Source: Syntrophorhabdales bacterium
Lineage (GTDB): Bacteria; Desulfobacterota; Syntrophorhabdia; Syntrophorhabdales; WCHB1-27
Direction: 5' to 3'
Length of the DNA: 40,688 bases
Assembly: GCA_035541455.1 (NCBI GenBank)
Contig: DATKNH010000173.1
Location: forward strand, 1-40,688
A program made the translations under genes and the position numbers. The notes beneath the pieces were generated by a model. It worked only from the letters and a program-made list of their open reading frames with translations, was not told the origin of the DNA and did no database searches. Below, in pieces: positions 1 to 40,688 of this stretch. Position 1 is the stretch's first letter, and the number at the start of each line of letters is the position of its first letter.

Positions 1-1
1 C

Positions 2-586
2 CTGGCTAATCTGAAGAATGTGGTAGCCATCAAGTTGACGCAGCCAATGAATCTCGTTACCGCATTTCAGGTTTGCGAACGTCTGAGTGATCGGCTGCTC
101 GTGGGACCCGTCAACCTGGACTTCGTTCCCGTCCTTGCAAAATATTATGGGGTGCAGTGGAGCGGCCAGTGGTGCGTTGAGGCTGTGCAATCGCCCGACA
201 ACCCTTACGCCGTTGAGTTCATGAATCTTCTGAATGATCATCGCTACGAAGACGCCATAAAGGTCTATTGGTGCCTTGAGCCTGCCCTCAAGGCTTTCTA
301 TACTCTACAGGCTCCCCTCATTCTTAAAGGAGGCCACCCGTGGTGCCATATGAAATACTATCAATGGTGCGGCGGCGGCAATGGCGGCCTTATCCGGGAT
401 TTGCATGAACCGGTCGAACGGGTTCCCGTGCTTACTGAAAACGACCGGAAGAAGATCAAGGACGCCTACAGAAGAGCGGGAATAGTACCAACCGGTTCAC
501 CGGAGGAAGAATTTATCGTGGGCAGGGCTGCTTTTTCCCGAGGCACAAGGCGTAATGATCTGGATCGAACACCTCTTTACGCGTAA
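2..586 (+). CDS. DapA/dihydrodipicolinate synthase-family protein, 5' end outside window
   Basis: This is the C-terminal part of a TIM-barrel lyase/synthase of the DapA family (class I aldolases that form a Schiff base with pyruvate or a related keto acid). The frame is open to the first base, so the gene starts before the window; a GTG at 20 is internal. The segment VVAIKLTQ holds the lysine (codon 32-34) in the position of the Schiff-base lysine. The rest matches the family's C-terminal helices, with GPVNLDF and then an LKGGHPW stretch. About 194 residues are visible. The substrate cannot be read from this part. The TRAP transporter genes 84 bases downstream on the same strand, with a GntR regulator after them, suggest a catabolic enzyme for an imported organic or sugar acid rather than lysine synthesis; that is inference. 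Confidence 0.8.
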   Translation: MANLKNVVAIKLTQPMNLVTAFQVCERLSDRLLVGPVNLDFVPVLAKYYGVQWSGQWCVEAVQSPDNPYAVEFMNLLNDHRYEDAIKVYWCLEPALKAFYTLQAPLILKGGHPWCHMKYYQWCGGGNGGLIRDLHEPVERVPVLTENDRKKIKDAYRRAGIVPTGSPEEEFIVGRAAFSRGTRRNDLDRTPLYA

Positions 587-670
587 CGTTTTGCGCATGG
601 TCAGGTACGGCTGAGTCAGTCGGAAACGTTCAATGCGCTGGGATAGCATACTAGAATACGGAGGTTAACT

Positions 671-1690
671 ATGGGAAGGCAAGTGCATGGCTTTATCGCA
701 ATTGCAGTGTTTGTTCTCGCAGTTTTCTGTTCTGTAAGCCACCTGCCGGCCGCAGGCGCTGAGAGCGGACCAGCAGTACTCCGCTTTGCTGGTTGGCATC
801 CAATCGAGCATCATTGCACCAGAGGTCAAGAGCTTTACGCGAAGCTCGTTATGGAAAAAACGAAGAAGGTAACAATTGAGGTGTATCCATCAAGCCAGCT
901 GTTCAGCGACAAGGACATGGTGAGGGCCGTCCAGACCGGGGCGGTCGAAATAGGCGTCATCCCGACGGGGCTTGTGACAGGCCAGATACCTCTCCTGCTG
1001 GTTTTCGATATACCCTTTCTTTTTCGAGGCCGTGAACACTATCACCGGTGGCTTGATGACCCGGAAGTGAGCCAGGCTATCAACGTGGAGTTTGAGAAAA
1101 GAGGGTACCATATTCTCTATTGGATGGATTTTGGCTCTTTTGGCATCGCTTCAACAAAGCCGCTGAAGACAATCGAGGATTTTAAGGGCAAGAGAATCAG
1201 GGCGCCGGGCGAGATGATGGTGGAAGGCGTACGGGCGCTGGGGGCAGCGCCAACGATGATTGGGAGCGGTGAGGTCTACATGGCTCTGCAGCGAAATACC
1301 ATAGACGCCGCCATTTCAGGCTGGACATCTCTGCTCGAAAGGAAGTACTACGAGGTCAGTAAACACCTCATTGATGCGAACTATGGCATGGGGTTCTTCC
1401 CCATTACTATAAACAAGAAGACGTGGGAGAGCTTGCCGAAGGATGTGCAGAGCATCATGACTCAGGCCGCCGTCGAAGCTCAAAGCTGGGGACGGAAGGA
1501 GTGCCAGAAATCGGACCTCCAGGACCTCGAGCAGCTCAAGAAGAAGGGTATGCAGTACTACCTGGTTCCCGAAAAAGAACGAGAACGGTGGGTCGCGGCA
1601 ACAAAACCCTGCGTGGAACTTTTCCTGAAGCGTGTCGGCGATCAGGATAAAGGAAAGAAGTTACTGGAAAAGGCGCAGCAGATGAAATGA
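671..1690 (+). CDS. dctP: TRAP transporter solute-binding protein, DctP family
   Basis: This is a periplasmic binding protein of a tripartite ATP-independent periplasmic (TRAP) transporter, 339 residues, the usual DctP length. Residues 1-30 form a signal peptide with a long hydrophobic core ending near AAGAES. The mature part has the family's order: an early FAGWHPIEHH segment, LFSDKDMVRAVQTGAVEIG, and KPLKTIEDFKGKRIRAPG, which carries the conserved arginine region that binds the substrate carboxylate. A good ribosome binding site (GGAGG at 660-664) precedes the ATG. The stop codon overlaps the start of the DctQM gene (ATGA), so the two are translationally coupled. TRAP systems bring in C4-dicarboxylates, keto acids, sialic acid and similar acids; the ligand here is unknown. 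Confidence 0.93.
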   Translation: MGRQVHGFIAIAVFVLAVFCSVSHLPAAGAESGPAVLRFAGWHPIEHHCTRGQELYAKLVMEKTKKVTIEVYPSSQLFSDKDMVRAVQTGAVEIGVIPTGLVTGQIPLLLVFDIPFLFRGREHYHRWLDDPEVSQAINVEFEKRGYHILYWMDFGSFGIASTKPLKTIEDFKGKRIRAPGEMMVEGVRALGAAPTMIGSGEVYMALQRNTIDAAISGWTSLLERKYYEVSKHLIDANYGMGFFPITINKKTWESLPKDVQSIMTQAAVEAQSWGRKECQKSDLQDLEQLKKKGMQYYLVPEKERERWVAATKPCVELFLKRVGDQDKGKKLLEKAQQMK

Positions 1691-3645
1691 AAGCGAATGC
1701 GGACATGGGCGGTATGAGCAGCAACACCGGCGCACCGGCCAAGCGTGCAGGCTTGAGCAGCTACCTGGACAAAGTCAGCCGGGGGTTTGGTCTCCTGAGT
1801 GGCGCCCTGCTTATTGTGATGGCCGCATTGGGCAGCTTCGAAGTAATCATGAGGTATTTTTTCAACTCGCCTACCGTCTGGGTCTTCGAAACCTCAATCT
1901 ATCTTGTCATAGCCAGCAGCTTCCTCGCCCTTGGGTACGTTATGGTCGAGAACGCCCACGTGAGGGTCGATTCTTTAGTAAACCATCTTTCGGGCCGTAC
2001 CGCTCTGGCACTGGAGCTGTGCACGTCCCTTGTCGCGTTGCTCTATCTGCTTGTCCTTGTCTGGCAGAGTGCCCGTATCACTTCTACTCTCTATGAAACA
2101 TGGGAGGTATCCCCGACCGTTATGAAGATACCTCTCGTTATTCCAAACGCAGTGATTGTCTTCGGCAGTTTCTTGCTCACCTCACAGTTCATTCGGCACA
2201 TGATCACATTGTTTGTAAAACTGACCGGGCTCTCCGGAGCCGGGAGTGCTACCGACAATCCACCTTCCGGACGAAGGCACGTTCCGGCGAGCCCCTTGCT
2301 CGTTCCAACGGTCTTCCTCGTCCTCCTCGCTGGATCGCTTGTCCTTCTCAAGACAAATGTCTACGCGGGTCTCCTGATTTTGTTTGTTGTGCTCCTTTTC
2401 AGCGGCATGCCTGTTTCATTTGCCCTGGGGCTCTTCGGCGTTTTCGGGCTCTATCTTCTTTTTGGCGGGGCCCGTATGCTGGTCCAGGTGCCCGTTGTTG
2501 CCTACTCGACCGTTGATTCACCCATTATCGCAGCGCTTCCCCTTTTCGCCGTCACAAGCAACATACTGCGAAACGGAAAGATTGGCAGCAGGATCTACGA
2601 GTTTGCAAATGTGCTTGTACGCCACCTGCCCGGAGGGTTGGCTATCGCCTCCATCATCTTCTGTTGTCTCTTTGCTGCAATGACGGGGTCGAGCGTGGCG
2701 GTTGCGGCAACGGTGACCTTGATAGCGCTCCCTGAGATGCAGGCGAGGGGGTATAGCCGGAGATTTACCGTCGGTCTTCTCGCCGGTGGTGGAACCCTTG
2801 GTATTCTTTTTCCACCCAGCTTACCCCTGATGCTCTACGGTGCGATGACAGGCGAATCGTTGGGCTCCCTTTTTCTGGGGACGTTGATCCCGGGTCTGAT
2901 ACTGGCCGCCATGTTTTGCGCGTATGTAGCAATAGTGGCCGGCCGAGACCGGAACATCGCCAGAGAGCCCAGGGCTTCCTTCGGGGAGATCGCACGAGCT
3001 ACAAGACGGGCGGCAGGGGGGCTTGTCACCATTATAGTGATCATCGGCGGGATTTATTCCGGGATCTTTACCCCCACAGAATCCGGAAGCATAGCCGTAA
3101 TATACACCGCACTGCTGTGCCTCTTTATTTACCGTACTCTTGACATCAGGGGGCTGAAGGAATCGATTCTCGAATCAGCGAGAATCAACGCGATGATTGT
3201 CTTCATTATCATAGGTGCCAATGTTACGGGTCAGGTAGTGCTCATGTCGCGTATCCCGAACAACCTCCTTTTTCTCATCACCAACGCAGATGTCCCTTCA
3301 TGGCTCGTGATCGCGCTCATCAATGTCTTTCTGATTGTATTGGGCGGACCCTTGGAGGCCCTTACTATTCTTGTCATTACGCTGCCGATCCTGTATCCCC
3401 TCGTAACGGGGCTCGGTTTCAGCGGACTTTGGTTTGCGGTCATTATGATGATCAATATGGAACTCGCGCTCATTTCGCCACCGGAGGGGCTGAATCTTTT
3501 CATCATGCAGGATCTGTCAAAAGCCACGGCAGGGGAGGTTTCGCGCGGCGTCGTGCCGTACCTGATTATCATAGCGCTCTTCTTGGTTTTGATTTCACTC
3601 TTTCCTGTACTGACAACCTGGCTTCCGGGGCTGTTTGTTTCTTGA
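1687..3645 (+). CDS. dctM: TRAP transporter fused permease, DctQM
   Basis: This is an inner-membrane TRAP permease of 652 residues in which the small DctQ and large DctM subunits are one chain. Residues about 30-185 are the four-helix DctQ part, including a VFETSIYLVIASSFLALGY segment. A hydrophilic linker (about 185-200) joins it to a DctM domain of about 450 residues with many membrane helices and typical DctM stretches such as FAAMTGSSVAVAA and LFPPSLPLMLYG. Sodium-driven uptake with the DctP partner is known for the family. The ATG overlaps the dctP stop by four bases. QM fusions are well known (for example in sialic acid transporters), so the fusion is not novel. The DapA-family gene and the GntR gene on either side suggest one regulated catabolic unit. 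Confidence 0.93.
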   Translation: MKANADMGGMSSNTGAPAKRAGLSSYLDKVSRGFGLLSGALLIVMAALGSFEVIMRYFFNSPTVWVFETSIYLVIASSFLALGYVMVENAHVRVDSLVNHLSGRTALALELCTSLVALLYLLVLVWQSARITSTLYETWEVSPTVMKIPLVIPNAVIVFGSFLLTSQFIRHMITLFVKLTGLSGAGSATDNPPSGRRHVPASPLLVPTVFLVLLAGSLVLLKTNVYAGLLILFVVLLFSGMPVSFALGLFGVFGLYLLFGGARMLVQVPVVAYSTVDSPIIAALPLFAVTSNILRNGKIGSRIYEFANVLVRHLPGGLAIASIIFCCLFAAMTGSSVAVAATVTLIALPEMQARGYSRRFTVGLLAGGGTLGILFPPSLPLMLYGAMTGESLGSLFLGTLIPGLILAAMFCAYVAIVAGRDRNIAREPRASFGEIARATRRAAGGLVTIIVIIGGIYSGIFTPTESGSIAVIYTALLCLFIYRTLDIRGLKESILESARINAMIVFIIIGANVTGQVVLMSRIPNNLLFLITNADVPSWLVIALINVFLIVLGGPLEALTILVITLPILYPLVTGLGFSGLWFAVIMMINMELALISPPEGLNLFIMQDLSKATAGEVSRGVVPYLIIIALFLVLISLFPVLTTWLPGLFVS

Positions 3646-3683
3646 GGTGAATGATTTTATTTGGGCTTAGTCGTTTGATACGC

Positions 3684-3701
3684 TTGTAAACTAACCGGTT
3701 A
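3684..3701. promoter_or_regulatory. Candidate GntR operator upstream of the regulator gene
   Basis: The 71-base gap before the GntR gene holds two short symmetric sequences side by side: TTGTAAACTA (3684-3693), which fits the TNGT-N2-ACNA half-site pattern seen for FCD-type GntR regulators, and the perfect 10-base palindrome TAACCGGTTA (3692-3701). Their position 16-33 bases before the start codon would suit autoregulation. This is pattern matching only. Confidence 0.3.
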
Positions 3702-3716
3702 TGAGGTCTTGAACAT

Positions 3717-4451
3717 ATGAAAGAGCGAAAACACGTAGCGAGTACAACAACCTCAAAATATGGAAGTGTCACAAGTCCCATCAAATACCAGACGCTTAAC
3801 GATATCGCATACGAGAACATCAGAGAGCGGATTACAAATTTAACGATTCGACCGGGAGAACAACTGGTAGAACAAAGACTGGCTGAAGATCTGGGCATCA
3901 GCAAATCGCCGATACGCGAAGCCTTCAGGCAACTCGAGAAGACGGGACTTGTCTATCTTGTTCCTCATAAAGGGTGCTTCGTTTCCCCTTTGAGTCTTAA
4001 CGAGTTCAAGGAGGCACTTCAGTTCAGAGAGATTCTTGAGGTGCACTCCCTTTCTGTCGGCCTGCCACACTATTCCGACCAGGATGTGCTGGATATCCAG
4101 AAAGCGGAACGAGCGGCGGAAAGGAAACTTGCCCAGGGGAATAAAGAGGCAGCCTCGGAGTTTCATCTAAAAGTGCATACGTTGATCGTCGAGAAAGCGG
4201 GCAATTCATTAGTTGAGAAGGCTTACAAGGAATTGCTCGAGTTCACCCTCAGGCGGTATGTTGTCCTTGCCCTGAGGCAGTCCTCATCCATAGCTGAAAC
4301 CTGGGCTGACGAACATCACCGGGCACTGTTTCATGCGATTGAGAAACGAGACGTGGGTCTTGCAGCTAAGGCACTGCAGAAACACCTACGGAGTATCGGC
4401 GAACAGCGAACTATGCTCGATACGATTAAGCGCTATAGCGCTCACAGGTAA
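3717..4451 (+). CDS. GntR-family transcriptional regulator, FCD (FadR/VanR) type
   Basis: This is a DNA-binding regulator of 244 residues. Residues about 25-88 form the winged helix-turn-helix of the GntR family (AYENIRERITNLTIRPGEQL, then LAEDLGISKSPIREAFRQLE with the conserved PxREA motif, and the wing LVPHKGCFVSPLS). Residues about 92-220 are the all-helical FCD ligand-binding domain, with conserved acidic and histidine positions (FREILEVHS, FHLKVHTLI, EHHRALFHAIEKRD) that in relatives bind a metal and an acid ligand. It lies just after the TRAP genes on the same strand, so it probably senses the transported acid or a breakdown product and controls the module. A GAGG at 3703-3706 is a plausible ribosome binding site. 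Confidence 0.92.
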   Translation: MKERKHVASTTTSKYGSVTSPIKYQTLNDIAYENIRERITNLTIRPGEQLVEQRLAEDLGISKSPIREAFRQLEKTGLVYLVPHKGCFVSPLSLNEFKEALQFREILEVHSLSVGLPHYSDQDVLDIQKAERAAERKLAQGNKEAASEFHLKVHTLIVEKAGNSLVEKAYKELLEFTLRRYVVLALRQSSSIAETWADEHHRALFHAIEKRDVGLAAKALQKHLRSIGEQRTMLDTIKRYSAHR

Positions 4452-4503
4452 CTAAGACCAAGGTAAGGATCGGAATATCGCGTGCCTGACCACGATGAAA
4501 AGC

Positions 4504-5307
4504 TTATTGCAACTCCACGGCGCCCCGTAATCCGGCCCTCTGGACGGCGGCTTTTACCAGACCCTCGGCCTTTGCATCTGCGACAAACGTGCGTAAGAAA
4601 CCTATACCGGCATCACGTCCTTTCGGGATCGCAATGGATTGACGCTCAAGGCCCCAGCTGCCATCTAGCACTCTGCTGCCTGGCAAAGCATCGGCCATTT
4701 CGAACAGTGTGGGTTTGTTGGTGGCGTAAGCATCAATCTGATACTGCGCGAGCATTTCAATGCCGCTCTTCACGGTGCTTGATCGGACCACGGTGGCATT
4801 CTTCAGGTCGCGAGAGAGTGCGGCGTCCGACGAGCTGTGCTCAGTGACACCCACGCGAATCCCTGGCTGATCAATATCAGCCATACGTGTCACCCTGGAC
4901 CCTTTTGACACGAGGTAGCCAAGTTCGATATCAAGATACGGCGGTGTAAAGTCCATATCTTTCGCACGCGCGGCTGTGGCGTTGGTAAAGGCAACATCTA
5001 CCTTGCCCGCCTTCACGGCCTCGAGCACCTCAGCATTTTTTGAAAACACAACCGGCTCGTAAGGCACTCCAAGGCGTTTGGCCAGTTCCTTGCCGAGTTC
5101 ATACCCTACCCCCTTGGGTTCGACGGCTGGATTATCGCGGATATAGGAAGTGGGCGTACCAGGATAGAGTCCGGCGCGCAGCTTCCCGGTCGGAGCCAGA
5201 ACCTGACGCAGCTCTGCGCTTGGCATTGCGGTGGTACTCGCGTAGCCGGCTGAAAGCGCCGTGACGACGGCTATCAGCAGGACGATCGGTCTCAAGATTA
5301 TTCTCAT
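4504..5307 (-). CDS. ABC transporter substrate-binding protein, family 3 (amino acid type)
   Basis: This is a periplasmic binding protein of 267 residues, SBP_bac_3 family, whose members usually bind polar amino acids or small organic ligands. A signal peptide covers residues 1-28 (hydrophobic core LLIAVVTALSAGYAS). The two-lobed fold is shown by GKLRAGLYPGTPTSY, the GVGYELGKELAKRLG segment, the AGKVDVAFTNATAARAKDMD motif and a second-lobe IRVGVTEHSSSDAAL segment. The start codon is only three bases after the stop of the upstream Bug-family gene, so the two probably form one transcript. No ABC permease or ATPase gene is near. It may serve a transporter elsewhere or act as a ligand sensor; the sequence does not decide. 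Confidence 0.88.
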   Translation of the reverse strand: MRIILRPIVLLIAVVTALSAGYASTTAMPSAELRQVLAPTGKLRAGLYPGTPTSYIRDNPAVEPKGVGYELGKELAKRLGVPYEPVVFSKNAEVLEAVKAGKVDVAFTNATAARAKDMDFTPPYLDIELGYLVSKGSRVTRMADIDQPGIRVGVTEHSSSDAALSRDLKNATVVRSSTVKSGIEMLAQYQIDAYATNKPTLFEMADALPGSRVLDGSWGLERQSIAIPKGRDAGIGFLRTFVADAKAEGLVKAAVQRAGLRGAVELQ

Positions 5308-5310
5308 GAC

Positions 5311-6306
5311 TTAATCTGCCTTGATATTGGCTTTCTTGATGACTGTTGACCATTTTACGGTTTCAGACTTAATGAACACACCAAATTCATCCGCGCTGCT
5401 CGGCGTGACCGTCGCGCCCATTTCGCCCATTTTTGCGACAACCGCGGGGTCTGCAAGGGCGGATCGAAGCGCACTATTCAATTTGGCAATGATCTCCGGG
5501 GACATGCCCTTCGGGCCAACCAGACCCCACCACACCGATGCAGAACTTCCTGGCAAGCGCAAAGAAGTTACGGTCGGTACAGATGGAAACAGAGATATCG
5601 TCTGCTTGTCCATTGCTGCGATAGGTCGCAATTTCTTAGCCTTGATATGCGAAACAACTTCAAGAGGATTTATGCACATGAAGGAGATTCGCTCGCCAAG
5701 AAGATCGTTAATTGCGGGGGCACCACCTTTATAGGGAATATGCAGGGCATCAAAACCTGCCTCTGATTTTAGTAATTCACTGGCGAGATGGCCCGAGCTT
5801 CCGTTGCCGGCTGATCCGTAAGTCAGTTTGTCGGGATTCGCCTTTCCGAAGGCAATCATGTCCTGCAAGGTTCTGAATTGGGAGTTCTCAGGCACCACAA
5901 CGACCAGGGGAGCGTATGCGATTTTGCCGATAGGTATCAAATCACGTGCCGGGTCAAAAGTCATATTGCTAAACAGCGCCGGATTGCACGCCAAGGTGTT
6001 GGATGCGGTCAACAACGTGTACCCGTCCGATTTCGATCGAGCCACTATATCCATGCCTATATTAGTGGCGGCACCCGGACGGTTATCTACGATGATAGGT
6101 TGTTTAAGTTTCTCGCCCATTTTGTGACTTACAAGTCGAGTGACAATATCGACTCCACCGCCGGGCGCATAGGGAACAACAACATAAATCGGTTTACCTG
6201 GAAAGGTTTCCTGTGCGTGAATTGCAGAAATAGGGAACACCGTGAGCGCTATTGCCAGTGCGATACTCTTCCACAAAACGGGATACGCTCTACAAAAATC
6301 TTTCAT
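5311..6306 (-). CDS. Tripartite tricarboxylate transporter binding protein, Bug/TctC family
   Basis: This is a periplasmic binding protein of 331 residues, the normal Bug length. It has a signal peptide (about 1-31, ending ISAIHAQ). The family's first-lobe signature is YVVVPYAPGGGVDIVTRL, followed by VDNRPGAATNIGMD, the HIPYKGGAPAINDLLGERI motif and a WWGLVGPKGMSPEIIAKLN segment near the C terminus. Bug proteins bind carboxylates such as citrate, glutarate or aromatic acids and normally feed the TctAB permease, but many genomes carry orphan copies. No tctA or tctB is in the window. It is probably the first gene of a two-gene transcript with the family 3 binding protein. No strong ribosome binding site precedes the ATG, so the exact start is open. 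Confidence 0.92.
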   Translation of the reverse strand: MKDFCRAYPVLWKSIALAIALTVFPISAIHAQETFPGKPIYVVVPYAPGGGVDIVTRLVSHKMGEKLKQPIIVDNRPGAATNIGMDIVARSKSDGYTLLTASNTLACNPALFSNMTFDPARDLIPIGKIAYAPLVVVVPENSQFRTLQDMIAFGKANPDKLTYGSAGNGSSGHLASELLKSEAGFDALHIPYKGGAPAINDLLGERISFMCINPLEVVSHIKAKKLRPIAAMDKQTISLFPSVPTVTSLRLPGSSASVWWGLVGPKGMSPEIIAKLNSALRSALADPAVVAKMGEMGATVTPSSADEFGVFIKSETVKWSTVIKKANIKAD

Positions 6307-6485
6307 ATATGTTTTCTTGATTTAATCTATCCCTGGGGTCCACGTTTTCCGCTATCTTACTCCCTGATGACCCATGAGGCAAGACAAAAAGCGCCTGATA
6401 GTGATGCATGGTACATACTTACCGGGTAATCGAGAAACAACTCGTCCCAGCCAGGGAAATTGAAAGTCTGAACGGGGGGTTGACC

Positions 6486-6902
6486 TCACAAAGGAGCGTC
6501 ATCTCCTGCCTCTCCCACGAATGGTTGAGCCCTTGGAGGGGCAGGTTTGAGGTCTATGCTGACGCGTTCGGGGACAAGACGGCCCTCGGCTCCGGAGATG
6601 TGGTCAATCGCCCAGCAGATCAGGCCCCCGGGCATCAATATATTTCCTGCCGTGGCCCCGGACACAACGGACCGGACCGGCAGGTTGACCGTTTCGTAGC
6701 CCTCTTTTTCGATAGTGAGGAGATCATCTTTCTTGCGTTTGAGCGTGAGTGCGCACGGGGTAGTGCACTCGGTGCCGTCCGCCGCCCTGACTCGCGCCCC
6801 AGCCGGGCTGGTCGCGCAGGCTATGTTCTGGGAGGTCCCGTGCGTTATCATCCCGCAGGCTGCCAGGGTAGCCAGCGCCAAAAGCAAAAACAAAACTTTC
6901 AT
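6486..6902 (-). CDS. PEGA-domain lipoprotein
   Basis: This is a small predicted lipoprotein of 138 residues. The N terminus is a lipoprotein signal with lipobox LAAC and acylated Cys16. Residues about 27-75 look like a PEGA domain: TSPAGARVRAADGTECTTPC, then ALTLKRKKDDLLTIEKEGYE, the beta-rich unit found on surface-exposed lipoproteins. A glycine-rich hydrophobic stretch follows (GATAGNILMPGGLICWAIDH), common in this family. The role is unknown; relatives sit in the cell envelope. It faces the same way as the MFS exporter gene upstream but 197 bases separate them, so it is probably transcribed on its own. Confidence 0.8.
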   Translation of the reverse strand: MKVLFLLLALATLAACGMITHGTSQNIACATSPAGARVRAADGTECTTPCALTLKRKKDDLLTIEKEGYETVNLPVRSVVSGATAGNILMPGGLICWAIDHISGAEGRLVPERVSIDLKPAPPRAQPFVGEAGDDAPL

Positions 6903-7065
6903 CTCAGTCCCCTTTTAGGCCGGATACGATACCAACATGTGAGGGTTAAGGTAATACACGGGCGATGCCGTGTCAATGCAAAGCAGAAAGCGACTGCGGG
7001 CCCTTTTGGCGTCGGTGCCAATCGGCATGTTATGCGCGGTCGGAAGAGAGCGCCGGACGCATGTC

Positions 7066-7079
7066 CGTCCGTACGGACG
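7066..7079. other. 14-base perfect palindrome after the MFS exporter gene
   Basis: CGTCCGTACGGACG is a perfect palindrome 21 bases past the MFS stop codon, in the 197-base gap before the PEGA gene. It could be an operator for the PEGA gene or part of an mRNA 3' end. No T-run follows it on the minus strand, so it is not a typical intrinsic terminator. Confidence 0.3.
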
Positions 7080-7099
7080 TTTCATATGTACGGATTCTT

Positions 7100-8473
7100 T
7101 CAAGCTGCCGTTTGTATCCGTTCTCCCTTCCCGCTGGGCATAAGAAACACAAGAGGCAGCGACGACAGAAGGAGGAGGCCAAAGGCGATGAAGGTGATTC
7201 TGAACCCGGTAACAGGATTCAGGCTCAGATGAAGAATAAAGGTGATGAGCGAGATGCCGAGCGCCTGGCCGACTATCCTGAACGTGCCCCTGAGCCCCAC
7301 AATCGTGGCTACTTTTTCGGGCATCAATTCAATGCAGGCGTTGTTTACCGCGGGAGTCGTAATGCCGGAGCCGATGCCTGCAATCAGGACTACGAACGAG
7401 AGTGCGCCTGCGCTGTCAAGGCGAAGTCCCCCGAGGGGGAGTCCCGGCGTCAAAAGGATCGTTGCGCCGGAGACGATGCTCAGTCCCCACACCATGGGCC
7501 AGCGGTACCCCCAGCGTCTGAGCAGAAAACTCGTCGTGGCTGACGCTGCAATGGTCCCGAGCGACCGGGGCGTCAGTATGATGCCGCTCATCAGTGTCGA
7601 GAGCCCATGCACGGAGGTGGCGTACAGGGGTATGAAGGCGAAGAGTGCGAGAATGGCGGCACCGGTGACGAGATTCATGAGGTTTGCCGCCACGAAGGGC
7701 CTCGATTGCAGGAGGGTGAGATCGAGGATGGGTCTGGCGGCGTTCTTCTCGTGACTCAGGAAGAGCTTACCCAGGACAAGGCTAATGAGTATGAGAACTG
7801 CGGCGCTGAGAAGAAAAGGAGCGGAAAAGCTCTCGCCAATGAGATTCAGCCCGAACATAAGAAAGAGTATCGCACCGCTCATTGTGACTGCACCACGTAC
7901 ATCTACGTAAGGTCGGGAACGGATCTTTGCATCCTTAAGGAGGAGCATTGTCAATCCCATCAACCCTATACCGATAGGCACGTTGATGTAGAAGATGTAG
8001 CGCCAGGAGTATCGACTCACAATCCATCCGCCCAGATTCGGTCCGATGATGCTCCCCACATTGAAGACGCTGCTGAAAAGGCCGATGACTGTTTGCCGGC
8101 TTTCGGGAAAATGGTCACTTGCCATCCCTGATGCGGTGGGAAGGAAACTCGCTCCTCCAATGCCCTGCAGGAGCCTGAATGCGATCAACGCATGGATGTT
8201 AGGTGCAAGACCGCAGGCGAGAGAACTGGCGGTGAAAAGAATAAGGGAAACGAGAAACACTTTTTTGCGGCCAAAGCTGTCACTCAAATTTCCTGCAAGC
8301 GGCATGGCCATGCATATGCCTACAGAAAACATGGACATGGTCCAGCCTGCCCACAGCACATCGGTATGCAGGTCGCGTATGAAGCTGGGGAAGGCAACCG
8401 CCACTGCAGTGCCGTCGATGGTGTACATGAGCAGCCCCAGGGACGCGGTAACAAAGACGAGGTAGCGACGCAT
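7100..8473 (-). CDS. MFS multidrug exporter, DHA2 (EmrB-like) family
   Basis: This is an inner-membrane drug/proton antiporter of 457 residues, counted from the ATG at 8473; a TTG one codon upstream is an alternative. The DHA2 signs are LDGT-like motif D1 (here MYTIDGTAVAVAFPSF), motif A after helix 2 (GNLSDSFGRKKVFL), FRLLQGIGGASFLPTASGM for motif B, and motif C in helix 5 (GLFSSVFNVGSIIGPNLGG). Length and hydropathy suit about 14 helices. It is divergent from the RND efflux operon across a 271-base gap. The substrate cannot be predicted; quinolones, dyes, bile salts and organic acids are typical for relatives. Confidence 0.9.
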   Translation of the reverse strand: MRRYLVFVTASLGLLMYTIDGTAVAVAFPSFIRDLHTDVLWAGWTMSMFSVGICMAMPLAGNLSDSFGRKKVFLVSLILFTASSLACGLAPNIHALIAFRLLQGIGGASFLPTASGMASDHFPESRQTVIGLFSSVFNVGSIIGPNLGGWIVSRYSWRYIFYINVPIGIGLMGLTMLLLKDAKIRSRPYVDVRGAVTMSGAILFLMFGLNLIGESFSAPFLLSAAVLILISLVLGKLFLSHEKNAARPILDLTLLQSRPFVAANLMNLVTGAAILALFAFIPLYATSVHGLSTLMSGIILTPRSLGTIAASATTSFLLRRWGYRWPMVWGLSIVSGATILLTPGLPLGGLRLDSAGALSFVVLIAGIGSGITTPAVNNACIELMPEKVATIVGLRGTFRIVGQALGISLITFILHLSLNPVTGFRITFIAFGLLLLSSLPLVFLMPSGKGERIQTAA

Positions 8474-8481
8474 CAACGTGG

Positions 8482-8510
8482 AGTCTACCCGATCGGGCGC
8501 AATGGGTCAA
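8482..8510 (-). promoter_or_regulatory. Possible MFS gene promoter with palindrome in the spacer
   Basis: On the minus strand, TTGACC (8510-8505) and TAGACT (8487-8482) are 17 bases apart. The perfect palindrome CCCGATCGGG (8488-8497) sits inside the spacer, where a bound repressor would block RNA polymerase. The predicted transcript start falls almost on the start codon, which would make the message nearly leaderless; this lowers confidence. Confidence 0.3.
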
Positions 8511-8540
8511 CAAAAGGGGTGATCGAGCCCCTGGTTGTTA

Positions 8541-8596
8541 TTGACAACGCTCTTTTGCTCATACTATTCTTGACTGAACCGTCCAGCCGGTATAGT
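8541..8596 (+). promoter_or_regulatory. Candidate promoter region of the RND efflux operon
   Basis: Two sigma-70-like pairs read toward the efflux operon: TTGACA (8541-8546) with TACTAT (8562-8567), and TTGACT (8570-8575) with TATAGT (8591-8596). Both have 15-base spacers, shorter than ideal. A short inverted repeat ACCG-N6-CGGT (about 8578-8593) overlaps the second pair and could bind the TetR protein encoded at the end of the operon. The remaining 148 bases to the start codon show nothing else recognisable. Confidence 0.35.
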
Positions 8597-8744
8597 AACC
8601 CAGTGCCAGGTCGTGTGTCATCTCCTCAAGCGCAGGCCCGGCTGCTCCTGAGGTAAGAAAACAGGCGGTGCGCAGATTTGCCAAAGGGGGACAGGACCGG
8701 GCTTCAGCGGGTGAAAGATTCTTACTGGCGGATAAGGAGGATCG

Positions 8745-9944
8745 ATGCGGATTGAGTCAGACAGGGCGAGTAAACGTTGCATAAATGTTTTTTTCGCCGT
8801 TTTTGCAGTTCTGGTACTTGTCCTTGCCGCTGGCTGCAGCAGGCAGCGGGCCGGTAGTGCCGCTGTGCCTCCATTGGTGGATGTGATGGAGGTTATCATG
8901 CGCGATGTTCCGGTGTATACCGAGTGGACCGCAAGCACCGACGGCCTCGTGAATACCACCATACGGGCTCAGGTCCAGGGCTACCTCATCTCCCGGGATT
9001 ACCAGGAAGGCGATTTCGTAAGCAAGGGACAGGTCCTCTTCCAGATCGACCCCCGCCCCTTTCAAACTGCGCTTGAACAGGCGAAGGGAAACCTGGGCGA
9101 GCAACGAGCGCGCTGGCGAAATGCGAAGGCAAACCTCGACCGCCTGCAATCACTAATCGACGATGAGGCGATTAGCAAGAAGGACCTCGACGATGCAACA
9201 GGCGCTGAAGAGTCAACCCGCTCCGCCATGGTGGCGGCCCAGGCAGCAGTCGATAAGGCCACTATTGATCTGGGTTTCGCCAGGATAACCTCACCCATCT
9301 CAGGCATAGCCGGCATCGCCAGAGCTCAAGTCGGGAACCTCGTCGGACCGGGCTCCATAGAGGAACTTACCACCGTTTCCACCGTCGACCCCATAAAAGT
9401 CTACATATCCATGGCCGAATACCAGTACCTGAAATACATGCACGAAGGCGGCTTGCACCAGGAAGCCGTATCTCTCCAACTCATTCTCTCTGACGGGAGC
9501 GTTCATCCACACAAAGGGAGGTTTGCTTTTGCCGATCGACAGGTTGACATGAGCACAGGCACAATCAAGGTGGCCGCTCTTTTTCCCAATCCAGGCAACA
9601 TCCTGCGTCCCGGGCAATTCGCGAGGGTGCGGGCAGAGACACAGGTGAAGAAGTCTGCATTCCTCGTTCCGCAGCGCGCGGTCACTGAACTGCAGGGGAG
9701 CTATCAGGTGGCTGTGGTGGGCTCAGACAACAAAGTGGACATCAGGCGCGTCAAAGTAGCCGAACGGATTGATAACTTCTGGGTAATCGACGAAGGTGTG
9801 CATAAGGGCGATCGCATAATAGTGGAGGGGCTCCAGAAAGCGCGGCAGGGAGCGCTTGTGACGGTGAGGCCTTTTACAGCGCGGCAGGTGTCCGCCGATG
9901 GTGGGGCAACTGCCGGACGTGAAGACAAGGCAGCAGGTAAGTGA
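8745..9944 (+). CDS. RND efflux periplasmic adaptor (membrane fusion protein), AcrA/MexA type
   Basis: This is the adaptor of a tripartite efflux pump, 399 residues, which links the inner-membrane RND pump to the outer-membrane channel. A strong ribosome binding site (AAGGAGG, 8734-8740) precedes the ATG. The N terminus is a lipoprotein signal with LAAGC and acylated Cys31. The order is that of AcrA/MexA: the first half of the lipoyl domain (TIRAQVQGYLISRDYQEGDF), a short coiled-coil hairpin (about 95-165, rich in Ala, Glu and Lys), the second lipoyl half (ITSPISGIAGIARAQVGNLV), the beta-barrel (TVDPIKVYISMAEYQYL) and a membrane-proximal C-terminal domain (LRPGQFARVRAET). The RND permease gene starts 10 bases after its stop. 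Confidence 0.95.
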   Translation: MRIESDRASKRCINVFFAVFAVLVLVLAAGCSRQRAGSAAVPPLVDVMEVIMRDVPVYTEWTASTDGLVNTTIRAQVQGYLISRDYQEGDFVSKGQVLFQIDPRPFQTALEQAKGNLGEQRARWRNAKANLDRLQSLIDDEAISKKDLDDATGAEESTRSAMVAAQAAVDKATIDLGFARITSPISGIAGIARAQVGNLVGPGSIEELTTVSTVDPIKVYISMAEYQYLKYMHEGGLHQEAVSLQLILSDGSVHPHKGRFAFADRQVDMSTGTIKVAALFPNPGNILRPGQFARVRAETQVKKSAFLVPQRAVTELQGSYQVAVVGSDNKVDIRRVKVAERIDNFWVIDEGVHKGDRIIVEGLQKARQGALVTVRPFTARQVSADGGATAGREDKAAGK

Positions 9945-9954
9945 GGGGGCGCTC

Positions 9955-12900
9955 GTGTCAAGATTTTTCATAAACCGTCCCATAGTCGCCATGGTGATCT
10001 CCGTCATGTTCATCATCCTCGGACTTGTCGCCATGGCACAGTTGCCTGTAGCTCAGTTTCCGGACATCGTGCCTCCCGAAGTGCAGATCCTCACGACGTA
10101 CACCGGTGCAGACGCGGAGACAGTGGAACAATCGGTGGCAACACCTATCGAACAGCAGATCAGCGGCGTTGACAACATGAACTACATGTATTCGGTTAAC
10201 GCGAGTAACGGCTCCATGCGCATCTTCGTCAATTTCGATGTGAAGACTGACTCAAATGTTGACCTGATGCTGACCCAGATCCGCCAGGGACTTGCACAGC
10301 CTCAGCTTCCGGCCGACGTAAGAAACTACGGCATCACCATGCAGAAATCCCGGGCCTCGCCGCTCATGCTCATAGGGCTCTATTCGCCCAAGGGCACGTA
10401 CGATTCGACGTTTCTCGCCAATTACGCAAACATCAACCTGATCGATCCACTTCTGCGGGTACCCGGTATTGCCATCGTCAACGTTTTCGGCTCGGGTCCC
10501 TATGCTATAAGGATCTGGGTAAAACCTGACACGTTGGGTAAACTCGGCATCACTGTTCCGGACATCGTCAGCGCCGTACAGAGGCAGAATACGGTGAATC
10601 CCGCCGGGCAGATAGGCAGCGAGCCTGTGCCGCGAGGTCAGGAATTCACCTACACGGTCCGCACGCGGGGCCGTCTGGTTTCCCCCGAACAATTCGAAAA
10701 TATAGTTGTGCGCGCGAACCCCGACGGTTCACTCGTGCGTCTCAAGGATGTGGCGCGCATCGAACTGGGATCGCAGACCTACAACATGGTAGGAAGAATC
10801 GACGGGGAACCTGCGGGAATAATGGCGGTGTATCAGTTGCCGGCCACCAATGCGATCGCCACGGTGGAGGGCGCGAGACGAGTGATGGAAGAGGCGAAGA
10901 AGCGTTTTCCAGCGGACGTGGATTACGCAATTGCTCTCGATACTACACGCTCGGTCAGTGAAGGGATACACGAAATCCTCATCACGCTTCTGGAGGCGCT
11001 GGCACTGGTGATTATCGTCGTTTTCATATTTCTCCAGGGCTGGAGGGCCACGCTTATCCCGACGGTCGCAGTGCCGGTTTCTCTCATAGGCACATTCGCC
11101 GTTTTTCCACTGCTCGGGTTCTCGATCAACACCCTCTCCCTTTTTGGTCTGGTGCTGGCAATAGGTCTTGTCGTGGACGACGCGATCATTGTTGTGGAGG
11201 CGGTTGAGCGCCATATGGAAGAAGGACTTTCGCCGAAAGAAGCATCGTTGAAAGCGATGAGCGAGGTCGCCGGCCCTGTTATGGCTATTGCTCTAATCCT
11301 CACTGCCGTCTTTGTTCCTACCATCTTCATCCCCGGGATCACGGGGCGGCTCTACCAACAATTCGCGGTGACCATCGCCATCTCGGTGTTGATTTCTGCT
11401 TTCAACGCACTTACTCTCAGCCCTGCTTTGTGTGCCCTCATCCTGAAGCCGCGCACACATACACGGAGGCCTCTCAGCCGCTTTTTTGATTCATTCGATC
11501 GTCTTTTTAGGCGCGCATCCGAAGGCTACGTGGCACTATGTGCAAGGCTCATCCGGAAAAGCGTCCTGAGTCTTCTCTTTCTCGGTGTGATTGCGTTGCT
11601 CGCAGGAGTACTAGGCAAAGGGATACCCCACGGCTTCCTGCCCGAGGAGGACCAGGGCTATATCTTTGTCAACCTCGCCTTGCCTGACGCGGCATCTCTC
11701 CAGCGTACCGAGGACGTGTGCAGACAGGTGGAAGGTATCCTCAAGAAAACTCCTGGCGTTGAACACTTCCAGACGGTCGCGGGCATCAGCCTGTTGAGTG
11801 TCGCGCAGAACACGTATAGTGCCTTCTTCTTCGTCACCCTCAAGGAATGGAGGGAGCGAAAGAAGCCGGAGGAGCGCTACGACGCCATCATGGCGCATCT
11901 GAACCGTGAACTCTCGAAGCTTCCGCAGGCCACCGCGTTCGCTTTCTCTCCGCCCGCCATACAGGGCATCGGGCTTGCGGGCGGAGCCACCGTGGTGCTG
12001 GAGGATCGGGGGGGAAAGAGCATTACCTTTCTTGCAGAGAATCTCAACAAGTTCGTCGAGGCGGTGCGCAAGCGTCCTGAGATAGAGCGGGCAACAACTA
12101 CGTTTGTCCCGGGTGTCCCTCAGCTCTACCTTGATATCGATGTTGACAGGGTGCTGGCACAGCACGTAGATATTGCCCATGTTTATCAGACGCTTCAGGC
12201 CTTCATGGGAGGCTACTTCATCAATTACTTCAACCGGTTCGGGCGTCAATGGCAGGTCTATGTGCAGGCAGAAGGAAAATACCGCACCAAGCCTGAGGAC
12301 GTGAATCAATTCTACGTGGTCAATGATAAGGGGAACCCGGTCCCGCTTGCTGCACTGACGCGTATCGAATCACGGCCCGGTCCCGAGTTCACCATGCGCT
12401 ACAACCTCTACCGGTCGGCGCAGATCAATGTCGCAGGAAAGCCGGGCTACAGTTCCGGCCAGGTAATGCAGGCCCTGGAGGAGGTATTCAAACAGACCAT
12501 GCCACCGGAAATGGGTATCGATTACATCGGCATGAGTTACCAGGAAAAGAAAGCGCAGGAGGGAGTACCCGCCATGGTTATCTTCGGTTTCTCGCTCCTC
12601 TGTGTCTTTCTTATCCTTGCCGCACAGTACGAGAGCTGGTCTCTACCGCTCTCCGTGCTCCTCTGCACGCCTGTTGCAGTCTTCGGTGCATTTGCTGCCC
12701 TGAGCCTTCGGGGGCTCGAGAACAACGTGTACGCACAGATAGGACTTATTGTGCTCATAGGTCTGGGGGCAAAGAACGCAATCTTGATCGTTGAATTCGC
12801 GAAGACGCGCTATGATCGTGGAAAGGCAGTGGAAGAAGCGGCGCTCGAAGGCGCGCGCCTTCGTCTGAGACCCATTCTTATGACCTCCTTTGCCTTCCTG

Positions 12901-13104
12901 CTTGGAGTGCTTCCCCTCGCCTTTTCCTCCGGATCGGGAGCCATAGCACGACGGGTGATGGGTACTGCGGTCATGGGCGGAACGGCCGCCGCATCGGTCA
13001 TTGCTGTTTTTCTTATCCCTGTAACTTTTTATGTGGTGCAGAAAATGAGTCGGCGAAGACGGAGACGACAGCATTTCACAGAGGAGGAGGGATCCGATGC
13101 ATAG
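9955..13104 (+). CDS. RND multidrug efflux permease, HAE1 (AcrB/MexB) type
   Basis: This is a proton-driven inner-membrane pump of 1049 residues, the normal HAE1 length. The GTG at 9955 was chosen because it has an AGGGGGC ribosome binding site just upstream and gives the family's usual N terminus (SRFFINRPIVAMVISVMF). A longer reading from 9898 would overlap the adaptor gene by 47 bases. Twelve helices and two large periplasmic loops are evident. The proton-relay residues are present: the Asp pair in helix 4 (LVVDDAIIVVEAVERH) and the Lys in helix 10 (LIGLGAKNAILIVEFAKT). It overlaps the outer-membrane factor gene by eight bases, so the pump is a coupled three-gene unit. Confidence 0.97.
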   Translation: MSRFFINRPIVAMVISVMFIILGLVAMAQLPVAQFPDIVPPEVQILTTYTGADAETVEQSVATPIEQQISGVDNMNYMYSVNASNGSMRIFVNFDVKTDSNVDLMLTQIRQGLAQPQLPADVRNYGITMQKSRASPLMLIGLYSPKGTYDSTFLANYANINLIDPLLRVPGIAIVNVFGSGPYAIRIWVKPDTLGKLGITVPDIVSAVQRQNTVNPAGQIGSEPVPRGQEFTYTVRTRGRLVSPEQFENIVVRANPDGSLVRLKDVARIELGSQTYNMVGRIDGEPAGIMAVYQLPATNAIATVEGARRVMEEAKKRFPADVDYAIALDTTRSVSEGIHEILITLLEALALVIIVVFIFLQGWRATLIPTVAVPVSLIGTFAVFPLLGFSINTLSLFGLVLAIGLVVDDAIIVVEAVERHMEEGLSPKEASLKAMSEVAGPVMAIALILTAVFVPTIFIPGITGRLYQQFAVTIAISVLISAFNALTLSPALCALILKPRTHTRRPLSRFFDSFDRLFRRASEGYVALCARLIRKSVLSLLFLGVIALLAGVLGKGIPHGFLPEEDQGYIFVNLALPDAASLQRTEDVCRQVEGILKKTPGVEHFQTVAGISLLSVAQNTYSAFFFVTLKEWRERKKPEERYDAIMAHLNRELSKLPQATAFAFSPPAIQGIGLAGGATVVLEDRGGKSITFLAENLNKFVEAVRKRPEIERATTTFVPGVPQLYLDIDVDRVLAQHVDIAHVYQTLQAFMGGYFINYFNRFGRQWQVYVQAEGKYRTKPEDVNQFYVVNDKGNPVPLAALTRIESRPGPEFTMRYNLYRSAQINVAGKPGYSSGQVMQALEEVFKQTMPPEMGIDYIGMSYQEKKAQEGVPAMVIFGFSLLCVFLILAAQYESWSLPLSVLLCTPVAVFGAFAALSLRGLENNVYAQIGLIVLIGLGAKNAILIVEFAKTRYDRGKAVEEAALEGARLRLRPILMTSFAFLLGVLPLAFSSGSGAIARRVMGTAVMGGTAAASVIAVFLIPVTFYVVQKMSRRRRRRQHFTEEEGSDA

Positions 13105-14512
13105 GTGCGTCTTCCCTCTTCTGCTCTTGGTTGTCCTCTCCTCATGCATGGTCGGTCCCGATTACCGGAGGCCATCAATCGAGGCCCCGGCGAACTGGCG
13201 TTTTGAAGACGCACAGGCGCTCGACAATGTAGTCAACACGCAATGGTGGCGGCAATTCGGTGACCCCGTGCTCGATTCTCTCATCGAAGCTGCTCTCAAA
13301 GAAAACAAGGATGTCATGATTGCCGCTGCCCGCGTCGAGGAATTTGCAGGCCGCTACGCTTTTGTCAGGTCTGCGCAATTTCCGCAGGTAGGCGCAGCCG
13401 GCAGTTATCAGCGAACAAGGGATTCAAGTTATATGAATCCTCCATTGCCGTCGACAGCGCAGAACCCTTTCGACATGTACCAGACATTGCTTACCGCGAG
13501 CTGGGAAATCGACATCTGGGGCAAGCTGCGAAGGGCCACAGAAGCAGCGAAAGCTGATCTTCTCTCTACGGAGGAAGGTCGGCGAACGGTCATACTGACC
13601 GTAGTCACGGCTGTGGCTGTTTCTTACACGGACCTGCTGGGTCTTGACAAGCAAATGGATGTGGCCGAGCGGACGCTGGAAAGCCGCGAGCACACCCTGC
13701 GCCTATTCAGGTCTCGGTTCGAGAAGGGTCTGGTGTCAAAGCTGGATCTCAGTCAGGTTGAATCGGAATACAATGCAGCATTGGCTACCGTGCCCTTGCT
13801 TCGGAAACTCATCGGCCAGCAGGAGAACGCCCTGAGCATACTGCTTGGCCGTAATCCCGGTCCCATTCCCCGAGGAAGATCGCTGGATGCCCTCAACCTT
13901 CCGGCAGTGCCTGCAGGACTTCCCTCGCAGCTTCTCGAACGACGGCCGGATATCCGCCAGGCTGAGCAGGACCTCGTAGCCGCGAATGCGCAAATCGGGG
14001 TCGCAAAGGCCCAATACTTCCCTTCGATTTCGCTTACCGGATTCTATGGAGTACAAAGCGCGGATCTCTCCCAGTTGTTTACCGGATCGGCCAAAACCTG
14101 GTCGTACGCCCTCCCCGCGACCGTTCCCATATTTACTGCAGGCGGCATCGCCGGCACGGTTAAGGCAAGCGAAGCTGTTCAGAAACAAACACTCATCCGG
14201 TATGAACAGGTTATCCAGCAGGCATTCAGAGAAGTGGAGGACGGTCTCATCGACCAGTCAGAGTCGAGAGAACAGCTTCGTGCACAGGGTGCGCGGGTCA
14301 AGTCACTTCAGGACTACGCGCGTCTCGCGAAGCGGCGTTACAACACCGGCTATACGAGCTACATCGAGGTTCTTGATGCGGAAAGGAGCCTTTTTGTCGC
14401 GGAATTGAATTACGCCGAGACGCAGACCACGCTCTTCCGCGCCCTTGTAAACCTCTACAAATCGATGGGCGGAGGATGGGTCACGGAGGCGGAGGTTCAG
14501 GCAGCGCAATAG
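13097..14512 (+). CDS. Outer-membrane efflux channel lipoprotein, OprM/NodT family
   Basis: This is the outer-membrane factor of the pump, 471 residues. The signal peptide ends in lipobox LSSC (Cys17), followed by MVGPDYRRP, the usual start of NodT/OprM proteins. Two outer membrane efflux protein repeats follow, each with long helices (for example LDSLIEAALKENKDVMIAAARVEEF and RQAEQDLVAANAQIGVAKAQYFPSISLTG), which form the tunnel and the beta-barrel. The start lies inside the end of the RND permease gene with GAGGAGG just upstream, showing translational coupling. Having all three parts in one operon supports a complete export system for drugs, metabolites or organic acids; the substrate is unknown. 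Confidence 0.95.
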   Translation: MHRCVFPLLLLVVLSSCMVGPDYRRPSIEAPANWRFEDAQALDNVVNTQWWRQFGDPVLDSLIEAALKENKDVMIAAARVEEFAGRYAFVRSAQFPQVGAAGSYQRTRDSSYMNPPLPSTAQNPFDMYQTLLTASWEIDIWGKLRRATEAAKADLLSTEEGRRTVILTVVTAVAVSYTDLLGLDKQMDVAERTLESREHTLRLFRSRFEKGLVSKLDLSQVESEYNAALATVPLLRKLIGQQENALSILLGRNPGPIPRGRSLDALNLPAVPAGLPSQLLERRPDIRQAEQDLVAANAQIGVAKAQYFPSISLTGFYGVQSADLSQLFTGSAKTWSYALPATVPIFTAGGIAGTVKASEAVQKQTLIRYEQVIQQAFREVEDGLIDQSESREQLRAQGARVKSLQDYARLAKRRYNTGYTSYIEVLDAERSLFVAELNYAETQTTLFRALVNLYKSMGGGWVTEAEVQAAQ

Positions 14513-14543
14513 CTGTAACACTAAGCGCAAGACGGAGGTTGTT

Positions 14544-15107
14544 TTGAGTCGTCATTCACAGAATGCGAGAGAAACAATAATTGACGCTGCCGAGGATGTG
14601 GTCCTTGAGTCGGGAGCACGTCATCTCACACTGGATGCTGTCGCGGCAAGGGCGCACGTGAGCAAGGGCGGTCTTCTTTACCATTTCCCGAACAAAGAGG
14701 CATTACTTCACGGAATGCTTGATCGGCGCGTAGCTCGACTGGAGGAGAGCAGACAACAGAAACTTGCTCTCTTGCCGCGAGAGGCAAGAAGCGTGATCAT
14801 CGCGCACGTGCGCTCTCAACTTGAGAGAGACGAGAGAACGAATAAATTAGCTGTCGCTTTTTTGGCCGCGGTTGCTCATGATCCGCAACTCCTTGTTCCA
14901 TACCAAAAAGAACAAAAAAAAGTAGTCGACCAATTCTGTCAAACAGGCCTGAGTTTCGAGAGGGCCGCAGCGATCATGCTTGCGGTGCAAGGCCTCAAGT
15001 TCCTGGAGCTTTTCTCGCTACTTCCCTTTACGGCTCAAGAGCGAAGAAGAATTATAGAGGAAATTATTGGCCTGTCGGAAGGGAAAAAGAAACATACTTT
15101 GCTTTGA
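14544..15107 (+). CDS. TetR/AcrR-family transcriptional regulator
   Basis: This regulator of 187 residues has the TetR N-terminal helix-turn-helix at about 8-55 (ARETIIDAAEDVVLESGARHLT, then VAARAHVSKGGLLYHFPNKEAL) and a helical ligand-binding C-terminal domain. The TTG start is preceded by GGAGG (14534-14538). It lies 31 bases after the outer-membrane channel gene on the same strand. By analogy with AcrR, MtrR and NalC-type arrangements it is the likely local repressor of the efflux operon, responding to a pump substrate. A short inverted repeat near 8578-8593 could be its site, but that is a guess. Confidence 0.92.
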   Translation: MSRHSQNARETIIDAAEDVVLESGARHLTLDAVAARAHVSKGGLLYHFPNKEALLHGMLDRRVARLEESRQQKLALLPREARSVIIAHVRSQLERDERTNKLAVAFLAAVAHDPQLLVPYQKEQKKVVDQFCQTGLSFERAAAIMLAVQGLKFLELFSLLPFTAQERRRIIEEIIGLSEGKKKHTLL

Positions 15108-15138
15108 CTAGGCGATAAGGAACATGCGATAGTGAACG

Positions 15139-16071
15139 GTGCCGGAACGACTGTCGCGCAACGGGCTCTTCCATCTGGGAGTCGTCTACGTTGTCTGGAG
15201 CACTACCTACCTTGCTATACGCGTCGGCGTCCACACGGGAAGCGGCTTCCCGCCTTTTCTGTTTGGCATGCTGCGCATGGTTGCCGCAGCCCTGATTCTT
15301 CTTGCCATCGCGCGATTGCAAGGATTGCGGATACGTCCTGCCCGCGATGAAATCCTGCCGTTGCTGATTGCCGGAAATCTGCTCTGGTGCGGCGGGAACG
15401 GGCTGGTGGCCTGGGCGGAACAATACGCACCTTCCGGTTTCTCGTCACTGATGGTCTCATCTGCCCCGATCTGGGCAACCATCGTTGAGCTTTTGTTATA
15501 TAGAAAGAGGCCTTCGCCTGCGTTGATTCTCTGCCTGTTGATCGGCTTCGCAGGCGTGGCGATCCTCAGCGCACCCTCTCTGATGAAAAGATCTTCGACG
15601 GATTACAGGGTCATAGCGGCTCTGGTGGCGTCGCCGCTCTGTTGGGTGCTGGGCTCGCTCTTTCAGGCGCGGCGACCGGTGAGCCTCTCTCCCCAGACGA
15701 TGTCGGGCTATCACCACGTATCGGCTATCTTCGGTTTTATTATCGCGTCATTGGCGCTGGGAGAGCCCATGCCCCACCCTTCGCTTTCAGCCTGGGTCGC
15801 GTGGGCATACCTGGTGGCTTTTGCATCGGTCGGCGCTTTCACTTCATATGTTTTCGCCCTTCGGTTATTGCCGATCAGCATCGTCATGACCTACGCGTAC
15901 GTCAACCCGGTGCTCGCGTTACTGCTGGGCTGGTGGGTGCTGGATGAGCCTGTGACCATGAGCACGTTATGTGGGGCCGGCCTGGTGGTGCTCAGCGTGG
16001 TTGCTATTTTCCATGTGAGACAGTCAGCAAAAGACTCCCGCCATGCAGTCTCGGAAGCAGGAAGCCGATGA
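15139..16071 (+). CDS. EamA/DMT-superfamily metabolite exporter
   Basis: This is an inner-membrane protein of 310 residues with about ten helices in two EamA repeats (about 15-140 and 150-290). Typical stretches are FHLGVVYVVWSTTYLAIRVGV at the N terminus, ALILCLLIGFAGVAILS in the first repeat, and SIVMTYAYVNPVLALLLGWWVLDEPV near the end, the EamA signature with conserved proline, asparagine and glutamate. Relatives such as YedA, RhtA and PecM export amino acids, threonine/homoserine, pigments or nucleobases. It starts at a GTG 31 bases after the TetR gene and may be co-transcribed with it. The substrate is not predictable. Confidence 0.9.
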   Translation: MPERLSRNGLFHLGVVYVVWSTTYLAIRVGVHTGSGFPPFLFGMLRMVAAALILLAIARLQGLRIRPARDEILPLLIAGNLLWCGGNGLVAWAEQYAPSGFSSLMVSSAPIWATIVELLLYRKRPSPALILCLLIGFAGVAILSAPSLMKRSSTDYRVIAALVASPLCWVLGSLFQARRPVSLSPQTMSGYHHVSAIFGFIIASLALGEPMPHPSLSAWVAWAYLVAFASVGAFTSYVFALRLLPISIVMTYAYVNPVLALLLGWWVLDEPVTMSTLCGAGLVVLSVVAIFHVRQSAKDSRHAVSEAGSR

Positions 16072-16095
16072 AGAAGAATCCCCCGATTATTCTGA

Positions 16096-16124
16096 TTGAA
16101 GTGTCTGCAAAACGAGTTTAATAT
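16096..16124 (+). promoter_or_regulatory. Sigma-70-like promoter of the class II aldolase gene
   Basis: TTGAAG (16096-16101) and TAATAT (16119-16124) are 17 bases apart, 73 bases before the start codon. A near-perfect ribosome binding site (AAAGGAGG) lies close to the ATG at 16198. This suggests a well-expressed, independently transcribed gene. Confidence 0.55.
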
Positions 16125-16197
16125 AGGAAAGAAGATGCGTCCGGGCAGAACCGGATTCAAACTGAGATTACGGTGATAAACTACAAAGGAGGTTACT

Positions 16198-17619
16198 ATG
16201 GCCGGCTCAACGATTAAGGAGCTCTTGGATGCAGTTGACAACAGTCTGAAGATCGAAGGCGGAAAAGTACGCGTGACCGATCCCGCCAAGCTCCGGCAGA
16301 AGATTTACAGGCTCGCCGAGATATCGGCGCTCGAGTCCGGAGAAAAACAGGGCCTTGCCCGGTATCTCACCCGCGCAGCAGCCCTCGACATGGGAATTAT
16401 CCCTGCTTCGATTCATGATCTCTACATGGCCCGTGGCCGAGGTGAAGTCCCGCTGACTTTCACCGTGCCCGCGATCAATTTGCGGATGCTCGCGTTTGAT
16501 TCGGCGCGGGTTGTGTTTCGCGTAGCGAAAGGCGTTGACGCCGGTGCCTTTATTTTTGAACTGGCACGATCGGAGATGGGATATACAAACCAGCGCCCGT
16601 CAGAATACACCACGTCCGTGCTTGCGGCGGCCATAGCGGAGGACTTCAGGGGGCCGGTCTTCATTCAGGGCGATCATTTCCAGGTGTCTCTGAAGCGGTA
16701 TGGTACGGAACCTGACAAGGAAGTGCAGGCAGTAAAAGACCTGATGAAGGAGTCGGTGGCCGCAGGCTTCTTTAATATCGATGTTGATACGTCGACGCTC
16801 GTGGACTTAACTAAACCTTCGGTGCCCGAGCAGCAGGTGCTCAATACCGGTCTTTCCGCGAAGTTCACCTCCTACCTTCGCACGCTGCAGCCGGCGGGAG
16901 TTACCATCTCTGTGGGTGGTGAAATAGGCGAAGTGGGCGGACGCAATTCAACAGAAGAAGAGTTGCGCGCTTACGTAGAAGGATACAAGAAAGATCTGGC
17001 CAAAGAAGGTGCTGGTTTGACGGGCCTGAGCAAGATCAGCATCCAGACGGGAACGTCGCACGGCGGCGTCGCATTACCCGATGGCACCATAGCGAAAGTC
17101 AAGGTGGACTTTGACACGCTGAAACGCCTGAGTAAAGTTGCGCGCACCGAGTACGGCATGGCCGGGGCTGTTCAGCACGGCGCATCGACATTACCGGAAG
17201 ACGCATTCGGCAAGTTCGTGGAAACCGAGACGTGTGAGATTCACCTTGCAACCGGTTTTATGAACATGTTTTTCGACCGCCTGCCGGAGGCTCTGCGCAA
17301 TGAGATGTACGCGTACCTGCGGGAGAAGCAGGCTTCTGAACGCAAGAGCGACATGACCGATGAACAGTTTTACTACAAGGTACGCAAGAACGCAGTGGGT
17401 CCGTTTAAGGCGCAGTCCTGGACGCTGCCCGCATCGGTCAAAGAGCAGATAAGTAAAGATTGGGAAACCCAGTTCGCGAAACTTTTTCATCTGCTGGGTA
17501 CAAAAGGGACGCGCCAATACGTTGAGAAGTTTGTGAAGCCGGTAGTGATTCAGCCCAATATCAAGGACTATCTGGGGGAGGCGGCGGGCATAGAGAACGT
17601 GGCCGACCTGGCGGACTAG
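16198..17619 (+). CDS. Class II fructose/tagatose-bisphosphate aldolase-family protein, long form
   Basis: This protein of 473 residues is a class II (zinc-dependent) aldolase relative. The zinc and substrate motifs appear in family order: IQGDH at 156-160, GFFNIDVDTST at 190-200, GGEIGEVGG at 240-248, GTSHGG at 285-290 and HGAS at 327-330. It is much longer than classical class II fructose-bisphosphate aldolases (about 280-360 residues), with extra N-terminal helices (1-80) and a C-terminal helical extension of about 120 residues. The reaction is probably reversible aldol cleavage of a phosphorylated ketose, but the substrate cannot be told from the motifs. It has its own promoter and a strong ribosome binding site, fitting a central-metabolic gluconeogenic or glycolytic role; that part is inference. 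Confidence 0.85.
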   Translation: MAGSTIKELLDAVDNSLKIEGGKVRVTDPAKLRQKIYRLAEISALESGEKQGLARYLTRAAALDMGIIPASIHDLYMARGRGEVPLTFTVPAINLRMLAFDSARVVFRVAKGVDAGAFIFELARSEMGYTNQRPSEYTTSVLAAAIAEDFRGPVFIQGDHFQVSLKRYGTEPDKEVQAVKDLMKESVAAGFFNIDVDTSTLVDLTKPSVPEQQVLNTGLSAKFTSYLRTLQPAGVTISVGGEIGEVGGRNSTEEELRAYVEGYKKDLAKEGAGLTGLSKISIQTGTSHGGVALPDGTIAKVKVDFDTLKRLSKVARTEYGMAGAVQHGASTLPEDAFGKFVETETCEIHLATGFMNMFFDRLPEALRNEMYAYLREKQASERKSDMTDEQFYYKVRKNAVGPFKAQSWTLPASVKEQISKDWETQFAKLFHLLGTKGTRQYVEKFVKPVVIQPNIKDYLGEAAGIENVADLAD

Positions 17620-17648
17620 CAGTGGGCTGCCATGTGCGCGCATACAGA

Positions 17649-17677
17649 GCAGGACCGGCGCGCAAAGCCGGTTCTGC
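17649..17677 (+). terminator. Hairpin after the aldolase gene, probable terminator
   Basis: GCAGGACCGGC and GCCGGTTCTGC form an 11-pair stem (one G-U pair) with a 7-base loop, starting 30 bases after the aldolase stop. The following CTGGTTT is only weakly U-rich, so termination may be incomplete and the HNH gene downstream may be read through. Confidence 0.5.
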
Positions 17678-17705
17678 CTGGTTTAATGCTGAAGTGAGGG
17701 AGTGA

Positions 17706-18047
17706 ATGAGAAACAAGGGATACACAATCCGCAAGAAACCGGCTGACAAAACGGGGCCGACAAGATCAGTTGATGAAATGTTGGCGGAAGTAATGAAGCA
17801 GGCCAGCCAAACAGGCGGTTCGGCCGCGTATAGAGAGCAGTCTCTTAAGATCCACGGCCTTATCTGTGCCAAATGCGCACGGGAATTCGACCACACGAAC
17901 CAGCACCTTCTCACGGTGCACCACAGGGATGGCAATCCGAACAATAATCCCCCTGACGGCTCAAATTGGGAGAACCTCTGCGTGTACTGTCATGATGACG
18001 AGCATAGCAGGGGGTTACTAGGCGACTACTTTAATGACAGAAAGTGA
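17706..18047 (+). CDS. HNH nuclease-family protein, YajD-like
   Basis: This small protein of 113 residues has a complete HNH (beta-beta-alpha-metal) motif in its C-terminal half: the zinc cysteine pair C54-x2-C57, the HHRDGNPNNN segment with His72-His73, the NLCVYCH segment with Cys92, Cys95 and His96, and His100. This is the arrangement of E. coli YajD. The N-terminal 40 residues are charged and probably disordered. HNH proteins nick or cut DNA, but the role of YajD-type proteins is not established. No methylase, phage or intron sequence is nearby, so it does not look like a restriction or homing enzyme in context. Confidence 0.85.
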   Translation: MRNKGYTIRKKPADKTGPTRSVDEMLAEVMKQASQTGGSAAYREQSLKIHGLICAKCAREFDHTNQHLLTVHHRDGNPNNNPPDGSNWENLCVYCHDDEHSRGLLGDYFNDRK

Positions 18048-18084
18048 CTGTGCGGTCGCCCGGTCACTCAGGCAAAAAATAGTA

Positions 18085-18157
18085 AAGGTTAAGATTGAGA
18101 GAAAAGAGATGCCAGGAAGGCTAAGCGATTTTGTCAGCTTTTGTCTTTCTTAACCTT
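18085..18157. repeat. Separated 10-base inverted repeat
   Basis: AAGGTTAAGA (18085-18094) and its exact complement TCTTAACCTT (18148-18157) lie 53 bases apart between the convergent HNH and HAD genes. A long-loop hairpin in either transcript is possible. Nothing else is recognisable in this 140-base gap. Confidence 0.3.
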
Positions 18158-18187
18158 AAACTTCCTTAGTTTTTACTTTACCTGCTT

Positions 18188-18655
18188 TTATTCTCTCAGC
18201 GTGGCAACTATTCTTGCAGGCTGCAGCATAAGGCCCAGCGCGTGAGCTATATCTGTCACTACGATATCGGCTTCTTTCAGCAAGGACGCTGCGGCACCTT
18301 CTTCACCTATGATGGCTATTCCCAGCGCGGCTTCGCGAAGCATCATCGCATCGTTTGCCCCGTTGCCTATTGCCACTACGCGTTCGGGTCCGTACTGCCT
18401 TACCAGTTCGCCCTTATCAATACCGCTCGAAAGTTTCCCGACTTTAACGACCGTGAAATTTCCGGCGGGTTCTTTGTCGATGCTGTCATACGTGTCTGCG
18501 CTCACCACGATGACTTTCAGGTGCTTCGAGACCTCGTCGAAAAGCTCCTTCACGCCTTTCTTCAGCTGCCCGTCAAATGCTGTAGTGCCATTGAAGTCGA
18601 CCAGTAGATAATCAAGTTCCAACTCACCCCATCCCGGAATCGAAGCCGTGACCAT
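18188..18655 (-). CDS. HAD-family protein, soluble P-type ATPase-like
   Basis: This is a small cytoplasmic HAD protein of 155 residues. The ATG at 18655 is preferred to an in-frame start 12 codons earlier because a strong AAGGAGGG ribosome binding site lies just before it. Motif I is D20-FNGT: the nucleophile Asp is present but the usual second Asp is Asn, as seen in the 'soluble P-type ATPase' group. Motif II is VIVVSAD, a lysine follows (VVKVGKL), and motif III is GNGANDAMMLREA, closely like the hinge of P-type ATPases. There is no membrane or cap domain. Such proteins may have phosphatase activity; no physiological role is established. Confidence 0.85.
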   Translation of the reverse strand: MVTASIPGWGELELDYLLVDFNGTTAFDGQLKKGVKELFDEVSKHLKVIVVSADTYDSIDKEPAGNFTVVKVGKLSSGIDKGELVRQYGPERVVAIGNGANDAMMLREAALGIAIIGEEGAAASLLKEADIVVTDIAHALGLMLQPARIVATLRE

Positions 18656-18780
18656 GAACACCCTCCTTTTCGTATCGAGGTAGTTTACCACGGGTCGGCT
18701 TGCGAAGCCAGCATTATTAAGCTGTTGTGGCTAATTTTGCCCTTGATTGTTGAGCCGAATCCCATTAGACTTTCAGGGCT

Positions 18781-19350
18781 ATGAAACGGCTACTCGGGCC
18801 AGTGACGGCCTTCTTTCCGACACCGTGCGTACTCGTCGTATCGGGCGATATGGAGCTCTCGCACATCAGCATGGTTGCGTGGGCGGGCGTAGTGAACAGC
18901 GATCCCCCGATGCTGGGGATTTCCATGAGACCCCAGACACACTCATACGCCCTCATCAAGCGATACGGTGAATTCACGGTGAATATTCCTCACGAAAAGC
19001 TGGTGCGGCAGATTGATGCGTGTGCCACGATGGCGGGAAATACGAGCGACCATTTCTCTCACGCCAGGCTGACGAAAATGTCTTCCAGGAGAGTGGCTCC
19101 CCCGATCATCGGCGAGGCTATAGTGAACCTGGAATGTGAAGTGCATGAAACGCACGGACTCGGTAGCCATACGCTCATCATCGGACAGATTCTGGAAGCC
19201 CACGTGGACGAGCATCTCCTTGATGAACAGGGGAAGATCGTGATCGAAGATTTGAGACCACTCGTCTGCTGTCCGATAATGCGCGAATACAGAAGCGTAA
19301 GCGAAAGGCTGGAGTCCTATGGGTGTTCGAAACGGCAATCGGCAGATTAA
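18781..19350 (+). CDS. Flavin reductase-like FMN-binding protein
   Basis: This protein of 189 residues matches the flavin reductase/flavoredoxin split-barrel family. Signs are GPVTAFFPTPCVLVVSG at the start, the SHISMVAWAGVVNSDPPMLG stretch that forms the FMN site, ISMRPQTHSYALIKRYGEFTVNI, and the later HTLIIGQILEAHVDE strand. Relatives in anaerobes (flavoredoxin-like) carry electrons or reduce flavins with NAD(P)H or ferredoxin. Only a weak ribosome binding site is seen before the ATG. The end overlaps the next HAD gene by 32 bases in another frame, implying co-transcription. Confidence 0.87.
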   Translation: MKRLLGPVTAFFPTPCVLVVSGDMELSHISMVAWAGVVNSDPPMLGISMRPQTHSYALIKRYGEFTVNIPHEKLVRQIDACATMAGNTSDHFSHARLTKMSSRRVAPPIIGEAIVNLECEVHETHGLGSHTLIIGQILEAHVDEHLLDEQGKIVIEDLRPLVCCPIMREYRSVSERLESYGCSKRQSAD

Positions 19351-19981
19351 ATGTGTGATTTATGATTGCGACGGCGTGCTTTTTGATTCTCTGGAAGCAA
19401 ACCGGAGACTCTATAATCATATCTCCGCCTCCATGGGGAGAGGACCGCTCACGGAAAGCGAACTGAAATACTGTCATACACACACAGTGTTTGAAGCCAT
19501 CCACTCGCTCTTCATCGGCGATGCAGCAACGGAAAAAAGGGCTCTGGACTTTCTCAAGCACCAGGTGGACCTGAAACAGTTCGTTGAATACCTGATAATG
19601 GAGCCGTACATTCTGGAGGCTTTGACAGCCTTGCGGAAGAGAAACATTCTAACTGCAATCAGCACCAACAGAACCACTTCAATGAAGCACGTCATTGAGC
19701 GCTTCAAGCTGGGCTCTTACTTTGATATGGTGGTAACTGCGCTCGACGTGGAGCATCCGAAACCCCACGGAGAATCTGTGGAAAAGATTCTTGCAGCTTT
19801 CAATCTGAAAAAGAACGAAGCTCTTTTTGTGGGTGACTCAGACGTTGACAAACAGACTGCCGAAGCTTCGGGAGTCTGTTTTGTGGCGTACAAGGCACGT
19901 CATCTCTCAGCGGATACGTTTATAGATGACCATCTTGCTTTGCTGGATGTTCTCTCAGGTGAGGATGCTCCTCAGGAATAG
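19319..19981 (+). CDS. HAD-superfamily hydrolase, phosphoglycolate phosphatase-like
   Basis: This is a cytoplasmic phosphatase of 220 residues with a C1 (helical) cap. Motif I is VIYDCDGVLFDS with Asp16 and Asp18; motif II is AISTNRTT; the lysine is in the HPKPHGES segment; motif IV is VGDSDVDKQTAEASG. These match PGP/Gph-type enzymes acting on small phosphorylated metabolites. Its start lies within the flavin reductase-like gene, with AAAGGCTGGAG before it. Its last 62 bases overlap the end of pssA on the opposite strand, an unusually long convergent overlap. The substrate is unknown. Confidence 0.88.
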   Translation: MGVRNGNRQIKCVIYDCDGVLFDSLEANRRLYNHISASMGRGPLTESELKYCHTHTVFEAIHSLFIGDAATEKRALDFLKHQVDLKQFVEYLIMEPYILEALTALRKRNILTAISTNRTTSMKHVIERFKLGSYFDMVVTALDVEHPKPHGESVEKILAAFNLKKNEALFVGDSDVDKQTAEASGVCFVAYKARHLSADTFIDDHLALLDVLSGEDAPQE

Positions 19982-20705
19982 CCTTCTTTCCTCTCGCCAG
20001 GCTGAAAATCGGACCTGAAATCACATAGGCCATGGTAAAGCAGAATAGCATAATCTCCGGCTCTATCAGGATAATCACAAAGAGCAGGACGGCAATGACG
20101 ATGGATTCGAACGGCCTGTTCCTGAAGAACGCCATATCCTTGAACGTGTGGTAGCGGACGTTGCTCACCATCAGAAAGGCGAGCACGTAGACGAGTATAG
20201 GCATGAATATGCGTTTGGTCTCGAGCAAGGGGCCGTATTCGGTAAAAAAGAGGATGGAGCCCGCGATTGTCGCTGCTGCGGCCGGGATGGGGAGCCCGAG
20301 AAACTGTTTTTTCTGGACCGTGTCGGCCTGCGTGTTGAAGCGAGCGAGCCTCAGCGCGCCGCACGTCACGTAAAGAAAAGCTGCGAGCCATCCAAATCTT
20401 CCGTATCCTTTAAGCGCCCACATATAGACCAGTAAGCCGGGCGCAACACCGAAGGCGATAGCGTCAGCAAGAGAGTCATACTCGACGCCGAACCTGCTCG
20501 TCGAGCCTGTCATTCTGGCCACCCTGCCATCCAGCGCGTCGAAGAGACAGGAGAGAAATACGGCCGCGCAGGCGTACGTAAATTTTTTATCTATGCTCGC
20601 GACGATCGCGTAGAAACCGCAAAAAAGGCTCGCGGTGGTGAGAAGATTGGGAAGCAGGTACACACCCCTCCTTCTCCTTCGCTTCATGCTTTTCATTCCT
20701 CTCAT
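19920..20705 (-). CDS. pssA: CDP-diacylglycerol-serine O-phosphatidyltransferase (PssA, type II)
   Basis: This membrane enzyme of 261 residues makes phosphatidylserine from CDP-diacylglycerol and serine. The CDP-alcohol phosphotransferase signature is complete: D56-x2-D59-G60-x2-A63-R64-x8-G73-x3-D77-x3-D81. A basic N terminus (MKRRRRRG) is followed by about eight helices. It is the last gene of the ilv-psd-pssA cluster, 85 bases after psd, and has a good ribosome binding site (AAGGGGG) before the ATG at 20705. Together with psd it makes phosphatidylethanolamine, a main phospholipid of the Gram-negative inner membrane. Its 3' end overlaps the convergent HAD phosphatase gene by 62 bases. Confidence 0.95.
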   Translation of the reverse strand: MRGMKSMKRRRRRGVYLLPNLLTTASLFCGFYAIVASIDKKFTYACAAVFLSCLFDALDGRVARMTGSTSRFGVEYDSLADAIAFGVAPGLLVYMWALKGYGRFGWLAAFLYVTCGALRLARFNTQADTVQKKQFLGLPIPAAAATIAGSILFFTEYGPLLETKRIFMPILVYVLAFLMVSNVRYHTFKDMAFFRNRPFESIVIAVLLFVIILIEPEIMLFCFTMAYVISGPIFSLARGKKAIPEEHPHLREHPAKQDGHL

Positions 20706-20790
20706 GAATGCCCCCTTTTCTGCGCTGCCACCGGGCCCCCGCCAGCCGGTGCCCGTTCGCTGTGCTCCCTACATGCGCTCTTCTATGCCT

Positions 20791-21438
20791 TCATGACCTT
20801 ATTGACACTTTTCGCGCAAGTGGTGTGAGCCCTGCCTTCACTCTCTGGCCTAATTGTACCATACTTTCGTAGCCGGGCGGAATATACAGGTCCACCCTCG
20901 ACCCGAACGCAATGATTCCTATGCGGTCGCCTTTCCTGAGCGTGTCTCTTTCGTGGACCCAGCAGCAGATGCGGCGAGCCAGAAAACCCGCAATCTGAAC
21001 AACCACCAGCTTCTCGTCCCCTTTTTCGAGAAGGATGTAGTTTCTCTCGTTGATCTTCTCCACGTCCTTCCTGAAGGCAAGCTCGAATTTCCCCGATTCG
21101 TGCTTGATCCGGCTCACCAGGCCATCGCAGGGCGCCCGGTTCACGTGGACGTCGCCCAGCCCCATAAACGTTGAGATTCGGAGGGCAGGGCGGTCGAGAA
21201 ATTCCTCAAGGTGCACCTCATCTATGCCGGTTATTTTTCCGTCGGCAGGGGCAATGAGTTCCAAAGCCGCGCTCTGCCCTGTTCTTTTCGGGTTTCTGAA
21301 GAAGTAGGAGAAGAAAAGAAAGAGCAAGAAGAAAATTACCGAAGGAGCATAGAGCGCAAAGAAAAAGAAAAGGAGGGCCAGCACCAGCGCAGGGACAACA
21401 AGTGGCAGCCCCTCCTTTGCAAGAGGAAAATCCCTCAA
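20791..21438 (-). CDS. psd: Phosphatidylserine decarboxylase proenzyme, short form
   Basis: This converts phosphatidylserine to phosphatidylethanolamine. It is a proenzyme of 215 residues that cuts itself to give a pyruvoyl group. The cleavage motif is [11 protein letters not shown], with Gly179-Ser180, so Ser180 becomes the pyruvoyl group. This is the short bacterial/archaeal type, unlike the longer E. coli enzyme with LGST. Two N-terminal membrane segments (about 10-48) anchor it. [16 protein letters not shown] carries the conserved histidine. The ATG overlaps the ilvC stop (ATGA), so it is translationally coupled to ilvC. Confidence 0.94.
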
Positions 21439-22433
21439 TCCTTTCTCCCGATCCAGCTCATCATTGCTCTGAGTTTCGAGCCCACCTGCTCGATCAGGTG
21501 CTCACTCTCTTTTTTCTTGATTGCAGTATAGACGGGCCTTCCTGCCATATTCTCGAGTATCCATTCGCGGGCGAACTCGCCTGACTGGATCTCTTTGAGA
21601 ATTTTCTTCATCTCGGCCCTCGTCTCCTCCGAGATGATGCGTTTGCCCCGGGTCAGATCGCCGTACTCAGCAGTATCGCTGATGGAATAACGCATGTAGG
21701 AAATGCCTCCCTCGTACATGAGGTCCACGATAAGCTTCAGCTCGTGCAGGCACTCAAAATAAGCGATCTCCGGCTGGTACCCGGCGGCGACGAGCGTGTC
21801 GAATCCTGCGCGGACCAGTTCGGATGCTCCTCCGCAGAGGACCGCCTGCTCGCCGAAGAGGTCTGTTTCCGTTTCTTCCTCAAAGGTAGTCTCGAGAACG
21901 CCCGCCCTTGTTGCGCCTATGCCTTTCGCATAGGCAAGGGCCTTATTCTTTGCCTTTTTGGAAGCATCCTGGTAGACCGCGATGAGAGAAGGTACCCCGG
22001 CTCCCCGCTCGAATTCTCTCCTGACCAGGTGCCCCGGACCCTTGGGGGCGACCATGATCACATCGATGTCGGCAGGGGGAACAATCTGCCCGAAATGGAT
22101 ATTGAACCCGTGGGAGAAGACAAGGGTCTTTCCTTTTGTGAGGTTCTCTTTGATCTCCGTCCGGTAGAGTACCGCCTGCGTCTGGTCGGGTGCCAGGATC
22201 TGGATGATGTCTGCCTGTTCGGACGCCAGCTTTGCAGTCGTCGGCTTGAATCCATGTTCGACGGCCAGATCGTAGTTCTTGGTCCCTTTGAGCTCTGCCA
22301 CTATAACCTGAAGGCCCGAGTCTCTAAGATTCTGCGCCTGGGCATGTCCCTGACTTCCATAGCCGATGATGGCTATTTTCTTTCCCTTCAGTTCGGCGAG
22401 GTTCGCATCCTTGTCGTAATAGACCTTAACCAT
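21435..22433 (-). CDS. ilvC: Ketol-acid reductoisomerase (class I)
   Basis: This is the second enzyme of valine and isoleucine synthesis, converting acetolactate or acetohydroxybutyrate to the dihydroxy acid with NADPH and magnesium. At 332 residues it is a class I enzyme. The Rossmann motif is [18 protein letters not shown] (24-41). The C-terminal knotted helical domain carries the metal ligands, including the conserved Asp/Glu of [19 protein letters not shown] and the later [17 protein letters not shown] segment. Its start lies eight bases inside ilvH, with AAAGGAGG upstream, and its stop overlaps the psd start, so it is tightly coupled on both sides. Confidence 0.98.
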
Positions 22434-22950
22434 CAGTTCCTCCTTTAGGTTCTTTTTCTTTGACCTGTATCATTTTTTCCCCTCTGATCATAGCAACGGC
22501 ACCAGTCCGCACGAGTTCTTTGATGCCCAGAGGCTTGACAAGGGTGAGAAAGGCTTTAATCTTGTCTTCCGTGCCCGTGATCTCGACGGTGTAAGTTTTA
22601 GCCGACACATCGATTACCCGCCCGCGGAAAATCTCGGTCATCCTCAGGACCTCTTCACGGTTGCGTTCGGTGGCATTTATTTTAACCAGCACCATCTCAC
22701 GCGTCACGTGTTCCACATCCTGGAAATCGACGACCTTTATCACGTTGATCAGTTTGTTGAGCTGCTTGAGAATCTGCTCCAGGATCGCTTCGCTTCCCCT
22801 GGTCGCGATTGTCATCGCAGAGACCGTCGGGTCAAGAGTTTCCGCAACGCACAGGCTCTCTATATTGAACCCTCTTCCGCTGAAGAGCCCTGCCACCCGT
22901 GCCAGCACACCAAACTCATTTTCTACGAGCACCGATATGATATGTCTCAC
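22426..22950 (-). CDS. ilvH: Acetolactate synthase small (regulatory) subunit
   Basis: This regulatory subunit of 174 residues has an N-terminal ACT domain (about 1-78: [30 protein letters not shown], then LTVTR-like TMTIATRG positions) and a C-terminal ALS_ss_C domain. The ACT domain in relatives binds valine or leucine to inhibit the catalytic subunit. The GTG start at 22950 has a clear AGGGAGG ribosome binding site. It follows ilvB by 27 bases and overlaps ilvC by eight. The length is that of IlvH/IlvN-type subunits. Confidence 0.97.
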
Positions 22951-22977
22951 GCGGCCTCCCTCACGAGCACCATTGCC

Positions 22978-24669
22978 TCACACGAGTACCATCTCATTGA
23001 GCGGCGCGCCTGCTGGCACCATCGGATAAACGCATTCCTCCGGATCCACATGCACGTCGATAAATGTCGGTTTGCCGTTGCTGAAAGCTTTTTTCAGGAT
23101 CTTGTCCACTTCCTTCTCGTCTTCGATCTCGTATCCTTCAGCGCCATACGCCTCCGCCAGCTTGACGAAGTCGGGTGAACACTGGAGCATGGAACAGGAA
23201 TACCTCTTCTCGTAAAAGAACTGCTGCCACTGCCTCACCATGCCGAGGCAGCCGTTATTGAGGATTACCACCTTCACCGGCAGACAATGCTGTACCGCGG
23301 TGGCCAGTTCCTGAATGTTCATCTGTATACTGCCGTCGCCCGCAATGTCCACGACCAGCATGTCAGGGTGCGCTGCCTGAGCACCTAACGCCGCGGGAAA
23401 GCCATAGCCCATGGTACCCAGCCCGCCTGACGTCAGGATGGTGCGGGGCCTCACGAACTTGTAAAACTGCGCGGCCCACATCTGGTTCTGACCTACTTCA
23501 GTCGCAATGATGGCCTTACCTTTGGTAAGTTCGTAGATTCTCTCGATGACGTACTGTGGTTTGAGCAGATGCCCCTTTGAATACCCGAGAGGATATTTCT
23601 TCTTCCAGTCGGCGATAAGATCGAGCCACTCGGCAATACCGTGCTTGTAGTCACGCAATGCGCCCTTCTCTTCCTCCAGCGCTTCCAGCATCTTCTTTAG
23701 CACATTTTTCGAGTCGCCCACAATCGGGACATCGACCCGGATATTCTTGCTGATCGAGGTCGGATCGATATCTGCATGAATGATTTTTGCGTGAGAGGCA
23801 AAGCTGTCCGTCCTTCCGGTCGCGCGGTCGTCGAAGCGCGCGCCTATGGCTATGAGAAGATCAGACTGCATCACTGCCATGTTTGCGGCATAGGTGCCGT
23901 GCATGCCGAGCATTCCCATGAACTGCGGATGAGTGCCGGGAAACCCGCCGAGCCCCATCAGCGTGGTGCTGACAGGAAGGGAGAGCGCTTCTGCAAAAGC
24001 GAGGAGTTCCGGTGTGGCCTCGGACGAGATTATGCCGCCGCCCGTGTAAAGCACAGGCTTCTTCGATGAGAGTATCAACTTTACTGCACGTTTAATCTGA
24101 CCCGGATGTCCCGCGTAGGTGGGCTGGTAGCTCCTGACATGGACTTTTTCCGGGTACTTGAATTCGGTCACTGCTGCCGAGACATCCTTGGGTATGTCGA
24201 CAAGCACGGGGCCTGGTCTGCCGGAGCGCGCGATGTAGAACGCCTCTTTTATAATCCTCGGCAGATCTTTCACGTCTTTTACGAGATAGTTGTGCTTGGT
24301 GCAGGGGCGGGTGATGCCCACGATGTCGGCTTCCTGGAAAGCATCATTCCCTATCAGCATGGTGGCTACCTGGCCGGAGAAGACAACGAGAGGCACGGAG
24401 TCCATGTAGGCAGTCGCAATGCCGGTCACGGTGTTTGTCGCACCCGGACCTGACGTGACGAGGGCGACGCCTACTTTTCCGGATGCGCGGGCGTAGCCGT
24501 CCGCGGCGTGGACAGCGCCCTGCTCGTGCCGCACGAGGATCTGACGTATGTCAGCCCCGAAAAGTGCATCGGTGATGTAGAGAACCGCTCCACCCGGATA
24601 GCAGAAAATCGTATCAACGCCTTCTAACTTGAGAGCTTCGACCAGTATCTGCGAACCGTTTTTCTTCAT
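22978..24669 (-). CDS. ilvB: Acetolactate synthase large (catalytic) subunit
   Basis: This thiamine-diphosphate enzyme of 563 residues condenses pyruvate with a second pyruvate or 2-oxobutyrate, the first common step of branched-chain amino acid synthesis. The N-terminal domain has [15 protein letters not shown] and the catalytic Glu in [36 protein letters not shown] follows. The FAD/middle domain spans about 190-330. The C-terminal ThDP motif begins [19 protein letters not shown] and ends with [13 protein letters not shown]. The ilvH subunit gene follows by 27 bases and a DUF465 gene precedes by 12, so all are likely on one transcript. Confidence 0.98.
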
Positions 24670-24681
24670 ACTTCTTTTCTT

Positions 24682-24882
24682 TTACCCCTCCGGCTGCCCC
24701 TTTTTCAGCTTCTCCATCAGGTCCTTGTAGTAAAGTTTCTTCTTCTTCAGCTCGCGTACCTCTACCTCTTCACTTTCGGTCAGGAAAGGTTTTTTAAGCA
24801 ACATCTGCAGTCTCAAGTCTAGAGAGGTATGGTGGTTTTTTGCGTCGTTGTATAAATCTTCTCTAACCTTGTCGTCTTCCAT
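24682..24882 (-). CDS. DUF465 (YdcH-like) small protein
   Basis: This is a small, highly charged, all-helical protein of 66 residues. It resembles DUF465/YdcH: a histidine-rich start (NHHTSLDLRLQMLL), a short turn (KKPFLTESEEVEV), and the typical RELKKKKLYYKDLMEKLKKG second helix, giving a short coiled-coil hairpin. The role is not established. It is the first gene after the promoter at 24982-25011 and ends 12 bases before ilvB, so it heads the ilv-psd-pssA transcript. Confidence 0.8.
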   Translation of the reverse strand: MEDDKVREDLYNDAKNHHTSLDLRLQMLLKKPFLTESEEVEVRELKKKKLYYKDLMEKLKKGQPEG

Positions 24883-24981
24883 GGATGAGTTTACCCTGCC
24901 CCATAAACTCTAGGATAAGATGTCGTCGTATAAATTTGCCGAATCCCGAAAAGGCCCCGTTGTGTCCCAGCGAGTACAGTT

Positions 24982-25011
24982 AGGATACGATATAGGCATA
25001 CCCAAAGTCAA
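24982..25011 (-). promoter_or_regulatory. Possible promoter of the DUF465-ilv-psd-pssA operon
   Basis: On the minus strand TTGACT (25011-25006) and TATCCT (24987-24982) are 18 bases apart, about 100 bases before the DUF465 start. In the leader between promoter and gene no run of Leu, Ile or Val codons or attenuator hairpin was seen, so classical ilv attenuation is not evident. Confidence 0.4.
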
Positions 25012-25075
25012 TGCTCTCAGTCACTTTGGCTGACTCGGCGGCTTCTTTTTTTTATAGGATCAGTGGAATAATCTA

Positions 25076-25104
25076 TTGAAAAATTGCTCGCGTTAGCCTA
25101 TAAA
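25076..25104 (+). promoter_or_regulatory. Sigma-70-like promoter of the arn cluster
   Basis: TTGAAA (25076-25081) and TATAAA (25099-25104) are separated by exactly 17 bases, about 50 bases before the arnC start. It lies in the 272-base divergent gap between the ilv operon and the arn genes. No PmrA- or PhoP-type box was recognised, but these vary between phyla. Confidence 0.6.
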
Positions 25105-25154
25105 ACTGTATAACGTATCCCGTGCGGAAAAAGATTTTCTAATATGAGGGAGAT

Positions 25155-26081
25155 ATGGACAGGGTAGATATCTCTGTGCTGGTTCCGATTCTCAACGAAG
25201 AAGAATCTCTTCGCGAGCTCAATGAACGTCTGAGCAAAACTCTGGGGGCGCTGGGAAGGACCTACGAGATCATTTATATCAATGACGGAAGCACTGACAG
25301 CACGCAGCAGCTGCTGGATGAGTTTCACAGTAGGGATAGCCGTATCAGGGTAGTGGAATTCAACCGGAATTATGGACAACACATGGCGCTCTTCGCAGGC
25401 ATGGAGCGCTCACGCGGCGACATGGCGATCACCATAGATGCCGATCTGCAGAACCCTCCCGAAGAGATACCGAAATTGGTGGCGAAAATCGATGAAGGTT
25501 ATGAGGTCGTCGGCACATACCGCAAAGACAGAAAGGATTCGATTTTCAGGACACTGCCGTCATACATAGTCAACAAGGTCACTGCCAGGTTGGTCGGCGT
25601 TAACCTGCGCGATTGGGGATGCATGCTCCGGGCTTACAATAGGGACATTGTCGATTCTATGAACATGTGCGGAGAGTCGGCAAGCTTTATCCCCGCCCTG
25701 GCCGCCACCTTTGCGAGAAAGGTTGCTGAAATCGAGGTGCGGCATGAGGCCCGAAAAAAGGGCACGACAAAGTATAGCCTCTTCCGTCTCCTGCACCTCA
25801 ACTTCGATCTGATGACGGGATTTTCTCTGCTGCCCATCCAGTTTATTGGTATGTTGGGTGTTTTAATCGCCCTGGTCGGCCTCGCGTTCGCTATTTTCCT
25901 CATCATCCGCCGCTTGGTTGTGGGCCCTGAGGTCGAGGGCGTATTCACCCTATTCGCTATCAACTTCGTATTCATGGGTGCAATGATATTTGCCCTCGGT
26001 GTTATCGGTGAATACATAGGAAGGATATATCAGCAGGTGAGGGGCAGGCCGCGATTTATTGTAAAGAAGGAACTTACGTGA
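25155..26081 (+). CDS. arnC: Undecaprenyl-phosphate 4-deoxy-4-formamido-L-arabinose transferase (ArnC-like GT2)
   Basis: This family 2 glycosyltransferase of 308 residues closely follows E. coli ArnC. The GT-A part has VLVPILNEEESLRELNERL, YINDGSTDS, the NRNYGQHMALFAGMERS segment, the ITIDADLQNPPEEIPKLV motif (DxD-like) and DWGCMLRAYNRDIVDSM. Two C-terminal helices (about 225-250 and 262-290) precede GEYIGRIYQQVRGRPRF. ArnC moves Ara4-formamido from UDP to undecaprenyl phosphate on the cytoplasmic face. GAGGGA gives a good ribosome binding site. The next gene starts within its stop (GTGA). A general dolichol-phosphate-mannose-synthase-like role is the alternative, but the neighbours favour ArnC. 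Confidence 0.92.
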   Translation: MDRVDISVLVPILNEEESLRELNERLSKTLGALGRTYEIIYINDGSTDSTQQLLDEFHSRDSRIRVVEFNRNYGQHMALFAGMERSRGDMAITIDADLQNPPEEIPKLVAKIDEGYEVVGTYRKDRKDSIFRTLPSYIVNKVTARLVGVNLRDWGCMLRAYNRDIVDSMNMCGESASFIPALAATFARKVAEIEVRHEARKKGTTKYSLFRLLHLNFDLMTGFSLLPIQFIGMLGVLIALVGLAFAIFLIIRRLVVGPEVEGVFTLFAINFVFMGAMIFALGVIGEYIGRIYQQVRGRPRFIVKKELT

Positions 26082-27004
26082 GAGCGGCTGTCTTCGCGTA
26101 TCACGAGATAGGTTATGTATGCCTCGAGGAAGTACTGGCCTCCGGCATGGAAGTGGCGTGCCTTTTCACCCACAAAGATGATCCCGACGAGGAAATATGG
26201 TTCAGAAGGCCCGTGGATTTGGCCCTGGAGCATGCCATTCCCGTGTATGATCCGGAAAGGCTGCGGGACGGGAAGTGGACAGATCTGCTCAAGGGCGTCG
26301 CACCAGACTTCATCTTTTCTTTCTACTATCGCTACATGATACCTCAGGATATCCTGGATTGCGCAAGACTTGCCGCGCTCAATCTTCATGGTTCGCTGTT
26401 GCCGAAGTTTCGCGGTCGCTGTCCTGTGAACTGGGTACTGATAAAAGGCGAGAAAAAAACCGGGGTCACCCTCCATGTGATGGAGGTGAAACCGGATGCA
26501 GGCGATATTGTGGCGCAGAGAGAAGTGGACATTACTTTCGAGGACACTGCCCACAGCCTGTTCCTCAAGTTAGCCTCTGCTGCGCGCACGCTGATGAAAG
26601 AGATACTGCCGCAACTCCTCTCAGGCGAAGTCCCGCGAGCGCCGCAGACCGGGGCCTCCTCCTATTTCGGCGGGAGAAGGCCTGAGGATGGGCTTGTCGA
26701 TTGGTCCGCGAATGCACATACCGTGTATAATCTCATCAGGGCCGTCACACACCCGTATCCGGGAGCCTTCACATTTGTGGATGAAAAGAAACTGTTTATC
26801 TGGAAAGCCGAACCAATGGATATCCCATCGGCTGTACCGGCTGGTACCGTAATCTCGTTACGTCCCTTTGTGGTGGCTGCCAGCCAGGGGGCACTCCGTC
26901 TTGTTTCGGTGCAGCTCGAGGGCGAGCCTGAGAGCACAGCAGAAGAATTCGTCGATACCCACAAGCTGAAGCTGGAGGGTAAACATCTAGGAGGTACGTT
27001 GTGA
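26078..27004 (+). CDS. arnA: UDP-Ara4N formyltransferase (stand-alone ArnA N-terminal half)
   Basis: This protein of 308 residues corresponds to the N-terminal formyltransferase half of ArnA only. It transfers a formyl group from 10-formyl-tetrahydrofolate to the 4-amine of UDP-L-Ara4N. The catalytic triad falls at the same numbers as in E. coli ArnA: Asn102 and His104 in [18 protein letters not shown], and Asp140 in KPDAGD. The C-terminal OB-like part (about 205-305) is present. It starts at a GTG overlapping the arnC stop, with AAGGA before it, and overlaps the next gene by four bases. In enterobacteria both halves are one polypeptide; here they are separate adjacent genes. It is not methionyl-tRNA formyltransferase, given length and neighbours. 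Confidence 0.92.
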
Positions 27005-28038
27005 AGGTACTTATATTAGGCATCAATGGCTTCATCGGTAACGCCCTGTCCGAAAGGATTCTCGGCGAAACGGACTGGGAACTGTACGGCATGGATATCC
27101 GGCAGGACAAGCTGGAGAAATGTCACGGCCAGAAGTGTTTCCATTTTGTTGAGGGAGACATTTCCATAAACAAGGAGTGGATCGAATACCACATTAAGAA
27201 ATGTGACGTGGTGCTGCCGCTCGTGGCTATTGCTACGCCCGCGACCTACGTAAAAGAGCCGCTCAAAGTATTCGAGCTCGATTTTGAGCAGAACCTGCAG
27301 ATCGTGAGACTGTGCGTGAAGTACGGAAAGAGGTTGATATTTCCCTCTACCTCGGAAGTGTACGGCATGTGCCCCGACAAAGAGTTTGACGAGGATAAGA
27401 GCCCGTTGGTAACAGGACCCATACCGATGCAGCGATGGATCTACAGTGCGTCCAAGCAGCTGCTGGACAGGGTCATCTGGGCCTATGGCTTCCAGAAAGG
27501 ACTTAAATTCACCTGCTTCCGTCCCTTCAACTGGATTGGCCCGAAACTGGATGATCTGACCCTTGAGCCGGAGAAGGAGGGAAGCTCCAGGGTGGTTACG
27601 CAGTTCATATCGAGCCTCTTCCGGGGGGACACTATCAAGTTGGTTGACGGCGGCATGCAGAAGCGCTGCTTCACCTATGTTGACGACGGGATAGCCTGTC
27701 TGATGCAGATTATAGAAAACAAGAACGGCATGTGCGATGCGCAGATATTCAACATAGGCAACCCGAAGAATGAGGCGACGGTTAAGGAGCTTGCGCATAA
27801 GTTGAAAGAACTGTTCGTGAAGCATCCGGCCACGAAGCAGTACAAGAAGTATTCTGAGATCGTCGAAGTCTCATCCGGCGAATTTTACGGTAAAGGATAT
27901 CAGGATATAGATTTCAGGGTTCCTTCTATCCGCAAGGCGCGGGAGATCATCGGGTGGGAGCCCAAGGTTGATCTTGATACTGCGCTCAGGAAGACGATCG
28001 AGTATTATCTCGAATCCAATACAAAAATCGAGGAGTAA
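27001..28038 (+). CDS. arnA: UDP-glucuronate decarboxylase (stand-alone ArnA C-terminal half)
   Basis: This is an NAD-dependent short-chain dehydrogenase-like enzyme of 345 residues matching the C-terminal half of ArnA. It oxidises and decarboxylates UDP-glucuronate to the UDP-4-keto-pentose. The NAD motif is GINGFIG (7-13). The catalytic groups are in PSTSEVYGM (Ser and Glu, equivalent to E. coli Ser433 and Glu434) and in the YSASK (YxxxK) motif. The conserved Arg of the [14 protein letters not shown] segment matches E. coli Arg619. It starts at a GTG overlapping the stop of the formyltransferase gene, with AGGAGG upstream. Confidence 0.92.
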
Positions 28039-28069
28039 GCTAAGGCTCAGTGACTCCCTCTCACATATT

Positions 28070-28117
28070 ACGGCTCGTCTTACGGCTCACCGCTCAGGGC
28101 TCACGGCTCACGGCCTC
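28070..28117 (+). repeat. Short degenerate ACGGCTC repeats before arnD
   Basis: ACGGCTC occurs at 28070-28076, 28082-28088 and 28103-28109, with a degenerate fourth copy (28110-28117) ending three bases before the arnD start codon. It fills most of the 82-base gap between the decarboxylase gene and arnD and replaces a normal ribosome binding site. Its origin is unknown; it looks like an expanded or inserted low-complexity element. Confidence 0.5.
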
Positions 28118-28120
28118 TCT

Positions 28121-29020
28121 ATGACCCGCATCATTGGCCTGAAAGTTGATGTGGATACCTGCGAGGGGATGAAGCGCGGGGTTCCGAAGCTCGCCGCACT
28201 CTTTAAAAAGCATGGGGTGCGGGCGAGTTTTTTTGTGCCGATGGGCAAAGATCACACAGGCTGGACCGCAAAGCGGGTTTTCACAAGACGAGGCTTCATG
28301 TCCAAGGCAGGCCGCGTGGGCGTTGTGAGTACCTATGGCGTTAAAACGCTCATGTACGGGCTTCTTCTGCCGGGACCAAACATAGCACTCAAGAACGCTC
28401 CCTTGCTTCGTTCCCTGGCGGAAGAAGGTCATGATGTGGGCATTCACGGGCTGGACCATGTCTACTGGCATGACCACATCAAGGGAATGAGTGGGGACAA
28501 TACGAGAAATATACTGACAGAGGCTGTATCTACGTACCGGCGGATCATGGGAAGTGATCCACACTCTTTTGCGGCGCCCGGGTGGATGATCAATCAGCAT
28601 GCGCTGGCTTTCTTTGAGGAGAACGGGTTTACATACAGCAGCGATGTCAGAGGGAAGACGATTTTTCTGCCAAAGCTTGCAGGAAGGACGTTCAAGCTTC
28701 CTCAGGTTCCCACTACTCTTCCGACCCTGGATGAGGCTGTGGGTCTGAAAGGAAGCGACCAGGAGAGCCTTGCGCGCTTCTTCGTCAGTTCCCTCACTGA
28801 CGGAATAAACATCCTTACGGTGCACGCCGAACTGGAGGGCAAAAACTGGGCAGGATTCCTGGAATCGGTTCTCACTGAAACGAAGGCTCGCGGATTCAGG
28901 TACGAGCGACTGGATGAGATTGTAGCGGCTGTCCAGACTGAAGGTCCATTGCCTGTGCACGAGATTGGATTCGGTTTTGTCGAGGGCAGGGCAGGGGAAG
29001 TAGCCCTTGAGAAATTCTAA
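28121..29020 (+). CDS. arnD: 4-deoxy-4-formamido-L-arabinose-phosphoundecaprenol deformylase (ArnD-like)
   Basis: This polysaccharide deacetylase-family (NodB fold) protein of 299 residues matches E. coli ArnD (296 residues). Signs are the N-terminal GLKVDVDTCEGMKRGVPKL with metal-site Asp10 and Asp12, the VGIHGLDHVYWHDHIKG histidine motif, the FAAPGWMINQ segment and the VPTTLPTLDEAVG stretch. ArnD removes the formyl group from undecaprenyl-phosphate-Ara4FN so that the amino sugar can be flipped and added to lipid A. The ATG at 28121 gives the family's N terminus. The open frame continues upstream into arnA and repeats, which is not homologous. No clear ribosome binding site is seen. Confidence 0.9.
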   Translation: MTRIIGLKVDVDTCEGMKRGVPKLAALFKKHGVRASFFVPMGKDHTGWTAKRVFTRRGFMSKAGRVGVVSTYGVKTLMYGLLLPGPNIALKNAPLLRSLAEEGHDVGIHGLDHVYWHDHIKGMSGDNTRNILTEAVSTYRRIMGSDPHSFAAPGWMINQHALAFFEENGFTYSSDVRGKTIFLPKLAGRTFKLPQVPTTLPTLDEAVGLKGSDQESLARFFVSSLTDGINILTVHAELEGKNWAGFLESVLTETKARGFRYERLDEIVAAVQTEGPLPVHEIGFGFVEGRAGEVALEKF

Positions 29021-29030
29021 ATTCTAATGT

Positions 29031-29140
29031 CGAAATCCTAAGGGGTGTCGAATAACGAAACCCCAACAGTTCAGATCGGCATAGTCAGTTTGTATATTCG
29101 ATAACCCGCAAGCGGGTGCCCGGGCTTCTCTAGGATTTCG
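29031..29140. repeat. Hairpin-rich intergenic element
   Basis: In the gap between arnD and groEL, CGAAATCCTA (29031-29040) is matched by TAGGATTTCG (29131-29140) as an inverted repeat. Between them are two hairpins: GGGGT...ACCCC (29042-29064, loop AATAA) and ACCCGC-AA-GCGGGT (29104-29117). The nested layout suggests a REP-like or other small intergenic repeat, or an arnD mRNA 3' structure. The nearby AAATTCTAAATTCTAA is also repetitive. Confidence 0.4.
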
Positions 29141-29162
29141 ATATTGGGATTTGAATGGCAGC

Positions 29163-29190
29163 AAAAAGGGGGCCGAAGCCCCCTTTTTTT
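29163..29190. terminator. Bidirectional intrinsic terminator between arnD and groEL
   Basis: GGGGGC-CGAA-GCCCCC is a perfect six-pair stem with a stable tetraloop, flanked by five As on the left and seven Ts on the right. It can end transcripts from both converging genes, arnD and groEL. Confidence 0.9.
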
Positions 29191-29222
29191 GTAAACTGTT
29201 AACTGGTAACGGGTAACCGTTC

Positions 29223-30872
<1,650 letters not shown>

Positions 30873-31163
30873 TTAGTCTTGAACAATAGCAAGAACGTCA
30901 TCTTCCCGCAGGATGAGATGCTCCTCGCCGTCAATTTTGATCTCGGTCCCGGAATACTTGCCAAAGAGGATCTTGTCGCCCGGTTTCACTGTCAATGGAG
31001 CTTTCTGGCCGCTTTCCAGTGTCTTACCGTCTCCTACGGCAACGACACGACCTTCCTGAGGCTTCTCTTTGGCCGAGTCGGGAATGATAATACCGCCCTT
31101 TGTCTTCTCCTCTTCCTCGATCCTCTTAATGACGATCCTGTCCTGTAATGGTTTGATCTTCAT
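30873..31163 (-). CDS. groES: Co-chaperonin GroES (10 kDa)
   Basis: This is the lid of the GroEL chamber, 96 residues. Typical stretches are [34 protein letters not shown] (start and mobile loop), [14 protein letters not shown] and [25 protein letters not shown] strong AAGGAG ribosome binding site precedes the ATG. It is the first gene of the groESL transcript. The promoter and the CIRCE-like operator lie 35-94 bases upstream, in a gap shared with the divergent selenoprotein candidate. Confidence 0.99.
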
Positions 31164-31197
31164 CGTATCACACTCCTTTCGTTTGGATGTAAATCTG

Positions 31198-31224
31198 TTA
31201 GCAATCGGCTCTGATGATTGCCAA
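31198..31224. promoter_or_regulatory. CIRCE-like HrcA operator upstream of groESL
   Basis: TTAGCAATC-N9-GATTGCCAA has the exact spacing of CIRCE (TTAGCACTC-N9-GAGTGCTAA) and matches it at 8 of 9 bases on the left and 7 of 9 on the right. It lies just downstream of the groESL promoter, between the -10 box and the start codon, the usual HrcA repressor position. The change C to A in the left arm is mirrored by G to T in the right arm, keeping the symmetry. Confidence 0.75.
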
Positions 31225-31228
31225 GGGT

Positions 31229-31257
31229 AATATATTTATAATTGGCAGCCTTGTCAA
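31229..31257 (-). promoter_or_regulatory. groESL promoter
   Basis: On the minus strand TTGACA (31257-31252) and TATATT (31234-31229) are 17 bases apart, close to the sigma-70 consensus. The -10 box lies five bases from the CIRCE-like operator, so repressor binding would cover the transcription start. No separate sigma-32 promoter was recognised. Confidence 0.75.
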
Positions 31258-31328
31258 GTCCTCGCCAGAAATTTTTTTGAAAATCGATCGGCTGTTGATT
31301 CTTGAGCAATTTAGTATTAAACTGCTGC

Positions 31329-31763
31329 ATGCGCCGGGTTGTCCTCAGTTTCTTGACGCTGCTGCTGTTCGTCCTGTCGGTTGCGCCTGTCTCTGCAATC
31401 ACCTACCAGGAAGGCGTCAGGACTGCCAAGAGCGAGAATAAGCCTCTCTATCTTTATTTTTACACTGACAGCTGACCCTACTGCCGATTAATGGACAGGT
31501 CTGTCCTAGGAGACACGGAAGTCGAAGCCCAGCTCAAGAAGGATTTTGTCTACGTTCGCATCAACGTGGACAAGTCGGATGACATCGCCAGGCTCTATGG
31601 AATAAGAGGCTACCCATCATCCTGGTTTCTGGAGCCAACCGGTGCGAGAGTTGTCGAGGTCCCGGGCTACGTAGACAAATCCCTTTTCAAGAAAGTGCTG
31701 CAGTTCGTCAAGGGCGGCTATTACAAGTCTACCGATATAAACTCCTACCTGAAGAAGCACTAG
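31329..31763 (+). CDS. Secreted thioredoxin-like selenoprotein (UxxC), read through UGA at 31473-31475
   Basis: Read with the in-frame TGA as selenocysteine, this is a continuous protein of 144 residues. Residues 1-23 are a signal peptide (MRRVVLSFLTLLLFVLSVAP, then VSA). The mature part is a thioredoxin fold: KPLYLYFYTDS, then Sec49-Pro-Tyr-Cys52, then RLMDRSVLGDTEVEAQLKKD, YVRINVDKSDDIARLYGIRG with cis-Pro YPSS, and WFLEPTGARVVEVPG. The TGA falls exactly where relatives have the first Cys of CPYC. A hairpin 17 bases after the TGA matches a bacterial SECIS (listed separately). It probably acts as a periplasmic thiol-disulfide oxidoreductase or reductase. It is a single gene divergent from groESL; no strong ribosome binding site is seen, so the exact start is uncertain (a TTG at 31302 is also in frame). 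Confidence 0.88.
31493..31506 (+). promoter_or_regulatory. Bacterial SECIS element hairpin
   Basis: GGACAGGTCTGTCC folds into GGAC/GUCC with loop AGGUCU (or GGACA/UGUCC with loop GGUC). The hexaloop AGGUCU is the same as that of the E. coli fdhF SECIS, where the GU of the loop contacts SelB. The loop begins 21 bases after the UGA, inside the known bacterial range (about 16-37). CCTA (31477-31480) and TAGG (31507-31510) could extend the lower stem across a bulge. It lies within the coding region, as expected in bacteria. Confidence 0.82.
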
Positions 31764-31792
31764 AAGGCTCGCAGCCTACGACTCAACGCTTC

Positions 31793-32269
31793 TCACATAA
31801 CCCGCCTAAAATGCGAGAGACCTTTTCGCCAATAAGGCAAATCGAGGCTCCCAACGGTAACGCCTCTCGAGGTGGAGGCGTGAATGAACTCCCGGTGGTT
31901 CATCATGATGCCGATGTGGTAGTTCTTCTTGATGGTGAAGACAACGAGGTCGCCTGTCAGCACATTTTCCCTGGACACCTCATAGCCTGTTCGGACCAGT
32001 TCGTCAGTGGTATACGGTATGGTGATGTTGTAGCGTTTATACACGTAGTACACAAACCCGCTGCAATCGAATGCCTCGGGGCCCTTGGCACCTATTCTGT
32101 AGGGCTTTCCTATCAGACCGCTGGCGTACTGCACTATGGCTTCACCCTTCTGAGAAGGCTCGACGGGTCCCTCATAAATGCGTACCTTTTTCGGTGCGCA
32201 CCCCGCCAGGAGCGTCATCGCGCCAAGCATGCCAAGAAGGGTCAGAAGCGTAAGCCTTTGGCTTCTCAC
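31793..32269 (-). CDS. NlpC/P60-family lipoprotein, peptidoglycan hydrolase
   Basis: This predicted outer-membrane lipoprotein of 158 residues is a cysteine peptidase that cuts peptidoglycan stem peptides (Spr/MepS-like). The lipobox is LAGC with acylated Cys24. The NlpC/P60 domain has the catalytic Cys69 in FDCSGFVYYVYKRY, His118 in NYHIGIMM and the third polar residue His130 in FIHAST. There is no extra binding domain. It starts at a GTG overlapping the stop of the upstream HAD-IB gene (GTGA), so the two are coupled. Relatives give the new openings needed for wall growth. Confidence 0.93.
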   Translation of the reverse strand: MRSQRLTLLTLLGMLGAMTLLAGCAPKKVRIYEGPVEPSQKGEAIVQYASGLIGKPYRIGAKGPEAFDCSGFVYYVYKRYNITIPYTTDELVRTGYEVSRENVLTGDLVVFTIKKNYHIGIMMNHREFIHASTSRGVTVGSLDLPYWRKGLSHFRRVM

Positions 32270-32907
32270 GAGTGCAAACTCAGCACTTCGGTCGCGGCTG
32301 CAAGCGAGCCGTTGTAGACAACATGGTCCACCAGGGATAGCAGATCCGGACGAAGGTTGTAGCCAATCGCGAGACCGACTGACTCGAACATGCCCCGGTC
32401 CCCTTCGCCATCACCAATTGCTGCAGCCTCCGAACGTTCAACGCCCAGTTCTCCCAATATCCGCTTCACCCAGTGCCCCTTGCTATCATGCTGCACGTGA
32501 ATGTTGATTTCCCCGGTAAGCAGGCCATCACGCGCCACGAGTACATTGGAGAGGGCCCGTCCGATCCCCAACTCAACCTTTACCCGCTCTACCAGGAGAG
32601 AAAGGCCCGTCGATAGAATCACTGAGAAGATGCCCCTGGCGTGAAGCCACCCGACCAGATCGTGCGCGCCTTCGTGGTAGGCTATTTCACGTATCACTGC
32701 CATGACGCGCTCCACCGAAAGACCCTTCCAGAGAAGCGCGTCTCTCTTGCAGAATTCGTTGTAATCTATCTTTCCTTCCCTGAAGAGGCGCTGGAACTCA
32801 TCGGCGTTGTCGTCCCACAGGCCGAGTCTTCGATGGAGGTATTCCCAGCTACTTTTGACCGTGGTGAGTGTCCCGTCGCAGTCAAGAAAAACGACCTTCA
32901 GCGGCAT
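32266..32907 (-). CDS. HAD-IB family phosphatase, SerB-like
   Basis: This cytoplasmic HAD phosphatase of 213 residues has motif I VVFLDCDGTLTTVKSSW (Asp9, Asp11), motif II VILSTGLSLLVERVK, the lysine of the DSKGHWVK segment and motif IV AIGDGEGDRGMFESVG. This fits the phosphoserine phosphatase-like HAD-IB group; the cap differs from SerB, so the substrate is open. The ATG at 32907 places motif I near the N terminus as usual, although its ribosome binding site is weak. An in-frame GTG at 32958 has a GGAGGGGG before it, but that lies inside a repeat, so I did not choose it. Confidence 0.85.
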   Translation of the reverse strand: MPLKVVFLDCDGTLTTVKSSWEYLHRRLGLWDDNADEFQRLFREGKIDYNEFCKRDALLWKGLSVERVMAVIREIAYHEGAHDLVGWLHARGIFSVILSTGLSLLVERVKVELGIGRALSNVLVARDGLLTGEINIHVQHDSKGHWVKRILGELGVERSEAAAIGDGEGDRGMFESVGLAIGYNLRPDLLSLVDHVVYNGSLAAATEVLSLHS

Positions 32908-32946
32908 TATTTTGGTTATAGCATCAAACAACTCAAAAAATCCATA

Positions 32947-33062
32947 CATGGGGCTCACGTCGCCCCCTCCATCGGCAAAAGCCGCTGGAGCCTCCCCCTC
33001 TCGCGAGCTCTCGCTCGCTACCCCTTCGGGGATACAGCATGGGGCTCACGTCGCCCCCTCCA
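32947..33062. repeat. 25-base direct repeats with structured spacer
   Basis: An identical 25-base sequence containing GGGGCTCACGTCGCCCCC occurs at 32947-32971 and 33038-33062, 91 bases apart. Between the copies lie CTCGCGAG-rich sequence and a CCCC-TTC-GGGG hairpin (33021-33031). The element fills the 217-base gap between divergent genes (HAD-IB and amidohydrolase). It is probably a copy of a dispersed intergenic repeat, but other copies cannot be seen in this window. Confidence 0.7.
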
Positions 33063-33124
33063 CCCTCCAACCGCTCTTCAAATTTATTTCTATAAGGGCG
33101 CGAGAAGCTTTATAATTAAGGAGC

Positions 33125-33952
33125 ATGACAATCATCGATGCTCATACGCATGTTTTTCCGGCTGACGTAATAGATAGAAGGGACCGAATTGCGTCAAAAG
33201 ATGACCGCTTTTCGCTGCTGTACGGAAATCCAAAGGCGAGGATGGTAGACGAGACGGGGCTTGCCCACTACATGGCCGAACAGGAGATTGATCGCGCCGT
33301 CGTGTGCGGCTTTGGCTTTAAGGACCGGGCGCTCATCACCGCCTGTAATGCGTATATTCTGGATGTGGCACGACGCAACCCAAAGGTGATCCCCTTTGCA
33401 ATGGTGGACGTGAAAGACAAAGCGTTTGCCATTAAAGAAGCAGAGCGCGCCATTCAGGCAGGTGCGCGTGGAATAGGAGAGCTGGCTTTCTACGAAACGG
33501 GATTCGGTGAAAAGGAGAGAAAAGCGCTGGACATCGTCGCCGACTGCGCTCAGGAGAACGGCCTGCCCCTTATGCTTCACGTGAATGAGCAGGTAGGGCA
33601 CGCGTATCATGGCAAGACCAGAATGGATTTTCAGGAGCTCGTTTTTTTTGTTGAAAGCCACCCTGAGCTCGTGACTATATTGTCCCATCTCGGTGGCGGT
33701 ATCTGCTTCTACGAATTCATGCCGGAGATCAGAGAGGCGTTCGCTCGCGTCTATTATGATCTGGCAGCGGTGCCGCTGCTCTACACCAACGAGGTTTACA
33801 GGTTTGTCACCGGGTGCATGCCCGATAAGGTGCTTTTCGGATCGGATTATCCTCTGCTCTCCTACAAGAGATACGCGCGGGACATGGATACTCTCGAAGA
33901 GGGAGAAAAAGAAAAGCTGGTCTATATCAATGCGAGGCAGTTGTTCGGATGA
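33125..33952 (+). CDS. Amidohydrolase-family (TIM-barrel) metal hydrolase, amidohydrolase_2 group
   Basis: This protein of 275 residues has the metal-site pattern of the family: HxH at His7 and His9 (IDAHTHVFP), LMLHVNEQ, then TILSHLGGG and the FGSDYPLLSYKR aspartate motif near the C terminus. Members are hydrolases or decarboxylases of small ring or acid substrates. The GELAFYETGFGEKER stretch before the second metal histidine is also typical. AAGGAG lies four bases before the ATG. It overlaps the methyltransferase gene by four bases (ATGA), forming a coupled trio with it and the YrdC-like gene. The substrate is unknown. Confidence 0.9.
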   Translation: MTIIDAHTHVFPADVIDRRDRIASKDDRFSLLYGNPKARMVDETGLAHYMAEQEIDRAVVCGFGFKDRALITACNAYILDVARRNPKVIPFAMVDVKDKAFAIKEAERAIQAGARGIGELAFYETGFGEKERKALDIVADCAQENGLPLMLHVNEQVGHAYHGKTRMDFQELVFFVESHPELVTILSHLGGGICFYEFMPEIREAFARVYYDLAAVPLLYTNEVYRFVTGCMPDKVLFGSDYPLLSYKRYARDMDTLEEGEKEKLVYINARQLFG

Positions 33953-34509
33953 CGGACTGGGATAAGAGGTATCAGGAAGGTTTCTACTCGGGCCCACTGC
34001 AGCCCCATCAGCTCGTAAGACGATTCTGGAGCATGGTACCAGAGGGACGTCCTGTACTTGACATTGCGATGGGCACGGGAAGGGATCTGTTCCTCTTCGC
34101 TGAGAAGGGTTGTTTCTGCTGCGGGCTCGATCGTTCCTGGGAGGGAATAAGAATGGCGCTCCGGGAGGCCGCAGAACGCGGCGTGGAGATCTTTCCAATA
34201 TACGGCGACGCGTACCGGCTTCCCTTCAAGAAAGGGTCCGCGGGCGCCGTACTTGTGTTCGACTTTCTCATACGGGAGATGATGGGTGATCTCCCTTCCT
34301 TGCTTAGCCCCGGCGGCATTCTGCTGTACGAAACGTTTCTGAAGCATCAGAACAACGTCGACGGGCCACACAATCCTGACTATCTGCTGCATGACGGCGA
34401 ACTTATCGGCTACTTCAGAGGGCTTGATCTCTTGTTTTATGAGGAGGGCGTTTACCTCTTCAACGGAAGGAAGCGGGCTGTAGCCAGATATGTAGGGAGG
34501 AAACGATGA
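33949..34509 (+). CDS. Class I SAM-dependent methyltransferase, TehB-like
   Basis: This methyltransferase of 186 residues starts DWDKRYQEG, as TehB-related proteins do. Motif I is VLDIAMGTGRDLFLFAEKG (36-54) and the acidic residue after it, GLDRSWEGI, binds the SAM ribose. The later IYGDAYRLPFKKGSAGAVLV is motif II/III. It has no tellurite-resistance context here, so the substrate is not inferred. It overlaps the amidohydrolase gene and the next gene by four bases each. Confidence 0.88.
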   Translation: MTDWDKRYQEGFYSGPLQPHQLVRRFWSMVPEGRPVLDIAMGTGRDLFLFAEKGCFCCGLDRSWEGIRMALREAAERGVEIFPIYGDAYRLPFKKGSAGAVLVFDFLIREMMGDLPSLLSPGGILLYETFLKHQNNVDGPHNPDYLLHDGELIGYFRGLDLLFYEEGVYLFNGRKRAVARYVGRKR

Positions 34510-35120
34510 TTGTCGAATGGGACCCTTCGAGGCCCAAAAGAAAGGTAACCGATGCCATACTGGGGGCGTTGCAGAACGGTGAGATCATTGCCTACCCGAC
34601 AGATACCTTTTACGGGCTTGGCTGCGACCTGTTCAACGTGAAGGCCATCAGGCGCCTCTATGAAATTCGGGGATTAAACGAGAAGAGACCTCTCAGTGTC
34701 ATTTTCAAGGACTTCAAAGAGGTCAGCATTTACGCAGTGATGAGTGATTTCGCCTTTCGCGTGCTCAAGGTCTCTCTTCCCGGTCCCTACACCTTCATTC
34801 TCCAGGCCCGGAGGATCATACCGCGTCTCATGATGTCAGGTAAAAAAGAGGTCGGCGTAAGAATGCCGAACCATCCTGTGCCGATGGCGCTTGCGCGTCT
34901 TCTCGAGCGGCCGCTTATCAATACCAGCGCCAAAAGCCAGACCCTCGGGTTGCTGACCGATCCCAAGGAGATCGACCGTTACCTGAAGGGCTCCGTCGCC
35001 CTTGTCATTGATGGCGGCCTTATTCCGGGCGAGCCATCGACCGTCGTAAGTCTCGTGGATGATGAGGTGAAAGTGCTTCGAGAAGGAAAAGGGCCGATCA
35101 GAGATCTTCTTGCGAGCTAG
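34506..35120 (+). CDS. Sua5/YciO/YrdC-family protein (threonylcarbamoyl-AMP synthase-like)
   Basis: This protein of 204 residues has the YrdC fold: GEIIAYPTDTFYGLGCDLFN, the IRGLNEKRPLSVIFKD segment with the KRP nucleotide-site motif, LPGPYTFIL, the VGVRMPNHPVP segment and the GEPSTVVSL loop. True TsaC/Sua5 enzymes make threonylcarbamoyl-AMP for the tRNA t6A37 modification; the YciO subgroup is close in sequence but of less certain role, and this one seems nearer to YciO. It is coupled to the methyltransferase gene (ATGA). Its end overlaps the convergent FmdB gene by 23 bases. Confidence 0.87.
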   Translation: MIVEWDPSRPKRKVTDAILGALQNGEIIAYPTDTFYGLGCDLFNVKAIRRLYEIRGLNEKRPLSVIFKDFKEVSIYAVMSDFAFRVLKVSLPGPYTFILQARRIIPRLMMSGKKEVGVRMPNHPVPMALARLLERPLINTSAKSQTLGLLTDPKEIDRYLKGSVALVIDGGLIPGEPSTVVSLVDDEVKVLREGKGPIRDLLAS

Positions 35121-35439
35121 ATTCCGCGCCCGAGAGAGCTTCTTCCATCTCTTGTTCGAAGCCTTCCCCCATTTCATCGCCAAGCTCCCGGCCCATGCGT
35201 TTCATTATCTTCTCCACGCTCCTCGGGTCGTTCTCGTCCAGGTCGGATAACTTGCTCGGATCGAGCAGGCTTTCCATCCTGCTCTCCTCACTCTTCAACA
35301 CGGAGACGCGGGAGAGAATGCGCCGGACATCTCTTGTGTTGCAGGCCTTGCAGTAAGGCTCGATCTCTTCTGATGCCCGCAGGAGCAAAAAGGAGGAAAC
35401 CTTTTTGCATTTGTCACAGTAGTATTCGTAGATAGGCAT
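35098..35439 (-). CDS. FmdB-type zinc-ribbon protein
   Basis: This is a small protein of 113 residues with an N-terminal zinc ribbon typical of the FmdB/CxxC_CXXC_SSSS family: MPIYEYYCDKC (Cys8, Cys11) and YCKACNTRDV (Cys30, Cys33). The rest is charged and probably disordered, with many Glu, Ser and Met (about 45-113). The role is unknown; it is named after a regulator of formamidase in Methylophilus and is common in sulfate reducers and syntrophs. Its 3' end overlaps the YrdC-like gene on the other strand. Confidence 0.88.
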   Translation of the reverse strand: MPIYEYYCDKCKKVSSFLLLRASEEIEPYCKACNTRDVRRILSRVSVLKSEESRMESLLDPSKLSDLDENDPRSVEKIMKRMGRELGDEMGEGFEQEMEEALSGAESSSQEDL

Positions 35440-35564
35440 GGAAGCTCCTCTTCTCCTCTGGTAAGTTCACCTTGTGCGTGTCCTTTTCAGGAGCGTGCAA
35501 ACTCGATACCATTATACTATTTTCGTGAATTTGAATTGTAAAGGCTTTGGGTATATGTTTAATC

Positions 35565-36395
35565 ATGAAAGCAAAAGAACGATGTTATGCCTGCCTGCGA
35601 GACCTTGCCCGGCAGACCGTGAGTCTTTCAGGTGCTGATGGTGCGCTGATTGAGCGGTCATTTGACTTGATCGACCGGCTTTGTACTCCTGACACAAATC
35701 CGACCGCGGTATCAAACCAACTCCTCAAGTTCATAAGGGCCGAGACAGGTGTGTCGGATCCTTTTGCGGCGAAGAAGGCCCTGGAATTGAGCCAAGCCAG
35801 GAAAGCGGCCGCGGAGTTTCAATGCCTTGTCAATGAGGGTCTGGAGGGCGTATTGAAATATTCCTGCCTGGGCAATTCCCACGATTATTTCGGCGGTGCA
35901 TACAACGTAGCGGATTTCCGCTTTGTAGCCGATATCGAAAGCATCCGCGGAGCAGTTGTGAGCTCTGGTAGCAGGGCGTTACTCTTTGGCGATAACGTAG
36001 GCGATTTCTTCTTTGATCTGCCGTTGATCCGCTTGCTGGAGAACGCCGGAAAGTTTGTCTATTATGCGGTCAAGGAGGGACCGGCTCAGAATGACCTGTC
36101 AATGACTGACGTCGCAATGTACCGCCTGTGCGATCTTTTTCCGAATATAATCTCCACCGGTGCCGATGAAGTCGGCATAACACGAGAGCGCATGTCTCAG
36201 ACCGTCAACGATCTGTGGGAGAGCGATGCAGTGGTTATTGCAAAAGGCATGGGCAATTATGAGTCCATCTCGGAATTCCACGGCGGCAGGCGTGTGATAT
36301 ATATTCTTAAGGTGAAATGCAAGACTGTTGCTGAAGCGCTCGGCCGTGATGTGGGCGAGCATACTTCCTTTGTGGGGGGTGTCAATGGCTGGTAA
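35565..36395 (+). CDS. DUF89 (ARMT1-like) damage-control phosphatase-family protein
   Basis: This protein of 276 residues from the ATG at 35565 (a TTG at 35547 is an alternative) matches the DUF89 family. Cysteines near the N terminus ([15 protein letters not shown]) are usual for the bacterial/archaeal subgroup. The metal site is built from [26 protein letters not shown] (the DNxG core) and the late [13 protein letters not shown] motif, with the [14 protein letters not shown] tail. DUF89 proteins hydrolyse damaged phosphometabolites such as glycated sugar phosphates. The 3' end overlaps dnaJ by 11 bases, so the two are probably co-expressed, which fits a metabolite- and protein-repair pairing (inference). 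Confidence 0.85.
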
Positions 36396-37323
36396 AAAAG
36401 ATTATTACGAAATTCTCGGGGTGCAGAAGAGCGCGACTGAAGACGACATCAAAAAGGCTTACAGAAAGCTTGCAATGAAATATCACCCTGACCGGAACCC
36501 CGGCAACAAACAAGCCGAGGAGCATTTCAAGGAGATCAACGAAGCGTACGCGGTGCTCAGCGATGCGGAGAAGAGAAAACAGTACGATACCTATGGCATG
36601 AGCGGTTTTCAGCAGAGGTACTCCCAGGAAGACATATACCGCGGTTTCAATATTGGTGATCTTTTCAAGGACCTTGGTTTTGGCAACAAGGATCTGTTCA
36701 GCATCATTTTCGGTGGCAGGCAAGCTGGAAGAGAGCAGGGCAGAGGAGGCAGGCGGGGGTTTGACTTTAATCCGGAGGATTTTGCAGCGAGGCAGCAGAG
36801 GCCTGCCGGAGATCTCGATCTCAACTATGAACTGGAAATTCCCTTCATGGATGCTATCAGGGGATCGGAAAAGAGGCTCTCCTTCAGCGGGCCTCAAGGA
36901 ACAGAGGAGATCAAGGTCAAAATACCCAAAGGCATCAATTCAGGCCAGCGCTTACGACTCCAGGGAAAAGGCAGCAAGGACCCCTACACAGGAAGAGCAG
37001 GAGACCTGTACGTAACGGTCAAAGTGGGGGAGCATCCGGTCTTCAAAAGAGTGGGCAATGATCTCTATGTTACCAAGGAGATAACGTTCAGCGACGCCGC
37101 ACTGGGTGGCAGCGTGGAGGTGCCGACTATTGACGGAGCCAAGCAGATAAGGGTTCCCCCCGGGGTCAAGGCTTCCACCAAAGTTCGGATGAAGGGCCTT
37201 GGCGTATCGCAGGCTGGTATGGCACCAGGAGACCAGTACGTGGAGATTGCAATTGACGTTCCCAAGCGTCTCACTGACCGGCAAAAGTCGCTGCTGGAAG
37301 AACTGAAGAAAGAAGGGCTGTAG
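36385..37323 (+). CDS. DnaJ-family co-chaperone, CbpA type
   Basis: This Hsp40 of 312 residues from the ATG at 36385 stimulates DnaK. The J-domain (about 5-70) has [27 protein letters not shown] with the HPD motif, and [16 protein letters not shown] glycine/phenylalanine-rich linker ([19 protein letters not shown]) follows. There is no CxxCxGxG zinc finger, so it is type B (CbpA). Two C-terminal substrate-binding domains carry [19 protein letters not shown] and [26 protein letters not shown] close before the ATG gives the ribosome binding site. The start lies 11 bases inside the DUF89 gene. Confidence 0.95.
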
Positions 37324-37396
37324 TCCGGAACTCATTGTCTCACGCTCGATGCTGCCCTATTAGTACTAGAGAAAGAAATTGAGAAGGGAGTTGCCC

Positions 37397-37729
37397 ATGG
37401 GAGAATACTATGAGAAAAAGGATCTTGAAGATTTCGGCAATATAGGAGAGTACGCACCTGATCTGGGAAAGAAGTACTTCGATTATTACGGTGAGACCAT
37501 GAAAGCGGGTGCCCTGAGCGAACGGGAAAAGGCGCTCATTGCGCTCGCCGTTGCTACGACACAGACCTGTCCCTACTGCATTGACGCGTACACCAACCAG
37601 TGCCTGACGCTCGGTATATCGAGGGAGGAGATGATGGAGGCGGTACATGTCGGAGCGGCAATGACCGCGGGGATTGTGCTGGCCCATTCGACACAGATGA
37701 GAAAGATCATACAGCAGAAGGAGATGTAG
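37397..37729 (+). CDS. AhpD-like (carboxymuconolactone decarboxylase-family) partner of the radical SAM protein
   Basis: This protein of 110 residues has the AhpD fold with a redox CxxC: Cys58-Pro-Tyr-Cys61 in ATTQTCPYCIDAYTNQCL, followed by the MMEAVHVGAAMTAGIVLAHS helix. The ATG at 37397 is chosen for its AAGGGAG ribosome binding site. AhpD-like proteins reduce peroxides or thiols with a catalytic Cys pair. This subgroup is regularly encoded next to ArsS-like radical SAM proteins, as here, where the next gene begins two bases after its stop. The pairing suggests a thiol or peroxide step linked to the radical SAM reaction; the true substrate is unknown. Confidence 0.88.
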   Translation: MGEYYEKKDLEDFGNIGEYAPDLGKKYFDYYGETMKAGALSEREKALIALAVATTQTCPYCIDAYTNQCLTLGISREEMMEAVHVGAAMTAGIVLAHSTQMRKIIQQKEM

Positions 37730-37731
37730 AC

Positions 37732-38694
37732 GTGTTGGCATCCGTTGTCGTGCCCTCCTTCGGAGAAAAGTCCGGGGCGCCTCTCAAGGCGACAAGCGTT
37801 GACATTCTTCAGATCAATCTTGGCTACCGGTGCACGCTTGAGTGCAGGCACTGTCATGTGGAAGCGGGCCCGCGGAGATCTGAGACTATGTCCCGGGATG
37901 TGCTGGAGCAGTGCCTGGTTGTCCTGAAAAATAATTTGATACCGACGGTCGACGTGACCGGTGGCAGTCCCGAGTTGCACCCGGATGTATGCTGGCTCCT
38001 AGACGAGTGCGGTGCGTTGCAGCGGCGCATCATCATACGGAGCAATGGTGTGCTTCTTTGCGACGGAGAGCGGGAAGGCCTTCTGGAGCTCTGCGCCCGC
38101 AACCGGGTTGAGATCGTTCTCTCGTTGCCCCATGTCACGCCAAGGATGACCGACCGGCAGAGAGGAGAAGGTGTATTCGCAAAAGTGATAGGGGCGATGA
38201 AACGGCTCAATGCATTGGGCTATGGCGAGCCGGGCAGCAGTCTTCTGCTCGACATTGTCCATAATCCCACCGGGGCGTACCTTCCCGGCTCCCAGGCCAG
38301 CCTTGAATCACTCTACAGGCAGAGTCTCCGCGAGCGTTACGGGGTAAGCTTCACCCGTCTATTCTGCATCACAAACATGCCTGTCGGCCGTTACCTGGAC
38401 TATCTTGTCAGGACAGACAACTACAATGAGTACATGAGCAGCCTGATCAAGGCCTTCAACGTGGCTGCGCTGGAGAGAGTCATGTGCAAATCAACTCTGT
38501 CAGTCGGCTGGGATGGGAGTCTCTATGACTGCGATTTTAACCAGGTGCTGGGCCTGACCGTCAATCATGGTGCGCCCCCTCACATCTCCTCATTCGACAT
38601 GAGCCTGCTCGCGTCAAGACGAATCGTTGTGGGTGACCACTGTTACGGCTGCACAGCCGGTTCAGGCAGTTCCTGCCAGGGGCAAACAGCCTGA
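37732..38694 (+). CDS. ArsS-like radical SAM protein (DUF3641 C-terminal domain), cysteine form
   Basis: This radical SAM enzyme of 320 residues, from a GTG with AAGGAG eight bases before, has the Fe-S motif C34-x3-C38-x2-C41 (GYRCTLECRHCHVEAGP). A TGGSPELHPD segment near the domain's third strand binds SAM. The C-terminal DUF3641 region ends with GDHCYGCTAGSGSSCQGQ (Cys304, Cys307, Cys315). In many relatives one residue of this cysteine-rich tail is selenocysteine; here all are cysteine. Some relatives (ArsS) act in arsenosugar synthesis, but no arsM or other arsenic gene is in view, so the substrate is open. It is coupled with the AhpD-like gene. Confidence 0.9.
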   Translation: MLASVVVPSFGEKSGAPLKATSVDILQINLGYRCTLECRHCHVEAGPRRSETMSRDVLEQCLVVLKNNLIPTVDVTGGSPELHPDVCWLLDECGALQRRIIIRSNGVLLCDGEREGLLELCARNRVEIVLSLPHVTPRMTDRQRGEGVFAKVIGAMKRLNALGYGEPGSSLLLDIVHNPTGAYLPGSQASLESLYRQSLRERYGVSFTRLFCITNMPVGRYLDYLVRTDNYNEYMSSLIKAFNVAALERVMCKSTLSVGWDGSLYDCDFNQVLGLTVNHGAPPHISSFDMSLLASRRIVVGDHCYGCTAGSGSSCQGQTA

Positions 38695-38713
38695 TGAGCA
38701 GCGTGCAGAGCCT

Positions 38714-40687
<1,974 letters not shown>

Positions 40688-40688
40688 C

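Follow-up and report, generated by a model that had tools for sequence, protein, structure and literature searches.

The stretch of DNA analysed here (the window, 40,688 nucleotides of a Syntrophorhabdales contig) contains a thioredoxin-like reading frame interrupted by a single TGA, and the question is whether this codon ends a gene or encodes selenocysteine (Sec) in an exported redox protein. The latter had been proposed in a preliminary description of the locus. Analysis of the frame, of its relatives in the phylum and of the host genome points, with a probability of about 0.93, to an exported-type thioredoxin-fold selenoprotein with predicted Sec at residue 49. Table 1 summarizes the features concerned.

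Table 1. Coordinates of predicted features at the selenoprotein locus (window numbering)
Feature	Position	Strand	Basis
CIRCE-like operator TTAGCAATC-N9-GATTGCCAA	31198..31224		intergenic, shared with divergent groES
Predicted Sec-containing thioredoxin-like protein, 144 residues, TAG stop	31329..31763	+	frame kept before and after TGA
Signal-peptide-like N-terminus MRRVVLSFLTLLLFVLSVAPVSA, putative cleavage after A23	31329..31397	+	sequence inspection
Predicted Sec49 (TGA), first position of UPYC redox motif	31473..31475	+	aligned Cys/Sec column
Predicted bacterial SECIS apical hairpin GGACA-GGUC-UGUCC	31493..31506	+	model fit, comparison of Sec and Cys genes
C-terminal thioredoxin-fold part: GYP segment and conserved C-terminal tail	31554..31763	+	Pfam match, alignment

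Reading frame and domain content

With the TGA read as Sec, the frame is open throughout: this TGA is the only one in frame, and no frameshift or second stop was seen between 31329 and 31763. The read-through protein begins MRRVVLSFLTLLLFVLSVAPVSAITYQEGV and includes the later segments YFYTDSUPYCRLMD and GYPSSWFLE, in the second of which P96 would, by analogy, occupy the cis-proline position. Pfam Thioredoxin_2 (PF13098) matches residues 33-124 across the TGA (1.8e-15, 57.6 bits against a gathering cut-off of 27), bearing out the earlier view that thioredoxin-like sequence lies on both sides of this codon; Thioredoxin_7 (4.8e-13) and PF00085 (above its cut-off) also match. The closest solved sequence is the thioredoxin 2lst (9e-11, residues 25-111), whose CPYC motif aligns with UPYC. 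A structure model built from three sequences has low confidence (pLDDT 50) and was set aside.

By inspection, the N-terminus is signal-peptide-like, being positively charged and hydrophobic and ending in VSA, and 9 of its 23 residues are identical in the same-genus orthologue, with the mature part more conserved. The suggestion that the protein is secreted thus stands as a prediction from this N-terminus. Gene callers that take TGA as a stop, as the preliminary description had pointed out, retain just 31491-31763, the last 90 residues, and drop the redox residue along with the export signal; the nine other genomes found with a Sec form are affected in the same way. The start site and promoter are uncertain: a TTG start is possible upstream of 31329, no clear ribosome-binding site is apparent, and the 27 nucleotides just 5' of the ATG (31302-31329) hold no in-frame stop and differ very little from those of the sister genome.

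Selenocysteine machinery of the host

The host, probably an anaerobic bacterium, is represented by a genome of 3.9 Mb (97% complete) in which selA, selB, selC and selD, the genes proposed earlier as a check, were all found. SelA scores 578.6 bits (7.6e-174), and tRNA-Sec scores 71 bits (gathering score 47) with anticodon TCA. The selD gene (G000:C164:2634-3548) is itself a predicted selenoprotein gene, with a TGA near the N-terminus in an AAGUAAK motif. Two selB genes are present (G000:C116:112932-114812 and G000:C102:2058-3938). They are 88% identical over 645 residues, and the second, on a 5.2-kb contig, could reflect duplication or contamination by a related organism. Weak own-genome matches carrying TGA were also inspected and set aside: one (L003) has CGPC, is a thioredoxin of the cytoplasmic type and ends at TGA, and two others (L004, L005) have no thioredoxin-like frame on the one strand read.

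Homologues and apparent Cys/Sec switching

The orthologue in another genome of the genus, at 76% protein identity, keeps TGA at this codon. For this pair dS of 1.2-1.9 places synonymous sites near saturation, and dN/dS is low on either side of the TGA (approximately 0.09 for codons 24-48 and 0.07 for the part that follows the TGA), so that selection is acting on the two halves as a single protein. The gene was found in 29 of 46 genomes in a class-wide search, and a phylum-wide profile search recovered relatives in 79 of 395; a plasmid search gave distant Cys homologues only. The motif column, whose reading in homologues had been suggested as a further check, holds Cys or Sec in all 51 homologues read (41 Cys, 10 TGA), most having TGC or TGT at the codon in question, and the placement of the TGA at the first Cys of a CPYC-type motif is upheld. 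The ten Sec forms occur in the window's genus (two genomes), in G030/G031, in G016/G017 and in G274/G124/G181/G333, the last group belonging to another family of the phylum. Apparent stops in three homologues (TGA in G225, TAG in G121 and G050) were rejected as recoding, since each of these proteins has Cys at the motif position and the stop marks its end.

A maximum-likelihood tree, built with the Cys/Sec column masked, requires at least four separate changes between Cys and Sec, four of them forced by well-supported branches; the tree is unrooted and fits switches in either direction. SelA is above cut-off in all ten Sec-form genomes and in most Cys-form genomes as well, so that a Cys form does not imply a missing Sec trait. 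In the orthologous gene of genus g9, one species (L055) has CGYC and two (L056, L057) have UAYC, with selA in all three; the difference is a recent switch.

Across the class-level loci compared, the gene mostly has a convergent NlpC/P60 gene and another conserved gene as its neighbours, and methyltransferase and Sua5/YrdC genes follow a few genes further on. This shared neighbourhood supports orthology of the Sec and Cys forms for most of the class-level members compared. The chances are about even that four or more Cys/Sec switches took place within one phylum in a single orthologue, an exported thioredoxin-like protein whose neighbourhood is mostly kept, and that every Sec form carries a SECIS-like hairpin at matching codons. 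Such repeated switching in one orthologue group is the most interesting aspect of the locus. Should Cys have been the starting state in these switches, a working SECIS would have arisen in situ time and again from the coding sequence around M-[DE]-x-x-[VS]-[LF], and the family would be a natural series for how selenoproteins arise. Close Sec and Cys orthologues, many in matching neighbourhoods, offer a clean system for testing the contribution of Sec to an exported reductase as well as the rise of a SECIS inside coding sequence.

The SECIS-like hairpin

Downstream of the TGA lies a hairpin with a 5-bp stem and a 4-nt loop, GGUC, with 22 nt between TGA and loop. The published bSECIS model specifies a loop of 3-9 nt, a stem of 4-16 bp, a G in the first two loop positions, a distance of 16-37 nt from the UGA and a minimum free energy of at most -7.5 (PMC13188914). 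The hairpin satisfies this model, with a borderline energy of -7.5 kcal/mol for 31473-31511, exactly the limit. The free energy of this segment is no better than that of shuffles, an equally good hairpin arises somewhere in the allowed spacing in 28% of synonymous recodings of the gene, and in a longer stretch the hairpin is not the minimum-energy fold. A search of Rfam gave no family match in the window or in the TGA region.

The evidence for the hairpin rests on a comparative signal, not on energy. A hairpin with spacing of 20-24 nt (a range picked after the Sec genes had been seen) and an energy of at most -3 occurs in 10 of 10 Sec genes and 3 of 41 Cys genes (Fisher p of about 2e-8, uncorrected for relatedness, the Sec genes representing four lineages). 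In addition, the two sister genomes agree at all 17 nt of 31491-31507. The apex, CAGGUCUG, is identical to that of the E. coli fdhF SECIS (sequence confirmed as fdhF), which likewise lies downstream of its UGA; however, the spacing there is 18 nt as compared with 22 nt here, and the lower stems are unlike.

Alternatives to selenocysteine

Three other accounts of the TGA were weighed. For a true stop in a decayed thioredoxin-like pseudogene speaks mechanical ORF calling, which gives the truncated product alone, but the retention of this TGA in another genome of the genus, at dS above 1 and under strong purifying selection on both sides, its presence at the identical codon in three other lineages, and the intact frame make decay very improbable. 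An error converting TGC or TGT to TGA, for which the draft state of the assemblies and the codons of most homologues might speak, is slighter still in probability: the TGA recurs at this codon in ten genomes of four lineages, all with selA and a hairpin at the same place, and its recurrence in the second genome makes the sequencing error considered in the preliminary description very unlikely. As improbable as such an error is a genome-wide reassignment of TGA to an ordinary amino acid, which would account for open TGA codons in both this gene and selD; against it, genes close by (NlpC/P60, HAD, methyltransferase) still terminate at TGA, the genome has a complete Sec system, and no spread of TGA codons at non-Cys columns of conserved proteins was seen. 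Insertion of Sec at the UPYC motif is thus the preferred reading of the codon.

Proposed role and relation to known families

In the proposed mechanism, SelB, guided by the hairpin just 3' of the UGA, would bring Sec-tRNA to the position that begins the U-P-Y-C active site. The protein would then be exported, its Sec/Cys pair most likely serving as a thiol-disulfide reductase outside the cytoplasm, where Sec would attack a substrate disulfide (or oxidised thiol) and Cys would act as the resolving residue. A CcdA-type carrier may then pass electrons across the membrane to the oxidised selenenylsulfide; this reductase/CcdA step is somewhat favoured. A single CcdA-type membrane protein, stand-alone and 239 aa long, is encoded in the host genome and VKOR was not found there, which favours a reducing pathway, DsbB and DsbA being outside this comparison.

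A selenoprotein acting instead as an oxidase or isomerase, or in metal or peroxide handling, is possible at a distinctly lower probability than the CcdA-fed reductase: thioredoxin-fold proteins have many functions, and no obvious redox partner gene was found among the conserved neighbours. Set against this are the CcdA-type protein, the absence of VKOR from the genome (DsbB and DsbA again lying outside the search), and the best Pfam and NCBIfam hits, which include domains of thioredoxin and of DsbD-type reductases. Peroxides or metals as substrates, suggested earlier, found no support, and a role in thiol-disulfide chemistry is more likely.

A UxxC selenoprotein of PF13098, termed thiol:disulfide interchange protein, has already been catalogued (PMC13188914, PMC9312934), with WP_011366075.1 tabulated as an example (PMC13188914) and a listing for Geobacter species (PMC1794560). 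The present protein shares with the WP_011366075.1 type the Thioredoxin_2 family, the UxxC motif and an origin in anaerobic bacteria formerly called Deltaproteobacteria, a likeness at the level of Pfam family and motif. It is well supported as a further example of these catalogued Sec-containing Thioredoxin_2 proteins, not a new kind. Fold and motif type are held in common with Sec-containing thioredoxin (PF00085, UxxC), from which it differs by its signal-like N-terminus, and the match to thioredoxin proper is weak (TIGR01068, TrxA, 31.6 bits, cut-off 96.8). Local similarity to the C-terminal thioredoxin domain of DsbD and to the TsoB selenoprotein extends over roughly residues 5-125, but the present protein is stand-alone, without a membrane domain, and scores far below the full-length cut-offs (DsbD, NF001419, 32.1 against 330; TsoB, NF045694, 39 against 805). 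None of the NCBIfam models reaches its cut-off on this protein.

Upstream region

Upstream of the gene in many genomes lie a dnaA-like gene and then dnaN- and gyrB-like genes (names given from N-terminal sequences), and in the window's own family groES-groEL. The CIRCE-like repeat (Table 1) has a chance expectation of 0.02, and in the sister genome its left arm is identical and its right arm nearly so. It is probably the HrcA operator of groESL, and could influence the divergent selenoprotein gene too.
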